This document shows, piece after piece, positions 1 to 47,688 of a stretch of DNA of 47,688 nt. The stretch is from Dehalococcoidia bacterium. Lineage in GTDB: Bacteria; Chloroflexota; Dehalococcoidia; DSTF01; JACRBR01. Position 1 is the first letter of the stretch, and every line of letters begins with the position of its first letter. The notes below the pieces were generated by a model. That model had not been told where the DNA came from, made no database searches, and saw only the letters and a list, made by a program, of their open reading frames with translations. A program made the position numbers and the translations under genes. The stretch spans positions 1 through 47,688 of the forward strand of contig JBBDXD010000005.1 of NCBI GenBank assembly GCA_040902535.1. The letters are read 5' to 3'.

Positions 1-22
1 ATCGATCGCGATCGTTTTGGCC

Positions 23-511
23 TCATACCGGGGCGCCCCCACTTGACCGGTGCCGGTCGAACTCGCTGAACTCGTCCTCCTCCACCTGTGGCACCGCGCT
101 CACGCGCGTGCGGCTCGCCGGCGACATGCCGAACTCCCCGAGCAACAGGCGCATCTGGTCGAGCGCCTTGTTCGCGATCGCCAGGTACGGGCTCTGCATC
201 GGAAAGCCGTTCGGGCTCTTCACGACGACGCCGTACTTCTGGAGCGCCTGCTGCGCCTCGACCCAGCGTCCCCAGGCGTCGCAGTACAGCGCGAGCGCGG
301 CGCGGTCGATGCGTGCAAGCAGCCCCAGCTGCGCCAACTCGGGCGCGATGCGCCGCCACTCGCGCTTCGCCGCCTTGCTCAGTTCGCGCGGACATGACGG
401 GAGGTCCGACGTGACCTGAGGCTCGTGGCCGTGCATGCGGTGTTTGCGCAGCGTGCCATGGAGGCGCTTCACGTTCGTCGGCAGGGGCTTCGCACCCGGC
501 TTCACCGACAC
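23..511 (-). CDS. Phage terminase small subunit, P27 family
   Basis: The 162-residue product looks like a P27-family terminase small subunit, the protein that recognises the packaging site and guides the large subunit to phage DNA. A basic N-terminus (residues 1-30) leads into the family core, with the helical stretch PRELSKAAKREWRRIAPELA followed by a region on the pattern of LLARIDRAALALYCDAWGRW. The C-terminal part (about 95-130) has NGFPMQSPYLAIANKALDQM, which matches the usual P27 'QxSPyl.ianka..qm' block. Length is normal for the family. The large subunit would be expected further left on the same strand, outside the window. It lies in the same element as the primase-polymerase/helicase gene to its right. 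The family call rests on motif recognition only. Confidence 0.78.
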   Translation of the reverse strand: MSVKPGAKPLPTNVKRLHGTLRKHRMHGHEPQVTSDLPSCPRELSKAAKREWRRIAPELAQLGLLARIDRAALALYCDAWGRWVEAQQALQKYGVVVKSPNGFPMQSPYLAIANKALDQMRLLLGEFGMSPASRTRVSAVPQVEEDEFSEFDRHRSSGGAPV

Positions 512-616
512 CCCCCTAGGTCAATCTGGCCACGCACACGCGGCCGCAGCGGGCGCTCTGCGCTTGTGAGGTTGTAGAGATGTGACCGGCCTCCCCCTCG
601 CGCTACCATCGGCGCG

Positions 617-787
617 ATGGTGCATGTCGGCATCGGCTTTGTGATCGTTGCGCTCACGTGCGTGGGGCTGACGGCGATCTCGTTCGTCGCCGGACCGGAC
701 GTGAGCACGCCGTTCGCCGTGGGTTCATTCGTCGCGCTCGGCACGTCGGGCGCGTTTCTCGCGTACGTGTTGCGGCATAGGATGTGA
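617..787 (+). CDS. Small two-helix membrane protein of the integrated element
   Basis: This 56-codon frame starts with ATG and encodes two hydrophobic segments (about residues 4-25 and 33-52) separated by a short polar turn with a GPD, ending in a basic tail (RHRM). It is the only plus-strand gene in the element. The box TACCAT at 604-609 lies 7 nt before the ATG, the spacing seen at several leaderless genes in this window. Function is unknown. The size and topology would suit a holin-like or superinfection-type membrane protein, but nothing specific supports either. Confidence 0.5.
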   Translation: MVHVGIGFVIVALTCVGLTAISFVAGPDVSTPFAVGSFVALGTSGAFLAYVLRHRM

Positions 788-814
788 CCTATCTGGTCAT
801 AGCGATCGGCGCGG

Positions 815-962
815 CTGGCAACCGGTTGGCAGCCGACGCCCTGCCAAGCGGGAAGGCTGCGGCGCGCTTGGCAGCCGCTAGCCTTTAGGCCCACCGTTGC
901 CAACCGCCAACCGAGACTCGGCGGGGCGCTTGGCAACTGGTTGGCAACTCGGCAGTTGCCAA
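815..962. repeat. TTGGCA iteron cluster, candidate replication origin
   Basis: Seven exact copies of the hexamer TTGGCA, in either orientation, occur within about 140 bp: forward at 826, 868, 930 and 941, and as TGCCAA at 842, 898 and 957. A one-mismatch copy (CTGGCA) is at 815. Most are followed by AC or GC. The cluster sits directly between the stop codon of the primase-polymerase/helicase gene (969) and the small membrane gene. It looks like iterons for a replication initiator. There is no pronounced AT-rich tract between the copies, which weakens the origin reading. Confidence 0.55.
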
Positions 963-968
963 GCGAAC

Positions 969-2819
969 TCATGCGTCCTCCTCGTCGAAGTCCGGCAGAC
1001 GATACGACTTGGCGCGCTTCGCCTGGTCCTCGTCGGCAACGAACTCGATCAGCCGATCGTCCTTCACCAGGTCGCGGATGCGGTCTTTGACGGTGCGCTC
1101 GCCGGCGCCGGTCGCCTGCGCGACGATCGGGACCAGCTCCGTGCCTCGAATGCCGTCTGGTCCCGCGTGAAACACCTGCGTGAGGATGTCGTCGTCACTG
1201 ACCTTGCTCGCCGCCTTGCGCTCGCTCGCGGAGTAGTTGATCGTCTCCCGGTCGAAGTCGAGAGTGAGGTCAGACAGGCCATCTTCCGCGTCGCGCACCT
1301 TCGTCCACTCCGCGTTCAGACGATCAGGGACCTTCGCGTCCTTCTCGATGCTCAGGCAGAAGCTCAGCCAACCGGCGAGCGCCGTCGATCCGCGGATGCG
1401 GTCCGTGCCGCTGTCGCGCTTCGTGAGCGGCGGCTTCTTCCGGTCGTGGTGCGCGCCGATGAGCGCGCACCGGTTGCGTACGATGATCGCATCGAGCAAA
1501 CCGGTGAGCTGCGCCATCTCCTGCGAGGAGTTCTCGTCCCACGTGTGCGCATTGCGGAGCGGGTCGATGATGACGACTTCAGCGCCCGCTTCGGCGATCA
1601 AGCGCTCGAGTTCGTCGGCGCCGTCGTCCGTTGCGAGGTTCAACTGCGTGAGCACGATCTGGTAGCGCGCCTTCACGTCCGCCGATGCGGCCGCCCAGAC
1701 CTTCTTCAGCCGACGCCGCAAGCCTCGTCTCGATCCTTCCAGCGCCACATGCAGCACGCGCCGCGGTTGAGGGACGGGAAACCCGAGGAAGGGCGCCGCT
1801 TCGGCCAGACAGCGGCCGAGCCGCAGGAGCAGGTTCGTCTTTCCGATGCCGGTGCTGCCGGCGACGAAGCCCTTGCCGTCGATCGGGAGGATGGCGCCGT
1901 CCGAGCCGTCGCCGACGACCACGTCGAGCGGGGCGTCGTCCCCGTTGAGCCACTCATCGAGGCTCTCTAGACGTTGCACCGTGTTCGGCGAAGGCTCTGT
2001 GATAGAAGGCGAGGGCGTGCGCTGCTGCTTCCGTTCGATGAAGTAGCGCGCGATGTCATCCACCTCTTGTTCGGCCAGTGGCGGAGTGCAGATGGCCCGG
2101 TTCACGGCCTGCAACGCTGCCCGGAAGGCCTCGGGCGAGATGCCCTCCGTCCACATCCAGCCGGCGTGGCTCGTGATCGCCGCGTGTCGCCCGCCCTCTC
2201 CCACCATCGCCCCGACGTCCCGGAACGCTGCCTTCTGCGGCGTGTGGCGCAACGTGTGGCCACACCCGGCCAGCGTGTCGCGCAGCCAGGCGATCGAGTC
2301 GGCGACCTCAATGGGCCGGACGCCCGGAGGGCTCAGCAGTTCGTAGTGGCTCGCTCCGACACGGCTCGGTGGCACCAGCACGTATCCACCCACCGCTTTC
2401 AGATCGCCGAAGGCCCGTCCATCTTCGAGGAGCAGTTTCTGGGTCGGGACGCCCGCGCAACGGATGGCGATGTGGAGGCCGCGCTTTCGCGTCCGTACGA
2501 CTTCGGTGATCTGCGGGAGCTCGGGGAACGCGGCAAGCACGGCGTCGGCCACTTCGATCAGGTCGATGTCGATGCGCGGCTCGTCGTCGGTACGCACACC
2601 CACGTTCGCGTCCGGCCACTGCTCCCACCAACGATCGAGCGTGGTAGGATCGGCCGACGCCTCAAGCAGTCCCCGCATGGTTCGCGGGTGCTTACCTGGA
2701 CTCGGGCATTCTGTGCGCTTCGGGCACTTGCAGACGCCACTCGCGTCGGTCGACCACAGCGGGACGACACACGCGCCCCCGAGGGCGCGCGTCTTGGCCG
2801 CTTCCAACAGCGCATTCAA
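969..2819 (-). CDS. Bifunctional primase-polymerase / RepA-type helicase
   Basis: The 616-residue protein carries the replication module of the integrated element. Residues 10-180 form a prim-pol domain: a Cys cluster (C30, C32, C38), the metal-binding pair D84/D86 (RIDIDLI) and the conserved H116 (RGLHIAIR). Residues 205-262 match the PriCT-1 helical domain. A RepA/DnaB-like AAA ATPase follows, with Walker A GSTGIGKT at 321-328 and Walker B VVIIDP at 415-420, then AHHDRKKPP and RGSTALAGW motifs typical of AAA_25. The C-terminal part (about 545-610) looks like a winged helix. The start used is TTG at 2819; no clear ribosome site is visible, so a start a few codons inside is possible. Such proteins prime and unwind phage or plasmid replicons; here the gene lies between the comM junction and an iteron cluster. 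Confidence 0.88.
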   Translation of the reverse strand: MNALLEAAKTRALGGACVVPLWSTDASGVCKCPKRTECPSPGKHPRTMRGLLEASADPTTLDRWWEQWPDANVGVRTDDEPRIDIDLIEVADAVLAAFPELPQITEVVRTRKRGLHIAIRCAGVPTQKLLLEDGRAFGDLKAVGGYVLVPPSRVGASHYELLSPPGVRPIEVADSIAWLRDTLAGCGHTLRHTPQKAAFRDVGAMVGEGGRHAAITSHAGWMWTEGISPEAFRAALQAVNRAICTPPLAEQEVDDIARYFIERKQQRTPSPSITEPSPNTVQRLESLDEWLNGDDAPLDVVVGDGSDGAILPIDGKGFVAGSTGIGKTNLLLRLGRCLAEAAPFLGFPVPQPRRVLHVALEGSRRGLRRRLKKVWAAASADVKARYQIVLTQLNLATDDGADELERLIAEAGAEVVIIDPLRNAHTWDENSSQEMAQLTGLLDAIIVRNRCALIGAHHDRKKPPLTKRDSGTDRIRGSTALAGWLSFCLSIEKDAKVPDRLNAEWTKVRDAEDGLSDLTLDFDRETINYSASERKAASKVSDDDILTQVFHAGPDGIRGTELVPIVAQATGAGERTVKDRIRDLVKDDRLIEFVADEDQAKRAKSYRLPDFDEEDA

Positions 2820-2865
2820 AGCTGAACCACTCTCTGTAGGCTGCTGTAGTTCTGACCTGCACGGA

Positions 2866-3342
2866 TGCCCCTGCGGCTTCTACGGCGACCCCACGAAAGA
2901 GTGCACCTGCTCCGAATCGACGGTCAGCCGCTACCAAAAACGCATCTCCGGGCCGCTCCTGGACCGCATCGACATCTTCGTCGAAGTCCCGCGCGTCGAA
3001 TACGAAAAGCTGGCCGCCGAGACCGAAGGCGAAAGCTCCGAGATCGTGCGCGACCGCGTCGAGCGCACGCGCGCCGTGCAGACGCAGCGTTTCGAAGGCA
3101 CGCGCCTGGTCTGCAACGCGGAAATGACGCCGACCGAAGTGCGCGAGCACTGCCAGTCGAAGCTCGACGAGCAGGCGCAGTCCCTGCTCCGCCTGGCGAT
3201 GGCGCAACTCTCGCTCTCGGCGCGCGCGTTCCATCGCGTGCTGAAGCTCGCACGCACCATCGCCGACATGGCCAGCTCCGAGCCGATCGCAGCACAGCAT
3301 CTCGCGGAGGCGATCCAGTACCGCCAGCGGGTGCGGGGTTAG
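2866..3342 (+). pseudogene. comM: comM/yifB 3' fragment, split by an integrated element
   Basis: The reading frame from 2866 encodes the last 158 residues of a ComM/YifB Mg-chelatase-like AAA+ ATPase, beginning at CPCGFYGDPTKECTC, then KRISGPLLDRIDIFVEVPR, and ending in the family's C-terminal helical domain (LSARAFHRVLKLARTIADM). Full-length ComM is about 500 residues, so roughly two thirds is missing. Upstream of 2866 the frame runs into the antisense of the primase gene with no homology to ComM. ComM is a branch-migration helicase used in natural transformation. In Acinetobacter baumannii it is a known insertion site for resistance islands. The missing 5' part is expected left of the window, beyond the element. 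Confidence 0.85.
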
Positions 3343-4349
3343 GCGCTCGTCACAGCGTGGCTCCAGCGCCACATCGTGATGTCGGTCACATCGTCGATGA
3401 TGAGTTGGAGCGCGATCGTATCGCCTTCGCCGACAACTTGAGACTCAGCGCGTAGCAGCGTGGTGCCCCAGTGTGTTTGCGGGCTGGCAGGGCCCGTATC
3501 GAATTGAATCTCGTCGTCGAAGATCACGGAGAAGTACAACACGAAGCCGTCGAGGCGGCCGGGCTGCGTCACCGTGCGTTCGTACCGCGCGCGTCCCGGA
3601 ACGCCGTCGGCGTCCATGGCCTCGATATCGAACGACATCACGGGCTCGGGTTCACCGAGCAGGTGATCGACGTCCGAAGGACGGATCGGTGCGTGGTAGT
3701 AGTGCCGCGGCAGGCTCGACGCCCACTCGCGCATCGCCGCGAAGTCGATGCCATCGATCCGCTGCTCCCAAATGAACGGCACGCGCCGCTCGTCCCGCAT
3801 CTGCACGGGCTCGACGTACAACTCGAACTTTGCCGGCACGATCTTGCCGCCAGGCTTCAGGACACGGTCGCGCAGATCGATCAGATTGGCGACCATATTC
3901 TCATTCAACAGGATGTCGCCGATCTGCTCGTGGATGATCACATCGGCTTTGCCTTCGGGCAGATTGAAGTCGCGACTGTTCGTGCGTACGAACTCGATGT
4001 TGGCGATGCCGTTCGCGCCCGCGACGGCCTGCGCCTTCTCGATGATGTTCGAATGGTCCAGCGCGTAGATCTTCTTCGGCCGCATGGCGCTCGCGAAGAA
4101 CGAGAGGATCCCGTTGCCCGTGCCCAGGTCGATGACCACATCGCCCTCTTTCACGTAGCGTGCGATCGCCCGATGATAGGACTCGGTACGGACAGTGTCC
4201 GCGAGCATGATGTCGTGTTCGTAGAGTCCGGAGAACTGTTGAGCGTTTTTGACGTCGTAGTACACGCGCCGAACGTACTTGTTCGCCTTCAGCCTGTCTC
4301 GCACCGAAAGAAGAAGGCGAACCCCGGACTCCGCCACGCTCGCCATCAT
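3339..4349 (-). CDS. PRMT-like SAM-dependent methyltransferase
   Basis: The protein has a Rossmann methyltransferase core with motif I VIDLGTGNGILSFFA, an acidic strand-2 end (YALDHS), and the block IHEQIGDILLNENMV, in which two glutamates nine residues apart match the 'double-E' loop of protein arginine methyltransferases. The region before motif I (YEHDIMLADTVRTESYHRAI) also matches PRMTs. The C-terminal half is a beta-barrel-like extension, as in PRMTs. The frame is open to 4436, but a TATGCT box (4432-4437) overlaps that codon; the ATGs at 4349 and 4346, behind GGAG, are better starts. The stop overlaps that of the comM fragment (convergent). Substrate is unknown. Related bacterial proteins exist, so protein, peptide or small-molecule methylation are all possible. 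Confidence 0.75.
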   Translation of the reverse strand: MMASVAESGVRLLLSVRDRLKANKYVRRVYYDVKNAQQFSGLYEHDIMLADTVRTESYHRAIARYVKEGDVVIDLGTGNGILSFFASAMRPKKIYALDHSNIIEKAQAVAGANGIANIEFVRTNSRDFNLPEGKADVIIHEQIGDILLNENMVANLIDLRDRVLKPGGKIVPAKFELYVEPVQMRDERRVPFIWEQRIDGIDFAAMREWASSLPRHYYHAPIRPSDVDHLLGEPEPVMSFDIEAMDADGVPGRARYERTVTQPGRLDGFVLYFSVIFDDEIQFDTGPASPQTHWGTTLLRAESQVVGEGDTIALQLIIDDVTDITMWRWSHAVTSA

Positions 4350-4441
4350 GCGCTCCGCTTTCCCCGCGCCGGCAACGGGACTTCCCTGCGACGGTCGGCC
4401 CGCATCGTAGCCGGCCGGCGCGGTCTGCCGGAGCATACGGC

Positions 4442-4972
4442 TTGACGGCCGGCGCCGCCATCGTCGTCGCGTTCCGGCTCGTCGTGCCGCTGCTGATCTT
4501 CCGCCACCCGCTCGCCGGCGGCATCGCTGCGCTGATCGCCGACGCGATCGATGTCGTACTCATCTCGGTCATGCAACTCGGCGACTTCGGCGGCCATTAC
4601 CACACCACAGACAAGCTGCTCGATTCGTACTACCTGGCGATCGAGTGGACCGTCGCGTTCGGCTGGGACAGCCCCTGGGCGCGCTGGCCGGCGCTCGTCC
4701 TGTTCCCGTACCGCATCATCGGCGTCGCGCTCTTCGAGACGACGGGCGAACGCGTCATGCTGTTCATCTTCCCGAACATGTTCGGGAACTGGTGGCTGTA
4801 CTGCCTGCTCGTCGCACGCTTCTTCCCGTCGATCTACCCACGATCGTTGCGCACGACGGCCGTCCCGATGCTTCTACTGCTGATCCCGAAGATGGCTCAG
4901 GAATACGTCCTGCACTATCGCGAAGCGCAGCCCTGGGATTGGATGCAGCGCAACATCTTCGGCATCGACTAG
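4442..4972 (+). CDS. Multi-spanning membrane protein of unknown function
   Basis: The 176-residue product begins at TTG and has about four to five hydrophobic segments (roughly residues 5-22, 28-45, 75-95, 108-125 and 135-152), with an aromatic-rich loop (GGHYHTTDKLLDSYYLAIEWT) and a short polar tail (QPWDWMQRNIFGID). It is divergent from the methyltransferase gene and ends convergently against the esterase gene. I do not recognise the family. The conserved-looking HYHTTDKLLD loop could hold functional residues. The start is uncertain because no Shine-Dalgarno sequence or clear -10 box precedes the TTG. Confidence 0.6.
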   Translation: MTAGAAIVVAFRLVVPLLIFRHPLAGGIAALIADAIDVVLISVMQLGDFGGHYHTTDKLLDSYYLAIEWTVAFGWDSPWARWPALVLFPYRIIGVALFETTGERVMLFIFPNMFGNWWLYCLLVARFFPSIYPRSLRTTAVPMLLLLIPKMAQEYVLHYREAQPWDWMQRNIFGID

Positions 4973-5922
4973 CGCACCGCGATCGCGTGCGCCTCGAAGA
5001 ACGCCCACAGTACCTGCGAAGCGTCGAGCTGCTGCGTCGTGAAGCCTAGCTGTGCGATCTCCACCGGCGAGCCCGGCCACGTGTGGCCGCCACCGATCAC
5101 CGAGTAGAGCAGCGCATCGCCGTCACCGCCCAGGCAACGCTTGAACGTCGAAAGCTCCACTTCCGGCGAAGGGCGCGAGATCACAGGCAGCGCGTCGCAG
5201 CCCAGGCCGCGCGCCCACTCCGTCATCGACCTCCGCACCGAGGGGAAGGCCACCGCACCCGCGTCAATCGACGTCGTGCCGCCCTCGATCGGCGCGATCC
5301 GGTCGTCGCTGCCATGAAACGCGATCGCCGGCACACTCGCGCGACACGCCTGGAACACCGACGCCACGACGGCCAGCGCCGCGATGCGGTCCGCCGAGGC
5401 GCACGCCGCCGCCTGCGCCATGCCGCCGCCGTCAGAGAACCCGGCGAGATAGACGCGTGTCTCGTCGATGCAGTACTGGGCGCTGAATTCCGTGAGCATC
5501 GCGCCGACGAACCCGACGTCGTCCGGGCCGCCGGCGTCGTTCCGCGCGTTCCAGCGTCCGCCCTCGCTAGCCGGGTTGAGCATCACCAGCACGAAGCCGT
5601 GCTCGTCGGAGAGCGCCGGCAGGTCGCTCAGCGCCGCGAAGTTCTCCGCCGGCAGGTCCAGGCCGGTAAACCCGAACACCAGCGGCGCCGCCTCCGCGCC
5701 CGAATACCCTGCGGGCACGTGGATCACCCACGTCCGGTCTCCGCCGGGAGAGGTGGCCGCGCGATCGCCGGCAGGCTGAGGGCGCGACGGTGTGCATCCG
5801 GGGACCACGCTGGGCGTCGCCACCCCTGCCGGCGACGCCGGGGAGGCGCCGGAGCCGCCTTCATCACACGCGGCGAGGAGCAACGCCAGCGCGGCCATGG
5901 CGGGGACCAGTGCGCGAATCAC
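4969..5922 (-). CDS. Secreted PHB-depolymerase/LpqC-like esterase lipoprotein
   Basis: The 317-residue product is an alpha/beta hydrolase of the polyhydroxybutyrate depolymerase (LpqC) type. It starts with a lipoprotein signal (MIRALVPAMAALALLLAAC, lipobox LAAC), then a Ser/Pro/Ala-rich linker. The nucleophile lies in GFSDGG, the acid in HGSDDRIAP and the catalytic His in GGGHTWPG. It should be an exported, lipid-anchored esterase acting on polyesters or feruloyl-type esters. The start chosen is GTG at 5922, because TACCAT (5929-5934) lies 6 nt upstream and the longer frame to 5976 would spoil the signal peptide. Substrate cannot be read from sequence. Confidence 0.82.
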   Translation of the reverse strand: MIRALVPAMAALALLLAACDEGGSGASPASPAGVATPSVVPGCTPSRPQPAGDRAATSPGGDRTWVIHVPAGYSGAEAAPLVFGFTGLDLPAENFAALSDLPALSDEHGFVLVMLNPASEGGRWNARNDAGGPDDVGFVGAMLTEFSAQYCIDETRVYLAGFSDGGGMAQAAACASADRIAALAVVASVFQACRASVPAIAFHGSDDRIAPIEGGTTSIDAGAVAFPSVRRSMTEWARGLGCDALPVISRPSPEVELSTFKRCLGGDGDALLYSVIGGGHTWPGSPVEIAQLGFTTQQLDASQVLWAFFEAHAIAVR

Positions 5923-6095
5923 GCGCCGATGGTAGCACGGATTCCGCCGCCCAAGCCGATGATTACAGCGGGTCAAACGGGGTCGGGGGACTCCATGGCG
6001 CTGCCCCTATGGGTGTTACCCCCTCGCACATGTGTCGAAGCTCAGGCCGATACAACATTGAGATTGCCTGAGACGACGCACGAAGAGGGATTGCC

Positions 6096-6542
6096 ATGTA
6101 CAAGCACCTACTCGTCACGCTCGACGGGACGCCGCGCTCCGAGGCCGTCGTGCCGCACGCGCTCGACGTAGCGAAATCCATGCACGCCACCATCACGCTG
6201 CTCCGTGTGGTCGATGCGGTGGCCGCCGACTGGAGCGAGCGCGGCGCCATGGGCAAAAGCCAGGCCGAAACCACCATCCGGTCGATGTTCGCCGACCAGG
6301 CGCAGACGTACCTCGAGCGCGTCGCGACGCAGATCAGCCGCTCCGACGTCCGTGTGCACACGTTGGTGAAACAGGGTCCGCCGGCCCGTCAGATCATCAA
6401 CACCGCGAAAGAGGTCGACGCCGACGCCATCGCGATGTCGACGCACTCACGGCGCGGCATCAACCGGCTGATGTTCGGCAGCGTCGCGGAGCAAGTGCTC
6501 CACGAGTCGAGCCTGCCGATCATCCTGGTCCGCTCGGCCTAG
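6096..6542 (+). CDS. Universal stress protein (UspA family)
   Basis: The product is a single-domain universal stress protein of 148 residues. The start MYKHLLVTLDGT has the Asp that contacts adenine in ATP-binding members. The C-terminal STHSRRGINRLMFGSVAEQVLHES block matches the family's nucleotide-binding loop (G-x-GS-type) and ends in the usual PIILVR strand. Such proteins form dimers in the cytoplasm and respond to starvation, oxygen or energy stress. GAGG lies before the ATG. The gene stands alone and its stop overlaps that of the convergent acyl-CoA dehydrogenase gene (shared CTAG at 6539-6542). Confidence 0.9.
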   Translation: MYKHLLVTLDGTPRSEAVVPHALDVAKSMHATITLLRVVDAVAADWSERGAMGKSQAETTIRSMFADQAQTYLERVATQISRSDVRVHTLVKQGPPARQIINTAKEVDADAIAMSTHSRRGINRLMFGSVAEQVLHESSLPIILVRSA

Positions 6543-7762
6543 AGCAGGTCCCCCGTCGCGCTGCGCGTCTTGCCGGTCTCCTGGAAGGCCGCCATGACGT
6601 GCTTCGCGATCTGCGACTGGTGTACTTCGTCCGCACCGTCGACGAGGCGCGCCGCGCGCGCATTACGCATCATCCGCTCAAGCGGCGTGTCGGTCGAATA
6701 CCCGAGCGCGCCGTGCACCTGGATCGCCCGGTCGACGATCTTCCAGAGCGTATTCGCCACGTGGTGCTTTGCGAACGAGACTTCTTGCTTGAACGGCAAC
6801 CCGTTCTCGATCTTGTACGCAGCGTGCAAGACCATCAGCTTCGCCGCGTACAGCTCCATCGCCGAGTCGGCCATCATCCACTGGATCGCCTGCTTGTCGG
6901 CGAGCGGCGCGCCGTGCAACTGCCGCTTCAGCGCGCGGTCGACGAGCATCTCCAGCGCATTCTCCGCATTGCCGATCCACCGCATGCAGTGCGCGAGCCG
7001 CGCCGGTCCCAGGCGCGCCTGCCCCAGCAGGTGACCATGGCCGCGCTGCCCCAGCATGTTCTCGGCAGGGACGCGCAGATTCGTGATGCGGATCTCGCAG
7101 TGATTGCCCTGCCCCGCCATCGTGTCGATGTCCCGGACGATCTCCCAGCCGTCCGCGGGCAGGTCGACGAGAAACGCCGAGTTGCGCGCCTGCGGCGGAT
7201 CGGCGTCCGGGTCGGTGCGCGCGATCAAGATCGCGAAGCGCGCGCCCTTCGCGCCGGAAATAAACCACTTGTGGCCGTTGATTACCCAGTCGTCGCCGTC
7301 TTTCTGCGCGAAGGTCTGGATGCCCGTCGGGTCGGAGCCCGCCACTTCCGGCTCCGTCATCGCAAAGCACGACCGCGAGCGCCCTTCTGTCAGCGGCCGC
7401 AGGTACTTTTCCTTCTGCGCCGGGCTCGCGTGATGCAGCAGGGTGTGCATGTTGCCCTCGTCGGGCGCCTGCGCATTCAGCACATACGGCCCGATGCCGG
7501 TGCGCCCCGCTTCCGCGGAGACGAACGCCATGGCCGTAATCCCCAGTCCCATGCCGTCCCATTCCGTCGGCATGTGGGGGTTCCAGAGCCCCAGGTCCTT
7601 CGCGCGCTGCCGCAGGCCCGCGATCGCGCTGATGTAATCGTTGCGCGCGGATTCGTTATTGCGTAGCTTCTCCTCCGTGGGACGGACTTCGTCGTCCATG
7701 AATGTGCGCACACGCTGTCGGACCTCTTCGACGTCCGGGGGAAGCGCGAAATCGATGGGCAT
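6539..7762 (-). CDS. Acyl-CoA dehydrogenase, ACAD10/11-like
   Basis: This 407-residue flavoprotein oxidises an acyl-CoA to the enoyl-CoA with FAD. It shows the N-terminal helical domain, the FAD/substrate motif CFAMTEPEVAGSDPTG, the WVINGHKWFISGA strand, and the C-terminal IQVHGALGYSTDTPLERMMRNARAARLVDGADEVH. The DGADEVH form, with Asp in place of the EG pair of short-chain enzymes, is typical of the ACAD10/11 and FadE-type branch. The start at 7762 is set by AGGAGG 8 nt upstream; the frame is open to 7852. The divergent gene at 7894 encodes the APH-type kinase domain that is fused to this dehydrogenase in animals, so the two probably act together. Confidence 0.92.
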   Translation of the reverse strand: MPIDFALPPDVEEVRQRVRTFMDDEVRPTEEKLRNNESARNDYISAIAGLRQRAKDLGLWNPHMPTEWDGMGLGITAMAFVSAEAGRTGIGPYVLNAQAPDEGNMHTLLHHASPAQKEKYLRPLTEGRSRSCFAMTEPEVAGSDPTGIQTFAQKDGDDWVINGHKWFISGAKGARFAILIARTDPDADPPQARNSAFLVDLPADGWEIVRDIDTMAGQGNHCEIRITNLRVPAENMLGQRGHGHLLGQARLGPARLAHCMRWIGNAENALEMLVDRALKRQLHGAPLADKQAIQWMMADSAMELYAAKLMVLHAAYKIENGLPFKQEVSFAKHHVANTLWKIVDRAIQVHGALGYSTDTPLERMMRNARAARLVDGADEVHQSQIAKHVMAAFQETGKTRSATGDLL

Positions 7763-7893
7763 GTGACCGTCCTCCTGGTGCATCGTGAGCGCGCGGGCCG
7801 GCAGCGCGAAGACTGAGCGCCGTTCATCCAGCGTGGAGATTGTAATCCTCATGGATTCTTACGTCACGAAGCCAGCCAAGCGGAGGCAGTCCA

Positions 7894-8949
7894 ATGAGTG
7901 AGTCCGTCCCCGGGGTCGACCTCTCACGACTCGCGTCCTGGTTCAACGAGCACGTGGCGCCTGTCGGCGCGCTCACGGCGGAGATCATCGGCCACGGGCG
8001 TTCGAACCTGACCTACCGCATCAGCAGCGACGGCCATGAGTGGGTCTTGCGCCGGCCGCCGCTCTCGCACGTCCTGCCAACAGCGCACGACATGAAACGC
8101 GAGTATCGCGTCATCTCGGCGCTCGAAGACACCGATGTGCCTGTCCCGCACGCCATCGCGCTGTGCGAGGATACAACCGTCAACGATGCGCCCTTCTACA
8201 TCATGTCGTTCGTGCACGGGCTCGTCCCGAACGATCCCTCCGTCGTGAAGCAGCGCTACGACGAACCGACACTACGTCGCATCGGCGAAAAGTTGATCGA
8301 TACGCTGGCGGCGCTGCACATGCTCGAGCCGGCGTCCGTGGGGCTGGCGGACTTCGGCAAGCCGCAGGGTTTCGTGGCGCGCCAGGTCAAACGCTTCACG
8401 GGCCAGATCGAGCAGTCGCGGACGCGCGATGTTCCGCAGCTCGCAGAATTGGCGCGCCGGCTCGCAGCGTCGATTCCGGCGGAGTCGGGCGAAGCCATCG
8501 TCCACGGCGACTACCGCCTCGATAACTGCGTGCTCAGCGACGACGGCCAAATTGCGGCGGTGCTCGACTGGGAGATGGCGACGCTCGGCGATCCGCTCGC
8601 CGACCTCGGCATGCAGATCATGTACTGGGCGGACACCACCCCCGGCTCGACGCCCGGCGCGCCCGGCATCTCCAGCAACTCCGTTACCGCGTTACCGGGA
8701 TTCCTCTCGCGCAGCGAGGCCATCGAACGCTACGCGAAGAGGACGGGCGCCGATCTGACGAATCTCGACTTCTACGTGGTGCTGTCATTCTTCAAGCTCG
8801 CCGTCATCCTGGAAGGGATCAACGCTCGATACCTGGAAGGCGGTACCGTCGGTGCCGGATTCGAGGGGATCGGCCAGCAAGCGCTGGGCCTCGCTCGCAC
8901 AGGACTCGTCGTCGCGGACCGATCGAGCATTGCCGGGTTAAGCGGCTAA
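7894..8949 (+). CDS. APH-type kinase partner of acyl-CoA dehydrogenase
   Basis: The 351-residue protein is an aminoglycoside-phosphotransferase-fold kinase. It has the N-lobe glycine-rich region (GHGRSNLTYRIS), the catalytic loop IVHGDYRLDN and the metal-binding AVLDWEMATLGDP. GGAGG precedes the ATG. Its divergent neighbour encodes an ACAD10/11-like dehydrogenase. In human ACAD10 and ACAD11 the same two domains are fused, and the kinase phosphorylates 4-hydroxyacyl-CoA so that the dehydrogenase domain can remove the phosphate and enter beta-oxidation. By analogy, this pair may degrade 4-hydroxy acids. The domain call is firm; the substrate is inferred. Confidence 0.88.
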   Translation: MSESVPGVDLSRLASWFNEHVAPVGALTAEIIGHGRSNLTYRISSDGHEWVLRRPPLSHVLPTAHDMKREYRVISALEDTDVPVPHAIALCEDTTVNDAPFYIMSFVHGLVPNDPSVVKQRYDEPTLRRIGEKLIDTLAALHMLEPASVGLADFGKPQGFVARQVKRFTGQIEQSRTRDVPQLAELARRLAASIPAESGEAIVHGDYRLDNCVLSDDGQIAAVLDWEMATLGDPLADLGMQIMYWADTTPGSTPGAPGISSNSVTALPGFLSRSEAIERYAKRTGADLTNLDFYVVLSFFKLAVILEGINARYLEGGTVGAGFEGIGQQALGLARTGLVVADRSSIAGLSG

Positions 8950-8967
8950 GCCGGCTCGGGAGCGCGG

Positions 8968-9042
8968 TGGTACCCCCGACAGGACTCGAACCTGTGCTTC
9001 TAGCTCCGGAGGCTAGCGCTCTATCCACTGAGCTACGGGGGC
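8968..9042 (-). tRNA. tRNA-Arg (anticodon CCG)
   Basis: A complete cloverleaf is visible on the minus strand: acceptor GCCCCCG pairing with CGGGGGT (G1-U72 wobble), the anticodon stem CTAGC/GCTAG with loop CTCCGGA (anticodon CCG at 9007-9009), the T-arm ACAGG-TTCGAGT-CCTGT, and an encoded CCA end. It reads arginine codon CGG. Confidence 0.96.
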
Positions 9043-9254
9043 GTGCCATCACTATACGATGCACGCCCGTGCGCGGAAACTCCGTCGGCACGCAGGCCAG
9101 AGCGGGTGGCGCCGCACGTCGCAGCACGCCACTGTCGCTCGCCGCTGCGCAAACCTCGACGCAGGCCGGCTCGCTACACTGAATCCGGACGTTTCGGCTG
9201 CCCACCCTCGGCTGTTATAGTGCTCGCCACACCCCCTTATGGAAGCGAAGGTCT

Positions 9255-10064
9255 ATGCCCAGAAAAAAGCAGACGGTCCAGCAACAGCGCCGCCGCAGGG
9301 TCTACCGCGAAGGCGAATTCTCCGGCGAGGCCACGAAACTCAAGCCGAAGGGCGCCTTCCGGTTCTTCCAAAACTACACCCTCTTCGCCATCATCGGCAC
9401 CGTCGCGCTCGCCGGAGGGCTGGCGCTCTCCGCCTTCTACACCGGCTCCGGCACGATTCGCAACGACAGCGGCTCCGTGCGTGGCGACGACGTCATCCGG
9501 GAGACGCCCCGCGCCGGCGAAACGTCGACGACTGGCGCCGTAACGGAAATCAAGCAATACACCGGCGCCCCCGCCATGACGATTGACCCGGCGAAAACCT
9601 ACGTCGCCACCGTGAGGACTGACCGCGGCTCGTTCAAGATCGAACTGCTCGCGAGCGATGCGCCCGAGACGGTCAACAACTTCGTCTTCCTGGCAAACGA
9701 CGGCTTCTACGATGGCGTGAGCTTCCATCGCGTCATCGCGGACTTCGTCGCCCAGACAGGCGACCCGACCGGCACCGGATCGGGAGGCCCGGGATACACG
9801 TTGCCCGTCGAAAACGCCGACGGGGCGTTCACCGAAGGCACCGTCGGCATGGCCAGGCCCGCCGATGCGTCATCCCCCAATAACGGCAGCCAGTTCTTCA
9901 TCACGCTCGCCGACACGCCGACGCTCGAAGGCAAGAGCACCGTGTTCGGCCGCGTCGTCGAAGGTCTGGATGTGGTGAGAAATCTGACGGCTCGTGACCC
10001 GCAGCTCGTGCAGGATCCGCCGCCCGGCGATCGCATCGAATCGATCACCATCGAAGAAGCGTAG
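9255..10064 (+). CDS. Membrane-anchored cyclophilin-type peptidyl-prolyl isomerase
   Basis: The 269-residue protein begins with a very basic segment (residues 1-33), one transmembrane helix (about 43-63) and a low-complexity linker. A cyclophilin domain from about residue 110 carries SFHRVIADFVAQTGDP, the GTVGMARPADASSPNNGSQFFIT core, and a TVFGRVVEGLDVV end. It should sit on the outer face of the membrane and catalyse proline isomerisation in exported proteins. TATAGT at 9216-9221 is a likely -10 and GAAGCGAAGG a weak ribosome site. A strong hairpin terminator follows at 10098-10120. Confidence 0.92.
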   Translation: MPRKKQTVQQQRRRRVYREGEFSGEATKLKPKGAFRFFQNYTLFAIIGTVALAGGLALSAFYTGSGTIRNDSGSVRGDDVIRETPRAGETSTTGAVTEIKQYTGAPAMTIDPAKTYVATVRTDRGSFKIELLASDAPETVNNFVFLANDGFYDGVSFHRVIADFVAQTGDPTGTGSGGPGYTLPVENADGAFTEGTVGMARPADASSPNNGSQFFITLADTPTLEGKSTVFGRVVEGLDVVRNLTARDPQLVQDPPPGDRIESITIEEA

Positions 10065-10093
10065 GCCGGCGCCGCCACAAGCACACACATAGC

Positions 10094-10123
10094 AAAAGGC
10101 CGCCGAATCAATCGGCGGCCCTT
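10094..10123. terminator. Bidirectional intrinsic terminator
   Basis: A perfect 9-bp GC stem (GGCCGCCGA at 10098-10106, TCGGCGGCC at 10112-10120) with a 5-nt loop is flanked by AAAA on the left and CTTT on the right. It separates the convergent cyclophilin and zinc-ribbon genes and could end transcription from both sides. Confidence 0.8.
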
Positions 10124-10154
10124 TGCCGTTGGAGGAGGAGGCTGTTAGTGAAAT

Positions 10155-10451
10155 TCAGGCCGTTCGCTTCGTCCTTCGACGGACGTATTCAGCGCTGGTC
10201 CGCACCTTGCGGTTCATGCGCTCGACCTCGAACCGGGTCGCGCACCCGTTACAGAGGCGCACCTGGTCGTAGGTCACTGCGCCAGCAGCTTCGCGGCTGA
10301 TGCCGCACCCGGCGCACTTAAACCGGTCGTCCGGTCCGATGCCCCGGTCTCGATCCTCCTCGAGGATCAGTTTCATTGCTTCTTCTATGGCTTCTCTCTG
10401 TTCCTCCGTTACTCCTGCGATCCCGTTTGCGCCGTAGCCGACGACTGCCAA
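10155..10451 (-). CDS. Small zinc-ribbon-like protein under a c-di-AMP riboswitch
   Basis: The 98-residue product has an N-terminal helical part with EEQREAIEEAMKLILEEDRDRG, two Cys pairs (KCAGC and LCNGC, about 21 residues apart) that should hold one zinc, and a basic tail (RMNRKVRTSAEYVRRRTKRTA). The start is placed at TTG 10451 because GGAGG lies 6 nt before it; the frame is open to 10490, but that codon is inside the terminator. There is no signal peptide or membrane segment, so it is cytoplasmic and may bind nucleic acid. It is the only gene downstream of the riboswitch and terminator at 10489-10652. I do not recognise a named family. Confidence 0.65.
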   Translation of the reverse strand: MAVVGYGANGIAGVTEEQREAIEEAMKLILEEDRDRGIGPDDRFKCAGCGISREAAGAVTYDQVRLCNGCATRFEVERMNRKVRTSAEYVRRRTKRTA

Positions 10452-10488
10452 TCCGAACCTCCGGAACTCGTGGCGTCGAAAGGGGAGC

Positions 10489-10518
10489 AAAAAACGACCG
10501 AAGGTAAGCCTTCGATCG
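10489..10518 (-). terminator. Intrinsic terminator of the c-di-AMP riboswitch
   Basis: On the minus strand a 10-bp stem (CGATCGAAGG / CCTTCGGTCG, one T-G wobble) with a CTTA loop is followed by six T residues (10489-10494). It lies between the riboswitch aptamer and the zinc-ribbon gene and is the likely expression platform. Confidence 0.88.
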
Positions 10519-10534
10519 GTTCCCTTCTCCTCTT

Positions 10535-10652
10535 TATGCCTACGGGGTTAGCTGACGGGTTCGGCTCAAAGGAGTTCGCCTACTCGCCTTGCGACGAGAT
10601 TCACCCCGGGAAATTGGTTCCCCCGTTCCGCCTGCGGCGGATTCGGCTGTTA
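10535..10652 (-). promoter_or_regulatory. c-di-AMP riboswitch (ydaO-yuaA)
   Basis: On the minus strand the conserved ydaO-yuaA elements occur in order: GCGGAACGGGGGAACC, then GGGGTGAATC, a variable hairpin (CTCGTCGCAAGGCGAG), GCCGAACCCGTCAGCTAACC and CCGTAGGC. These are the signature bases of the c-di-AMP aptamer, which normally shuts off cell-wall hydrolase or osmolyte/K+ transport genes when c-di-AMP is high. A promoter lies just upstream and an intrinsic terminator just downstream, so the unit is complete. Confidence 0.95.
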
Positions 10653-10667
10653 TTCAGTTGTACATCC

Positions 10668-10696
10668 ACCATACATCCACGCCTATCGAAAATCAA
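10668..10696 (-). promoter_or_regulatory. Promoter of the riboswitch transcript
   Basis: TTGATT (10691-10696) and TATGGT (10668-10673), read on the minus strand, are separated by 17 bp and sit directly before the c-di-AMP aptamer. Confidence 0.65.
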
Positions 10697-10764
10697 CCGG
10701 AAGGCCGTCCTGTCGTTTATCTGTAATCGCCCGTTTACGACTGCCGCGCGGCGACGTTACCCCC

Positions 10765-13107
10765 TCAGCCGAACGTCACGACCAGCCGCGCCGCCGCGTC
10801 GATCGCAGCTTCGATCCGCACGTGATCCGGCCGCGGCTCGAAGCGAATCGGCGCGCCATCGAGCATGGCGCTCAGCACCGCCAGGCCGCCGCCGCTCACG
10901 TACACCACCCGGCTTCGCCTTCCCACCGGCGCGATGTCAAGGACGAGCCGCCTTCCTTCCTCATCCCATGCTTGGCCGGTTATGTCGAGCACACCCATGC
11001 CGATGTGCCCCGTCGTCGCGATGAGCTGAGGCTGATCGCCCGCGGGCCGCAACGCCACCACGCGGCAGCCGTGTGGCGGCACGAGCAGGAACTCGACGCT
11101 CCCTTCCGCAATCCCCAGGTATCGCTCGCCCCACAGCTCAAACGCGTGCCAGCGCCCATCAGGAAGGTCCAGTCGCAGGTCCTGCGCATCGTCGCCGAAG
11201 TTGAAGACGCCGTTGATCCTGGCGTGGTCGAAGTCGCGCTCGAAGACGGCCTCGTACCGCTCCGGCATGTCACGCTCGATGAGATCGAGCGCGCGCGCCG
11301 CGTGCGGCAGTACCGGCAACAGCATGCTAATCAGGTCCAGGCGCTCCGGCGGCAGCTTGTCCAGGTCGTCGCTCGACAGCATCATTCCCGCCGAGAGCCC
11401 GATGACGCTCGCGAGTGTCTGCGTCTCGTCGATCGTCAGTTTGGTCCTGTCGGTCCGCACGAGCAGGCAATCGGGGTCGTTTGCCCACAGGCGTCCGTGC
11501 ATCCATGTGCGGTTGAGCGAATTCCTGATCGCCGTCTCCGCGCTCAGTTGGTCGTCAGGTTTGCGGAAGCGCGGCTTCGGCCCCGCGCGCTCGGCCGTCG
11601 TCAGGTAGCGCCACCACGGCCCGACGTCGAGTCCGACCCGGTTACCATCAAAGAAGCCGACGGACGGCGCCATCAACGATCCGCAGCCCAGGATAAAGCG
11701 ACCGTCTCCCGTGCCCTCACGCACGGCGGCAAGCGCTTCGCGATACGCGCGGACGCGCGTCGCGTCCGCATCATGCCGTCCGCCTCTGAGCGCGGCGGCG
11801 AACAGAAAGTCGATCTTGACGTAGTCGTAGCCCCAGCCATCGCAGACCGAGCGGAATAGGTCGCGCAGCCACGCCCGCGCCTCCGGCAGCGAGCCGTCGA
11901 TGCCGTAGTTCCTCCGCTGCCAGTTCTCCGTCGCCAGCGCAGGCTCGCCGTGCTCGTCGCGCACGACGAACTCCGGGTGCTCGGCAAACGCACGCGAAGA
12001 TTCCGCGATCAAAAACGGCGCCAACCAGATCCCCGGTGTGTAGCCGGCGCGCTTGATCTCGCTCGCCAACCAGTCCATCCCGCGCGGAAACTTCTCGTTG
12101 ACGATGAGCCAGTCGCCGATGTCTGCCTGGTAGCCATCGTCGATCTGCACCGTGTCGATTGGCAATTCACGCCGGTGCTGTTCGATGAACCGCAGGTTGC
12201 GCATCACGTCGTCTTCCGTGACGTCCTGGTAGAAGTAGTACCAGGAGCACCAGCCCGCCGGCGTCGTCGCGGGCACGCGCGCGCCCATCAACAGGCCGAG
12301 TGCTTCCGCATAACGCGCGAGCTGGTCGTTCGGCCGCCCGACGAGGTCGATCGCGACGCGCTCCGACCACACCGTCTGCTGCGGCAGCACCGTCGCGCCG
12401 TCGAAGAGGCAGCGCACGTCGAGCGCGCGCGACGGCGCGTCCACGTACACCTGCGTCAGCGCTTCACGCGCGGTGACCGCCCCCGCAAGGAGCGACCGGC
12501 CCGACGCTGGGTCGTACAGCGCACCGACGTCATCGCTCGCGAATTGCCCTGGTTTATCCGGCGGCTCTTCGGGCGAAAGTACCGGCGGCCGGCTCCGGAC
12601 ATCCACCTCGCCGCCGCCAAGCGACATCGTCGGCGACCATGACTGCCAGCCATGACGATAGATCCGCCAGTCGTCGGGCTTCGACGACAGGCGCAATCGC
12701 CCGCGGCCTTCCCCCGTCGTGAACACGTACAACCCATCGAGCGGCAGCGGCGCCGCTGATTCGTTCTTCAACCCGACGCGCGTCACCGCGAACGGATACG
12801 CGTCGTACAACACGACTTCGCGGCGCAGTGTCACGCCGCGGCGAGCCACGCGTGCGATCAACGTCAGCCGCTTGCCTTCGCCGAGTTCGTCGGCATATGG
12901 CTGCACGTCGTATTCGGCGCGCTCCGCCACGATCGGCGGCGCGTCGGCCGGCTGTGCCGACATCATCGCGCGCTCGGTCGGCCGAAAGTCACCCGCCAAC
13001 GCCACCGGCGCGATCGACGCGTCGTCCTGCCTCGTCTCGATGCGCAGCCACTGGTTCTGGAGCCACGGGCCGTTGCGGCCGCGGCCGGAGGCGACCGAGT
13101 TCGCCAC
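10765..13107 (-). CDS. Alpha-galactosidase-like glycoside hydrolase, GH36
   Basis: The 780-residue protein has the GH36/melibiase layout: an N-terminal beta-sandwich (about 1-270), a TIM barrel starting at TPAGWCSWYYFYQDV and a C-terminal beta domain. TVQIDDGYQ and GIWLAPFLI are family hallmarks. The Asp in YDYVKIDFLF is the expected nucleophile and the Asp in VGLDVGPWW the likely acid/base. There is no signal peptide, so it acts in the cytoplasm, hydrolysing alpha-galactosides or related sugars. The GTG start overlaps the stop of the GNAT gene by one base (TAGTG), so it is translationally coupled as the last gene of the dapF run. A sugar transporter is not seen nearby. Confidence 0.88.
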   Translation of the reverse strand: MANSVASGRGRNGPWLQNQWLRIETRQDDASIAPVALAGDFRPTERAMMSAQPADAPPIVAERAEYDVQPYADELGEGKRLTLIARVARRGVTLRREVVLYDAYPFAVTRVGLKNESAAPLPLDGLYVFTTGEGRGRLRLSSKPDDWRIYRHGWQSWSPTMSLGGGEVDVRSRPPVLSPEEPPDKPGQFASDDVGALYDPASGRSLLAGAVTAREALTQVYVDAPSRALDVRCLFDGATVLPQQTVWSERVAIDLVGRPNDQLARYAEALGLLMGARVPATTPAGWCSWYYFYQDVTEDDVMRNLRFIEQHRRELPIDTVQIDDGYQADIGDWLIVNEKFPRGMDWLASEIKRAGYTPGIWLAPFLIAESSRAFAEHPEFVVRDEHGEPALATENWQRRNYGIDGSLPEARAWLRDLFRSVCDGWGYDYVKIDFLFAAALRGGRHDADATRVRAYREALAAVREGTGDGRFILGCGSLMAPSVGFFDGNRVGLDVGPWWRYLTTAERAGPKPRFRKPDDQLSAETAIRNSLNRTWMHGRLWANDPDCLLVRTDRTKLTIDETQTLASVIGLSAGMMLSSDDLDKLPPERLDLISMLLPVLPHAARALDLIERDMPERYEAVFERDFDHARINGVFNFGDDAQDLRLDLPDGRWHAFELWGERYLGIAEGSVEFLLVPPHGCRVVALRPAGDQPQLIATTGHIGMGVLDITGQAWDEEGRRLVLDIAPVGRRSRVVYVSGGGLAVLSAMLDGAPIRFEPRPDHVRIEAAIDAAARLVVTFG

Positions 13108-14015
13108 TAGCGCCAGCCGCCGAAGCGGATCAGCGTCCCCTCGCCTTCGACGCGCATCTGTTCGATGCGCCGCGGATCCGTCGGTCGCGAGTAGTCACGG
13201 CCTGCGCGGTCCTGGCGAAAGCCCAGGTTTACGTACAGCCGGATCGCGGGCGCGCTCTCCTCGTCGGTCGAAAGCCCGGCGTCGCTCGCGCCCAGCGCGA
13301 ACAGGCGCTTCGCCGCCCGAATCGTGAGCGCCCGCCCGATGCCGCGCCCGCGCTCGTCCGCGGCGACCGCGAGCACGCTGATCCAGCCAACACCTTCTTC
13401 CGGCTTTTCGATGAGATGGAAGCCTGCGATCCCTTTACCGGCCGTCGCGACCAGCACTTCGACGCGCTTATTGCGCAGCCGATCGCGCATGTCATCCACC
13501 CCGATCGGCGTCTTCGGAAACGCTTCATCGTCGATGCGGACGAGGTCGGCGAGATCTGCTTCGACCGCGTTACGAAACCTGACGCCGCCCACCGTCGCGG
13601 CGGGCAACTTCACGCCCTTCGCAAGCGTGAACCCGAGCCAATCGCGCGTCGGCGTGAACCAGAGGCGCTTCAGCACCGGCTCGACGACCGGCCGTGCGGG
13701 ACTGTGCGTCAGCCGAAAGCGCACCGTTTCCGCGCCCAACGACGAGCGAATCCGCGGCAGCAACTCCTCGAACATCTCCGGGAACAGGTCGATGAACGCC
13801 CGCGAATTCTCGTACCCGTAGATCAGCTTCGCCCCGCCAACCGCGTCGACCGAAAGGATGTTGCCCGCTCGCTCCACGATCAGCTCGGGGTGCTCGCGCT
13901 CCGTCGCCTCCGTGCCGCTGCGCCGGTACACGTTCGACACGACGTGCGCGGACATGCGGTCGTCCAGGCTCTGACCGATGATGGGGCCGATGCGGCGCGG
14001 TGTCTTGGCTGTCAT
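13107..14015 (-). CDS. GNAT-family N-acetyltransferase
   Basis: The 302-residue product has a C-terminal GNAT domain (about 150-290) with the acetyl-CoA loop VAADERGRGIGRALTIRAAKRLF, preceded by the ISVLAV strand and followed by AIRLYVNLGFR. The N-terminal half (YENSRAFIDLFPEMFEELLPRI) may be a degenerate second GNAT unit. The start at 14015 shares a base with the stop of dapF (TGATG), and the stop is coupled to the GH36 gene. The frame is open to 14219 but that would sit inside dapF. Substrate is unknown; it could acetylate a small amine or a protein terminus. Confidence 0.82.
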   Translation of the reverse strand: MTAKTPRRIGPIIGQSLDDRMSAHVVSNVYRRSGTEATEREHPELIVERAGNILSVDAVGGAKLIYGYENSRAFIDLFPEMFEELLPRIRSSLGAETVRFRLTHSPARPVVEPVLKRLWFTPTRDWLGFTLAKGVKLPAATVGGVRFRNAVEADLADLVRIDDEAFPKTPIGVDDMRDRLRNKRVEVLVATAGKGIAGFHLIEKPEEGVGWISVLAVAADERGRGIGRALTIRAAKRLFALGASDAGLSTDEESAPAIRLYVNLGFRQDRAGRDYSRPTDPRRIEQMRVEGEGTLIRFGGWR

Positions 14016-14854
14016 CAGCGGGACCAAACGCCGCGGAACGACTCTTCGACCGGGCCGGTCAAGATGACCTCCCCTTCGCCGTCCCATTCGAGGTGCAGCA
14101 CGCCGCCTGGCACGCGCAATGCAAGCGCGTCGTCCGCAAGGTCGCGCAGACGCGCGGCGACCATCGTTGCCGACGCGCCGGAGCCGCACGACAGTGTTTC
14201 GCCGACGCCACGTTCCCACACGCGCATCTCGGCGCGGTCGCGTCCGAGCATGCGCACGACTTCGAAGTTCGTGCGCTTCGGAAACACCGCATGATGTTCC
14301 ACCAGCGGCCCCATGTCGTGGAGCGGATAGTCTTCGACCGCCGCATCTTGGAAGTACACGGCGTGCGGGTTGCCCATCGATACGGGCGTCACCGGGATGG
14401 TGCGGCCATCGACGTCCAGGTCGAAGCTCTTCACCGGCGGCGCTGCCTCGATCGCCACCGGGATGTCGCGCGGGTCGAGGTGCGGCCTGCCCATGCCCTC
14501 GCGCACCCTCGTCACGCGTCCCGCTTGCGTCACGACGCGCACGCGCAGCACGCCGGCGCCCGTCTCCACGTCGAACTCCTCATCGCGCGGCGAGACGATA
14601 CCCGTATCGACGACGAACTTCACGAGGCAGCGCATGCCGTTACCGGACATCTCGGCTTCGGAGCCATCCGCGTTGAAGATCCGCATCCGGACGTCGGCCA
14701 CGTCGGACGGCGCCGCCAGGATCAGACCGTCGCCGCCGATGCCGAAGTGCCGATCGCACATCGCACGGGCGAGCGTCTCCCAGTCGCGGTCGAGGCGACG
14801 CGCGTCGAGCACGACGAAGTCGTTGCCGGTGCCCTGCAGCTTCACAAAGTCCAT
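14015..14854 (-). CDS. dapF: Diaminopimelate epimerase
   Basis: The 279-residue protein converts LL- to meso-diaminopimelate for lysine and peptidoglycan synthesis. Both active-site cysteine motifs are present: AEMSGNGMRCLVKF in the N-terminal half and ETLSCGSGASATMVAA in the C-terminal half, with the opening FVKLQGTGNDFVVLD typical of DapF. TATCCT (14864-14869) lies 9 nt before the ATG, which suggests a leaderless transcript of its own besides read-through from miaA (29-bp gap). It is followed without gap by the GNAT and GH36 genes. Confidence 0.96.
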   Translation of the reverse strand: MDFVKLQGTGNDFVVLDARRLDRDWETLARAMCDRHFGIGGDGLILAAPSDVADVRMRIFNADGSEAEMSGNGMRCLVKFVVDTGIVSPRDEEFDVETGAGVLRVRVVTQAGRVTRVREGMGRPHLDPRDIPVAIEAAPPVKSFDLDVDGRTIPVTPVSMGNPHAVYFQDAAVEDYPLHDMGPLVEHHAVFPKRTNFEVVRMLGRDRAEMRVWERGVGETLSCGSGASATMVAARLRDLADDALALRVPGGVLHLEWDGEGEVILTGPVEESFRGVWSR

Positions 14855-14883
14855 GCGCTGGTCAGGATACCGCCCCGCTTCGC

Positions 14884-15810
14884 CTATCCGGAAGCGAACG
14901 CTCGCTCGACGGCCGCGCTCGCCTCGGCAACCAGGGCAGGCGAACTCACATCAAGCCTGCGGATGCGCGGATCGGCCTCACGAAACCAGGTCTCCTGCAT
15001 CCGCGCCAGCCGGTGCGTCTCCGTCTTGATGCGCGCCACCGCCTCCTCCAACGAGCACTCGCCGGCAAGATGCTCGCAGATCTGGCGATAGCCGATGCTG
15101 CTCATCGACGGCAGGCTGCACTCATAGCCCGCCGCGTTCAGCCGCCGCACTTCGTCGACGAGTCCGGCCGCCATCATCTCATCGACGCGCTCGTCGATGC
15201 GCGCGTGCAGCCGTTCGCGCTCCATCCGCAGCCCCAGGATCGCTGCATCGAAATTCGGCTGTCGCTTCTCGCGCCATGCGCTGAAGGGGCGTCCCGTTGC
15301 GCGCGTCACCTCAATCGCCCGGATCACACGCCGGACGTTCCGCGCGTCGATCGTCTCCGCGCTCGACGGGTCTTCGCGGCGCAGCGCCTCGAACAGCGCA
15401 TCCGGACCTTCACGCTCGGCCAGTGCTTCCAGTTCGGACCGCAGCTTGCGGTCGGGCGGCACGCGCGGCACGCGCCAACCTTCGAGCAGCGCCCATACGT
15501 ACTGCCCGGTGCCACCGGCTACAATCGGCAATTTTCCGCGCGCCCAGATGTCGCCGAGGGCTGCGTTCGCGAGATCGAGATACGCAGCGAGCGTGAACGG
15601 CTCGTCAGGCGCGACCGCGTCGATCAACCAGTGCCGGGCACGTTGCCGTTCGTCCGCCGTCGCCTTGGCCGTACCGATGTCCATCTCGCGATAGACCTGC
15701 CGCGAGTCGCCGTTGACGATCTCCCCGTTGAATCGCTGCGCCAACTCGATGCCGAGCGCCGTCTTGCCGGTCGCCGTGGCGCCGACGATCGCGACGAGTC
15801 GTTCGCGCAT
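14884..15810 (-). CDS. miaA: tRNA dimethylallyltransferase
   Basis: The 308-residue enzyme transfers a dimethylallyl group to A37 of tRNAs reading UNN codons. Visible motifs are the P-loop VGATATGKTALG, the NGDSRQVYREMDIGTAKAT block with the catalytic Asp, the GGTGQYVWALLEGW motif and DARNVRRVIRAIEV. Its ATG shares a base with the tpiA stop (TGATG), so it is translationally coupled to tpiA. Length is normal. Confidence 0.96.
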   Translation of the reverse strand: MRERLVAIVGATATGKTALGIELAQRFNGEIVNGDSRQVYREMDIGTAKATADERQRARHWLIDAVAPDEPFTLAAYLDLANAALGDIWARGKLPIVAGGTGQYVWALLEGWRVPRVPPDRKLRSELEALAEREGPDALFEALRREDPSSAETIDARNVRRVIRAIEVTRATGRPFSAWREKRQPNFDAAILGLRMERERLHARIDERVDEMMAAGLVDEVRRLNAAGYECSLPSMSSIGYRQICEHLAGECSLEEAVARIKTETHRLARMQETWFREADPRIRRLDVSSPALVAEASAAVERAFASG

Positions 15811-16574
15811 CAGGCGCGCGCGTAGACGTCGGCGGTTGCCTCGACCATCGCCGCGAACGAATCCGCCTTCAGCGACGCCCCGCCGACCAGCCCGCCATCG
15901 ATATCCGGCTGCCCCATGAACTCCGCGACGTTATCCGGCGTCACCGAACCGCCGTAGAGAATGCGCACATCGTCGGCGACCGCGCCGGCGATTTGGCCGA
16001 CGGTGTGACGGATCAGCGCGATCGCTTCCTCAGCCGTGGCGCCGTCGGCCGCCAGCCCCGTGCCGATCGCCCACACAGGCTCGTACGCGATCACGAAGTC
16101 CGCGCCAACCTCGACGCCCGCCAGGCCGGCGTGCGTCTGCCGCACCAGCACATCGTTCGTCTCGCCGCCCTGTCGCTGATCGAGCGTTTCGCCGACGCAT
16201 ACGATCGGCTTCAGGCCGTGGGCGAGCGCGGCCTTGGTGCGGCGGTTCACGGTCTCATCCGTCTCGCCGAAGAACTGCCGCCGTTCGCTATGCCCGATCA
16301 GCACATACTCGGCGACCTCGGCGATTTGCGTGACGCTGATCTCGCCCGTGAACGCACCCTTCTCGTCCCAGTACACGTTCTGCGCCGCCAACCGCACCGA
16401 AGAGCCGTCCAGCGCGTCTTGCACATCGTGCAGGTAAACGTACGGCGGGCAGACGATCTTTTCGACGCCGGCCATCGCATCGCACCGCTCGACGATGCCT
16501 CGCGCGAGTGCAATCGCTTCGCTCCGCAGCGTATTCATCTTCCAGTTGCCGGTTATGATCGGTGTTCGTGCCAT
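15810..16574 (-). CDS. tpiA: Triosephosphate isomerase
   Basis: The 254-residue TIM barrel interconverts dihydroxyacetone phosphate and glyceraldehyde 3-phosphate. The catalytic Lys is in ITGNWKMNT, the His in VLIGHSERRQFFGETDE and the Glu in IAYEPVWAIGTGLAA. The phosphate loop is ILYGGSVTPDN and GGLVGGASL. It starts one base after the stop of apgM, another glycolytic enzyme, and its stop overlaps miaA, so the three form one transcription unit. Confidence 0.97.
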   Translation of the reverse strand: MARTPIITGNWKMNTLRSEAIALARGIVERCDAMAGVEKIVCPPYVYLHDVQDALDGSSVRLAAQNVYWDEKGAFTGEISVTQIAEVAEYVLIGHSERRQFFGETDETVNRRTKAALAHGLKPIVCVGETLDQRQGGETNDVLVRQTHAGLAGVEVGADFVIAYEPVWAIGTGLAADGATAEEAIALIRHTVGQIAGAVADDVRILYGGSVTPDNVAEFMGQPDIDGGLVGGASLKADSFAAMVEATADVYARA

Positions 16575-16575
16575 C

Positions 16576-17778
16576 TCACGCTCCGTACTTCGTCAGCCGG
16601 CCCGCGTGCGCCAGTGCCAACGACAGGATCTCTTTCGCGGGAAAGGTGCCCAGTGTGCCGTTCGCGCACGCCTTCTCGTTGAAGCCCTCCGAGTGGTCGT
16701 GCCGCAGGTACTCCTTCGCGTGGAAAAGGAACGGCACCGAATGCCACGAATGCCCCGCCACCACCGCCGGCGTGCTGTGATCGCCGGCCACCATGAATAC
16801 ATCCGCCTGCAGCGCGTGCAGGTCATCGATGAAGCCGTCGATCTCCTCGAGCGCGGCGATCTTCGCCTGGTAGTCGCCGTCTTCGCCCGCAGCGTCCGCC
16901 GCCTTGAAGTGAATGAAAAAGAAGTCGTGATCGTCCCAGTGCTCGTTCAACGTCTGTATCTCGTCCGCGAACGTCCCTCCCGTCGCGATGATCTCCATCC
17001 CGACGAGCTTCGCCAGCCCGCGGTACATCGGGTACGCCGCGATCGCCGCTGGCCGAAACTTGCAGATCTCCGCGATGGACGGCATCGGCGGGCGCTTCGC
17101 GAGTCCCCGCAACGTCAGCATGTTCGCCGGCTCCCGCCCCGCAAGCTCTGTCGACGCCTCGGCGATAAATGCGTTGAGCAGCGCCGCCGTCGCTTCTGCT
17201 TCCGGCGAAGTTGCACGCACGGACAGCGGCGCGGCGCCCTCGCGCTGCGGGTCCGTCTCGGTCAGGTGGTCCGACAGGCCCTCGCCGCGCAGCACGAGAA
17301 GAAACCGATGATCCCGCACCGGCTCGACGAACACCCGCACACCCGGAAGCTCGATCTTGCTGAGGATCTCGCACAGCGGCGCCGCCTGCTCGGTGGGAAT
17401 ACGTCCGGCGCGCCGGTCCGTGATGCGCCCGTCACTGCCGACGGTACAAAAATTGCCGCGCGCCGCCACGTCCGTCGCCTGCAGGTCGAAGTCAATGCCA
17501 AGCGCTTCGAGCACGCCCCGCCCGACCTGGTATACGAGCGGGTCGTAGCCGAAGAGCGCGAGATGCCCCGGCCCGCTCCCCGGCGTCACACCATGCGCCA
17601 CCGGGATCGTTAGCCCGCACATGCTCTCGCGCGCGAGCCGGTCGAGGTGCGGGATATGCGCCGCTTCTAATTCCGAACGCCCGCTCTCATTCGGCAGGCC
17701 GCCGAGGCCGTCGATTACCAGCAGAAGAATCTTCGTGTTGTTGGGGACGGAGAGCTCGCGAAGTAGTTCGAGGTCCAC
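16576..17778 (-). CDS. apgM: Cofactor-independent phosphoglycerate mutase, archaeal type
   Basis: The 400-residue protein belongs to the alkaline-phosphatase superfamily branch of ApgM. It shows the metal-binding start ILLLVIDGLGGLPN, the GLTIPVAHGVTPGSGPGHLALFGYDP block with the nucleophile Ser (GSGPGH), and the metal-binding ends FFFIHFKAADAAGEDGD, VAGDHSTPAV and GHSWHSVPFLF. It interconverts 3- and 2-phosphoglycerate. The start is GTG at 17778, since TAGACT (17786-17791) lies 7 nt before it; the frame is open to 17850 but the extra residues are Arg-rich and unlike the family. It heads the apgM-tpiA-miaA unit. Confidence 0.94.
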   Translation of the reverse strand: MDLELLRELSVPNNTKILLLVIDGLGGLPNESGRSELEAAHIPHLDRLARESMCGLTIPVAHGVTPGSGPGHLALFGYDPLVYQVGRGVLEALGIDFDLQATDVAARGNFCTVGSDGRITDRRAGRIPTEQAAPLCEILSKIELPGVRVFVEPVRDHRFLLVLRGEGLSDHLTETDPQREGAAPLSVRATSPEAEATAALLNAFIAEASTELAGREPANMLTLRGLAKRPPMPSIAEICKFRPAAIAAYPMYRGLAKLVGMEIIATGGTFADEIQTLNEHWDDHDFFFIHFKAADAAGEDGDYQAKIAALEEIDGFIDDLHALQADVFMVAGDHSTPAVVAGHSWHSVPFLFHAKEYLRHDHSEGFNEKACANGTLGTFPAKEILSLALAHAGRLTKYGA

Positions 17779-17874
17779 GAGGCGAAGTCTAGCACGGTGC
17801 CCTGTTACAAAAACGGACTCCCGCCGGCCCGCGCCGCCGCGCCCAGCCACCGCGCGAGCGACTAAGATCGAAGC

Positions 17875-18093
17875 ATGAACGGCGTCGCGACAGCGCTCGT
17901 GTTCACCGGTATCGCCATCGTCCTGCTCGGTTTGCTCCTGCTGGGTGCATCCAGGCTCGGCTTCGGGCGCCTCCCGGGGGACATCGCGATCGAGGGCGAC
18001 AACGTCCGCGTGTACGCGCCGATCGTCAGCATGATCGTCGTGAGCATCGTCCTCACGATCGTGTTGAACGTCGCGCTGCGCATCTGGCGCTGA
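17875..18093 (+). CDS. DUF2905-type small membrane protein
   Basis: The 72-residue product has two transmembrane helices (about 5-28 and 48-69) around the family signature GFGRLPGDIAIEGDNVRVYAP. DUF2905 proteins are widespread in bacteria and have no known function. TAAGAT (17863-17868) lies 6 nt before the ATG with no ribosome site between, so the message should be leaderless. It is divergent from apgM and convergent with the acyltransferase gene. Confidence 0.85.
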   Translation: MNGVATALVFTGIAIVLLGLLLLGASRLGFGRLPGDIAIEGDNVRVYAPIVSMIVVSIVLTIVLNVALRIWR

Positions 18094-18096
18094 GCG

Positions 18097-19419
18097 TCAG
18101 CGCGCGCCCGCCGGCGCCAGCGCTTCCTCGTGCTCGACGGCCGGCGCAGGCAGCGCATCCGGCAACGCCTCGAACGGCGCCGGACGCTTGCGCGGCATCA
18201 ACCCGAGCAGGTGCGCCATCGGCCAGGCGAGCAGGACAGTGAGCGGCACGTAGACGGCCACCACGAAGGTCCACCAGACGGCACCCTCCCCCGTCTCGAC
18301 GCGGATCTGGCTCGCGACGAGCCGCATCGCGTCGCTGACGATGAGGAGCGTGTACGACATCACCCCCAGCGCGATCATTCCGCGCATGATGGCGCTCGCC
18401 TCGAATGCGCCGGGCCGCCGCACGAGCAACGGCAGCGCCATCATCGCCAGGCCGAGCGTGGAGAGCGGCAGCGCCATCGATTGCCAGTAGCGCGCCGCCC
18501 AGCGGCCAATGAGCAGGTCGCCCGTCGTGTGGGCGGCGATCCCGAACGCCAACAGCAGCAGGATCGTCGCCGGATGACGGACCATCGCAAGCGCGCGCTC
18601 ACGCTCGCGCGAGGGTGCGGCGAGCAGCCAGCCGATGCCCATGCCCGCCGTGAACTCGAACAGCCGGAACGGCGCCCATCCCGTCACCAGCGCGAACTCG
18701 AACTCCGGTGCCCCGTACCGGTCGACGATCCACCAGTTGGCAGCCACCGTCATACCGAACGTCGCCACGACGAACGCCACGACGCCGGCCCGCTTCATCA
18801 CGAAGAACAGCAATGGGAACAGCAGATAGTACTGCGCGATCAGGCCGACGAACCAGAGCGCCAATTGTGGCGCGAAGAACCATTGATCTTCCGTGAGCCG
18901 CGGGACCAGTGCGAAACTCGCGAACGCGACGCCCCAGTCGACGTCGATGACGCTGTACCGCGAGATCGTGACGCCGCCGGTGAACGCGGCGCCGAAGGAC
19001 AGATCGCCGACCTGCGTCTGCCGCCACGCGATCCCTGCGATCACGAGATACGTCAGCGCCACGCCCGCCCAGTACGGCACCATCAGCTTCCGGAAACGCT
19101 GCAAGAAGAAGCGCGGCCAATCGATGCGGTCGCCCGCGCGATAGGCCGCGACGGTGAGCGAGATACCGCTGATCATCATGAACAGGGGCACGCCCTGGAA
19201 GCCGAGCCTGAACAGCAGATCCGTAAATGCCGTGAACGAATCCCACGCGTTGCCGTCGGACACTTCACCGGTGAAGTGGCTGTAGTAGTCGCTCGGGGCG
19301 CCCGGAAAGAATTCGATGTCGCCCCAAATGTGGAACAGCACCACCCACAGGATCGCCACGCCCCGCAGAATGTCGATCGAAGGCAGGCGGCCGCCCGAAG
19401 CGTCGTCACGTTCGCGCAA
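18097..19419 (-). CDS. Acyltransferase 3 family membrane protein
   Basis: The protein has about ten transmembrane helices and opens with LPSIDILRGVAILWVVLFHIWGD, the acyltransferase-3 (OafA/YrhL, NodX) signature with the His in the first helix. GVPLFMMISGISLTVAAYRAG and FFLQRFRKLMVPYW, with its basic RxxRxxxPY pattern, are also typical. Such proteins transfer acetyl or other acyl groups from the cytoplasm to cell-surface glycans or lipids. The start is placed at TTG 19419 (440 aa) because AGGAG lies 6 nt upstream and a TATTCT box at 19467-19472 is too close to the longer start at 19485. The C-terminal 30 residues are a cytoplasmic tail. Confidence 0.85.
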   Translation of the reverse strand: MRERDDASGGRLPSIDILRGVAILWVVLFHIWGDIEFFPGAPSDYYSHFTGEVSDGNAWDSFTAFTDLLFRLGFQGVPLFMMISGISLTVAAYRAGDRIDWPRFFLQRFRKLMVPYWAGVALTYLVIAGIAWRQTQVGDLSFGAAFTGGVTISRYSVIDVDWGVAFASFALVPRLTEDQWFFAPQLALWFVGLIAQYYLLFPLLFFVMKRAGVVAFVVATFGMTVAANWWIVDRYGAPEFEFALVTGWAPFRLFEFTAGMGIGWLLAAPSRERERALAMVRHPATILLLLAFGIAAHTTGDLLIGRWAARYWQSMALPLSTLGLAMMALPLLVRRPGAFEASAIMRGMIALGVMSYTLLIVSDAMRLVASQIRVETGEGAVWWTFVVAVYVPLTVLLAWPMAHLLGLMPRKRPAPFEALPDALPAPAVEHEEALAPAGAR

Positions 19420-19615
19420 CAGGCTCTCCTGGCTGCAGTTGGCCCAACCGGGCGCGGGGTTCGTCGAGAATAGGCTCCCCGGCACCGCAATTCAAGAACC
19501 CATGCGATGTAACACCACGATGGGAGCTTCTCGCGCATCCGTTACGTCACTCGACCGGCCGGTACGGATTCGAAACCCCTCCCGGCCCAGACTGAACCGA
19601 AGGGAGTACCAATCA

Positions 19616-19963
19616 ATGAATCAACGCGAACGCGCCGACGTCCTCAACGATCCGACGGTCGAAGCGTGCCCGCGCTGCGGCATGCCACGTGACCAATGGC
19701 CCGACGACAGCGCCGGCGGCGCAGCGAAGGACGGCGCCACGTACTGCTGCAAGGGCTGCATGGACGACACCGGCTGTACCTGCAGCGGCAACCGCACCGA
19801 AGACGCCGCGGGCCGCCCGCCGACCGAGGGAGACATACGCTACGACAAGGCCAGCGGCGACTTCCTCAACGAGCACCGCAAAGAGAACAAGACGATCGAG
19901 CCGGATGACTACGCCGACCCGAACGTCGCCAAGACCGCAGGCCCGACGCAAGGCGTCGACTAA
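19616..19963 (+). CDS. Cysteine-rich metal-binding protein
   Basis: The 115-residue product has two parts. Residues 15-60 are Cys-rich: CPRCGM, then YCCKGCMDDTGCTCSG, a layout that recalls bacterial metallothioneins (YCSxxCA...GCxC) and other treble-clef zinc sites. The C-terminal part (about 68-115) is polar and acidic, with EGDIRYDKASGDFLNEHRKE and EPDDYADPNVAKT. GGGAG precedes the ATG by about 9 nt. It is followed by a small gene (20038) that encodes only the second part, so the pair appears to come from duplication. It probably binds zinc, copper or cadmium, but no ligand is proven. Confidence 0.72.
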   Translation: MNQRERADVLNDPTVEACPRCGMPRDQWPDDSAGGAAKDGATYCCKGCMDDTGCTCSGNRTEDAAGRPPTEGDIRYDKASGDFLNEHRKENKTIEPDDYADPNVAKTAGPTQGVD

Positions 19964-20037
19964 CCCGAAGCAATACTACAAGGCGTTCGTGCCATCCGAT
20001 CCTCGATCTCGCGTCTCCTGAGGCGCATAGTGTTTAT

Positions 20038-20247
20038 ATGGCGGGTCAAGCGCGGAACCTCAACAGCCAGGCGCAATCCACTCTGGACGTGGATCGCGCG
20101 CCAACGGCCGCCGAGATCCGCTTCGACGAGGCCAGCGCCCGGTTCCTGAACGCACATCGCAAAGAGCGGCGAGTCATGACGCCCGCTGACTACGCGGACC
20201 CCCTCATCCTCAAGAAAAGCCACGTGCCAAACGGCGGCCTCGCCTAG
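20038..20247 (+). CDS. Truncated paralogue lacking the cysteine domain
   Basis: The 69-residue product aligns with the C-terminal half of the preceding Cys-rich protein: PTAAEIRFDEASARFLNAHR against PTEGDIRYDKASGDFLNEHR, then PADYADPLILKK against PDDYADPNVAKT. The cysteine-rich half is absent and is replaced by a short polar N-terminus. CATAGT lies 6 nt before the ATG. The conserved block may be a binding or dimerisation segment that works with the upstream protein. I know of no named family. Confidence 0.65.
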   Translation: MAGQARNLNSQAQSTLDVDRAPTAAEIRFDEASARFLNAHRKERRVMTPADYADPLILKKSHVPNGGLA

Positions 20248-20285
20248 CACACGATGCGAGAGCATCGCCCCGGCGATCAAGCGGC

Positions 20286-21089
20286 TCAGCCCGCACGAAC
20301 GTCACTCGCCGCCGCCACGCGCGTCGCGTGCAGCCCAACGCGCTCGCATGCGATAGCAAAGGCCGACGCATCGCGCAGCGCGCAGCCAAGCGGATCATTG
20401 TTGAAGTACGCGTACACGTCGGCGTCCGCGCCAAAGATCTCGCTCAGCATCTCCGCCCGCGAGGCCAGCGCCGCCCGCCCGTAGGACGGCCTCGGCGAAG
20501 CACGGCCCTCGTGGAAACGCACGTAGCCCCACGAGGCCGTCCGCCACGCCGGCGTGATCAACTTCGACCCGCGGTCCGCGATGCACAATGCCGCGTCACG
20601 CTGCTCCAGCAGCCTGCGCACGTCGTCGACGAACCAGCTATCGTGGCGAAACTCCACCGCGATGCGGATGCCCGGCGCAACATCGCCGAACGCGTCGAGC
20701 ACGCCCCGCAGGCGATCCACATCCCACCGAAAGTCAGGCGGCAGTTGAAGCAGCACGGGGCCAACCTTCGCCCCGAGCTTCGACGCGCGCTCCATCATGC
20801 GCTCGACTGCCTCGCGCGGCTCCTTCAGGCGCTTGATGTGCGTCAGGAAGCGGCTTGCCTTCATGGCAAAGACGAAGTCACCGGGCGTCCGCATCGCCCA
20901 GTCCTCGAACGTGCGCGCCTCCGGCAGGCGGTAAAACGTGCCGTTCGCTTCGACCGTCTGAAAGCGCTCAGCGTAGAACACCAGATCATCCGGCGTGCGC
21001 GGCTTGCGCGGATAGAAGCGGCCGAGCCAGTGCTTGTACTGCCATCCCGACGTACCGATGTATACCGTCATCGATTCGATCATCGCCAT
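20286..21089 (-). CDS. DUF72 family protein
   Basis: The 267-residue product is a DUF72 (YecE-type) TIM-barrel protein. Hallmarks are VYIGTSGWQYKHWLGRFYP, the TVEANGTFYRLP strand, FVFAMKASRFLTHIKRL, VLLQLPPDF, IAVEFRHDSWF and YAYFNNDP. The function of this large family is not established. The start is at 21089 or the inner ATG at 21071, which would give the more usual MTVYIGTSGW. The longer open frame to 21776 is the antisense of purU and is not coding. It is divergent from purU. Confidence 0.9.
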   Translation of the reverse strand: MAMIESMTVYIGTSGWQYKHWLGRFYPRKPRTPDDLVFYAERFQTVEANGTFYRLPEARTFEDWAMRTPGDFVFAMKASRFLTHIKRLKEPREAVERMMERASKLGAKVGPVLLQLPPDFRWDVDRLRGVLDAFGDVAPGIRIAVEFRHDSWFVDDVRRLLEQRDAALCIADRGSKLITPAWRTASWGYVRFHEGRASPRPSYGRAALASRAEMLSEIFGADADVYAYFNNDPLGCALRDASAFAIACERVGLHATRVAAASDVRAG

Positions 21090-21188
21090 GGGCCGAGAAC
21101 GGCGCCGTATCGCATTGCCGCCTTCGCCTGCCGATGCAGCGTCAGTTTCAGGTTTCCGCGTCGCAGCGTTGCGGCTATCATGCCGCCC

Positions 21189-22052
21189 ATGCCCAGGCAG
21201 CCCGTCACCGCCGTCCTGCTCATCTCGTGCCGTGACCAGAAGGGCCTTGTCGCCGCCGTCTCCGACTTCCTCTACCGCAACAACGGCAACATCACGCACG
21301 CCGATCAGCACACCGACCGCGAAGAGAACGTCTTCCTCCAGCGCGTCGAATGGGAACTCGAAGGTTTCGCGATCCCGCGCGACGATATCGCGTCTGCGTT
21401 TCAGCCGATCGCCGTGCGTTTCGGCATGGAGTGGACGCTCCGCTTCTCTGACTACGTGCCCCGCCTCGCCATCCTCGTTTCGAAGCTGCCCCATTGCCTG
21501 TACGACGTCCTCGCCCGCTGGCGTCTCGGCGAGTTCGAAGCGGAGATCCCGCTCGTCATCAGCAACCACGAAGATGCGCGTCCAATCGTCGAGGGCTTCG
21601 CCCTGCGCTACGAAGTCCTGTCCGTTACGCCAGAAGCTAAGCGCGAACAAGAACACCGCATCGCTGCGCTGATCGATGCGGAGCGCGTCGACCTCGTGAT
21701 CCTGGCGCGCTACATGCAGATCCTCAGCGATGAGTTCGTCTCGCGATATCCCAATCGCATCATCAATATCCATCATTCATTCTTGCCGGCGTTCGCCGGT
21801 GCGCGACCCTACCACCAGGCGCACGAACGCGGCGTCAAGATCATCGGCGCCACCGCGCACTACGCGACACGCGACCTCGACCAGGGCCCGATCATCGACC
21901 AGGATGTCACCCGCGTCAGCCACCGCGATTCCGTCGACGACCTGGTTCGCAAAGGCCGCGATCTCGAAAAAATCGTGCTCGCGCGCGCCGTCGATCTGCA
22001 TCTGCGCAATCGCATCGTCGTCTACGGCAACAAGACCGTCATCTTCGACTGA
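21189..22052 (+). CDS. purU: Formyltetrahydrofolate deformylase
   Basis: The 287-residue enzyme hydrolyses 10-formyl-THF to formate and THF. It has an N-terminal ACT domain (VLLISCRDQKGLVAAVSDFL, about 1-80) and a C-terminal formyltransferase domain with VISNHED, the catalytic NIHHSFLPAFAGARPYHQA (Asn, His) and GATAHYATRDLDQGPIIDQD (Asp). TATCAT (21176-21181) lies 7 nt before the ATG with no ribosome site, so the transcript looks leaderless. In a cell with many folate-linked steps it balances the one-carbon pool and supplies formate for purine synthesis. Confidence 0.95.
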   Translation: MPRQPVTAVLLISCRDQKGLVAAVSDFLYRNNGNITHADQHTDREENVFLQRVEWELEGFAIPRDDIASAFQPIAVRFGMEWTLRFSDYVPRLAILVSKLPHCLYDVLARWRLGEFEAEIPLVISNHEDARPIVEGFALRYEVLSVTPEAKREQEHRIAALIDAERVDLVILARYMQILSDEFVSRYPNRIINIHHSFLPAFAGARPYHQAHERGVKIIGATAHYATRDLDQGPIIDQDVTRVSHRDSVDDLVRKGRDLEKIVLARAVDLHLRNRIVVYGNKTVIFD

Positions 22053-22056
22053 TCGC

Positions 22057-22584
22057 TCAATCCGAAGCGTCGATCCACCCCTGCGCATTCCGCAGACGCG
22101 TGCCCGAAAACTCCAGCGTCGAAGCAATGACGGCCCGCCACAGTTCGTCCAGCCGCGGCGTGATTCGCAACTCGACGCTCGACGCCGCGAGCGCATCGAG
22201 CAGGTCGCCCACCGGCTCGACCCCAAGCGGCACGATCGTTTCGCGGCTGCTCCAGTGCCCCGACGCGTCGCCATGCGGCGTGAACGTCTCATCCGGCATC
22301 GTGTAGCGAAGCAGCGTCGTCGTGCGGACGCGTGCAAGCCACTCAGACTCGATCGCGATCACCATCTTCGCATCGACGCCGCCGAACCAGCGCTCGCGGT
22401 CGTCGTCGGTCGTCTGCTCGCCGGGCCAGAAGCACGCGCGCGGGCATTGCCGCGGGAAGTAGTACATCGGCGCGTGCCATGCATCGATCGCCCACACCAG
22501 CGCCTCGACCTCAGGGCGGTGCTCGGGTACGTGCGGACGGAACAGCTCGATGCTGGGATCTTCGCTGAAGTGATAGAGCGGCAC
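22057..22584 (-). CDS. DUF6886-like protein
   Basis: The product, 175 residues from GTG at 22584, begins VPLYHFSEDPSIELFRPHVP and continues with VWAIDAWHAPMYYFPRQCPRACFW, which resembles the DUF6886 family of uncharacterised bacterial proteins. TACACT lies 6 nt upstream of the GTG, supporting this start over the longer frame to 22632. The N-terminal 'LYHFSEDP' start recalls the RES/ADP-ribosyltransferase-like folds, but I see no clear catalytic motif. It is convergent with purU and lies 14 bp before the amidase stop. Function unknown. Confidence 0.65.
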   Translation of the reverse strand: MPLYHFSEDPSIELFRPHVPEHRPEVEALVWAIDAWHAPMYYFPRQCPRACFWPGEQTTDDDRERWFGGVDAKMVIAIESEWLARVRTTTLLRYTMPDETFTPHGDASGHWSSRETIVPLGVEPVGDLLDALAASSVELRITPRLDELWRAVIASTLEFSGTRLRNAQGWIDASD

Positions 22585-22598
22585 GGGCCGGAGTGTAC

Positions 22599-24002
22599 CT
22601 AGATCGGCGCCCCCGCTGCGACGAGCGGCCACGGACGCATCCGCTCCATTACGAGCGCCAGCTCCAACAGCAGCTTGTCGTCGTGCCGCGCGGCATACGC
22701 CTGCAATCCGATCGGCAGTCCGATCGGCGATAACCCCGCCGGGATCGAGATCGCCGGGAACCCGGAGACGTTGCCCGGGATCGTCAGCGCGCCGCCGTTA
22801 TACGGATCGACCTTCTCACCGTTGACCTCGCGGGGCATCGGGCCCTCAGCCTTGAACGGCTCATAAGGACTGACGGCGCACAGGACCACATCAGTCTGCT
22901 CGAACACATCGCACATCGCTTCGTTCATGATCATGCGGAACTTCTGCACCGCGGCCTCGGACCAGACGCGGTACTCCTGCAGCAGACGCATGCTTCCGGC
23001 GATCTCGAACGTCAGGTCCGGTTCGCAGTCGGGCCAGAACTGCTTCAAATCCGCCCAGAGGCCCGCCGCGCCAGCCGCCGCCCACGCCCGCCCCTTCTCC
23101 GGCATCCGCACCGTCGCATCGACGCGCTTCATGCCGGTCTCGGCGATCAGGTGCTCCGCCGCTTCGACGACGATCTTCTCGACCATCGGATCGATGACGG
23201 CGTTGCCAAGGTCCGGCTTCAGCGTCACGCGCAGCCCACGTAGGTCGCGCGTGCCGAGATCGCGCTCCCAGCCATCGACCCGCGGCAGGCTCAGCATGTC
23301 GCGCGGGTGATAGCCGGACGCGACGTCCATCCATCGAGCCGTGTCGCGCACGCTCCGACTCACCGTGCCCCAGACGCTCGTCAGCGACCCCGTCTTTGCA
23401 TGCGGGCCGCGCGGGATGCGCCCAAACGACCCCTTCAGCCCGACGAGCCCCGTGTACGCCGCGGGCAGACGTATCGATCCGCCGCCGTCGCTCGCTGTCG
23501 CCAGTGGCACCAGCCCGCCCGCGACCGCCGCCGCCGAACCGCCCGACGATCCCGCCGGCGTGCGTTCGAGGTTCCACGGATTGCGCGTCACGCCGTGTAC
23601 CTTCGTCGCCGTGTACGCCACGAGCCCGAACTCCGGCGCCGCCGACTTGCCGGCGATCACCGCCCCCGCCGCGCGCAGCCGCTCGACGTGGAGGGAATCG
23701 TGATCGACCACGTTGTCCCTGTAGACGACCGAACCGTGCGTCGTAGGCATGCCCCGCGCGTCCTCGAGGTCTTTCACAAGCAGCGGCACGCCGCCGAACG
23801 GCCCGACATCCTCGCCGGCCGCGACGGCGCGATCGACCTCTTCCGCCCGCCGCCGTGCGCCCTCGGCATCGAGATACACGACGGCGTTCAGTTCCGATGC
23901 CGCGATCGCTTCGAGCGACGCTTCCAGCGCGGCCGTGGCGCGCACGTCGCCCTTGCGAATAGCGTCGGCGAGTGAGCACGCGTCATCGAGCCATGGTCGC
24001 AT
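22599..24002 (-). CDS. Amidase-signature family hydrolase
   Basis: The 467-residue product has the amidase-signature Ser-cisSer-Lys core: the Lys in VPLLVKDLEDARGMPTTHGS, the Gly/Ser-rich TPAGSSGGSAAAVAGG and the nucleophile in ASDGGGSIRLPAA. The C-terminal region has GFPAISIPAGLSPIGLPIGLQAYA, typical of this family. It hydrolyses a carboxamide; the non-GatA sequence and lack of gatB/gatC nearby argue against a tRNA amidotransferase. AGGAGG (24008-24013) sits 5 nt before the ATG at 24002, which sets the start; the frame is open to 24212. Confidence 0.9.
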   Translation of the reverse strand: MRPWLDDACSLADAIRKGDVRATAALEASLEAIAASELNAVVYLDAEGARRRAEEVDRAVAAGEDVGPFGGVPLLVKDLEDARGMPTTHGSVVYRDNVVDHDSLHVERLRAAGAVIAGKSAAPEFGLVAYTATKVHGVTRNPWNLERTPAGSSGGSAAAVAGGLVPLATASDGGGSIRLPAAYTGLVGLKGSFGRIPRGPHAKTGSLTSVWGTVSRSVRDTARWMDVASGYHPRDMLSLPRVDGWERDLGTRDLRGLRVTLKPDLGNAVIDPMVEKIVVEAAEHLIAETGMKRVDATVRMPEKGRAWAAAGAAGLWADLKQFWPDCEPDLTFEIAGSMRLLQEYRVWSEAAVQKFRMIMNEAMCDVFEQTDVVLCAVSPYEPFKAEGPMPREVNGEKVDPYNGGALTIPGNVSGFPAISIPAGLSPIGLPIGLQAYAARHDDKLLLELALVMERMRPWPLVAAGAPI

Positions 24003-24278
24003 GCAAGCCTCCTGATCCATGAGTGGACGCCGAGATTGTAAGGCTCGCGCGCCGTCTGGGGATAGACGCGTGGCGGGCCTGGAGCAACTGTTGGATCTCG
24101 CGGAACGGCATGGCGTCCTGCGCGAATCCGAAGCTGCCCTGCTCGCCCGCCGCGAGCGCCGGGACGGACGATCCGGACGTGCCCGCAGTCGCGAGCGCAT
24201 CGACATGCTCACGCAACGCCCGTTACGCCACGGTGACGCTCCTTCTGGTACGGATCAAGCAAAGAAATGGAGGTAGCA
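24003..24278. other. Gap between amidase and PRC-barrel genes
   Basis: No confident gene is seen. On the plus strand one frame reads VDAEIVRLARRLGIDAWR from 24023 and another reads GLEQLLDLAERHGVLRESEA from about 24076. Together they look like a short helical protein broken by a frameshift, but this rests on amino-acid pattern alone. Confidence 0.25.
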
Positions 24279-25340
24279 ATGGCCACCCCGACGTTAGACC
24301 AGCTCTCAGCGCTGCGCGGCAAGCCCGTGATTGACGTGAACGGCGAGAAGATCGGCGAGGTCGACCAGGTCTTCTACGACGACGACACGTCGCAGCCGCA
24401 GTGGGTCGAGGTCAAACGCGGCATGCTCAGCACGTCGCACGTCCTCGTCCCGATTGAGGGCGCGACGATCCAGGACGTCGAACTGCACGTCCCCTACGAC
24501 CGGGACCGCATCGAAGCGGCGCCCGAGGCGGCAGAAGTGAAGGCGCTCAGCCCCGAGTCTGAGCGGCAACTCGAACAGCACTACGGCGTATCTATGAGCG
24601 GCACGTCGCAGGACGAAACGGACATCGACGTAGTGCCGTATATGCGCATCGTGCGCGTCTGGGTCTGGCCGAGTAAACCTTCCACCCCGAGGCGGAAGTT
24701 CGCGTACCGAACGCGCCGCGTCGCCTTCGCACGCCATCATGCCTACGCCACTCGAACACGCTGTCCGCCGTTCTGCCAGACAATAGAAGCAGCGCCGGTT
24801 TGTGCGAGTCCCCGCCAGTCCTCGCTCCCGGCGCCGCTTGTTATGGCCGTTGACATGAGTCTCCGAGCCACGAACCGGATGGTGCATATGGCTCACGCGA
24901 TGGCGGGCCTTCACGCCACATGCGCCGCGGCTCCTCTAGAGAGCCGCCCGACGAGCCTTCGCTCGCCCCCGGTTCTTATGCAGCGATCTTACGCCGGCGC
25001 GCTCCTGAAGGATCGCGCCACGCGCTGGCGGCATTACGAAGCTATCGCGGTGGGAGAGCGTAACGAGTCCACGCCCCGGAACCACTTCGGGTACGCTAAC
25101 GACCGAGAGGGGGAGCCATGGCACTGTTCTTCACGATCGTCCCCGAGTACCGCCGCGTCGCGCGCTTCAGTTTCGGCCGCTACGACGGTTCGCCGCGCGG
25201 ACCCGGCTGGGTCTGGGTCATTCCGTTCTATCACCAATCGATCTCCGTTGACCTCCGCGAAGAGGTGTTCGACGTCGAACCGCAGACGACGATCACCAAG
25301 GACAACGCGCCCGTCACAGTCGACATGCTCGTCTTCATGA
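24279..25340 (+). CDS. PRC-barrel domain protein, 3' part probably frameshifted
   Basis: Residues 1-110 form a PRC-barrel: LDQLSALRGKPVIDVNGEKIGEVDQVFYDD, then WVEVKRGMLSTSHVLVPIEGA and VPYDRDRIEAAPE. This fold occurs in photosynthetic reaction-centre H subunits and many small bacterial proteins that bind partners or act in stress. GGAGG precedes ATG 24279 (a second ATG is at 24267). After about residue 125 the translation turns Arg/Ser/Pro-rich and low in sense, and the frame overlaps the SPFH gene by 223 bp. A TAA in the +2 frame at 24674-24676 could be the original end, so a frameshift near 24650 is likely. The tail should not be taken as protein. Confidence 0.6.
   Translation: MATPTLDQLSALRGKPVIDVNGEKIGEVDQVFYDDDTSQPQWVEVKRGMLSTSHVLVPIEGATIQDVELHVPYDRDRIEAAPEAAEVKALSPESERQLEQHYGVSMSGTSQDETDIDVVPYMRIVRVWVWPSKPSTPRRKFAYRTRRVAFARHHAYATRTRCPPFCQTIEAAPVCASPRQSSLPAPLVMAVDMSLRATNRMVHMAHAMAGLHATCAAAPLESRPTSLRSPPVLMQRSYAGALLKDRATRWRHYEAIAVGERNESTPRNHFGYANDREGEPWHCSSRSSPSTAASRASVSAATTVRRADPAGSGSFRSITNRSPLTSAKRCSTSNRRRRSPRTTRPSQSTCSSS
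24677..25117. other. Probably non-coding stretch before the SPFH gene
   Basis: Apart from the implausible extension of the PRC-barrel frame, no gene is seen in these 441 bases. There is a 7-bp hairpin (GCGGCTC/GAGCCGC) near 24928, possibly a weak terminator, and a TACGCT box about 20 nt before the SPFH start. The segment is relatively low in GC. Confidence 0.35.
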
Positions 25341-26005
25341 AGGTCGTCGACCCCGAGGCTGCGGTGCTGAAGGTGCAGGACTACCGCCAGGCCGCGCGAG
25401 GTATGGCCATCACGACGCTGCGCGCCGTCGTCGGCGACATGAACCTCGACGACGTGCTCGCCAAGCGAGAACAGATCAACACGTTGATGCAGACGCGACT
25501 GGACGACGTCACCGACCGCTGGGGCGTCAAGGTCAACGCCGTCGAAATCCGCGAGATCCTGCCGCCGCGCGACATCCAGGACGCGATGAGCCGCCAGATG
25601 TCCGCCGAACGCACCCGCCGCGCCACGATCATCGAGGCCGAGGGCACGCGCCAGGCCGCCATCACCAACGCCGAGGGGTCGAAGCAGGCCGCCATCCTCA
25701 ACGCCGAGGGCGCGAAGCAATCCGCGATCCTCAACGCCGAGGGCAACCGTCAGGCGGCAATCCTCAACGCAGAGGGATACGCCCTCGCGCTCCAGCAAAT
25801 CTTCGAGGTGGCGAACACCGTCGACGACAACACCATGGCCCTGCAATACCTGGACACGATGAAGGAACTCGCGGCCGGCGAGTCCACGAAGTGGATCATC
25901 CCCATGGAACTGACGCAGTTCCTACAGCGCTTTAGTACCGACGGCGGCGGCTCGGCGCCGAACGGCGGCCGCCAGCACGTGCCGCGGCCCAGCGGCACCG
26001 GCTGA
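25118..26005 (+). CDS. Stomatin-like SPFH/Band 7 protein
   Basis: The 295-residue product has an SPFH domain (about 5-165) with GWVWVIPFYHQSISVDLREEVFDVEPQ, TKDNAPVTVDMLVFMKVVDP and ILPPRDIQDAMSRQMSAER, close to the stomatin/HflK/C type. Residues 173-216 are four near-identical 11-residue repeats of the form NAEGxxQAAIL, with a fifth beginning at 217; they should extend the family's coiled coil. Unlike most stomatins, no clear N-terminal hydrophobic hairpin is present; only a short hydrophobic start (MALFFTIV). GGGGGAG precedes the ATG. Such proteins scaffold membrane microdomains. A NfeD-type protease partner is not seen next to it. Confidence 0.88.
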   Translation: MALFFTIVPEYRRVARFSFGRYDGSPRGPGWVWVIPFYHQSISVDLREEVFDVEPQTTITKDNAPVTVDMLVFMKVVDPEAAVLKVQDYRQAARGMAITTLRAVVGDMNLDDVLAKREQINTLMQTRLDDVTDRWGVKVNAVEIREILPPRDIQDAMSRQMSAERTRRATIIEAEGTRQAAITNAEGSKQAAILNAEGAKQSAILNAEGNRQAAILNAEGYALALQQIFEVANTVDDNTMALQYLDTMKELAAGESTKWIIPMELTQFLQRFSTDGGGSAPNGGRQHVPRPSGTG

Positions 26006-26024
26006 CCGTCAACCCGGGGTGGAC

Positions 26025-26795
26025 CTAGAGGATCTGCGAGAGGAACAGCTTCGTACGCTCCTCCGTCGGATTCTCGAAGAAGTGCTGCGGCGTGCCTTCT
26101 TCGACGATAAGCCCCTCGTCAAAGAACAGGAAGCGGTCGGCGACCTCGCGCGCGAACCCCATCTCGTGCGTAACCACGATCATCGTGATCCCGGAGCGCG
26201 CCAGTTCGCGCATCACGTCGAGCACTTCTTTGATCATCTCGGGGTCCAGCGCCGACGTCGGTTCGTCGAACAGCATGATCTTCGGCTGCATCGCCAGCGC
26301 CCGCGCGATCGCGACGCGTTGCTGCTGCCCACCCGAAAGCTGGTCCGGGTATTTGTCGATCTGCTCGCTGATCCCGACGCGGTCCAGCAACTGCTCCGCG
26401 ATGCTGTTCGCGTACGCCTTTCGCTGATGCCGCACCTGCGTCAGCGCCAGCGTGATGTTTCTGCGGACAGTCAGGTGCGGAAACAAGTTGAATTGCTGGA
26501 ATACCATCCCGACCTCCGAGCGCACCTTTTCCACATTGCGGAGGTCGTTGTTCAGTTCGACGCCATCGACGATGACGACGCCCTCGTCGTGCGGCTCCAG
26601 GCGATTGATCGTGCGGATGAACGTCGACTTGCCCGATCCCGACGGCCCCAGCACGACGACGACTTCGCCCTCCCGCACGGTGGTCGTGATGCCGCGCAGC
26701 GCCTGGAAGTCTCCGAACCACTTCTTCACGTCGCGGCAGATGATGATGTCGCGCGTTGCCGCCGCCTTGCCGCCCGGCTCATTCATGCTGTGCAC
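26025..26795 (-). CDS. aapP: Polar amino-acid ABC transporter, ATP-binding protein
   Basis: The 256-residue ATPase energises amino-acid uptake. It has Walker [12 protein letters not shown], the Q-loop [14 protein letters not shown], the signature [15 protein letters not shown], Walker [14 protein letters not shown] and the H-loop VVTHEMGFA. The sequence is of the GlnQ/AapP type. It is the last gene of the aapJQMP operon, starting one base after the aapM stop. Confidence 0.95.
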
Positions 26796-26796
26796 T

Positions 26797-28026
26797 CTAT
26801 CGCTCCCCGATGCCGAGCGTCTTCTCGAGGCGCTGGCTCGCGCGCGACATCGAGAACGCCACCATCCAGTAGATTGCCGCGACGAACAGCAACGTCTCTG
26901 CCTGCCGGCCGATGAACTCCTGCTGCGCCGTCACCTGGCGCGCCACACCAAGCAGGTCCGTCAGCCCGACGATCGCAACGAGCGACGTGTCCTTGAACAG
27001 GCTGATGAACTGCCCCACGATCGCCGGCACCACGGCCCGCAGCGCCTGCGGCAAAACGATGAATGCCAGCGTCCGCGTCGTCCCCAGCCCGAGGGCCTGC
27101 GCAGCTTCCATCTGCCCGCGCGGCACGGCCTGCAGTCCGCCTCGGATCGTCTCTGCCAGGTACGCCGCCGAAAACAACGTGATCGCGATGAACGCGCGCA
27201 CGACCAGGTTCGGGTTGTAACCCGTGATCGGAAGGTCGATGATGCCGAGCGCGAGATCGCGTTCCGGTCGTAGCACCAGCGGTAACAGATACGTCGCCAT
27301 GAACAGGATCGTGATCAGCGGCACGCCGCGAATCACCTCGATGTACGTGATGGACAGCCAGCGCACCACCGGCAGCGTGCTCGCCCGCCCGATCGCCAGC
27401 AACAGTCCGAGCGGGAACGCCGCCGCGATGCCAACCACCGTCAAGGTCATGCTGAGCATCAGCCCGCCCCAGACCAGCGTCGGCACCGCGCTCAGCAGCC
27501 ACAGCGCGAAGAGCACCGCCGCCACCCAGACGACGGGCAGCCACCCGCGTTGCTGCGCCACGTACGCCGCCGCCGCCGGCAGCCGCGCCACGCCGTAGCC
27601 CGCCGCGAACAGCGCGAGCGCTACAAGCGTCAGCAGTGCGACCTGCCCGCCCTGGATGAACAGCAGCACCGGCACCATCAAGAGCGCGAGCCCTATGGCC
27701 GCCTGCCAGGGGATACGGGCGTACGCGCCCACGCTCACCCCGCCGATCGCGCTCACGACGTACAGGATGATCCACACGCGCCAGGTCTCATCGGCGGGAA
27801 AGCGCCCGAGAAAGAACAGCCGCCGGTTTGCTTCCACGACGCTCCAGTCGGCAGTCACAAAAACGAATCGAAGCACGCCGTACGCCATGAACGCGACGAC
27901 CGCCAGGCTGACGACGGTGAGCAGCGTATTCCCGGCGCTGCCGAAGAGGTTCTCGCGCGCCCACGCCCGCGGGCTCCGCCGGATGATGATGCGTCGTTGC
28001 TGCGCCGCCGGCGCCATCGCTATCAT
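26797..28026 (-). CDS. aapM: General L-amino-acid ABC transporter permease AapM
   Basis: The 409-residue protein has the extended form of polar-amino-acid permeases: several N-terminal membrane helices, then the core with [21 protein letters not shown] and the EAA loop ([31 protein letters not shown]). Its ATG overlaps the aapQ stop. With AapQ it forms the heterodimeric membrane channel, and AapP supplies energy. The length and N-terminal extension favour AapM over a short GlnP-type permease. Confidence 0.93.
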
Positions 28027-29264
28027 CAGCGCCCGCCTCGTAATCCACGGTTATACGCCAGGTTCATCACGGCGGAGATCGCCAGGCTGATCGTTAAATA
28101 CGTCGCCATGACGAGCACGATCATCGGTACCGCTTGCCCCGTCTGGTTGATCGTCACGCGCGTCACCTGGAAGACGTCCGGAAACGCCACCGCCACGGCC
28201 AGGCTTGAGTTCTTCATGAGATTCAAGTACTGGTTCGTCAGCGGCGGCACCATGATCCGCAACGCCTGCGGCAAGATGACGAAGCGCAGCCGCTGCATCG
28301 CCTTCAGCCCGACCGCTGCCGCAGCCTCGTCCTGCCCGCGCGGGATCGCCAAAATGCTGCCGCGCACGACCTCCGCGATGAATGCGCCCGTATACAGCAC
28401 CAGCCCGACGAGCAGCGCGACGAACTCAGGGCTCAGTTGCGCCCCACCGGCGTAGGCGCGCCCCTCGAGCACGGGCCGCTGGAACTCGAGCGGCTGACCC
28501 GTCGCGAAGAATGTGATCGCGCCGATCGCCGCAAACACGCCGAAGGCGCCCCACCACGGATAGCGTGGCGTGCCGCTCGCGTCCTGCCAGCGCACCAGCG
28601 CCGCACGGACGACCAGCGCGATGACCATCGCGCCGCCAAGCAGCAACAGCCACAACCGGAAACCGTCCTGCGGCTCCCCCCACGCCACCGCAACGCCCCG
28701 GTTCGAGACGAGCATCACACCGAGTAGATCCATCGTGTCCGTGATCGTCGGCAGGCGCAGCGCCACCGCCGTGTACCAGAAGATCAGTTGCACGAGCAGC
28801 GGCACGTTGCGGAACGTTTCGACGTACGCCTCCGCGAGATGCGAGACAAGCCAGTTCTTCGACAGTCGCGAAACGCCCGCGAGCAGCCCGATCGCCGTCG
28901 CCAACACGATGCCGAGGACCGCGACGCGGAACGTGTTCGCCAGCCCCGCCCGAAACGCGTCGGCGTAGCTGTTGTTCGGCGTGTAGTCGACACCGAACGA
29001 TGTCTCGCCGATGCCGAACCCCGCGCGCTGGCTCAAAAAGTCTTCGCTGAAGTCGACGAATGGGAAGCTGCCGCTCACTTCGACGAACGGCATAGCCTGC
29101 AGCCCGGTGCGGTCAAGCTCCGAGATCAGGTTGTCGACAAGAAACCAGCCGATAATCGCGACGATCGCGAGCACCAGCGCTTGCACGGCAATGCGTTGCA
29201 CCCTGGCATCGCGCCAGAGGACGAGCGGCAATGGCGGTCGCGGGCTCCGGACCTCTACGGCCAC
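28026..29264 (-). CDS. aapQ: General L-amino-acid ABC transporter permease AapQ
   Basis: The 412-residue permease has a first helix at about 27-48, a periplasmic loop with FDFSEDFLSQRAGF-like sequence, and the core EAYVETFRNVPLLVQLIFWY and EAA loop (GQDEAAAAVGLKAMQRLRFVILPQALRIMVP). The NxYADAFRAGLANT segment is typical of AapQ. It partners AapM. The gene starts about 64 bp after aapJ, with a strong hairpin in between that may lower permease output relative to binding protein. Confidence 0.93.
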   Translation of the reverse strand: MAVEVRSPRPPLPLVLWRDARVQRIAVQALVLAIVAIIGWFLVDNLISELDRTGLQAMPFVEVSGSFPFVDFSEDFLSQRAGFGIGETSFGVDYTPNNSYADAFRAGLANTFRVAVLGIVLATAIGLLAGVSRLSKNWLVSHLAEAYVETFRNVPLLVQLIFWYTAVALRLPTITDTMDLLGVMLVSNRGVAVAWGEPQDGFRLWLLLLGGAMVIALVVRAALVRWQDASGTPRYPWWGAFGVFAAIGAITFFATGQPLEFQRPVLEGRAYAGGAQLSPEFVALLVGLVLYTGAFIAEVVRGSILAIPRGQDEAAAAVGLKAMQRLRFVILPQALRIMVPPLTNQYLNLMKNSSLAVAVAFPDVFQVTRVTINQTGQAVPMIVLVMATYLTISLAISAVMNLAYNRGLRGGR

Positions 29265-29280
29265 GGGACAGGCCGCGCGC

Positions 29281-29314
29281 GGGAGCGGGCGCCGGAGATC
29301 CCGCGCCCGCTCCC
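29281..29314 (-). terminator. Intercistronic hairpin between aapJ and aapQ
   Basis: A perfect 12-bp stem (GGGAGCGGGCGC at 29281-29292, GCGCCCGCTCCC at 29303-29314) with a 10-nt loop lies 15 bp after the aapJ stop. There is no T-run, so it is more likely a stabiliser of the aapJ message or a partial attenuator than a full terminator. Confidence 0.7.
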
Positions 29315-29328
29315 GTCACGCGTGCTTT

Positions 29329-30456
29329 CTAACGGAACGGCGGCCCGTAGATCAGGCCTCCGTCCGTCCATTGCGCGTTCAACGTACCGTCGCGCTCGAT
29401 GCCGATCGGCGTAATGTTGCGTTCGTAGATTTCGCCGTAGTTCCCGACCGCCGCGAGCACGGCCTGCATGAAGTCCGCGTCGATGCCCAGGCCCGGGTCG
29501 AACGCCGCCTCACCCTCGAACGGCACGCCTAGCAGCCGCGCGATGTCGATGGTCTCCGGCGCGCCCGCTGCGGCCTCCACCGTCTCGCTCGTGATCTCGA
29601 ACTCCTCGGCTAGCATCGTGCCGATCACGGTCCAGTTGACGATGTCGAACCACTGGCTGTCGTTGTCGACGGTCAGCGGTCCCAGAGGTTCCTTCGAGAA
29701 CGTCTCCTCGAGGATGACGAGCGACTCCGGTCCGCCCGCGTCGGCGGGGTAGGCCGAACGTCGCGCCGCGAGCTGCGACTTGTCGGACGTCCACGCATCG
29801 CAACGCTCTTCGACGAACGCCGCCTGCAACGTCTCGTTCTCTTCGAAGGGCAGCGGCGTGCTCGTCGGCAAGCGGTCCGCCAGGTTCAACTCCGTCGTCG
29901 TTCCCTGGAGTACGCACACGGTCGCACTCGCGAGATCATCGATCGTCGAGAAACCATCGGCGGTGCGCACCATGATGCCCTGGCCGTCGTAGAACGTCGT
30001 CGTCGTGAACGCGAGGCCGGACTGCGCGTCACGGCTGACCGTCCACGTCGTGTTGCGGATCAGCACGTCGACCTGGCCGGTCTGCAACGCCGTCAGCCGC
30101 GCCTCCGCCGTCAGCGGCACGTATTGCACCGCGTTCGCATCGCCGAGCACCGCCGCCGCCACCGCCTTGCAGTAGTCGACGTCGAAGCCGGTGAACTCGC
30201 CCTGCGCGTCCACCGAACCGAAGCCCGGCACGGCGTCGTTCACGCCGCAGACAAGCTCGCCGCGAGAGCGCACCTGCTCCAGGATGCGGCCGCCTTCGCC
30301 GCCATTACCGTTTCCCGATGGCGTTTCGCCAGCCGCCGGTGTGTTGCCGCCTCCCGTCACCTCCGGATCGTCGTCGTCGTCACACGCGATCGCCCCCATC
30401 GCGAGCGTGATCACGGCAAACGCCACCAGTACTGGTCGCCAAATTTGTGCTATCAC
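29329..30456 (-). CDS. aapJ: Amino-acid ABC transporter substrate-binding lipoprotein AapJ
   Basis: The 375-residue protein begins with a lipoprotein signal peptide (VAFAVITLAMGAIAC) and a Gly/Asn/Glu linker. The binding fold starts at ILEQVRSRGELVCGVNDAVPGFG, and the DAQGEFTGFDVDYCKAVAAAVLGD block and VLIRNTTWTVSRDAQSG are AapJ/BztA hallmarks. It captures L-amino acids outside the membrane and delivers them to AapQM. GTG start; GGGAGG lies 5-6 nt upstream, and a TAGGCT box is at 30479-30484. An inverted repeat ATGCA-N4-TGCAT (30484-30497) overlaps the promoter and could be an operator. Confidence 0.94.
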   Translation of the reverse strand: MIAQIWRPVLVAFAVITLAMGAIACDDDDDPEVTGGGNTPAAGETPSGNGNGGEGGRILEQVRSRGELVCGVNDAVPGFGSVDAQGEFTGFDVDYCKAVAAAVLGDANAVQYVPLTAEARLTALQTGQVDVLIRNTTWTVSRDAQSGLAFTTTTFYDGQGIMVRTADGFSTIDDLASATVCVLQGTTTELNLADRLPTSTPLPFEENETLQAAFVEERCDAWTSDKSQLAARRSAYPADAGGPESLVILEETFSKEPLGPLTVDNDSQWFDIVNWTVIGTMLAEEFEITSETVEAAAGAPETIDIARLLGVPFEGEAAFDPGLGIDADFMQAVLAAVGNYGEIYERNITPIGIERDGTLNAQWTDGGLIYGPPFR

Positions 30457-30661
30457 GTTGTACCTCCCTCGTTACAAAAGCCTATGCATCCGTGCATGAC
30501 AGGACGTAGCACCCGCCCGCACGAGCCTAACACGTTCGTAACAGTGGAGTCGCGGGACTCCCTTAGAGGAAACTTGGAGCATATCCGAGCCCGGGGCCGG
30601 GAAGCCGCCGTATCGCGGCCGGGCGGTACACGGCGCTTTACAATCACCAGCGGAGCAAAAA

Positions 30662-30737
30662 TGGCACGCCCGGAGGGATTCGAACCCCCGACCCCCGGTT
30701 CCGAAGACCGATGCTCTATCCGCTGAGCTACGGGCGC
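30662..30737 (-). tRNA. tRNA-Arg (anticodon TCG)
   Basis: The minus strand folds as a cloverleaf with acceptor GCGCCCG/CGGGCGT (G1-U72), anticodon stem TCGGT/ACCGG and loop CTTCGGA, giving anticodon TCG at 30702-30704. The T-loop TTCGAAT and an encoded GCCA end are present. It reads arginine CGA-family codons. Confidence 0.95.
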
Positions 30738-30785
30738 GCGAAGCAGCCGCATTGTAACAAGCGAAGCTCCCCGGACCGCCGACCG

Positions 30786-31859
30786 TCAGTTCGCCGGCGT
30801 CGCCACCTGCACGTTCACACGCGTCAGGTCGCCGTCTTCGGCCAACTCGCCCGCTTCGACCGTGCCGGCCATCGAGCCGTCTTCGTTCGTGAAATTGATC
30901 GCCGTGCCGTTCGCCAGCGTCGACGTCCCCTCCTCCCCCTCTTCGACGGTCCAGCCGAGGCCATCGAACTGCTCGCGGTAGTAGTCGAGCACGTCGTTCG
31001 GCGCATCCTCCGTCACCATCGACACGATGAACTGCTGGCCCTGCGGCGCGCGCTGGAAGCCCGTCTCGATCGTCGTCGAATCGGGATACGGCGGCACCTG
31101 CTCCGCGGGAAAACCCGCGGGCAGCGGACGGCTCTGGCCGGGCTCGAAGTCTTCTTGCTCGTTGTCCGCCGCCGCGCCGACCACGTTGACGCTCATGAAG
31201 ATCGTCGTCACGGCGTCGTCCTTCGACTCCGCCGCCAGCACCACGCCTTCGATGTCCGGGTCCTCGATGTTGCTGAACTGCACGACGGTCGACTCGCGCC
31301 CGGACTGCTCCACCTCGACCTGCCACGGATCTTCGCTCAGCACGTCGGCAAAATGCGCCGCGACGTCCTGCCGCGCGTCGTCCGTATCGAACACGACGAT
31401 GTATCCCGCGTCGTCGCCGCGGAGCTGCACGATCGAGGAGATCACGCGCGAGCCAGGATACACAGGAATCTCGTCCGGAAATGCCTCAGGCAGCGACCCC
31501 TCGAGCCTGATCATGCCCGTCCCCTCGCCGCTCTGGCTGAACGCGTTGACGACGTTCGTCACGTTGGGCTCGAGCCGTCCGTCGCCGTTCTCGTCGCCGA
31601 ACTGCGAAGCGAGCAGCCACACCGCCGCGCCGACGACGATCGCCGGAATGATGACCGCCGCGCCGAGCACCCACGGCTTGACCGCGATCGCCTCCCGCGG
31701 CGACTTCTCGGGTGGAGGCGGAGCGGTCGCCTTCGCATCATCGTCGACGACGGTATACGAATAGCCGCTGTCCGTTACGCCGCCGCGTTCGGGCTGCTGC
31801 CCGCCAGCGTCCTGCGACGCGCCGCCGTCCGGCTGTTCGTTCGTCGGGTCATCGGGCAA
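30786..31859 (-). CDS. Membrane-anchored protein with two repeated domains
   Basis: The 357-residue product has a polar, acidic cytoplasmic N-terminus (about 1-65), one transmembrane helix (about 66-86, WVLGAAVIIPAIVVGAAVWLLA) and an exported part with two related units: PVYPGSRVISSIVQLRGDDAG... and PPYPDSTTIETGFQRAPQGQ.... Each opens with a (V/P)YP motif and has a helical 'dYYreqf...W.VE' segment, so it looks like a tandem duplication. The start is TTG 31859, set by AGGAG 5 nt upstream; the frame runs on into the tRNA-His gene to 31928, which cannot be coding. I do not recognise the family. Confidence 0.68.
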   Translation of the reverse strand: MPDDPTNEQPDGGASQDAGGQQPERGGVTDSGYSYTVVDDDAKATAPPPPEKSPREAIAVKPWVLGAAVIIPAIVVGAAVWLLASQFGDENGDGRLEPNVTNVVNAFSQSGEGTGMIRLEGSLPEAFPDEIPVYPGSRVISSIVQLRGDDAGYIVVFDTDDARQDVAAHFADVLSEDPWQVEVEQSGRESTVVQFSNIEDPDIEGVVLAAESKDDAVTTIFMSVNVVGAAADNEQEDFEPGQSRPLPAGFPAEQVPPYPDSTTIETGFQRAPQGQQFIVSMVTEDAPNDVLDYYREQFDGLGWTVEEGEEGTSTLANGTAINFTNEDGSMAGTVEAGELAEDGDLTRVNVQVATPAN

Positions 31860-31883
31860 AGGGTCTCCTGACGAGGGGAAGGA

Positions 31884-31960
31884 TGGGGTGGACGGAGGGA
31901 TTTGAACCCTCGATCTCCAGGGCCACAACCTGGCGCCTTAACCGCTAGGCCACGCCCACC
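31884..31960 (-). tRNA. tRNA-His (anticodon GTG)
   Basis: The minus strand gives acceptor GTGGGCG/CGTCCAC with the extra G(-1) opposite C73 that marks tRNA-His, anticodon stem CCAGG/CCTGG with loop TTGTGGC (anticodon GTG at 31924-31926), T-loop TTCAAAT and an encoded CCA. Confidence 0.96.
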
Positions 31961-32069
31961 ACGCTACGAGGTGACGGCCAACAAAATCACCCTGCGTCAA
32001 GGACGCAGAGCGCGCACGACCGTCCTGAGTCTCGAAAAAGTCTAGCATCGCGCCGGAAACGCGGTCAAG

Positions 32070-32111
32070 GAAAGCTGAAAGCTGAAAGCTGAAAGCTGAC
32101 CGCTGACCGCT
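32070..32111. repeat. Heptanucleotide tandem repeat
   Basis: Six perfect 7-bp units: GAAAGCT four times (32070-32097) and GACCGCT twice (32098-32111). It lies in the spacer just after the dut stop codon, between dut and tRNA-His. A related heptamer array is at 34014-34062. Confidence 0.9.
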
Positions 32112-32116
32112 CCCCC

Positions 32117-32551
32117 TCACCGCCCCGTCGACCCGTGCCCGCCCTCGCCCCGCTCCGTCGACGACAGTTCATCGACCTCCACGACGCGCACGGGCGCCAG
32201 CCGCGCGATCACGATCTGCGCGATCCGATCACCGTCATGCAGCACGTATTTATCGAGATCGCCAAAGGTCCACATCGTCACGCGCAACTCGCCGCGATAG
32301 TCCGCATCGACCGTCCCGAACGCCACGCCGATGCCCTTAAGGGAAAGCCCCGACCGCGGCCGCACCTGCACGTCGTACCGGGGCGGCACCTCGATCGCGA
32401 GCCCGGTCGGTACCATCGCCGGCGCGCGACGCAGCGTCAGCGGCTCGACTAGACATGCACATATGTCAAGCCCGCTAGATCCAGGTGTGGCGCGAACGGG
32501 TAAGCGCGCTCCCTCATGTAGCTTCAGCACCCGCAGGTCGATATCTTCCAC
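32117..32551 (-). CDS. dut: Deoxyuridine 5'-triphosphate nucleotidohydrolase (dUTPase)
   Basis: The 144-residue trimeric dUTPase has all five motifs: SSGLDICA, RPRSGLSLKG, GTVDADYRGEL, GDRIAQIVI and the C-terminal GEGGHGSTGR, where His replaces the usual stacking Phe. It hydrolyses dUTP to dUMP and keeps uracil out of DNA. The GTG start is 7 nt after TAGGCT (32559-32564), so the message looks leaderless. The Phe-to-His change in motif 5 is unusual but leaves an aromatic side chain for base stacking. Confidence 0.93.
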   Translation of the reverse strand: MEDIDLRVLKLHEGARLPVRATPGSSGLDICACLVEPLTLRRAPAMVPTGLAIEVPPRYDVQVRPRSGLSLKGIGVAFGTVDADYRGELRVTMWTFGDLDKYVLHDGDRIAQIVIARLAPVRVVEVDELSSTERGEGGHGSTGR

Positions 32552-32661
32552 GGGCGTCAGCCTATCAGCGGCGAAGCGTAGCGTCAGCGTCGTCTATAGC
32601 CGTTGACCGGGCCGCACTCGCTGCCGATGATCGAAACGGGCAACAGGAAGGTCCGTACGGT

Positions 32662-33951
32662 TTGAAAATCATCCTGGGCACACTCGCGGTGATCGCGCTC
32701 GGCGCTATGATCGCCGTCGCACTCCTGGCAAACCTCGGCGCCGAAGCGGCGCCCGCCGTCCCGCGCCTCACCCCGACGCGCACGGCCACGCCCCGCGTCT
32801 CCCCGACGCCCCGCGCCACGCCTACGCCCCCGATCAAGCCCGTCGCGGCGCAGGGCCCCGGCATCATGGTCGCCGAATGCACGGGCACGGGCGTGAACTC
32901 TGTACGCGTGTTTTTCCTCTGGAACCCGTCGCGCGCGGGCAGGCAGTTCCTCGACCTCAGCATGCTCAACAACGGATTCGCGCCCGGAAGCTTCTTCGCC
33001 GCGGGGCCGCTGCCATCCGACCGCTGGGGATTCGTCTGGGAAGGGTTGCGCCAGGGCTCGACGCACTACGCGCGCATCAACACCCTGACCTCCGACGGGT
33101 GGAAGGCAACGCCGCCGCTCGCGTTCTACACGCCCATCTGTGACCCGGCCGCGCACACGCCCGCAGCGGGGCCCGACATGCTGTCGCTGCGCGCGGACAT
33201 CGAAGCCGCGATCGTCCGCTCCGGCATCAATACCGCCGTCGCGATCACCGATCTGCGCACCGGCGAGTCGATCGACGTCAACGGCGCCAACAACCGGCTG
33301 CCCGGCTGCACGATCAACCTTTTCGTGCTGATGCGCGTCGCGGTCGATTTGCAGAACGGCCGCTATCCGGAGCCTGTCCCCGGCGACCTGATCGGCCAGA
33401 CGATCAACCGCTCCGACCCCATCACATCGCGCACGCTGATGAAGAATTACATCGGCGCCGGTGACCTGTATCGCGGCATCAACGAGGTCAACACCTTCAT
33501 GCAGTCGCTCGGCATGCGCGACACGCTCATGGACCACCCGCCGGCATTCTTCCACGAGTCTGTCTTCGGCCGGTCGATCGACAACCGCATCACCGCGCTC
33601 GACACGAACCGCGGGCTGCAGGCGCTGTGGGACGGACGCGTGCTAACGCCCGGTTGGCGCGACTACATGCTTCGAAAGATGACGCTCGTCAAACCGGGAT
33701 TGAACTACCTGATTCCGGCCGGCACAAGCTCGGGCGCCGTCGTCTCGCACAAGAACGGCTTCCTCTACGCCGAGGGCTGGGCGGACAACGACATCGGCAT
33801 CGTCTGGTTCGAGCGCAACGGTCAGCGCTACGGGTACGCCATCTCGTTTTTCACCCAGCACGTCCCGTCGAAATACGCCGACATCCCGATGGGCCAGCAG
33901 GTCTCCTCGCTGGCCTACCAGTGGTTCGTTGGCCGCTACGGCTACCCCTGA
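32662..33951 (+). CDS. Beta-lactamase/transpeptidase-fold protein without catalytic Ser-Lys
   Basis: The 429-residue product has a signal peptide (about 1-29), a Thr/Pro-rich linker (31-62), a domain at about 65-160 of fibronectin-like pattern, and a C-terminal part (about 172-429) that resembles class A beta-lactamases and serine transpeptidases. Where these have SxxK it reads C216-T-I-N219 in NRLPGCTINLFVLMRVAVDL; the SDN motif is not found; KTG is represented by HKNGFL. It is therefore probably not a beta-lactamase, and may be a binding protein or use Cys instead of Ser. The TTG start follows AGGAAGG and gives an intact signal peptide. Confidence 0.75.
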   Translation: MKIILGTLAVIALGAMIAVALLANLGAEAAPAVPRLTPTRTATPRVSPTPRATPTPPIKPVAAQGPGIMVAECTGTGVNSVRVFFLWNPSRAGRQFLDLSMLNNGFAPGSFFAAGPLPSDRWGFVWEGLRQGSTHYARINTLTSDGWKATPPLAFYTPICDPAAHTPAAGPDMLSLRADIEAAIVRSGINTAVAITDLRTGESIDVNGANNRLPGCTINLFVLMRVAVDLQNGRYPEPVPGDLIGQTINRSDPITSRTLMKNYIGAGDLYRGINEVNTFMQSLGMRDTLMDHPPAFFHESVFGRSIDNRITALDTNRGLQALWDGRVLTPGWRDYMLRKMTLVKPGLNYLIPAGTSSGAVVSHKNGFLYAEGWADNDIGIVWFERNGQRYGYAISFFTQHVPSKYADIPMGQQVSSLAYQWFVGRYGYP

Positions 33952-34013
33952 GGCTGTCGGCACCCATCGAACCGCGTCCGCCAGCACCGGCTTTGCGACG
34001 CCCCTCCGCCAAC

Positions 34014-34062
34014 GACCAGCGACCAGCGACCAGCGACCAGCGACCAGCATCCAGCATCCAGC
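34014..34062. repeat. Heptanucleotide tandem repeat
   Basis: Seven 7-bp units: GACCAGC five times (34014-34048) and ATCCAGC twice (34049-34062), in the spacer before the XRE regulator gene. The unit resembles the GACCGCT unit at 32098. Confidence 0.9.
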
Positions 34063-34119
34063 CGTCATGCAGCCATAGCATCGAACCTCCCGCGACCCCG
34101 GTGGTACCATACAGGTGCG

Positions 34120-34563
34120 ATGCCCGAACGAGATGAACTCCAGATCGCCCGATGGGAGGCCATCCGTGCCCGCGTAGGCGGCGGACTGCGCGGCATGCGC
34201 GGCCGTGGACGCTCGCAGGCGCAACTCGCCTGGGAACTCGATGAACTCGGCTTTCACATCAGCCAGAGCATGGTGTCACGCTACGAGCAGGGCCAGGGCG
34301 AAGTGCCGATCTCGCTCGAGCGGCTCGTCGGCTGGGCGCTCTGCTGCGACGCGCTCAGCTCCCAGCACCTGCGCGAGATCCTCGAACTCTCGGGATTCAT
34401 GCTTCCCTGGACGCGCGGCGATATGACCCAGTTCGACGACCTGCTGCGCCGCTACCGCGCCCTTTCTCGCCCCGACCAGATGGAGTTGCGCAGGAAGATG
34501 CTCTGGCACTTGCTCGGCATGCGCCCGCGCGACATCACCCTGCAGACGGAGCGGTACGCCTGA
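34120..34563 (+). CDS. XRE-like helix-turn-helix regulator
   Basis: The 147-residue product has an N-terminal lambda-repressor-like HTH (about 28-80): RSQAQLAWELDELGFHISQSMVSRYEQGQGEVPISLERLVGWALCC, cut here into its visible steps of QAQLA (helix 2), SQSMVSRYE (recognition helix) and the P-SLERL start of helix 4. The rest is helical (LLRRYRALSRPDQMELRRKML). TACCAT (34105-34110) lies 9 nt before the ATG, so leaderless. Its stop overlaps the start of the next gene (TGATG), which encodes a protein with the layout of ImmA/IrrE. It is probably an autoregulator of the pair. Confidence 0.8.
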   Translation: MPERDELQIARWEAIRARVGGGLRGMRGRGRSQAQLAWELDELGFHISQSMVSRYEQGQGEVPISLERLVGWALCCDALSSQHLREILELSGFMLPWTRGDMTQFDDLLRRYRALSRPDQMELRRKMLWHLLGMRPRDITLQTERYA

Positions 34564-35186
34564 TGATTGAGCCCGTCATGAACGATGAGACGCGCCGTCA
34601 ACTGCGCGAACGGCTGCGGTTCCTGCCGATGATCGGCGACGCGCGCACGCGCGCGAAGCGGCTGCGCGCCGTCTTCGAGGAACTGGGCATCCACTGCGAC
34701 GAGTCCGCCGACCTGCACGACCTCGACGCTGTGCTGTTCGCTTCGGCGCGCGGCAGCGATGCGCTCATCGCGTCGCGTCTCGACGATGACCAGCGGCTTA
34801 CGGCGTACGCGCGCCTCGCCGCGCGCATCCTTGCTTGCGAACTCCATCCGCCCGTCGACGCGAGCATGGAGTACGCCGACGACGCGCTTGCCCCCTCAAA
34901 GCGCGAGCGCGAGGAAGAGCGCATGCTCATGAAGCTTGCCTGGGCGATCCGCGAGGGCCGCCTCGACCTCGCACCGCGTCCGCTCTATGAAGACGTCCCA
35001 AAGCTCACGTTCGCCTTCACGCCGCGCTCCGCCGCCCGCTCGACGCTCGGCGGCTTCCACTGGTGGAGCGGCTTCTGGTATCGCCGCTCGAGCATGTACC
35101 GCCGCTGGCGCTCCCGCCGCGACGTGAGCACCGCCATCGTGCGCGTCATCGGCATCCTCGACCCGGCCGACCTGCAGACGGCTTAG
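34563..35186 (+). CDS. ImmA/IrrE-like protein lacking HExxH
   Basis: The 207-residue protein is translationally coupled to the XRE regulator. The segment HDLDAVLFASARGSDALIASRL, the helix RLTAYARLAARILACEL and the following KREREEERMLMKLAWAIREG have the order seen in ImmA/IrrE peptidases (strand, 'qrFtlAHElgH' helix, then 'Ex..an.FAaeLL'). The zinc-binding HExxH is missing: RLAAR stands where HELAH would be. If the assignment is right it is a pseudo-peptidase that may only bind its regulator. The C-terminus has an aromatic stretch FHWWSGFWYRR and is basic. The family call is tentative. Confidence 0.5.
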   Translation: MIEPVMNDETRRQLRERLRFLPMIGDARTRAKRLRAVFEELGIHCDESADLHDLDAVLFASARGSDALIASRLDDDQRLTAYARLAARILACELHPPVDASMEYADDALAPSKREREEERMLMKLAWAIREGRLDLAPRPLYEDVPKLTFAFTPRSAARSTLGGFHWWSGFWYRRSSMYRRWRSRRDVSTAIVRVIGILDPADLQTA

Positions 35187-35224
35187 TGGTGGTCATCGCC
35201 GATTAAACGTGAACTACACTTCGG

Positions 35225-36058
35225 GTGCATGCCCATTGGCACGGCTGCGTTCTCGTGGGAACGTTCCGTTTTATCACTGCTGTTCCCCAGAGGTACGGCT
35301 TGTCGACAATTCCCAGACGGCTGATCTCCGTCCTCAATCCTGATGCACGCATCGGCTTCCAACGCGAAGAGTGGGATGATGAGCGTCTTGGGCGCGTGTC
35401 CGGCGACGACTTCCTTACCATTAACGGGCGCTTGGCCATCGATCTCGGCTTTGACTGTCCAAGTTGCACGTTCATCTTTGAGCGCATTGATCCAATTCAA
35501 CTACCGGTGTCAGCGCTAGAGTTTTCGTCTCTGCTCGCGGATGGATTGACGGAGATCGACGATTCGGTGCTCGAAGTTGCAACTAGCGTTGTTCCCTCAG
35601 GTGACTACCTTGCGGTGCTCCTAGATTTCAATCCAAGGCTTGTTTCGCCGGGATCGGAGGACGACTATTTCGCGAATGAGTACAGACGCACCGCCGATCG
35701 TGAACATGATCCGCGCCAGGCCTACTACCGAGGTACGTCGTTCCGCTCGCAACAAGGACAAGGATTTCACGAATTGGTCGTTCCGTTGTACGACTCCGCC
35801 TTGTGCGACTCAGCCCGAGTGAACGAGTTCCGGCTCGCTCTGCGAGGAGGGTCCCGTCCCACCGCTCTCGCTGTTTCGTTTTGCGACGTGGTTGATCGCG
35901 GTGGTTGGTTCGGTATCGACGAATCCCGGAGCGACTATGCGCGAGAGTTCCATCCTGATCCGCAGGTGCAATGGGTGCTTACGCACTACCTACTCGACGG
36001 CCACCACAGGTACGGGCCGCAGCGGAGGAAGGACGAACGCTTACCATCTTGTCTTTGA
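35225..36058 (+). CDS. Hypothetical protein of lower GC content
   Basis: The 277-residue product has no signal peptide, a possible zinc pair (FDCPSC, about residues 76-81), and several acidic stretches. I do not recognise it. The codon use is less GC-biased than in neighbouring genes and the whole stretch 35190-36160 reads as foreign. The first codon is GTG; TACACT (35215-35220) is 4 nt upstream, slightly close for a leaderless start, so a start a few codons inside is possible. It follows the XRE/IrrE-like pair and could belong to the same accessory cargo. Confidence 0.55.
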   Translation: MHAHWHGCVLVGTFRFITAVPQRYGLSTIPRRLISVLNPDARIGFQREEWDDERLGRVSGDDFLTINGRLAIDLGFDCPSCTFIFERIDPIQLPVSALEFSSLLADGLTEIDDSVLEVATSVVPSGDYLAVLLDFNPRLVSPGSEDDYFANEYRRTADREHDPRQAYYRGTSFRSQQGQGFHELVVPLYDSALCDSARVNEFRLALRGGSRPTALAVSFCDVVDRGGWFGIDESRSDYAREFHPDPQVQWVLTHYLLDGHHRYGPQRRKDERLPSCL

Positions 36059-36168
36059 TACGAGGTAAAGTCGGTGGCCGGACTCTCTTGTGGCGGGCCG
36101 AAGAAATGATTCAGATTCTCGAGGCACATGGCTGAGTCCGCCACCACAACAATGAGGGAAAGCTGCTC

Positions 36169-37074
36169 ATGAAGCCCTCCGTCTCACTGGCCGCCGTACC
36201 CGGCCGCCGCGCCTGGACCATCGAGATCGCGCAAGAGATCGAGCAGCGTGGCTATCCCGGCATCTACCTGCCGAGCTTCGGCGACGCCATGGGCCTCGGC
36301 GTGGCGATCGCGCTCAATACCAAGACCATCCAGTTCGGCACCACCGTGCAGCCGATCTACCTCCGCCAGCCGTCGGACTTCGCGTCGGCCGCGTCATTCA
36401 TCCATGAGTTGAGCGAAGGGCGGTTCTGGTTTGGCGTCGGCGTTACGCACGGCCCCGTGCACCAGCGTCTCGGCGTCACACCCGGTAAACCGCTCGCGGA
36501 CATCCGACGCTTCGTCGAAGCCCTGCGCAAGTCGTCCGAACAGGGCGCCGGACCCCTGCCGCCGGTCGTGCTCGCCACGCTCCGACGCAGGATGGTCGAA
36601 CTCTCCGCCGAGGTCGCCGAAGGCGCCGTCTGGGCGAACGGCGCCCGCTCCCACATGCAACGCTCGCTCTCGCACCTGCCCGCGGACAAGCGCGATGACC
36701 CGGCATTCTTCATCGGCGACATGATCCCCACGTGCATCAGCGACGACGTCGAAGCCGCCGCCGCCGTCATGCGGCGCACCCTCACCGGCTACGTCGTGCT
36801 GCCGAACTACCGCAACTACTGGATCGAAGCCGGCTACGAAGAAGAAATGCGCGCCATCGAAGCCACGCAGAACGCGGGCGACGTGGCGAAGATCCCCGGC
36901 CTGATGTCGGAGCGCTGGCTCAAGGACGTCACCCTTTACGGCACCGCCTCCGACGTGCGCGCAGGCGTCGAAGCCTGGCACGCCGCCGGCGTCCGCACGC
37001 CGATCCTCGTGCCGTCCAGCGCGTCCGGTGGCCAGAAGAAAGCCTTCGAAGAGTTCTTCGAGACCTTCGACTAG
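36169..37074 (+). CDS. LLM-class flavin-dependent oxidoreductase
   Basis: The 301-residue TIM-barrel protein belongs to the luciferase-like monooxygenase superfamily. It has IEQRGYPGIYLPSFGDAM (early strand/helix), TIQFGTTVQPIYLRQPSDFASAASFIHELSEGRFWFGVGV and the C-terminal GTASDVRAGVEAWHAAGVRTPILVP. The GVGVTHGP motif recalls F420-dependent members. It uses reduced FMN or F420; the substrate is unknown. A GAGGGAAAG ribosome site precedes the ATG. It lies directly before a promoter and an acyl-CoA dehydrogenase gene, so a shared catabolic role is possible. Confidence 0.88.
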   Translation: MKPSVSLAAVPGRRAWTIEIAQEIEQRGYPGIYLPSFGDAMGLGVAIALNTKTIQFGTTVQPIYLRQPSDFASAASFIHELSEGRFWFGVGVTHGPVHQRLGVTPGKPLADIRRFVEALRKSSEQGAGPLPPVVLATLRRRMVELSAEVAEGAVWANGARSHMQRSLSHLPADKRDDPAFFIGDMIPTCISDDVEAAAAVMRRTLTGYVVLPNYRNYWIEAGYEEEMRAIEATQNAGDVAKIPGLMSERWLKDVTLYGTASDVRAGVEAWHAAGVRTPILVPSSASGGQKKAFEEFFETFD

Positions 37075-37099
37075 AAGGTTCAAGGTTCTCCGTCCATTC

Positions 37100-37128
37100 T
37101 TGGCACTAAGTCCCGCGCCCCGTATGAT
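37100..37128 (+). promoter_or_regulatory. Sigma70-like promoter of the acyl-CoA dehydrogenase gene
   Basis: TTGGCA (37100-37105) and TATGAT (37123-37128) are separated by 17 bp, 34 nt before the ATG; GGGAGG lies in the leader. Confidence 0.75.
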
Positions 37129-37162
37129 CATTTCGTCAGAGGCGAAATAGCCGGGAGGACAC

Positions 37163-38371
<1,209 letters not shown>

Positions 38372-38455
38372 CGTCCATGAATAAGGGGTGAGACATCGTC
38401 TTCACCCTTCCCGTCATGCTTCCGGGTGCTGTTGAGAACGGTGGGGGATCACGTC

Positions 38456-39163
38456 GTGCCTACCGTCCGGTCCATTCTTCCTCCCGTTGTCGCTCTTGCG
38501 TTGTTGGCGCTCGTCATCATTCTGGCGTCGCGAACGTCGGCATCCGACGCGTCCGCCGAACCAGCGCGGTTAGCACGACGTGGGTCAGCGACGCCTCACT
38601 ACATACGTTATGGAGCTACTGACTCCACTCAAGGTGGGACAGTCTTATTTGAGCACTACTACGTGCCGAACGCCGGCTACCGGCTGAACTTACCCGGTCC
38701 GATAGAGCTCGAAGGCGATCAGTTTTCGGAGCCTGAGGGCGTATTGGCCGGCGGCGATATCCTCATCGTGCGGGCGGCGGGCGACATGCCTTTCCTATCG
38801 TGCAACAGTCAAGGCAAGTACTGCCGGACGGCGGATGGGCTCGAAATGCTGGTGTTTGCCACGACTCCGTCGCTACTCCGCTATGACATAAGCCTCCCGC
38901 CGTTCGACCATCCGCACACTGTCAGGCGAGCGCCCGACATCGTGGCCGCAGGGCAAAAAGCGAGCTGCTTCCTGATCGAGGGCGAAGGTCAGACGGGCGA
39001 ACCGTACGCGATGACACAGTGCTACTCCGATGATGGATTGCTGCTGCGGGCGGTGTTTGATGGAGCCGAGGCCTTGGACGCTCTCGAAGTGAGCCTCGAT
39101 GTCTCCGAGTCAGATCTGGAACCGCCTTTTGAGTTTGTCGCGTCGGTGTACGACGCTGACTAA
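38456..39163 (+). CDS. Exported protein of unknown function
   Basis: The 235-residue product has an N-terminal hydrophobic segment (about 4-24, ILPPVVALALLALVIILAS) that could be a signal peptide or anchor, then a soluble part rich in beta-type sequence. It contains four Cys (SCNSQGKYC and two later single Cys), suggesting disulfides outside the cell. The start is GTG 38456, after GGTGGGGGA; the frame is open to 38426. GC content is lower than in the surrounding core genes. No family recognised. Confidence 0.6.
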   Translation: MPTVRSILPPVVALALLALVIILASRTSASDASAEPARLARRGSATPHYIRYGATDSTQGGTVLFEHYYVPNAGYRLNLPGPIELEGDQFSEPEGVLAGGDILIVRAAGDMPFLSCNSQGKYCRTADGLEMLVFATTPSLLRYDISLPPFDHPHTVRRAPDIVAAGQKASCFLIEGEGQTGEPYAMTQCYSDDGLLLRAVFDGAEALDALEVSLDVSESDLEPPFEFVASVYDAD

Positions 39164-39219
39164 TCTGATTATCCGAACGTGGCGGCCACTCTTCGAAGCT
39201 CTCCAGTAATATTACGGCG

Positions 39220-39405
39220 ATGGAGTCATTGAAAGTCCAGCGCGGTGAGATCGTGGTCTCGCTTACAAGCGACGAGTTGACGATTTTAAACCAGGCCGCA
39301 AACGGCGCCCACATCAGCGACGCTGAATTCGTGACACGCGTAGGGTTCACGCGCGCTCAAGTTCGGAAACTTCTCAGCAAGGTCAGCACCCTGCTGAACG
39401 AATAA
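39220..39405 (+). CDS. Small protein of unknown function
   Basis: The 61-residue product has an amphipathic pattern: strands at the start (KVQRGEIVVSLTSDELTIL) and helices in the rest (AEFVTRVGFTRAQVRKLLSKVSTLL). TAATAT (39207-39212) lies 7 nt before the ATG, the leaderless spacing seen elsewhere, which supports it being a real gene. The stretch is AT-rich for this genome. Function unknown; a small antitoxin-like or regulatory protein is possible. Confidence 0.5.
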   Translation: MESLKVQRGEIVVSLTSDELTILNQAANGAHISDAEFVTRVGFTRAQVRKLLSKVSTLLNE

Positions 39406-39513
39406 CCGCCGGATTAAGAAGTTCCACGGGCCCGGCGTCTCGTCACGAACTGCTCTCTGCGACGCGGCACGACCGAAACCCGGAGTGTTGCACAGATCTC
39501 TGTCAGTCCACCG

Positions 39514-40332
39514 TCAGCGTTTCTGCGGCCCCCCGGCCGGATCGCCCGACGTCACCGGCAGCGTGATCGGCGGCTCGACGACCCGTCGCGGGTCGCCGAG
39601 CGTGATCCCCATCACCACGCCCGTCGCCGTGTCGTCGCGGATCAGTTCGTACACCGCTTCGGCGATCTCCTCCGGCGGCAGCATCGGCATCGAACCGAGA
39701 CGCTGTTCCGCTTCGGCGCGGTCTGCCCCGGTCAGCCGATCGATGCTCCCCACGACAAGCGGCGTCCTCACGACGGCCGGGCATACGCAGTTCACGCGGA
39801 TGTTCGCCTCAGGCAGCAGGTTCACGAGCGCGCGCGTCAACCCGACGACGCCATGCTTGGCAGCCGCGTAGACCGGATCCGCCTGGAACCCGAACAACCC
39901 CGCCAGCGACGCCGTATTGATGATCACGCCGCCGCCCCGCGCCTTGAGACGCGGAATCGCAAGCCGCGTGCCTTCGATCACCGCGTTCAAGTCAACCTCG
40001 ATCGTTCGGCGCCATTGCTCCTCCGGCGATTCCGGGTATCGGGGCTGCCCCGTCGTGATGCCGGCGTTGTTGTACAGAATGTCGAAGCCGCCGTACGCCT
40101 CCTCCGCCACATCGAACATGCGCTGCAGGTCAGACGACTTCGTCACGTCTACGCGCACAGCCGTCGCCGCGCCACCCGCCCTCTCGACGAGTGACACCGT
40201 CTCGCGCGCACCATCCTCATTCACGTCCGCGGCGACGATCGATGCCCCATCGCGCGCCAGCCGCAACGCCGCAGCCCGCCCAATCCCCGACCCCGCCCCC
40301 GTAATAACCGCCACCTTGCCGCTCAGTTCCAT
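39514..40332 (-). CDS. Short-chain dehydrogenase/reductase
   Basis: The 272-residue classical SDR has the NAD(P) motif ITGAGSGIG, an Asp after strand 2 (VAADVN, favouring NAD), NNAG in ILYNNAGI, the catalytic Ser in INTASLAG and YAAAKHG (Tyr and Lys). It interconverts an alcohol and a ketone. The start at 40332 gives MELSGKVAVITG; the frame is open to 40362, which lies inside the left inverted repeat of the GxxExxY cassette. It is on the same strand as the monooxygenase operon upstream, and would lie 36 bp behind it without the cassette. Substrate unknown. Confidence 0.92.
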   Translation of the reverse strand: MELSGKVAVITGAGSGIGRAAALRLARDGASIVAADVNEDGARETVSLVERAGGAATAVRVDVTKSSDLQRMFDVAEEAYGGFDILYNNAGITTGQPRYPESPEEQWRRTIEVDLNAVIEGTRLAIPRLKARGGGVIINTASLAGLFGFQADPVYAAAKHGVVGLTRALVNLLPEANIRVNCVCPAVVRTPLVVGSIDRLTGADRAEAEQRLGSMPMLPPEEIAEAVYELIRDDTATGVVMGITLGDPRRVVEPPITLPVTSGDPAGGPQKR

Positions 40333-40356
40333 CGGACGCTCGCTTTCACGGGGTGC

Positions 40357-40385
40357 AACCACAGATGAACACAGATGTCACAGAT
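40357..40385 (+). repeat. Left inverted repeat of the GxxExxY cassette
   Basis: Begins AACCACAGATGAACACAGAT and ends TCACAGAT. It pairs with 40796-40824 with one mismatch. Confidence 0.92.
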
Positions 40386-40390
40386 TGGGA

Positions 40391-40816
40391 TTAGCCCACC
40401 AGACGTTTGTATTCGAGTCGCGTCGCTCCGAAGTTAATGAGGAGGCCTCGCTTGATCCCCGATGCCTTGAGATAGTTCAATAGCTGAGCTTGCTCTATCG
40501 CGCCCATCCTCGTCAAAGCCTTAAGCTCGACGAGCACGGCATCAAAGCAGACGAAGTCTGCGCGGTAACCACACGCAAGTTGTTGGCCTTTATAGGTGAC
40601 GGGGACAATTCTCTCACGGTCAAACGGAATGCCGCGAATCACGAATTCAACCGCCAATGCTTCCTGGTATACGCCTTCGAGAAAACCTGCACCTAGCTCG
40701 GTGTGCACCTCCATCGCGGCGCCAATAATCGCGTAGGTGTCAGGATCCCGCCGATCGCTGAGAAGCGGCGCGCTCTGCGTGCCGCCTCCAACAACATCTG
40801 TGCCATCTGTGTTCAT
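40391..40816 (-). CDS. GxxExxY protein
   Basis: The 141-residue product carries the family name motif in GAGFLEGVYQEAL (G-F-L-E-G-V-Y) and the block FDAVLVELKAL, which matches the PD-(D/E)xK nuclease pattern (D, then ExK). The C-terminus has INFGATRLEYKRLV, typical of the family. GxxExxY proteins are thought to be nuclease-like but their role is not established. The first residues (MNTDGTDVV) are encoded by the inverted repeat, so the true start may be here or further in (for example at MEVHTELGAG). The gene fills the inverted-repeat unit. Confidence 0.85.
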   Translation of the reverse strand: MNTDGTDVVGGGTQSAPLLSDRRDPDTYAIIGAAMEVHTELGAGFLEGVYQEALAVEFVIRGIPFDRERIVPVTYKGQQLACGYRADFVCFDAVLVELKALTRMGAIEQAQLLNYLKASGIKRGLLINFGATRLEYKRLVG

Positions 40817-40824
40817 CTGTGGTT
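40796..40824 (-). repeat. Right inverted repeat of the GxxExxY cassette
   Basis: Reads, on the minus strand, AACCACAGATGAACACAGAT followed by GGCACAGAT. It overlaps the start codon of the GxxExxY gene. Confidence 0.92.
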
Positions 40825-40836
40825 ACCCACGGATCC

Positions 40837-42159
40837 CTACCGCGAAGCCGCAGGATCAGCCTCCCGCGCATCAAACCGCTCGACGATCTTCCGCATCTGG
40901 CGCATCTGCTTCAGTCGCCCCTGCTGCCCCGGCGGCAACGTCGATGCATCGATCTCCGCGACGTTATAGCCATACGCCTCGTACATCGGGATCTGCTCCT
41001 CTGAGAGCGCCGGCATGCGCTCCTTCCGCGCCAGCGCCGCTTCGATGTACGGCGCCAGCTCTTCGTTCTTCTTGCGCTGCCGCGCCTCTTCCTGCTCCTT
41101 GAACTCCGGCATCACTTCACGCGCGAACAGGTTGAGGTCCTCGCAGATGTTCTCGTGCAGGTTATTGCCACCCTGCTGAATGAACACCGCCTGGTCGACG
41201 CCCGCGTCCGAAAACTTCCGCAGGTGCTCCCGCAGTTGCGCCGGCGTACCGATGCCGCCCGCGCCGCCGCCCAGCACCTCCGTACCCATCTCGTCGCGCA
41301 TCGCTTCGTACCGCTCCCAGATGTTCGTGCGCCCCGGACGGTGCTTGCCGAATGCATAGAAGTGCCCGAGCGCGAACTGGAAAAACCGGAAGCCGTCCGT
41401 GCCGCGACGCAGCGCCTCCTGCTCATCCGGGTGGCACGAAAAACTCGACACCATCGCGATGTTCGGGTTGACGACGTGCGTCACCGGCACGCACTCGCGC
41501 TTGAACGTCTCGTAGTAGTCCGTCACCCAGTGCCGCGCTTCTTCCGGGTCGACGAACGCGAACGTCAGCGCGCCGAGACCGAGTTGCGCCGCCAGGTGGA
41601 TCGTGTCCCGATTCGAGCACGCCACCCACATCGGCGGGTGCGGCTTCTGCACCGGCTTCGGCACGACGTTGCGCGTCGGCATCGAAAAGAATTCGCCCTC
41701 GAACCCCGGGTACGGGTCCATCGCCATCATGTTGGCGACCTGCTCGATGACCTCGCGCCACATCGCGCGGCGCTGCGCCGGGTTGATCCCGAAGCCTTCG
41801 AGTTCGCTGCGACTCGCCGATTCACCCGTGCCGAACTCGACGCGCCCGTTCGACACCAGGTCCAACGTCGCGATGCGCTCCGCCACGCGCGCCGGCGGAT
41901 TGTACGCCGGCGGCAGCAACGTGATGCCGTGCCCCAGCCGGATGTTCTTCGTCCGCTGCGACGCCGCCGCCAGGAACACCTCCGGCGCCGACGAGTGCGA
42001 ATACTCCTCGAGGAAGTGATGCTCCACCTCCCACGCGAAGTCGATGCCAAGCTTGTCCGCCAGTTCAACCTGGTCGAGCGCGTCTTGAAACAGCTTCTGC
42101 TCGCGCCCCTGGTCCCACGGTCGCGGCAACTGGTGCTCGTAGAAGATCCCAAACTTCAT
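40837..42159 (-). CDS. Luciferase-like flavin monooxygenase (LLM class)
   Basis: The 440-residue protein has the bacterial luciferase TIM barrel: KFGIFYEHQLPRPW, then EVEHHFLEEYSHSSAPEVFLAAASQRTKNIRLGHGI, RVEFGTGESASRSELEGFG, and PHPPMWVACSN. It differs from the shorter enzyme at 36169 by a long C-terminal helical tail. It should use reduced FMN and O2 to oxygenate an organic substrate, for example in a Baeyer-Villiger or hydroxylation step. It lies 36 bp behind a ferritin-like gene and within a compact operon that includes a ferredoxin, so it likely acts in the same pathway. Family firm; substrate unknown. Confidence 0.92.
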   Translation of the reverse strand: MKFGIFYEHQLPRPWDQGREQKLFQDALDQVELADKLGIDFAWEVEHHFLEEYSHSSAPEVFLAAASQRTKNIRLGHGITLLPPAYNPPARVAERIATLDLVSNGRVEFGTGESASRSELEGFGINPAQRRAMWREVIEQVANMMAMDPYPGFEGEFFSMPTRNVVPKPVQKPHPPMWVACSNRDTIHLAAQLGLGALTFAFVDPEEARHWVTDYYETFKRECVPVTHVVNPNIAMVSSFSCHPDEQEALRRGTDGFRFFQFALGHFYAFGKHRPGRTNIWERYEAMRDEMGTEVLGGGAGGIGTPAQLREHLRKFSDAGVDQAVFIQQGGNNLHENICEDLNLFAREVMPEFKEQEEARQRKKNEELAPYIEAALARKERMPALSEEQIPMYEAYGYNVAEIDASTLPPGQQGRLKQMRQMRKIVERFDAREADPAASR

Positions 42160-42195
42160 CCGTCAGCCTCCCGTCCACGACGCCGCGGTGCGCGC

Positions 42196-42813
42196 TTATC
42201 GCCCGCCCGTCACGCCACCCGATCGAATCAACAAGTCTTCCAGCGTCATCTGCCACTCCAGTGCGGCGCGACGCTTCTCCGGCGTATCGGCAAGCTCTTC
42301 GTAGATTGCCTGGCCCCACTGCACGTGGCGCTCTTCCTCGAGCAGGATGTGCTCCAGGATCCGCACTGTCGGCGCGTCGCACACCTGGTCCGTGTTCTGC
42401 AAGTGGTGCCGGTAATACACCGCCAGGTGCGTCTTCAGCACGCGATACAGCCCCACAAGCCGGAGCAGTTGATCGTCCTGGTGCTGCATCGTCTCGACGA
42501 ATTTCAGAAACTGCTCGTTCGGCGGCTCCGCACGGTTCGACCAGCGCAGCGTCGGCGGCACGTTGTTCTCCATGTCGTCCGTGACGCGTAACTCCGGCAG
42601 ACGCTGACCGATCCAGAACGAGTGGATCGAGTCCTCGTAGCAATGCTGCCCGAGCGCGAACTTCACCTTGATGAGCGGCGACGACGATGCCCACCCGCCC
42701 GCCGTCGTCATGCAGACGTTCTCCGCGAACTTGTAGTTGATCAGACGCCGCGCGTTCTCATCGACGCGAAACGCGCCACCCACCGTGCGATTGTCGACGG
42801 CCAGCTCAAGCAT
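42196..42813 (-). CDS. Second ferritin-like protein of the operon
   Basis: The 205-residue helical protein has the ferritin-like signature in its last helix (LLEEERHVQWGQ, E160-x-x-H163) and a partner helix GQHCYEDSIHSFWIG with D61-x-x-H64. Other possible ligands (E31, E154) are less clear, so the metal site may be incomplete or unusual. The start is ATG 42813, 8 bp inside the ferredoxin gene, showing translational coupling; the longer frame to 43029 is the antisense-like extension through that gene. It is probably a partner of the diiron protein at 43138-43977. No named family recognised. Confidence 0.72.
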   Translation of the reverse strand: MLELAVDNRTVGGAFRVDENARRLINYKFAENVCMTTAGGWASSSPLIKVKFALGQHCYEDSIHSFWIGQRLPELRVTDDMENNVPPTLRWSNRAEPPNEQFLKFVETMQHQDDQLLRLVGLYRVLKTHLAVYYRHHLQNTDQVCDAPTVRILEHILLEEERHVQWGQAIYEELADTPEKRRAALEWQMTLEDLLIRSGGVTGGR

Positions 42814-43135
42814 GCGATGCACTCCCTGCGAGTTTGGCGAGCGTCCGCGCGACGAGTAGCTCGCGGTCCTGCTTCTGCCGCCGCTTCTTTGCGGCGTACG
42901 CCCGCGCCTTGATTTTCGCGATCTCCAACTCATCCGCCGGCACGACGTAGGGGTCAGGGTGTATGCAGTCCACCGGGCACACGGCGACGCAGATCCCGCA
43001 GTCGATACACCCATCCGGCTCAACCACATGCGTGCGCTTGCCCGTCGAGAAATACTTGATCGTCTCGGTCGGGCACACGCGGCGGCACCAGCCGCAGTTG
43101 ATGCAGTCAGCGAGGTCGATCGTGACGACAGCCAT
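42806..43135 (-). CDS. 2[4Fe-4S] ferredoxin
   Basis: The 109-residue protein has two CxxCxxCxxxCP motifs: C11, C14, C17, C21 and C43, C46, C49, C53, giving two [4Fe-4S] clusters of the bacterial type, with a basic helical tail (about 70-109). It transfers single electrons. The ATG is 2 bp after the stop of the diiron gene and the stop overlaps the next ferritin-like gene. In this operon it is the obvious electron donor to the diiron proteins. Confidence 0.92.
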   Translation of the reverse strand: MAVVTIDLADCINCGWCRRVCPTETIKYFSTGKRTHVVEPDGCIDCGICVAVCPVDCIHPDPYVVPADELEIAKIKARAYAAKKRRQKQDRELLVARTLAKLAGSASHA

Positions 43136-43137
43136 GG

Positions 43138-43977
43138 TTAGCCGCCGTTCTGGCTCACGCCGCCGAGCGCCATGCCCGCGCGCTCGAACTCGTCGGCGAA
43201 GAACTCCTTGAGTTCGCTGCTCTGTTCGCCGCTGAGCCGCGCCCGGAAGTACTCCGCCATCGCGTGTACGCGCAGCGCTTTCGCCTCTTCCTCCGGATTG
43301 TCTTCCGTCAACAGCTTGACGAAGAAGTCGCCGATCGCCGTGTGCGTCACTTCGTCCGCCCAGTTGTAGTCGTAGCAATGCGCCATCAACTCATCGCCGA
43401 TCTTCTCGCCGACGGCCGCCGTCTCCTGGAACAGCGTCAACGCACCGCCCTCGAGCGATACGTTCGTCATCGACAGGCTGACGACCGGATCCCGCATCAT
43501 CTGTTCCGCTGCGTTCGAGCCATAGCCCGTCGTCAGAGGCCCCGACGTCGTCACACCCGGAGGCGGCGCGCCGCCCGCCAGCGTGTCCGGGTACTCGCCG
43601 ATCTCGCCGCCGTACGACTCGATGAGTCCCTTGGCGAGGTGCGCGTGTCGCACTTCGTCCCACGTCTGCCGCGCGATCGCCATGATCAGCGTCTGGGGCA
43701 CCGGCCACTCCTGCCACTCGACGACTTTGCGACTGAACGCGTCGATGCCGGCGAATTCGGCGCTGGCGATGCCGCTCACGAGCGCCTTCTTGAGTTCGAT
43801 GTTCGCTGGCTGCGTGCGCACCATCTCGCGCATCGTGAACAGGTCCTGGTACAGCGCCGAGTCCCCGATCTTCTTGTCGAGTTCGGCCTTCTCCTCGTCG
43901 CTCAGGTACATCGCGGGACGGTATGCCGGCTCCCGGCACGAGGGCGTCGCGCGGACTTTGTCTGCAAAGCTCTGCAT
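43138..43977 (-). CDS. Ferritin-like diiron protein, candidate oxygenase
   Basis: The 279-residue helical protein carries a full set of six diiron ligands: E73 (SAEFAG), E107 and H110 (WDEVRHAH), E175 (SLEGG) and E208 with H211 (ADEVTHTAIG). The two DExxH motifs and two single Glu are as in the four-helix-bundle diiron oxygenases and oxidases. AGGAGG lies 7 nt before the ATG. It is the first gene of the operon with a ferredoxin, a second ferritin-like protein and a flavin monooxygenase, which favours a catalytic role over iron storage. I do not recognise a named enzyme; PaaA, DUF455-like proteins and rubrerythrins are more distant relatives. Confidence 0.8.
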   Translation of the reverse strand: MQSFADKVRATPSCREPAYRPAMYLSDEEKAELDKKIGDSALYQDLFTMREMVRTQPANIELKKALVSGIASAEFAGIDAFSRKVVEWQEWPVPQTLIMAIARQTWDEVRHAHLAKGLIESYGGEIGEYPDTLAGGAPPPGVTTSGPLTTGYGSNAAEQMMRDPVVSLSMTNVSLEGGALTLFQETAAVGEKIGDELMAHCYDYNWADEVTHTAIGDFFVKLLTEDNPEEEAKALRVHAMAEYFRARLSGEQSSELKEFFADEFERAGMALGGVSQNGG

Positions 43978-44010
43978 GGCTGGACCTCCTGCCCGCCTTC
44001 TGGCGGACTA

Positions 44011-44040
44011 TTGAATCCTCGGACTACCATCGACTATACT
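44011..44040 (+). promoter_or_regulatory. Promoter of the marR gene
   Basis: TTGAAT (44011-44016), an 18-bp spacer, then TATACT (44035-44040). The -10 box overlaps that of the divergent diiron operon. Confidence 0.72.
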
Positions 44041-44061
44041 GACGGGGATTGCTTTTGTAAA
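44033..44061 (-). promoter_or_regulatory. Promoter of the diiron/flavin monooxygenase operon
   Basis: On the minus strand TTTACA (44056-44061), a 17-bp spacer, then TATAGT (44033-44038). The two divergent -10 boxes share four base pairs, so the promoters should compete. Confidence 0.75.
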
Positions 44062-44067
44062 GGGCAA
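44049..44067. promoter_or_regulatory. Candidate MarR operator
   Basis: A 19-bp imperfect palindrome with TTGC and GCAA arms covers the -35 of the operon promoter and lies just downstream of the marR -10. Size and place fit MarR-family operators. Confidence 0.45.
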
Positions 44068-44092
44068 ATATTTTCGCGAAGGAAAGAATCAC

Positions 44093-44602
44093 GTGGTCCA
44101 GCAGGAACAGGCGATCGACCACCACGATTTGCACGAACTCGGCATCGCGCCCGAACGCCTCGACCGGCTCATCGCCACCGCGATTGCCTACGGCGATGCG
44201 ATCGGCATCATCGATAGTCTCCGCATCAAGGGCTGGTCCGAGGACGGACTGACGATTCCGCAGATGCGCCTGCTGTGGGCGCTCCGCGACGAAGACGGTC
44301 TCCCCGTTGGCGCCCTCGCTGACCATCTCGCCGTCAACCCATCGACGATCACCGGCCACGTCGACCGGCTCGTGCGCATGGGCCTCGTGCGACGCGAAGA
44401 AGACCCCGCCGACCGGCGCATCGTGCGCAACTACCTCACCGAGCAGGGCGCGACGACCGTCGGCACCCTGCGACGCATCGCCGGCGCTTACATCATCAAC
44501 ATCCTCAAACACCTCACCGACGACGAACTCGATCGCCTCCACACCGCGCTCACGGACCTCAACCGCGCCGCCGCCCAGGCCCGCAGCCTCGAAGAAGACT
44601 GA
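44093..44602 (+). CDS. MarR-family transcriptional regulator
   Basis: The 169-residue product has the winged helix of MarR proteins: IPQMRLLWALRDEDGLPVGALADHLAVNPSTITGHVDRL (helices 2-4, split across residues 58-95) and the wing RREEDPADRRIVRNYLTEQG. The flanking helices would form the dimer. GTG start; a GAAGGAAAG ribosome site is about 8 nt upstream. It is divergent from the diiron/ferredoxin/monooxygenase operon over a shared promoter region and is likely its ligand-responsive repressor, the ligand being a substrate of the pathway. Confidence 0.92.
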   Translation: MVQQEQAIDHHDLHELGIAPERLDRLIATAIAYGDAIGIIDSLRIKGWSEDGLTIPQMRLLWALRDEDGLPVGALADHLAVNPSTITGHVDRLVRMGLVRREEDPADRRIVRNYLTEQGATTVGTLRRIAGAYIINILKHLTDDELDRLHTALTDLNRAAAQARSLEED

Positions 44603-44664
44603 ACAGCGATCCACCGCGCGGCGACAACAAGCATCCCGTGATACATCGACCCTCCACCATCCGC

Positions 44665-45186
44665 GGATCGTAGGGACGTAGCTTTAGCTGCGTCCGAACA
44701 ACCCGTACGCACCGCGCCTTACGGCCCGATCACGCGCACGCGAAGCGTGGAGAACAGCCGCCCCCGGCTGTTCCCTCACCCCACGACGTCACCCCGCACA
44801 TATCATGAATCGACCAAACCACCATCAGCGGATCGTAAAGACGTAGCTTTAGCTGCGTCCGAAACACGGACGCAGCGCGCTGCAACGCGCGCACGCGAAG
44901 CGTGGCCACGACCACCGGATCGTAGGGACGTAGCTTTAGCTGCGTCCGAAACACTCCATGGCGCGCAGCGGACCCCGATCACGAGCACGCGAAGCGTGGA
45001 GAACAGCCGCCCCCGGCTTTTCCCTCACCCCCACGACGTCGCCCCGCACACATCATGATCGACCAAACCACCACCAGCGGATCGTAGGGACGTAGCTTTA
45101 GCTGCGTCCGAAACACTCCCGCAACCACGCCTAACACCCCGACCACGCGCACGCGAGGCGTGGAGAACAGCCGCCCCCGGCTGTTC
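44665..45186. repeat. Composite palindromic repeat array
   Basis: Two words alternate. Word A, about 36 bp, begins GGATCGTAGGGACGTAGCTT and ends in AGCTGCGTCCGAA; it folds into a hairpin (GGACGTAGCT/AGCTGCGTCC). Copies start at 44665, 44830, 44917 and 45079. Word B holds CACGCGAAGCGTGG and AACAGCCGCCCCCGGCTGTT, two hairpins; full copies start near 44736, 44984 and 45149, and a partial one near 44890. A 250-bp unit is duplicated (44781 and 45031). No gene is seen from 44603 to 45224. Confidence 0.88.
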
Positions 45187-45224
45187 AATCACCCGGCTGT
45201 TCCACACATAGCTGCATCGCCCGC

Positions 45225-45980
45225 TCAACAACCGAACATCGGAAGCGCCAACAACGCCTCCAACGACGCCACCTGATGCCGCGCCAGCACGTGCCGCTCG
45301 TCGGGTCGACGATCGTTCAGCTTCAACACCGCCATCATTCCCAGGTTCGCCGCCGGCACGATGTCCTGCTCGTACAGGTCGCCGACCATGACAACCTCGG
45401 CACTATCAACGCCGAGTTGTTGAAGCGCCGAAGCGAATAGAAGCTCATGCGGCTTGCGATACCCCAACTCGCCCGCCGCGACGATCACCTCGAACACGTC
45501 CGGCAACCCCTGGTCCAACAGTTCGCGGCGCGTGATCGCGGACGTAAACGGCCGGCTCGTCACGATCCCCAACCGGTAACCCGCCGAGACGAGAGCCGCG
45601 ACCGTTGCAGCAGCGTCCGGATACAACTCGACATTGAAGGCGCGCAGCGACACCTCGTGCAGCGCTTCCCAGATGCGCGCCGCATCCGCCTCCGCGCAAC
45701 GCACGCCGTGCGCCTCGATCGCCAATCGGACGTGAGTCGCCCCGTCCAGCCAACGCCGCTCCTCGAACACGCCGTCCAGCCGGTCGGGATCCGGAAACGC
45801 CTCGCCGTATGCCTGCCACAACCGACGCACGAAGTCGCTGCAATCGACCGTCAATCCGAGGCGCGCCAGCTGCGTAGCGAGCATCGCCGCTTGGAGACGC
45901 GTAATCTCCGCCCAATCGATCGGCGCGGACGCCGTCCACAGCGTGTCATCAAGGTCGAAGAGCACCGCGCGCAACGTCAT
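45225..45980 (-). CDS. HAD-superfamily hydrolase
   Basis: The 251-residue product has the HAD motif I AVLFDLDDTLWTAS (nucleophile D and D+2), motif II as GIVTSRPF, the Lys in YRKPHELLFASAL, and motif IV VVMVGDLYEQDIVPAANLG. The helical cap lies at about 20-90. It is a phosphatase, perhaps of phosphoglycolate or nucleotide type. TAGAAT (45987-45992) lies 6 nt before the ATG, so the transcript looks leaderless. It is divergent from the ligase gene. Confidence 0.9.
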   Translation of the reverse strand: MTLRAVLFDLDDTLWTASAPIDWAEITRLQAAMLATQLARLGLTVDCSDFVRRLWQAYGEAFPDPDRLDGVFEERRWLDGATHVRLAIEAHGVRCAEADAARIWEALHEVSLRAFNVELYPDAAATVAALVSAGYRLGIVTSRPFTSAITRRELLDQGLPDVFEVIVAAGELGYRKPHELLFASALQQLGVDSAEVVMVGDLYEQDIVPAANLGMMAVLKLNDRRPDERHVLARHQVASLEALLALPMFGC

Positions 45981-46041
45981 GCGGCGATTCTAACCAACCC
46001 GCCGTTTATCCTGCTCTCGTAGCAACAAATGGAGAACGACC

Positions 46042-47091
46042 ATGCCGCTGCCCCTCACCCCTCCCATCGACCCCATGCTCGCCAAACTCACCGCCGCGAT
46101 CCCCGAAGGCGACGGCTGGCTCTACGAACCCAAGTGGGACGGCTTTCGCGCCATCGTCTTCTACGACGGCGCTGAGGCCTACATCCAGAGCCGCGACCTC
46201 AAGCCGCTCAACCGCTACTTCCCCGAACTCAAGGCCGGACTCGAAGCGTCCCTCGCGACCCCCCTCGTCCTCGACGGCGAAGTGATCATCGTCCGCGATG
46301 GCGCGCTCGACTTCGACGCGCTGCAGATGCGCATCCATCCCGCCGAGTCTCGCGTGCGCATGCTCGCCGGACAGACACCGTCGTCGTTCGTCGCGTTCGA
46401 CATGCTCGCCGATGGCGATGAAGACCTCATGAAAACGCCCTTCTCCGAGCGACGCGGACGCCTGACATCGCGCTTCGCAACGCCGCAAGAACCCGCGTAC
46501 GTCACGCCCGCGACCATCGACCGCGACGAAGCACAGCGCTGGTTCGAAACGTTCGAGGGCGCGGGACTCGACGGCATCATCGCCAAGCGCCTCGACCAGC
46601 CGTACCTGCCGGGCGCCCGCGCGATGCTCAAGATCAAGCATCTGCGCGAGGCCGACTGCGTCGTTGGCGGCTTTCGCTGGTACAAGGGCAGCGAAGGCGT
46701 CGCCGTCGGATCGCTGCTGCTCGGCCTCTACGACGACGGCGGCGTGCTGCACCACGTCGGCCACACGTCGAGCTTCAAGGCCGATGAAAAACGCGCGCTC
46801 GCCGAAAAGCTCAAGCCGTACATCACCGAAGAGGACGTCGGATTCGGCGCCGGCCGCACGCCCGGCGAGCCCAGCCGCTGGACCGGCAAGAAAGACCTCA
46901 GTTGGATGCGCCTGCGCCCCGAGCTCGTGTGCGAGGTCGCGTTCGACCATCTGCAGGGCGATCGCTTCCGCCACGCCGCCACCTTCCGCCGCTGGCGCAC
47001 CGACAAACCGCCGCGCCAATGCACCTTCGACCAACTAGAGACCACCCCCGCCTACGAATTCCTCAAGATCTTCGAACGTGGGAAATACTGA
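46042..47091 (+). CDS. ATP-dependent DNA ligase, LigC-like
   Basis: The 349-residue enzyme has the nucleotidyltransferase core and OB fold without extra domains. The adenylated Lys is in EPKWDGFR, and later motifs are LDGEVIIV, FVAFDML, GLDGIIAKRL and MLKIKHLREADCVVGGF. Such minimal ligases (mycobacterial LigC, LigD ligase domain) act in repair or end joining. GGAG precedes the ATG; a TATCCT box lies near 46005. No Ku or LigD polymerase gene is visible in the window. Confidence 0.93.
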   Translation: MPLPLTPPIDPMLAKLTAAIPEGDGWLYEPKWDGFRAIVFYDGAEAYIQSRDLKPLNRYFPELKAGLEASLATPLVLDGEVIIVRDGALDFDALQMRIHPAESRVRMLAGQTPSSFVAFDMLADGDEDLMKTPFSERRGRLTSRFATPQEPAYVTPATIDRDEAQRWFETFEGAGLDGIIAKRLDQPYLPGARAMLKIKHLREADCVVGGFRWYKGSEGVAVGSLLLGLYDDGGVLHHVGHTSSFKADEKRALAEKLKPYITEEDVGFGAGRTPGEPSRWTGKKDLSWMRLRPELVCEVAFDHLQGDRFRHAATFRRWRTDKPPRQCTFDQLETTPAYEFLKIFERGKY

Positions 47092-47139
47092 GAGTTCAAG
47101 ACTCTCTACGTCCGGTTGTACGTCCCCATTCGGACATCC

Positions 47140-47688
47140 GAAGCGAATCGACGAATCTTGTGAGAAGCAATCACTTTGACGGACCAACCCATGAGCGCTT
47201 CCCGAACTCCGTTCCACGTCATTCCGAGCGAAGCCGAGGAATCCCGTTACAGGACCATCGCGTCATGAAGCAGTTTCATGTGCACATCATGACGAACTGG
47301 CCGGACACTGTACGTCGGCGAAGCGACGAATGTTGTGAGAAGCAATCAACTTTGACGGACCAACCCATGAACGCTCCCCGACTCCGTTCCACGTCATTCC
47401 GAGCGAAGGCGAGGAATCCCGTTAACAGTACGATCGCGTCATGAAGCAGGTTCACGTGTACATCATGACGAACTGGCCCAGAGGGACACTGTACGTCGGC
47501 GAAGCGACAATCTTGTGAGAAGCAATCAACTTTGACGGACCACGCATGAGCGCTTCCCGAACTCCGTTCACGTCATTCCGAGCGAAGCCGAGGAATCCCG
47601 TTACAGGACGATCGCGTCATGAAGCAGTTTCATGTGTACATCATGACGAACTGGCCCAGAGGGACACTGTACGTCGGCGAAGCGACAA
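47140..47688. repeat. About 180-bp tandem repeats, running off the window
   Basis: Three units are seen, at about 47150, 47325 and 47505, with a fourth starting at the very end. Each holds TTGTGAGAAGCAATCA, TTTGACGGACCA, GTCATTCCGAGCGAAG..., ATCGCGTCATGAAGCAG and CATCATGACGAACTGGCC. The period is 175-180 bp with small indels. Each unit contains an ATG reading MKQ(F/V)HV(Y/H)IMTNW, the 5' end of a GIY-YIG nuclease gene. No intact gene is seen between 47092 and 47688. Confidence 0.9.
47619..47688 (+). pseudogene. GIY-YIG nuclease 5' fragment (last repeat copy)
   Basis: The frame from ATG 47619 reads MKQFHVYIMTNW then PRGTLYVGEAT, matching the first strand pair of GIY-YIG endonucleases (YIMTN...TLYVGVT). 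Earlier copies start at 47265 and 47441 and are broken by stops or indels after about 20 codons. This copy is open at the window end but, judging by the previous one, stops after the ATIL codons. Confidence 0.6.

Follow-up and report, generated by a model that had tools for sequence, protein, structure and literature searches.

The 98-residue Cys4 protein encoded in this Dehalococcoidia genome stands directly behind a leader which, by its class, is predicted to be a c-di-AMP riboswitch. It is fairly probable, at about 60%, that a c-di-AMP-responsive transcriptional OFF switch controls this dedicated small protein, which would most likely serve as an accessory of K+ or osmotic homeostasis. The aptamer, the terminator, the gene, the conserved linkage and a pattern that extends over the whole class were all found by computation and support this reading, and the OFF direction is suggested by the architecture together with the known members of the riboswitch class. 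In what follows the window is the whole stretch of 47,688 nucleotides that was analysed.

On the minus strand of the window, read from 10696 to 10155, a promoter, the aptamer, a terminator, a Shine-Dalgarno site and an open reading frame follow one another in this order. The aptamer (c-di-AMP or ydaO/yuaA riboswitch, RF00379) occupies positions 10658-10522 and was recognized by cmscan at E 1.4e-23 with 103.3 bits, where the gathering score is 38. The match covers model positions 1-134 and hence the full length, and the aptamer helices carry compensatory changes among the relatives. The first-pass annotation, made from the letters alone, had claimed a complete c-di-AMP riboswitch and had proposed a covariance search with RF00379 as the check; the score well above the threshold and the presence of the terminator confirm it. 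The ligand is predicted from the known members of the class. The same genome encodes a diadenylate cyclase (PF02457, E 9.6e-42) and contains six RF00379 riboswitches in total.

The promoter was also said to be visible, and it is formed by a -35-like hexamer TTGATT (10691-10696, minus strand) and, after a spacer of 17 nt, a -10-like hexamer TATGGT (10668-10673, minus strand). This pair is too weak by consensus and fell below the threshold of a strict consensus promoter scan, yet the element is conserved, as all 12 related loci compared have an equally placed TTGAxx and the pair TTGAxx-17/18-(T/A)AxxxT lies 37-45 nt upstream of the aptamer in each of them. The intrinsic terminator (10489-10519, minus strand) adjoins the aptamer and serves as the expression platform. 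It consists of a hairpin at 10518-10495 with a stem of 10 bp, followed by six U, and the hairpin is kept with paired changes in eight leaders. The alignment of these leaders from eight genomes contains 39 pairs, aptamer and terminator included, and 10 of them have changed on both sides.

The gene begins shortly behind this terminator, with a Shine-Dalgarno site GGAGG (10458-10462, minus strand) placed 6 nt upstream of a TTG start at 10451 and a stop at 10155-10157, so that the reading frame takes up 10155-10451 on the minus strand. The U-run ends no more than 37 nt before the start codon, and therefore expression of the gene must pass the terminator. Beyond the stop, a hairpin between convergent genes (10098-10121), likely a terminator, is followed by a convergent gene for a cyclophilin-type peptidyl-prolyl isomerase on the plus strand (9255-10064; PF00160, E 5.8e-39), which is a conserved neighbour. 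Given the short gap and this convergent gene, the 98-residue protein is the sole product that read-through could control, as the first reading of the sequence had stated.

Codon usage alone gives modest support to the 98-codon frame, and comparison with relatives indicates that it is a real gene. Relatives, here called family A, were found in 8 of 60 genomes searched, those from four genomes of the window genome's own family being 48-52% identical and the others more distant. Between the orthologues of one close pair (G006 and G007) pS is 0.099 and pN 0.013, which indicates purifying selection. Among 11 family members Cys46, Cys49, Cys67 and Cys70 are invariant, and about a dozen further residues are invariant or nearly so. 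The codons of the first cysteine pair, C46-x2-C49 (the zinc knuckle), lie at 10305-10316 and those of the second, C67-x2-C70, at 10242-10253, both on the minus strand. No family in Pfam or NCBIfam accounts for the protein.

The linkage of riboswitch and gene is conserved. A search of genome contigs with the single protein returned no relative, and one with an alignment of four sequences returned four named relatives, all from Chloroflexota MAGs and two of them labelled Dehalococcoidia. Among 393 genomes of the class, family A is present in ten, and in nine of these exactly one copy is linked to the riboswitch, with RF00379 directly upstream of the homologue; this is the same linkage that had been proposed as a check on homologues. 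The linked copies belong to five genomes of the same taxonomic family (G001, G004, G006, G007 and the window genome, G000) and to G038, G041, G043 and G071, while no RF00379 was found within 1.5 kb of the extra paralogues of G038, G041 and G071 or of the copy in G024. Signatures of a convergent cyclophilin lie downstream in nine of the 12 related loci, and the arrangement was thus largely inherited, not repeatedly assembled.

The 98-residue target is not a single odd case, for several families of small Cys4 proteins stand under RF00379. A census was made of 139 RF00379 riboswitches from 77 Dehalococcoidia genomes, taken as the best-scoring ones and not as a random draw. In 53 of them, spread over 33 of 54 genera, the gene behind the riboswitch encodes a small Cys4 protein, and these proteins fall into four families. 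Family A accounts for nine of these cases, family B (CPRC...C..CGY...RQRRRQPSHGKLRL) for 21, including one in the window's genome, family C (CPEC...YCPGCHTATPEWRFG, 57-62 aa) for 15 and family D (CPRC..DMWG.YYLC..CGF) for eight. As the gene caller missed several short genes of families B, C and D, the counts come from a pattern rule combined with inspection, and a c-type-haem-like lipoprotein caught by the rule (L083) was left out of them. The same rule applied mechanically gave 52 of 139 c-di-AMP riboswitches against none of 29 Dehalococcoidia TPP riboswitches, 4 of 2069 random positions (0.2%) and 1 of 26 RF00379 riboswitches in other classes of the phylum; the Fisher value of 4.5e-6 is only indicative because the genomes are related. 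When the class was searched for family B genes instead, RF00379 stood immediately upstream of 27 of the best 30. No similarity to A is evident in families B, C and D, and weak Pfam matches give B and D the look of genuine zinc ribbons. The family B protein of the window genome (L006, G000:C3:58972-59432, plus strand) has 68 aa and an invariant C-terminal QRRRQPSHGK, and it is the second riboswitch-controlled Cys4 protein of that genome. Another small cysteine-rich reading frame (CPRCGM...YCCKGCMDDTGCTC) lies in the window at 19616-19960 on the plus strand, and no riboswitch was found near it.

Other targets of RF00379 in these genomes are trehalose-6-phosphate synthase (GT20), TreT, MFS and VTT-domain proteins and a radical-SAM protein that by inspection resembles lysine-2,3-aminomutase. 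Outside the class a protein that combines TrkA_N with TrkA_C (L226) and the c-di-AMP receptor PF06153 are also among them. The receptor is PII-like and was met at two loci of other Chloroflexota classes, by Pfam at L208 (E 1.8e-25) and by resemblance at L211, in what amounts to a feedback arrangement. Two further small proteins were seen downstream of RF00379, a conserved one (GIDDLAKYRIV...; L205, L212, L216 and L107) with the look of a winged-helix regulator and no Pfam family match for the copy tested (L212), and a C2H2-like one of 78 aa (YHCPVCEADF...AAHTIADQHP; L215 and L218).

The first annotation called the 98-residue protein a zinc ribbon, and this appears to be the wrong word. The AlphaFold2 model, whose mean pLDDT is 81 and rises to about 90 in the Cys4 region, places in order a helix at 16-35, the knuckle C46/C49, a beta-hairpin at 59-66 with strands 59-61 and 64-66, and a helix at 68-79 which opens at C67/C70. 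A classical zinc ribbon was rejected on the ground that in this model, which is not a solved structure, the second CxxC lies at the start of a helix instead of in a beta-hairpin knuckle. The protein is thus predicted to be a treble clef, made of a knuckle, a beta-hairpin and a helix bearing the second CxxC, and it presumably binds zinc. It shares the spacing C-x2-C-x17-C-x2-C and the knuckle-hairpin-helix order with treble-clef Cys4 proteins such as GATA, LIM, FYVE and DksA/TraR, but it has no significant sequence match to them and, unlike the coiled coil of DksA, a single N-terminal helix. The small bacterial zinc ribbons of families B and D are likewise Cys4 proteins under RF00379, but their fold class differs and no sequence similarity to the 98-residue protein was seen.

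Searches for a named relative gave little. DksA/TraR (PF01258) was considered and rejected, zf-dskA_traR being absent from the Pfam matches of the protein at E up to 1 and PF01258 without a match genome-wide. The profile similarity to GATA fingers is very weak (GATA-3, E 0.86), the best hit among solved structures searched by sequence was an annexin helix at E 0.2, Foldseek returned nothing with E below 2, and the best VIA-align scores (Z 3.5; Rab effectors, eS26, FYVE) are uninformative.

The clue to the function comes from gene neighbourhoods. In six genomes from outside the class, within Chloroflexota, a family A relative is followed on the same strand by a stand-alone TrkA_N-like protein, in a conserved run (L064-L069) that has a small coiled-coil-like gene between the two where the locus is readable. 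TrkA_N is a regulatory domain of K+ uptake; two of these proteins were tested, and Pfam confirmed the domain in both, at E 2e-26 and 2e-19. Two such loci that were read further out (L264 and L265) have ftsH-like and tilS-like genes adjoining. Regulators of the KtrA/TrkA type (TrkA_N, RCK) are therefore neighbours of family A relatives in another class of the phylum; the Cys4 protein itself lacks the RCK domain and could be at most their partner. Of the targets of c-di-AMP, K+ uptake is the best established (PMC7288161), and with the TrkA_N neighbourhood this ranks a K+ or osmotic accessory above a transcriptional relay; by the neighbours of its relatives the 98-residue protein most likely acts in K+ and osmotic homeostasis, through contacts with protein or nucleic acid. 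Two observations count against the K+ reading: the relatives that adjoin TrkA_N have no riboswitch within the 3 kb examined, and in G041 and G071 the paralogue that lacks a riboswitch stands behind a response regulator of the OmpR type, an arrangement compatible with a role in transcription.

That last arrangement leads to the idea with which the first-pass annotation had set out, namely that the target is regulator-like and that c-di-AMP acts here through a relay, the Cys4 protein binding to DNA or to RNA polymerase and passing the signal on to further genes. The small size, the cytoplasmic location, the conserved acidic helix (AMRL..EED..RG) and the modelled treble clef of the Cys4 protein would suit such a role, as would the faint GATA resemblance and the rare TTG or GTG starts among orthologues of the same family, starts which are frequent in scarce regulators. 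However, the profile searches, Pfam and NCBIfam included, matched the protein to no DNA-binding or RNA-polymerase-binding family, the structural comparison by Foldseek was equally silent, and the TrkA_N genes beside its relatives speak for a partner protein that works in K+ uptake. The relay was accordingly not borne out and is judged rather unlikely, and the accessory of K+ and osmotic homeostasis is the more conservative reading.

It is less likely still that the protein is a metal or redox accessory, a zinc store or a thiol sensor that follows the osmotic state and has no regulatory target. What makes this conceivable is that the four families have different folds and that small size and four cysteines under RF00379 are all that they have in common. 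However, each family that was compared in this respect also conserves parts of its own outside the cysteines (AMRL, EED and RG in A, RQRRRQPSHGKLRL in B, TPEWRFG in C), which argue for specific contacts, and no link to zinc genes was seen.

If the 98-residue protein is taken as the K+ or osmotic accessory, the switch may be pictured after its better known relatives. The leaders of kdpFABC in Bacillus thuringiensis (PMC6488665) and of kimA and ktrAB in B. subtilis (PMC7288161) share with the window the aptamer class, the position in the leader, a host that makes c-di-AMP and an intrinsic terminator as the expression platform; they differ from it in the target, which in known systems is a K+ transporter, an osmolyte gene or a cell-wall gene and here is a small uncharacterised Cys4 protein. 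In the kdp riboswitch of B. thuringiensis c-di-AMP promotes termination, and c-di-AMP drops under K+ limitation (PMC6488665). By analogy, at high c-di-AMP the aptamer would fold, the terminator would form and the RNA would end near 10489. At low c-di-AMP, which in Bacillus means low K+, a segment of the aptamer would hold the 5' arm of the terminator and the polymerase would read through, and the Cys4 protein would then be made alongside other products of the class expected at low c-di-AMP, for example the enzymes of trehalose synthesis. Such a pairing is predicted in folds of the nascent transcript, where aptamer residues 87-97 of the window, and their counterparts in G004 and G006, are bound to the terminator 5' arm. 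The part concerned belongs to ACUCCUUUGAGCCGAACCCG (10556-10575, minus strand). In the remaining five of the eight leaders this pairing is not the predicted fold, which counts against the mechanism, and since it was predicted in only three of eight the segment is left as a candidate antiterminator, whose pairing would be undone when the aptamer folds. The CUCCUUU within the same segment can also face AAAGAGGAG at 10527-10535, a candidate pseudoknot read from the sequence.

Some riboswitches have no gene behind them, which counts against the reading preferred here. Three loci from genomes of the window genome's family (L054 in G002, L040 in G003 and L137 in G005) keep the promoter, a strong aptamer (98.5 bits in G002 and 104.5 bits in G003) and the terminator, and no sense gene follows before the convergent gene. 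In G002 the convergent cyclophilin comes next here too, and the riboswitch sits at the same locus as that of the window. The stems of the orphan copies also vary by paired changes. The gene may have been lost and the switch retained, or the RNA may have a function of its own. A further riboswitch of the window's own genome (L002, G000:C19:81037-81173, minus strand; 92.8 bits) is followed by a doubtful frame of 75 aa and then by a convergent gene. The orphans could mean that the terminated leader is the product, acting alone as a c-di-AMP sponge, a small RNA or an antisense RNA to which the gene is optional. This is quite improbable for the locus studied here, as a conserved and selected gene stands behind most copies and the 17 orphan-looking cases flagged in the census include contig ends and doubtful gene calls. 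That a degenerate riboswitch merely lies beside a spurious reading frame, to which the weak promoter consensus and the modest codon-usage support might point, is refuted by the conservation seen in the covariance score, the linkage, the covariation and the purifying selection.

The riboswitch class is already known, and what is new is a recurring class of small Cys4 targets. In the searchable literature, outside which the main subscription papers lie, the term c-di-AMP riboswitch is never joined with zinc ribbon, nor c-di-AMP with Dehalococcoidia, and within that literature a small Cys4 protein as the target of a c-di-AMP riboswitch appears undescribed. The novelty first proposed for this locus holds to that extent, and its regulator-like nature does not. 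Most of what is understood of c-di-AMP signalling comes from Firmicutes and Actinobacteria, in which the riboswitch acts on transporters, enzymes for osmolytes and hydrolases of the cell wall; in the Dehalococcoidia signalling is, to our knowledge, almost unstudied.

The repeated wiring of RF00379 to four Cys4 families across the class gives a new set of predicted c-di-AMP effectors which can be tested singly, and the linkage to the riboswitch gives protein families without a name their first functional context. The orphan riboswitches are a natural experiment that may show whether such an RNA can be functional when no gene lies downstream of it. As a tentative proposal, c-di-AMP in the Dehalococcoidia may feed a layer of unrelated small Cys4 regulators of transcription or of K+ channels, each under its own riboswitch and extending the signal, and in some lineages the gene may have been lost and the RNA may act alone.
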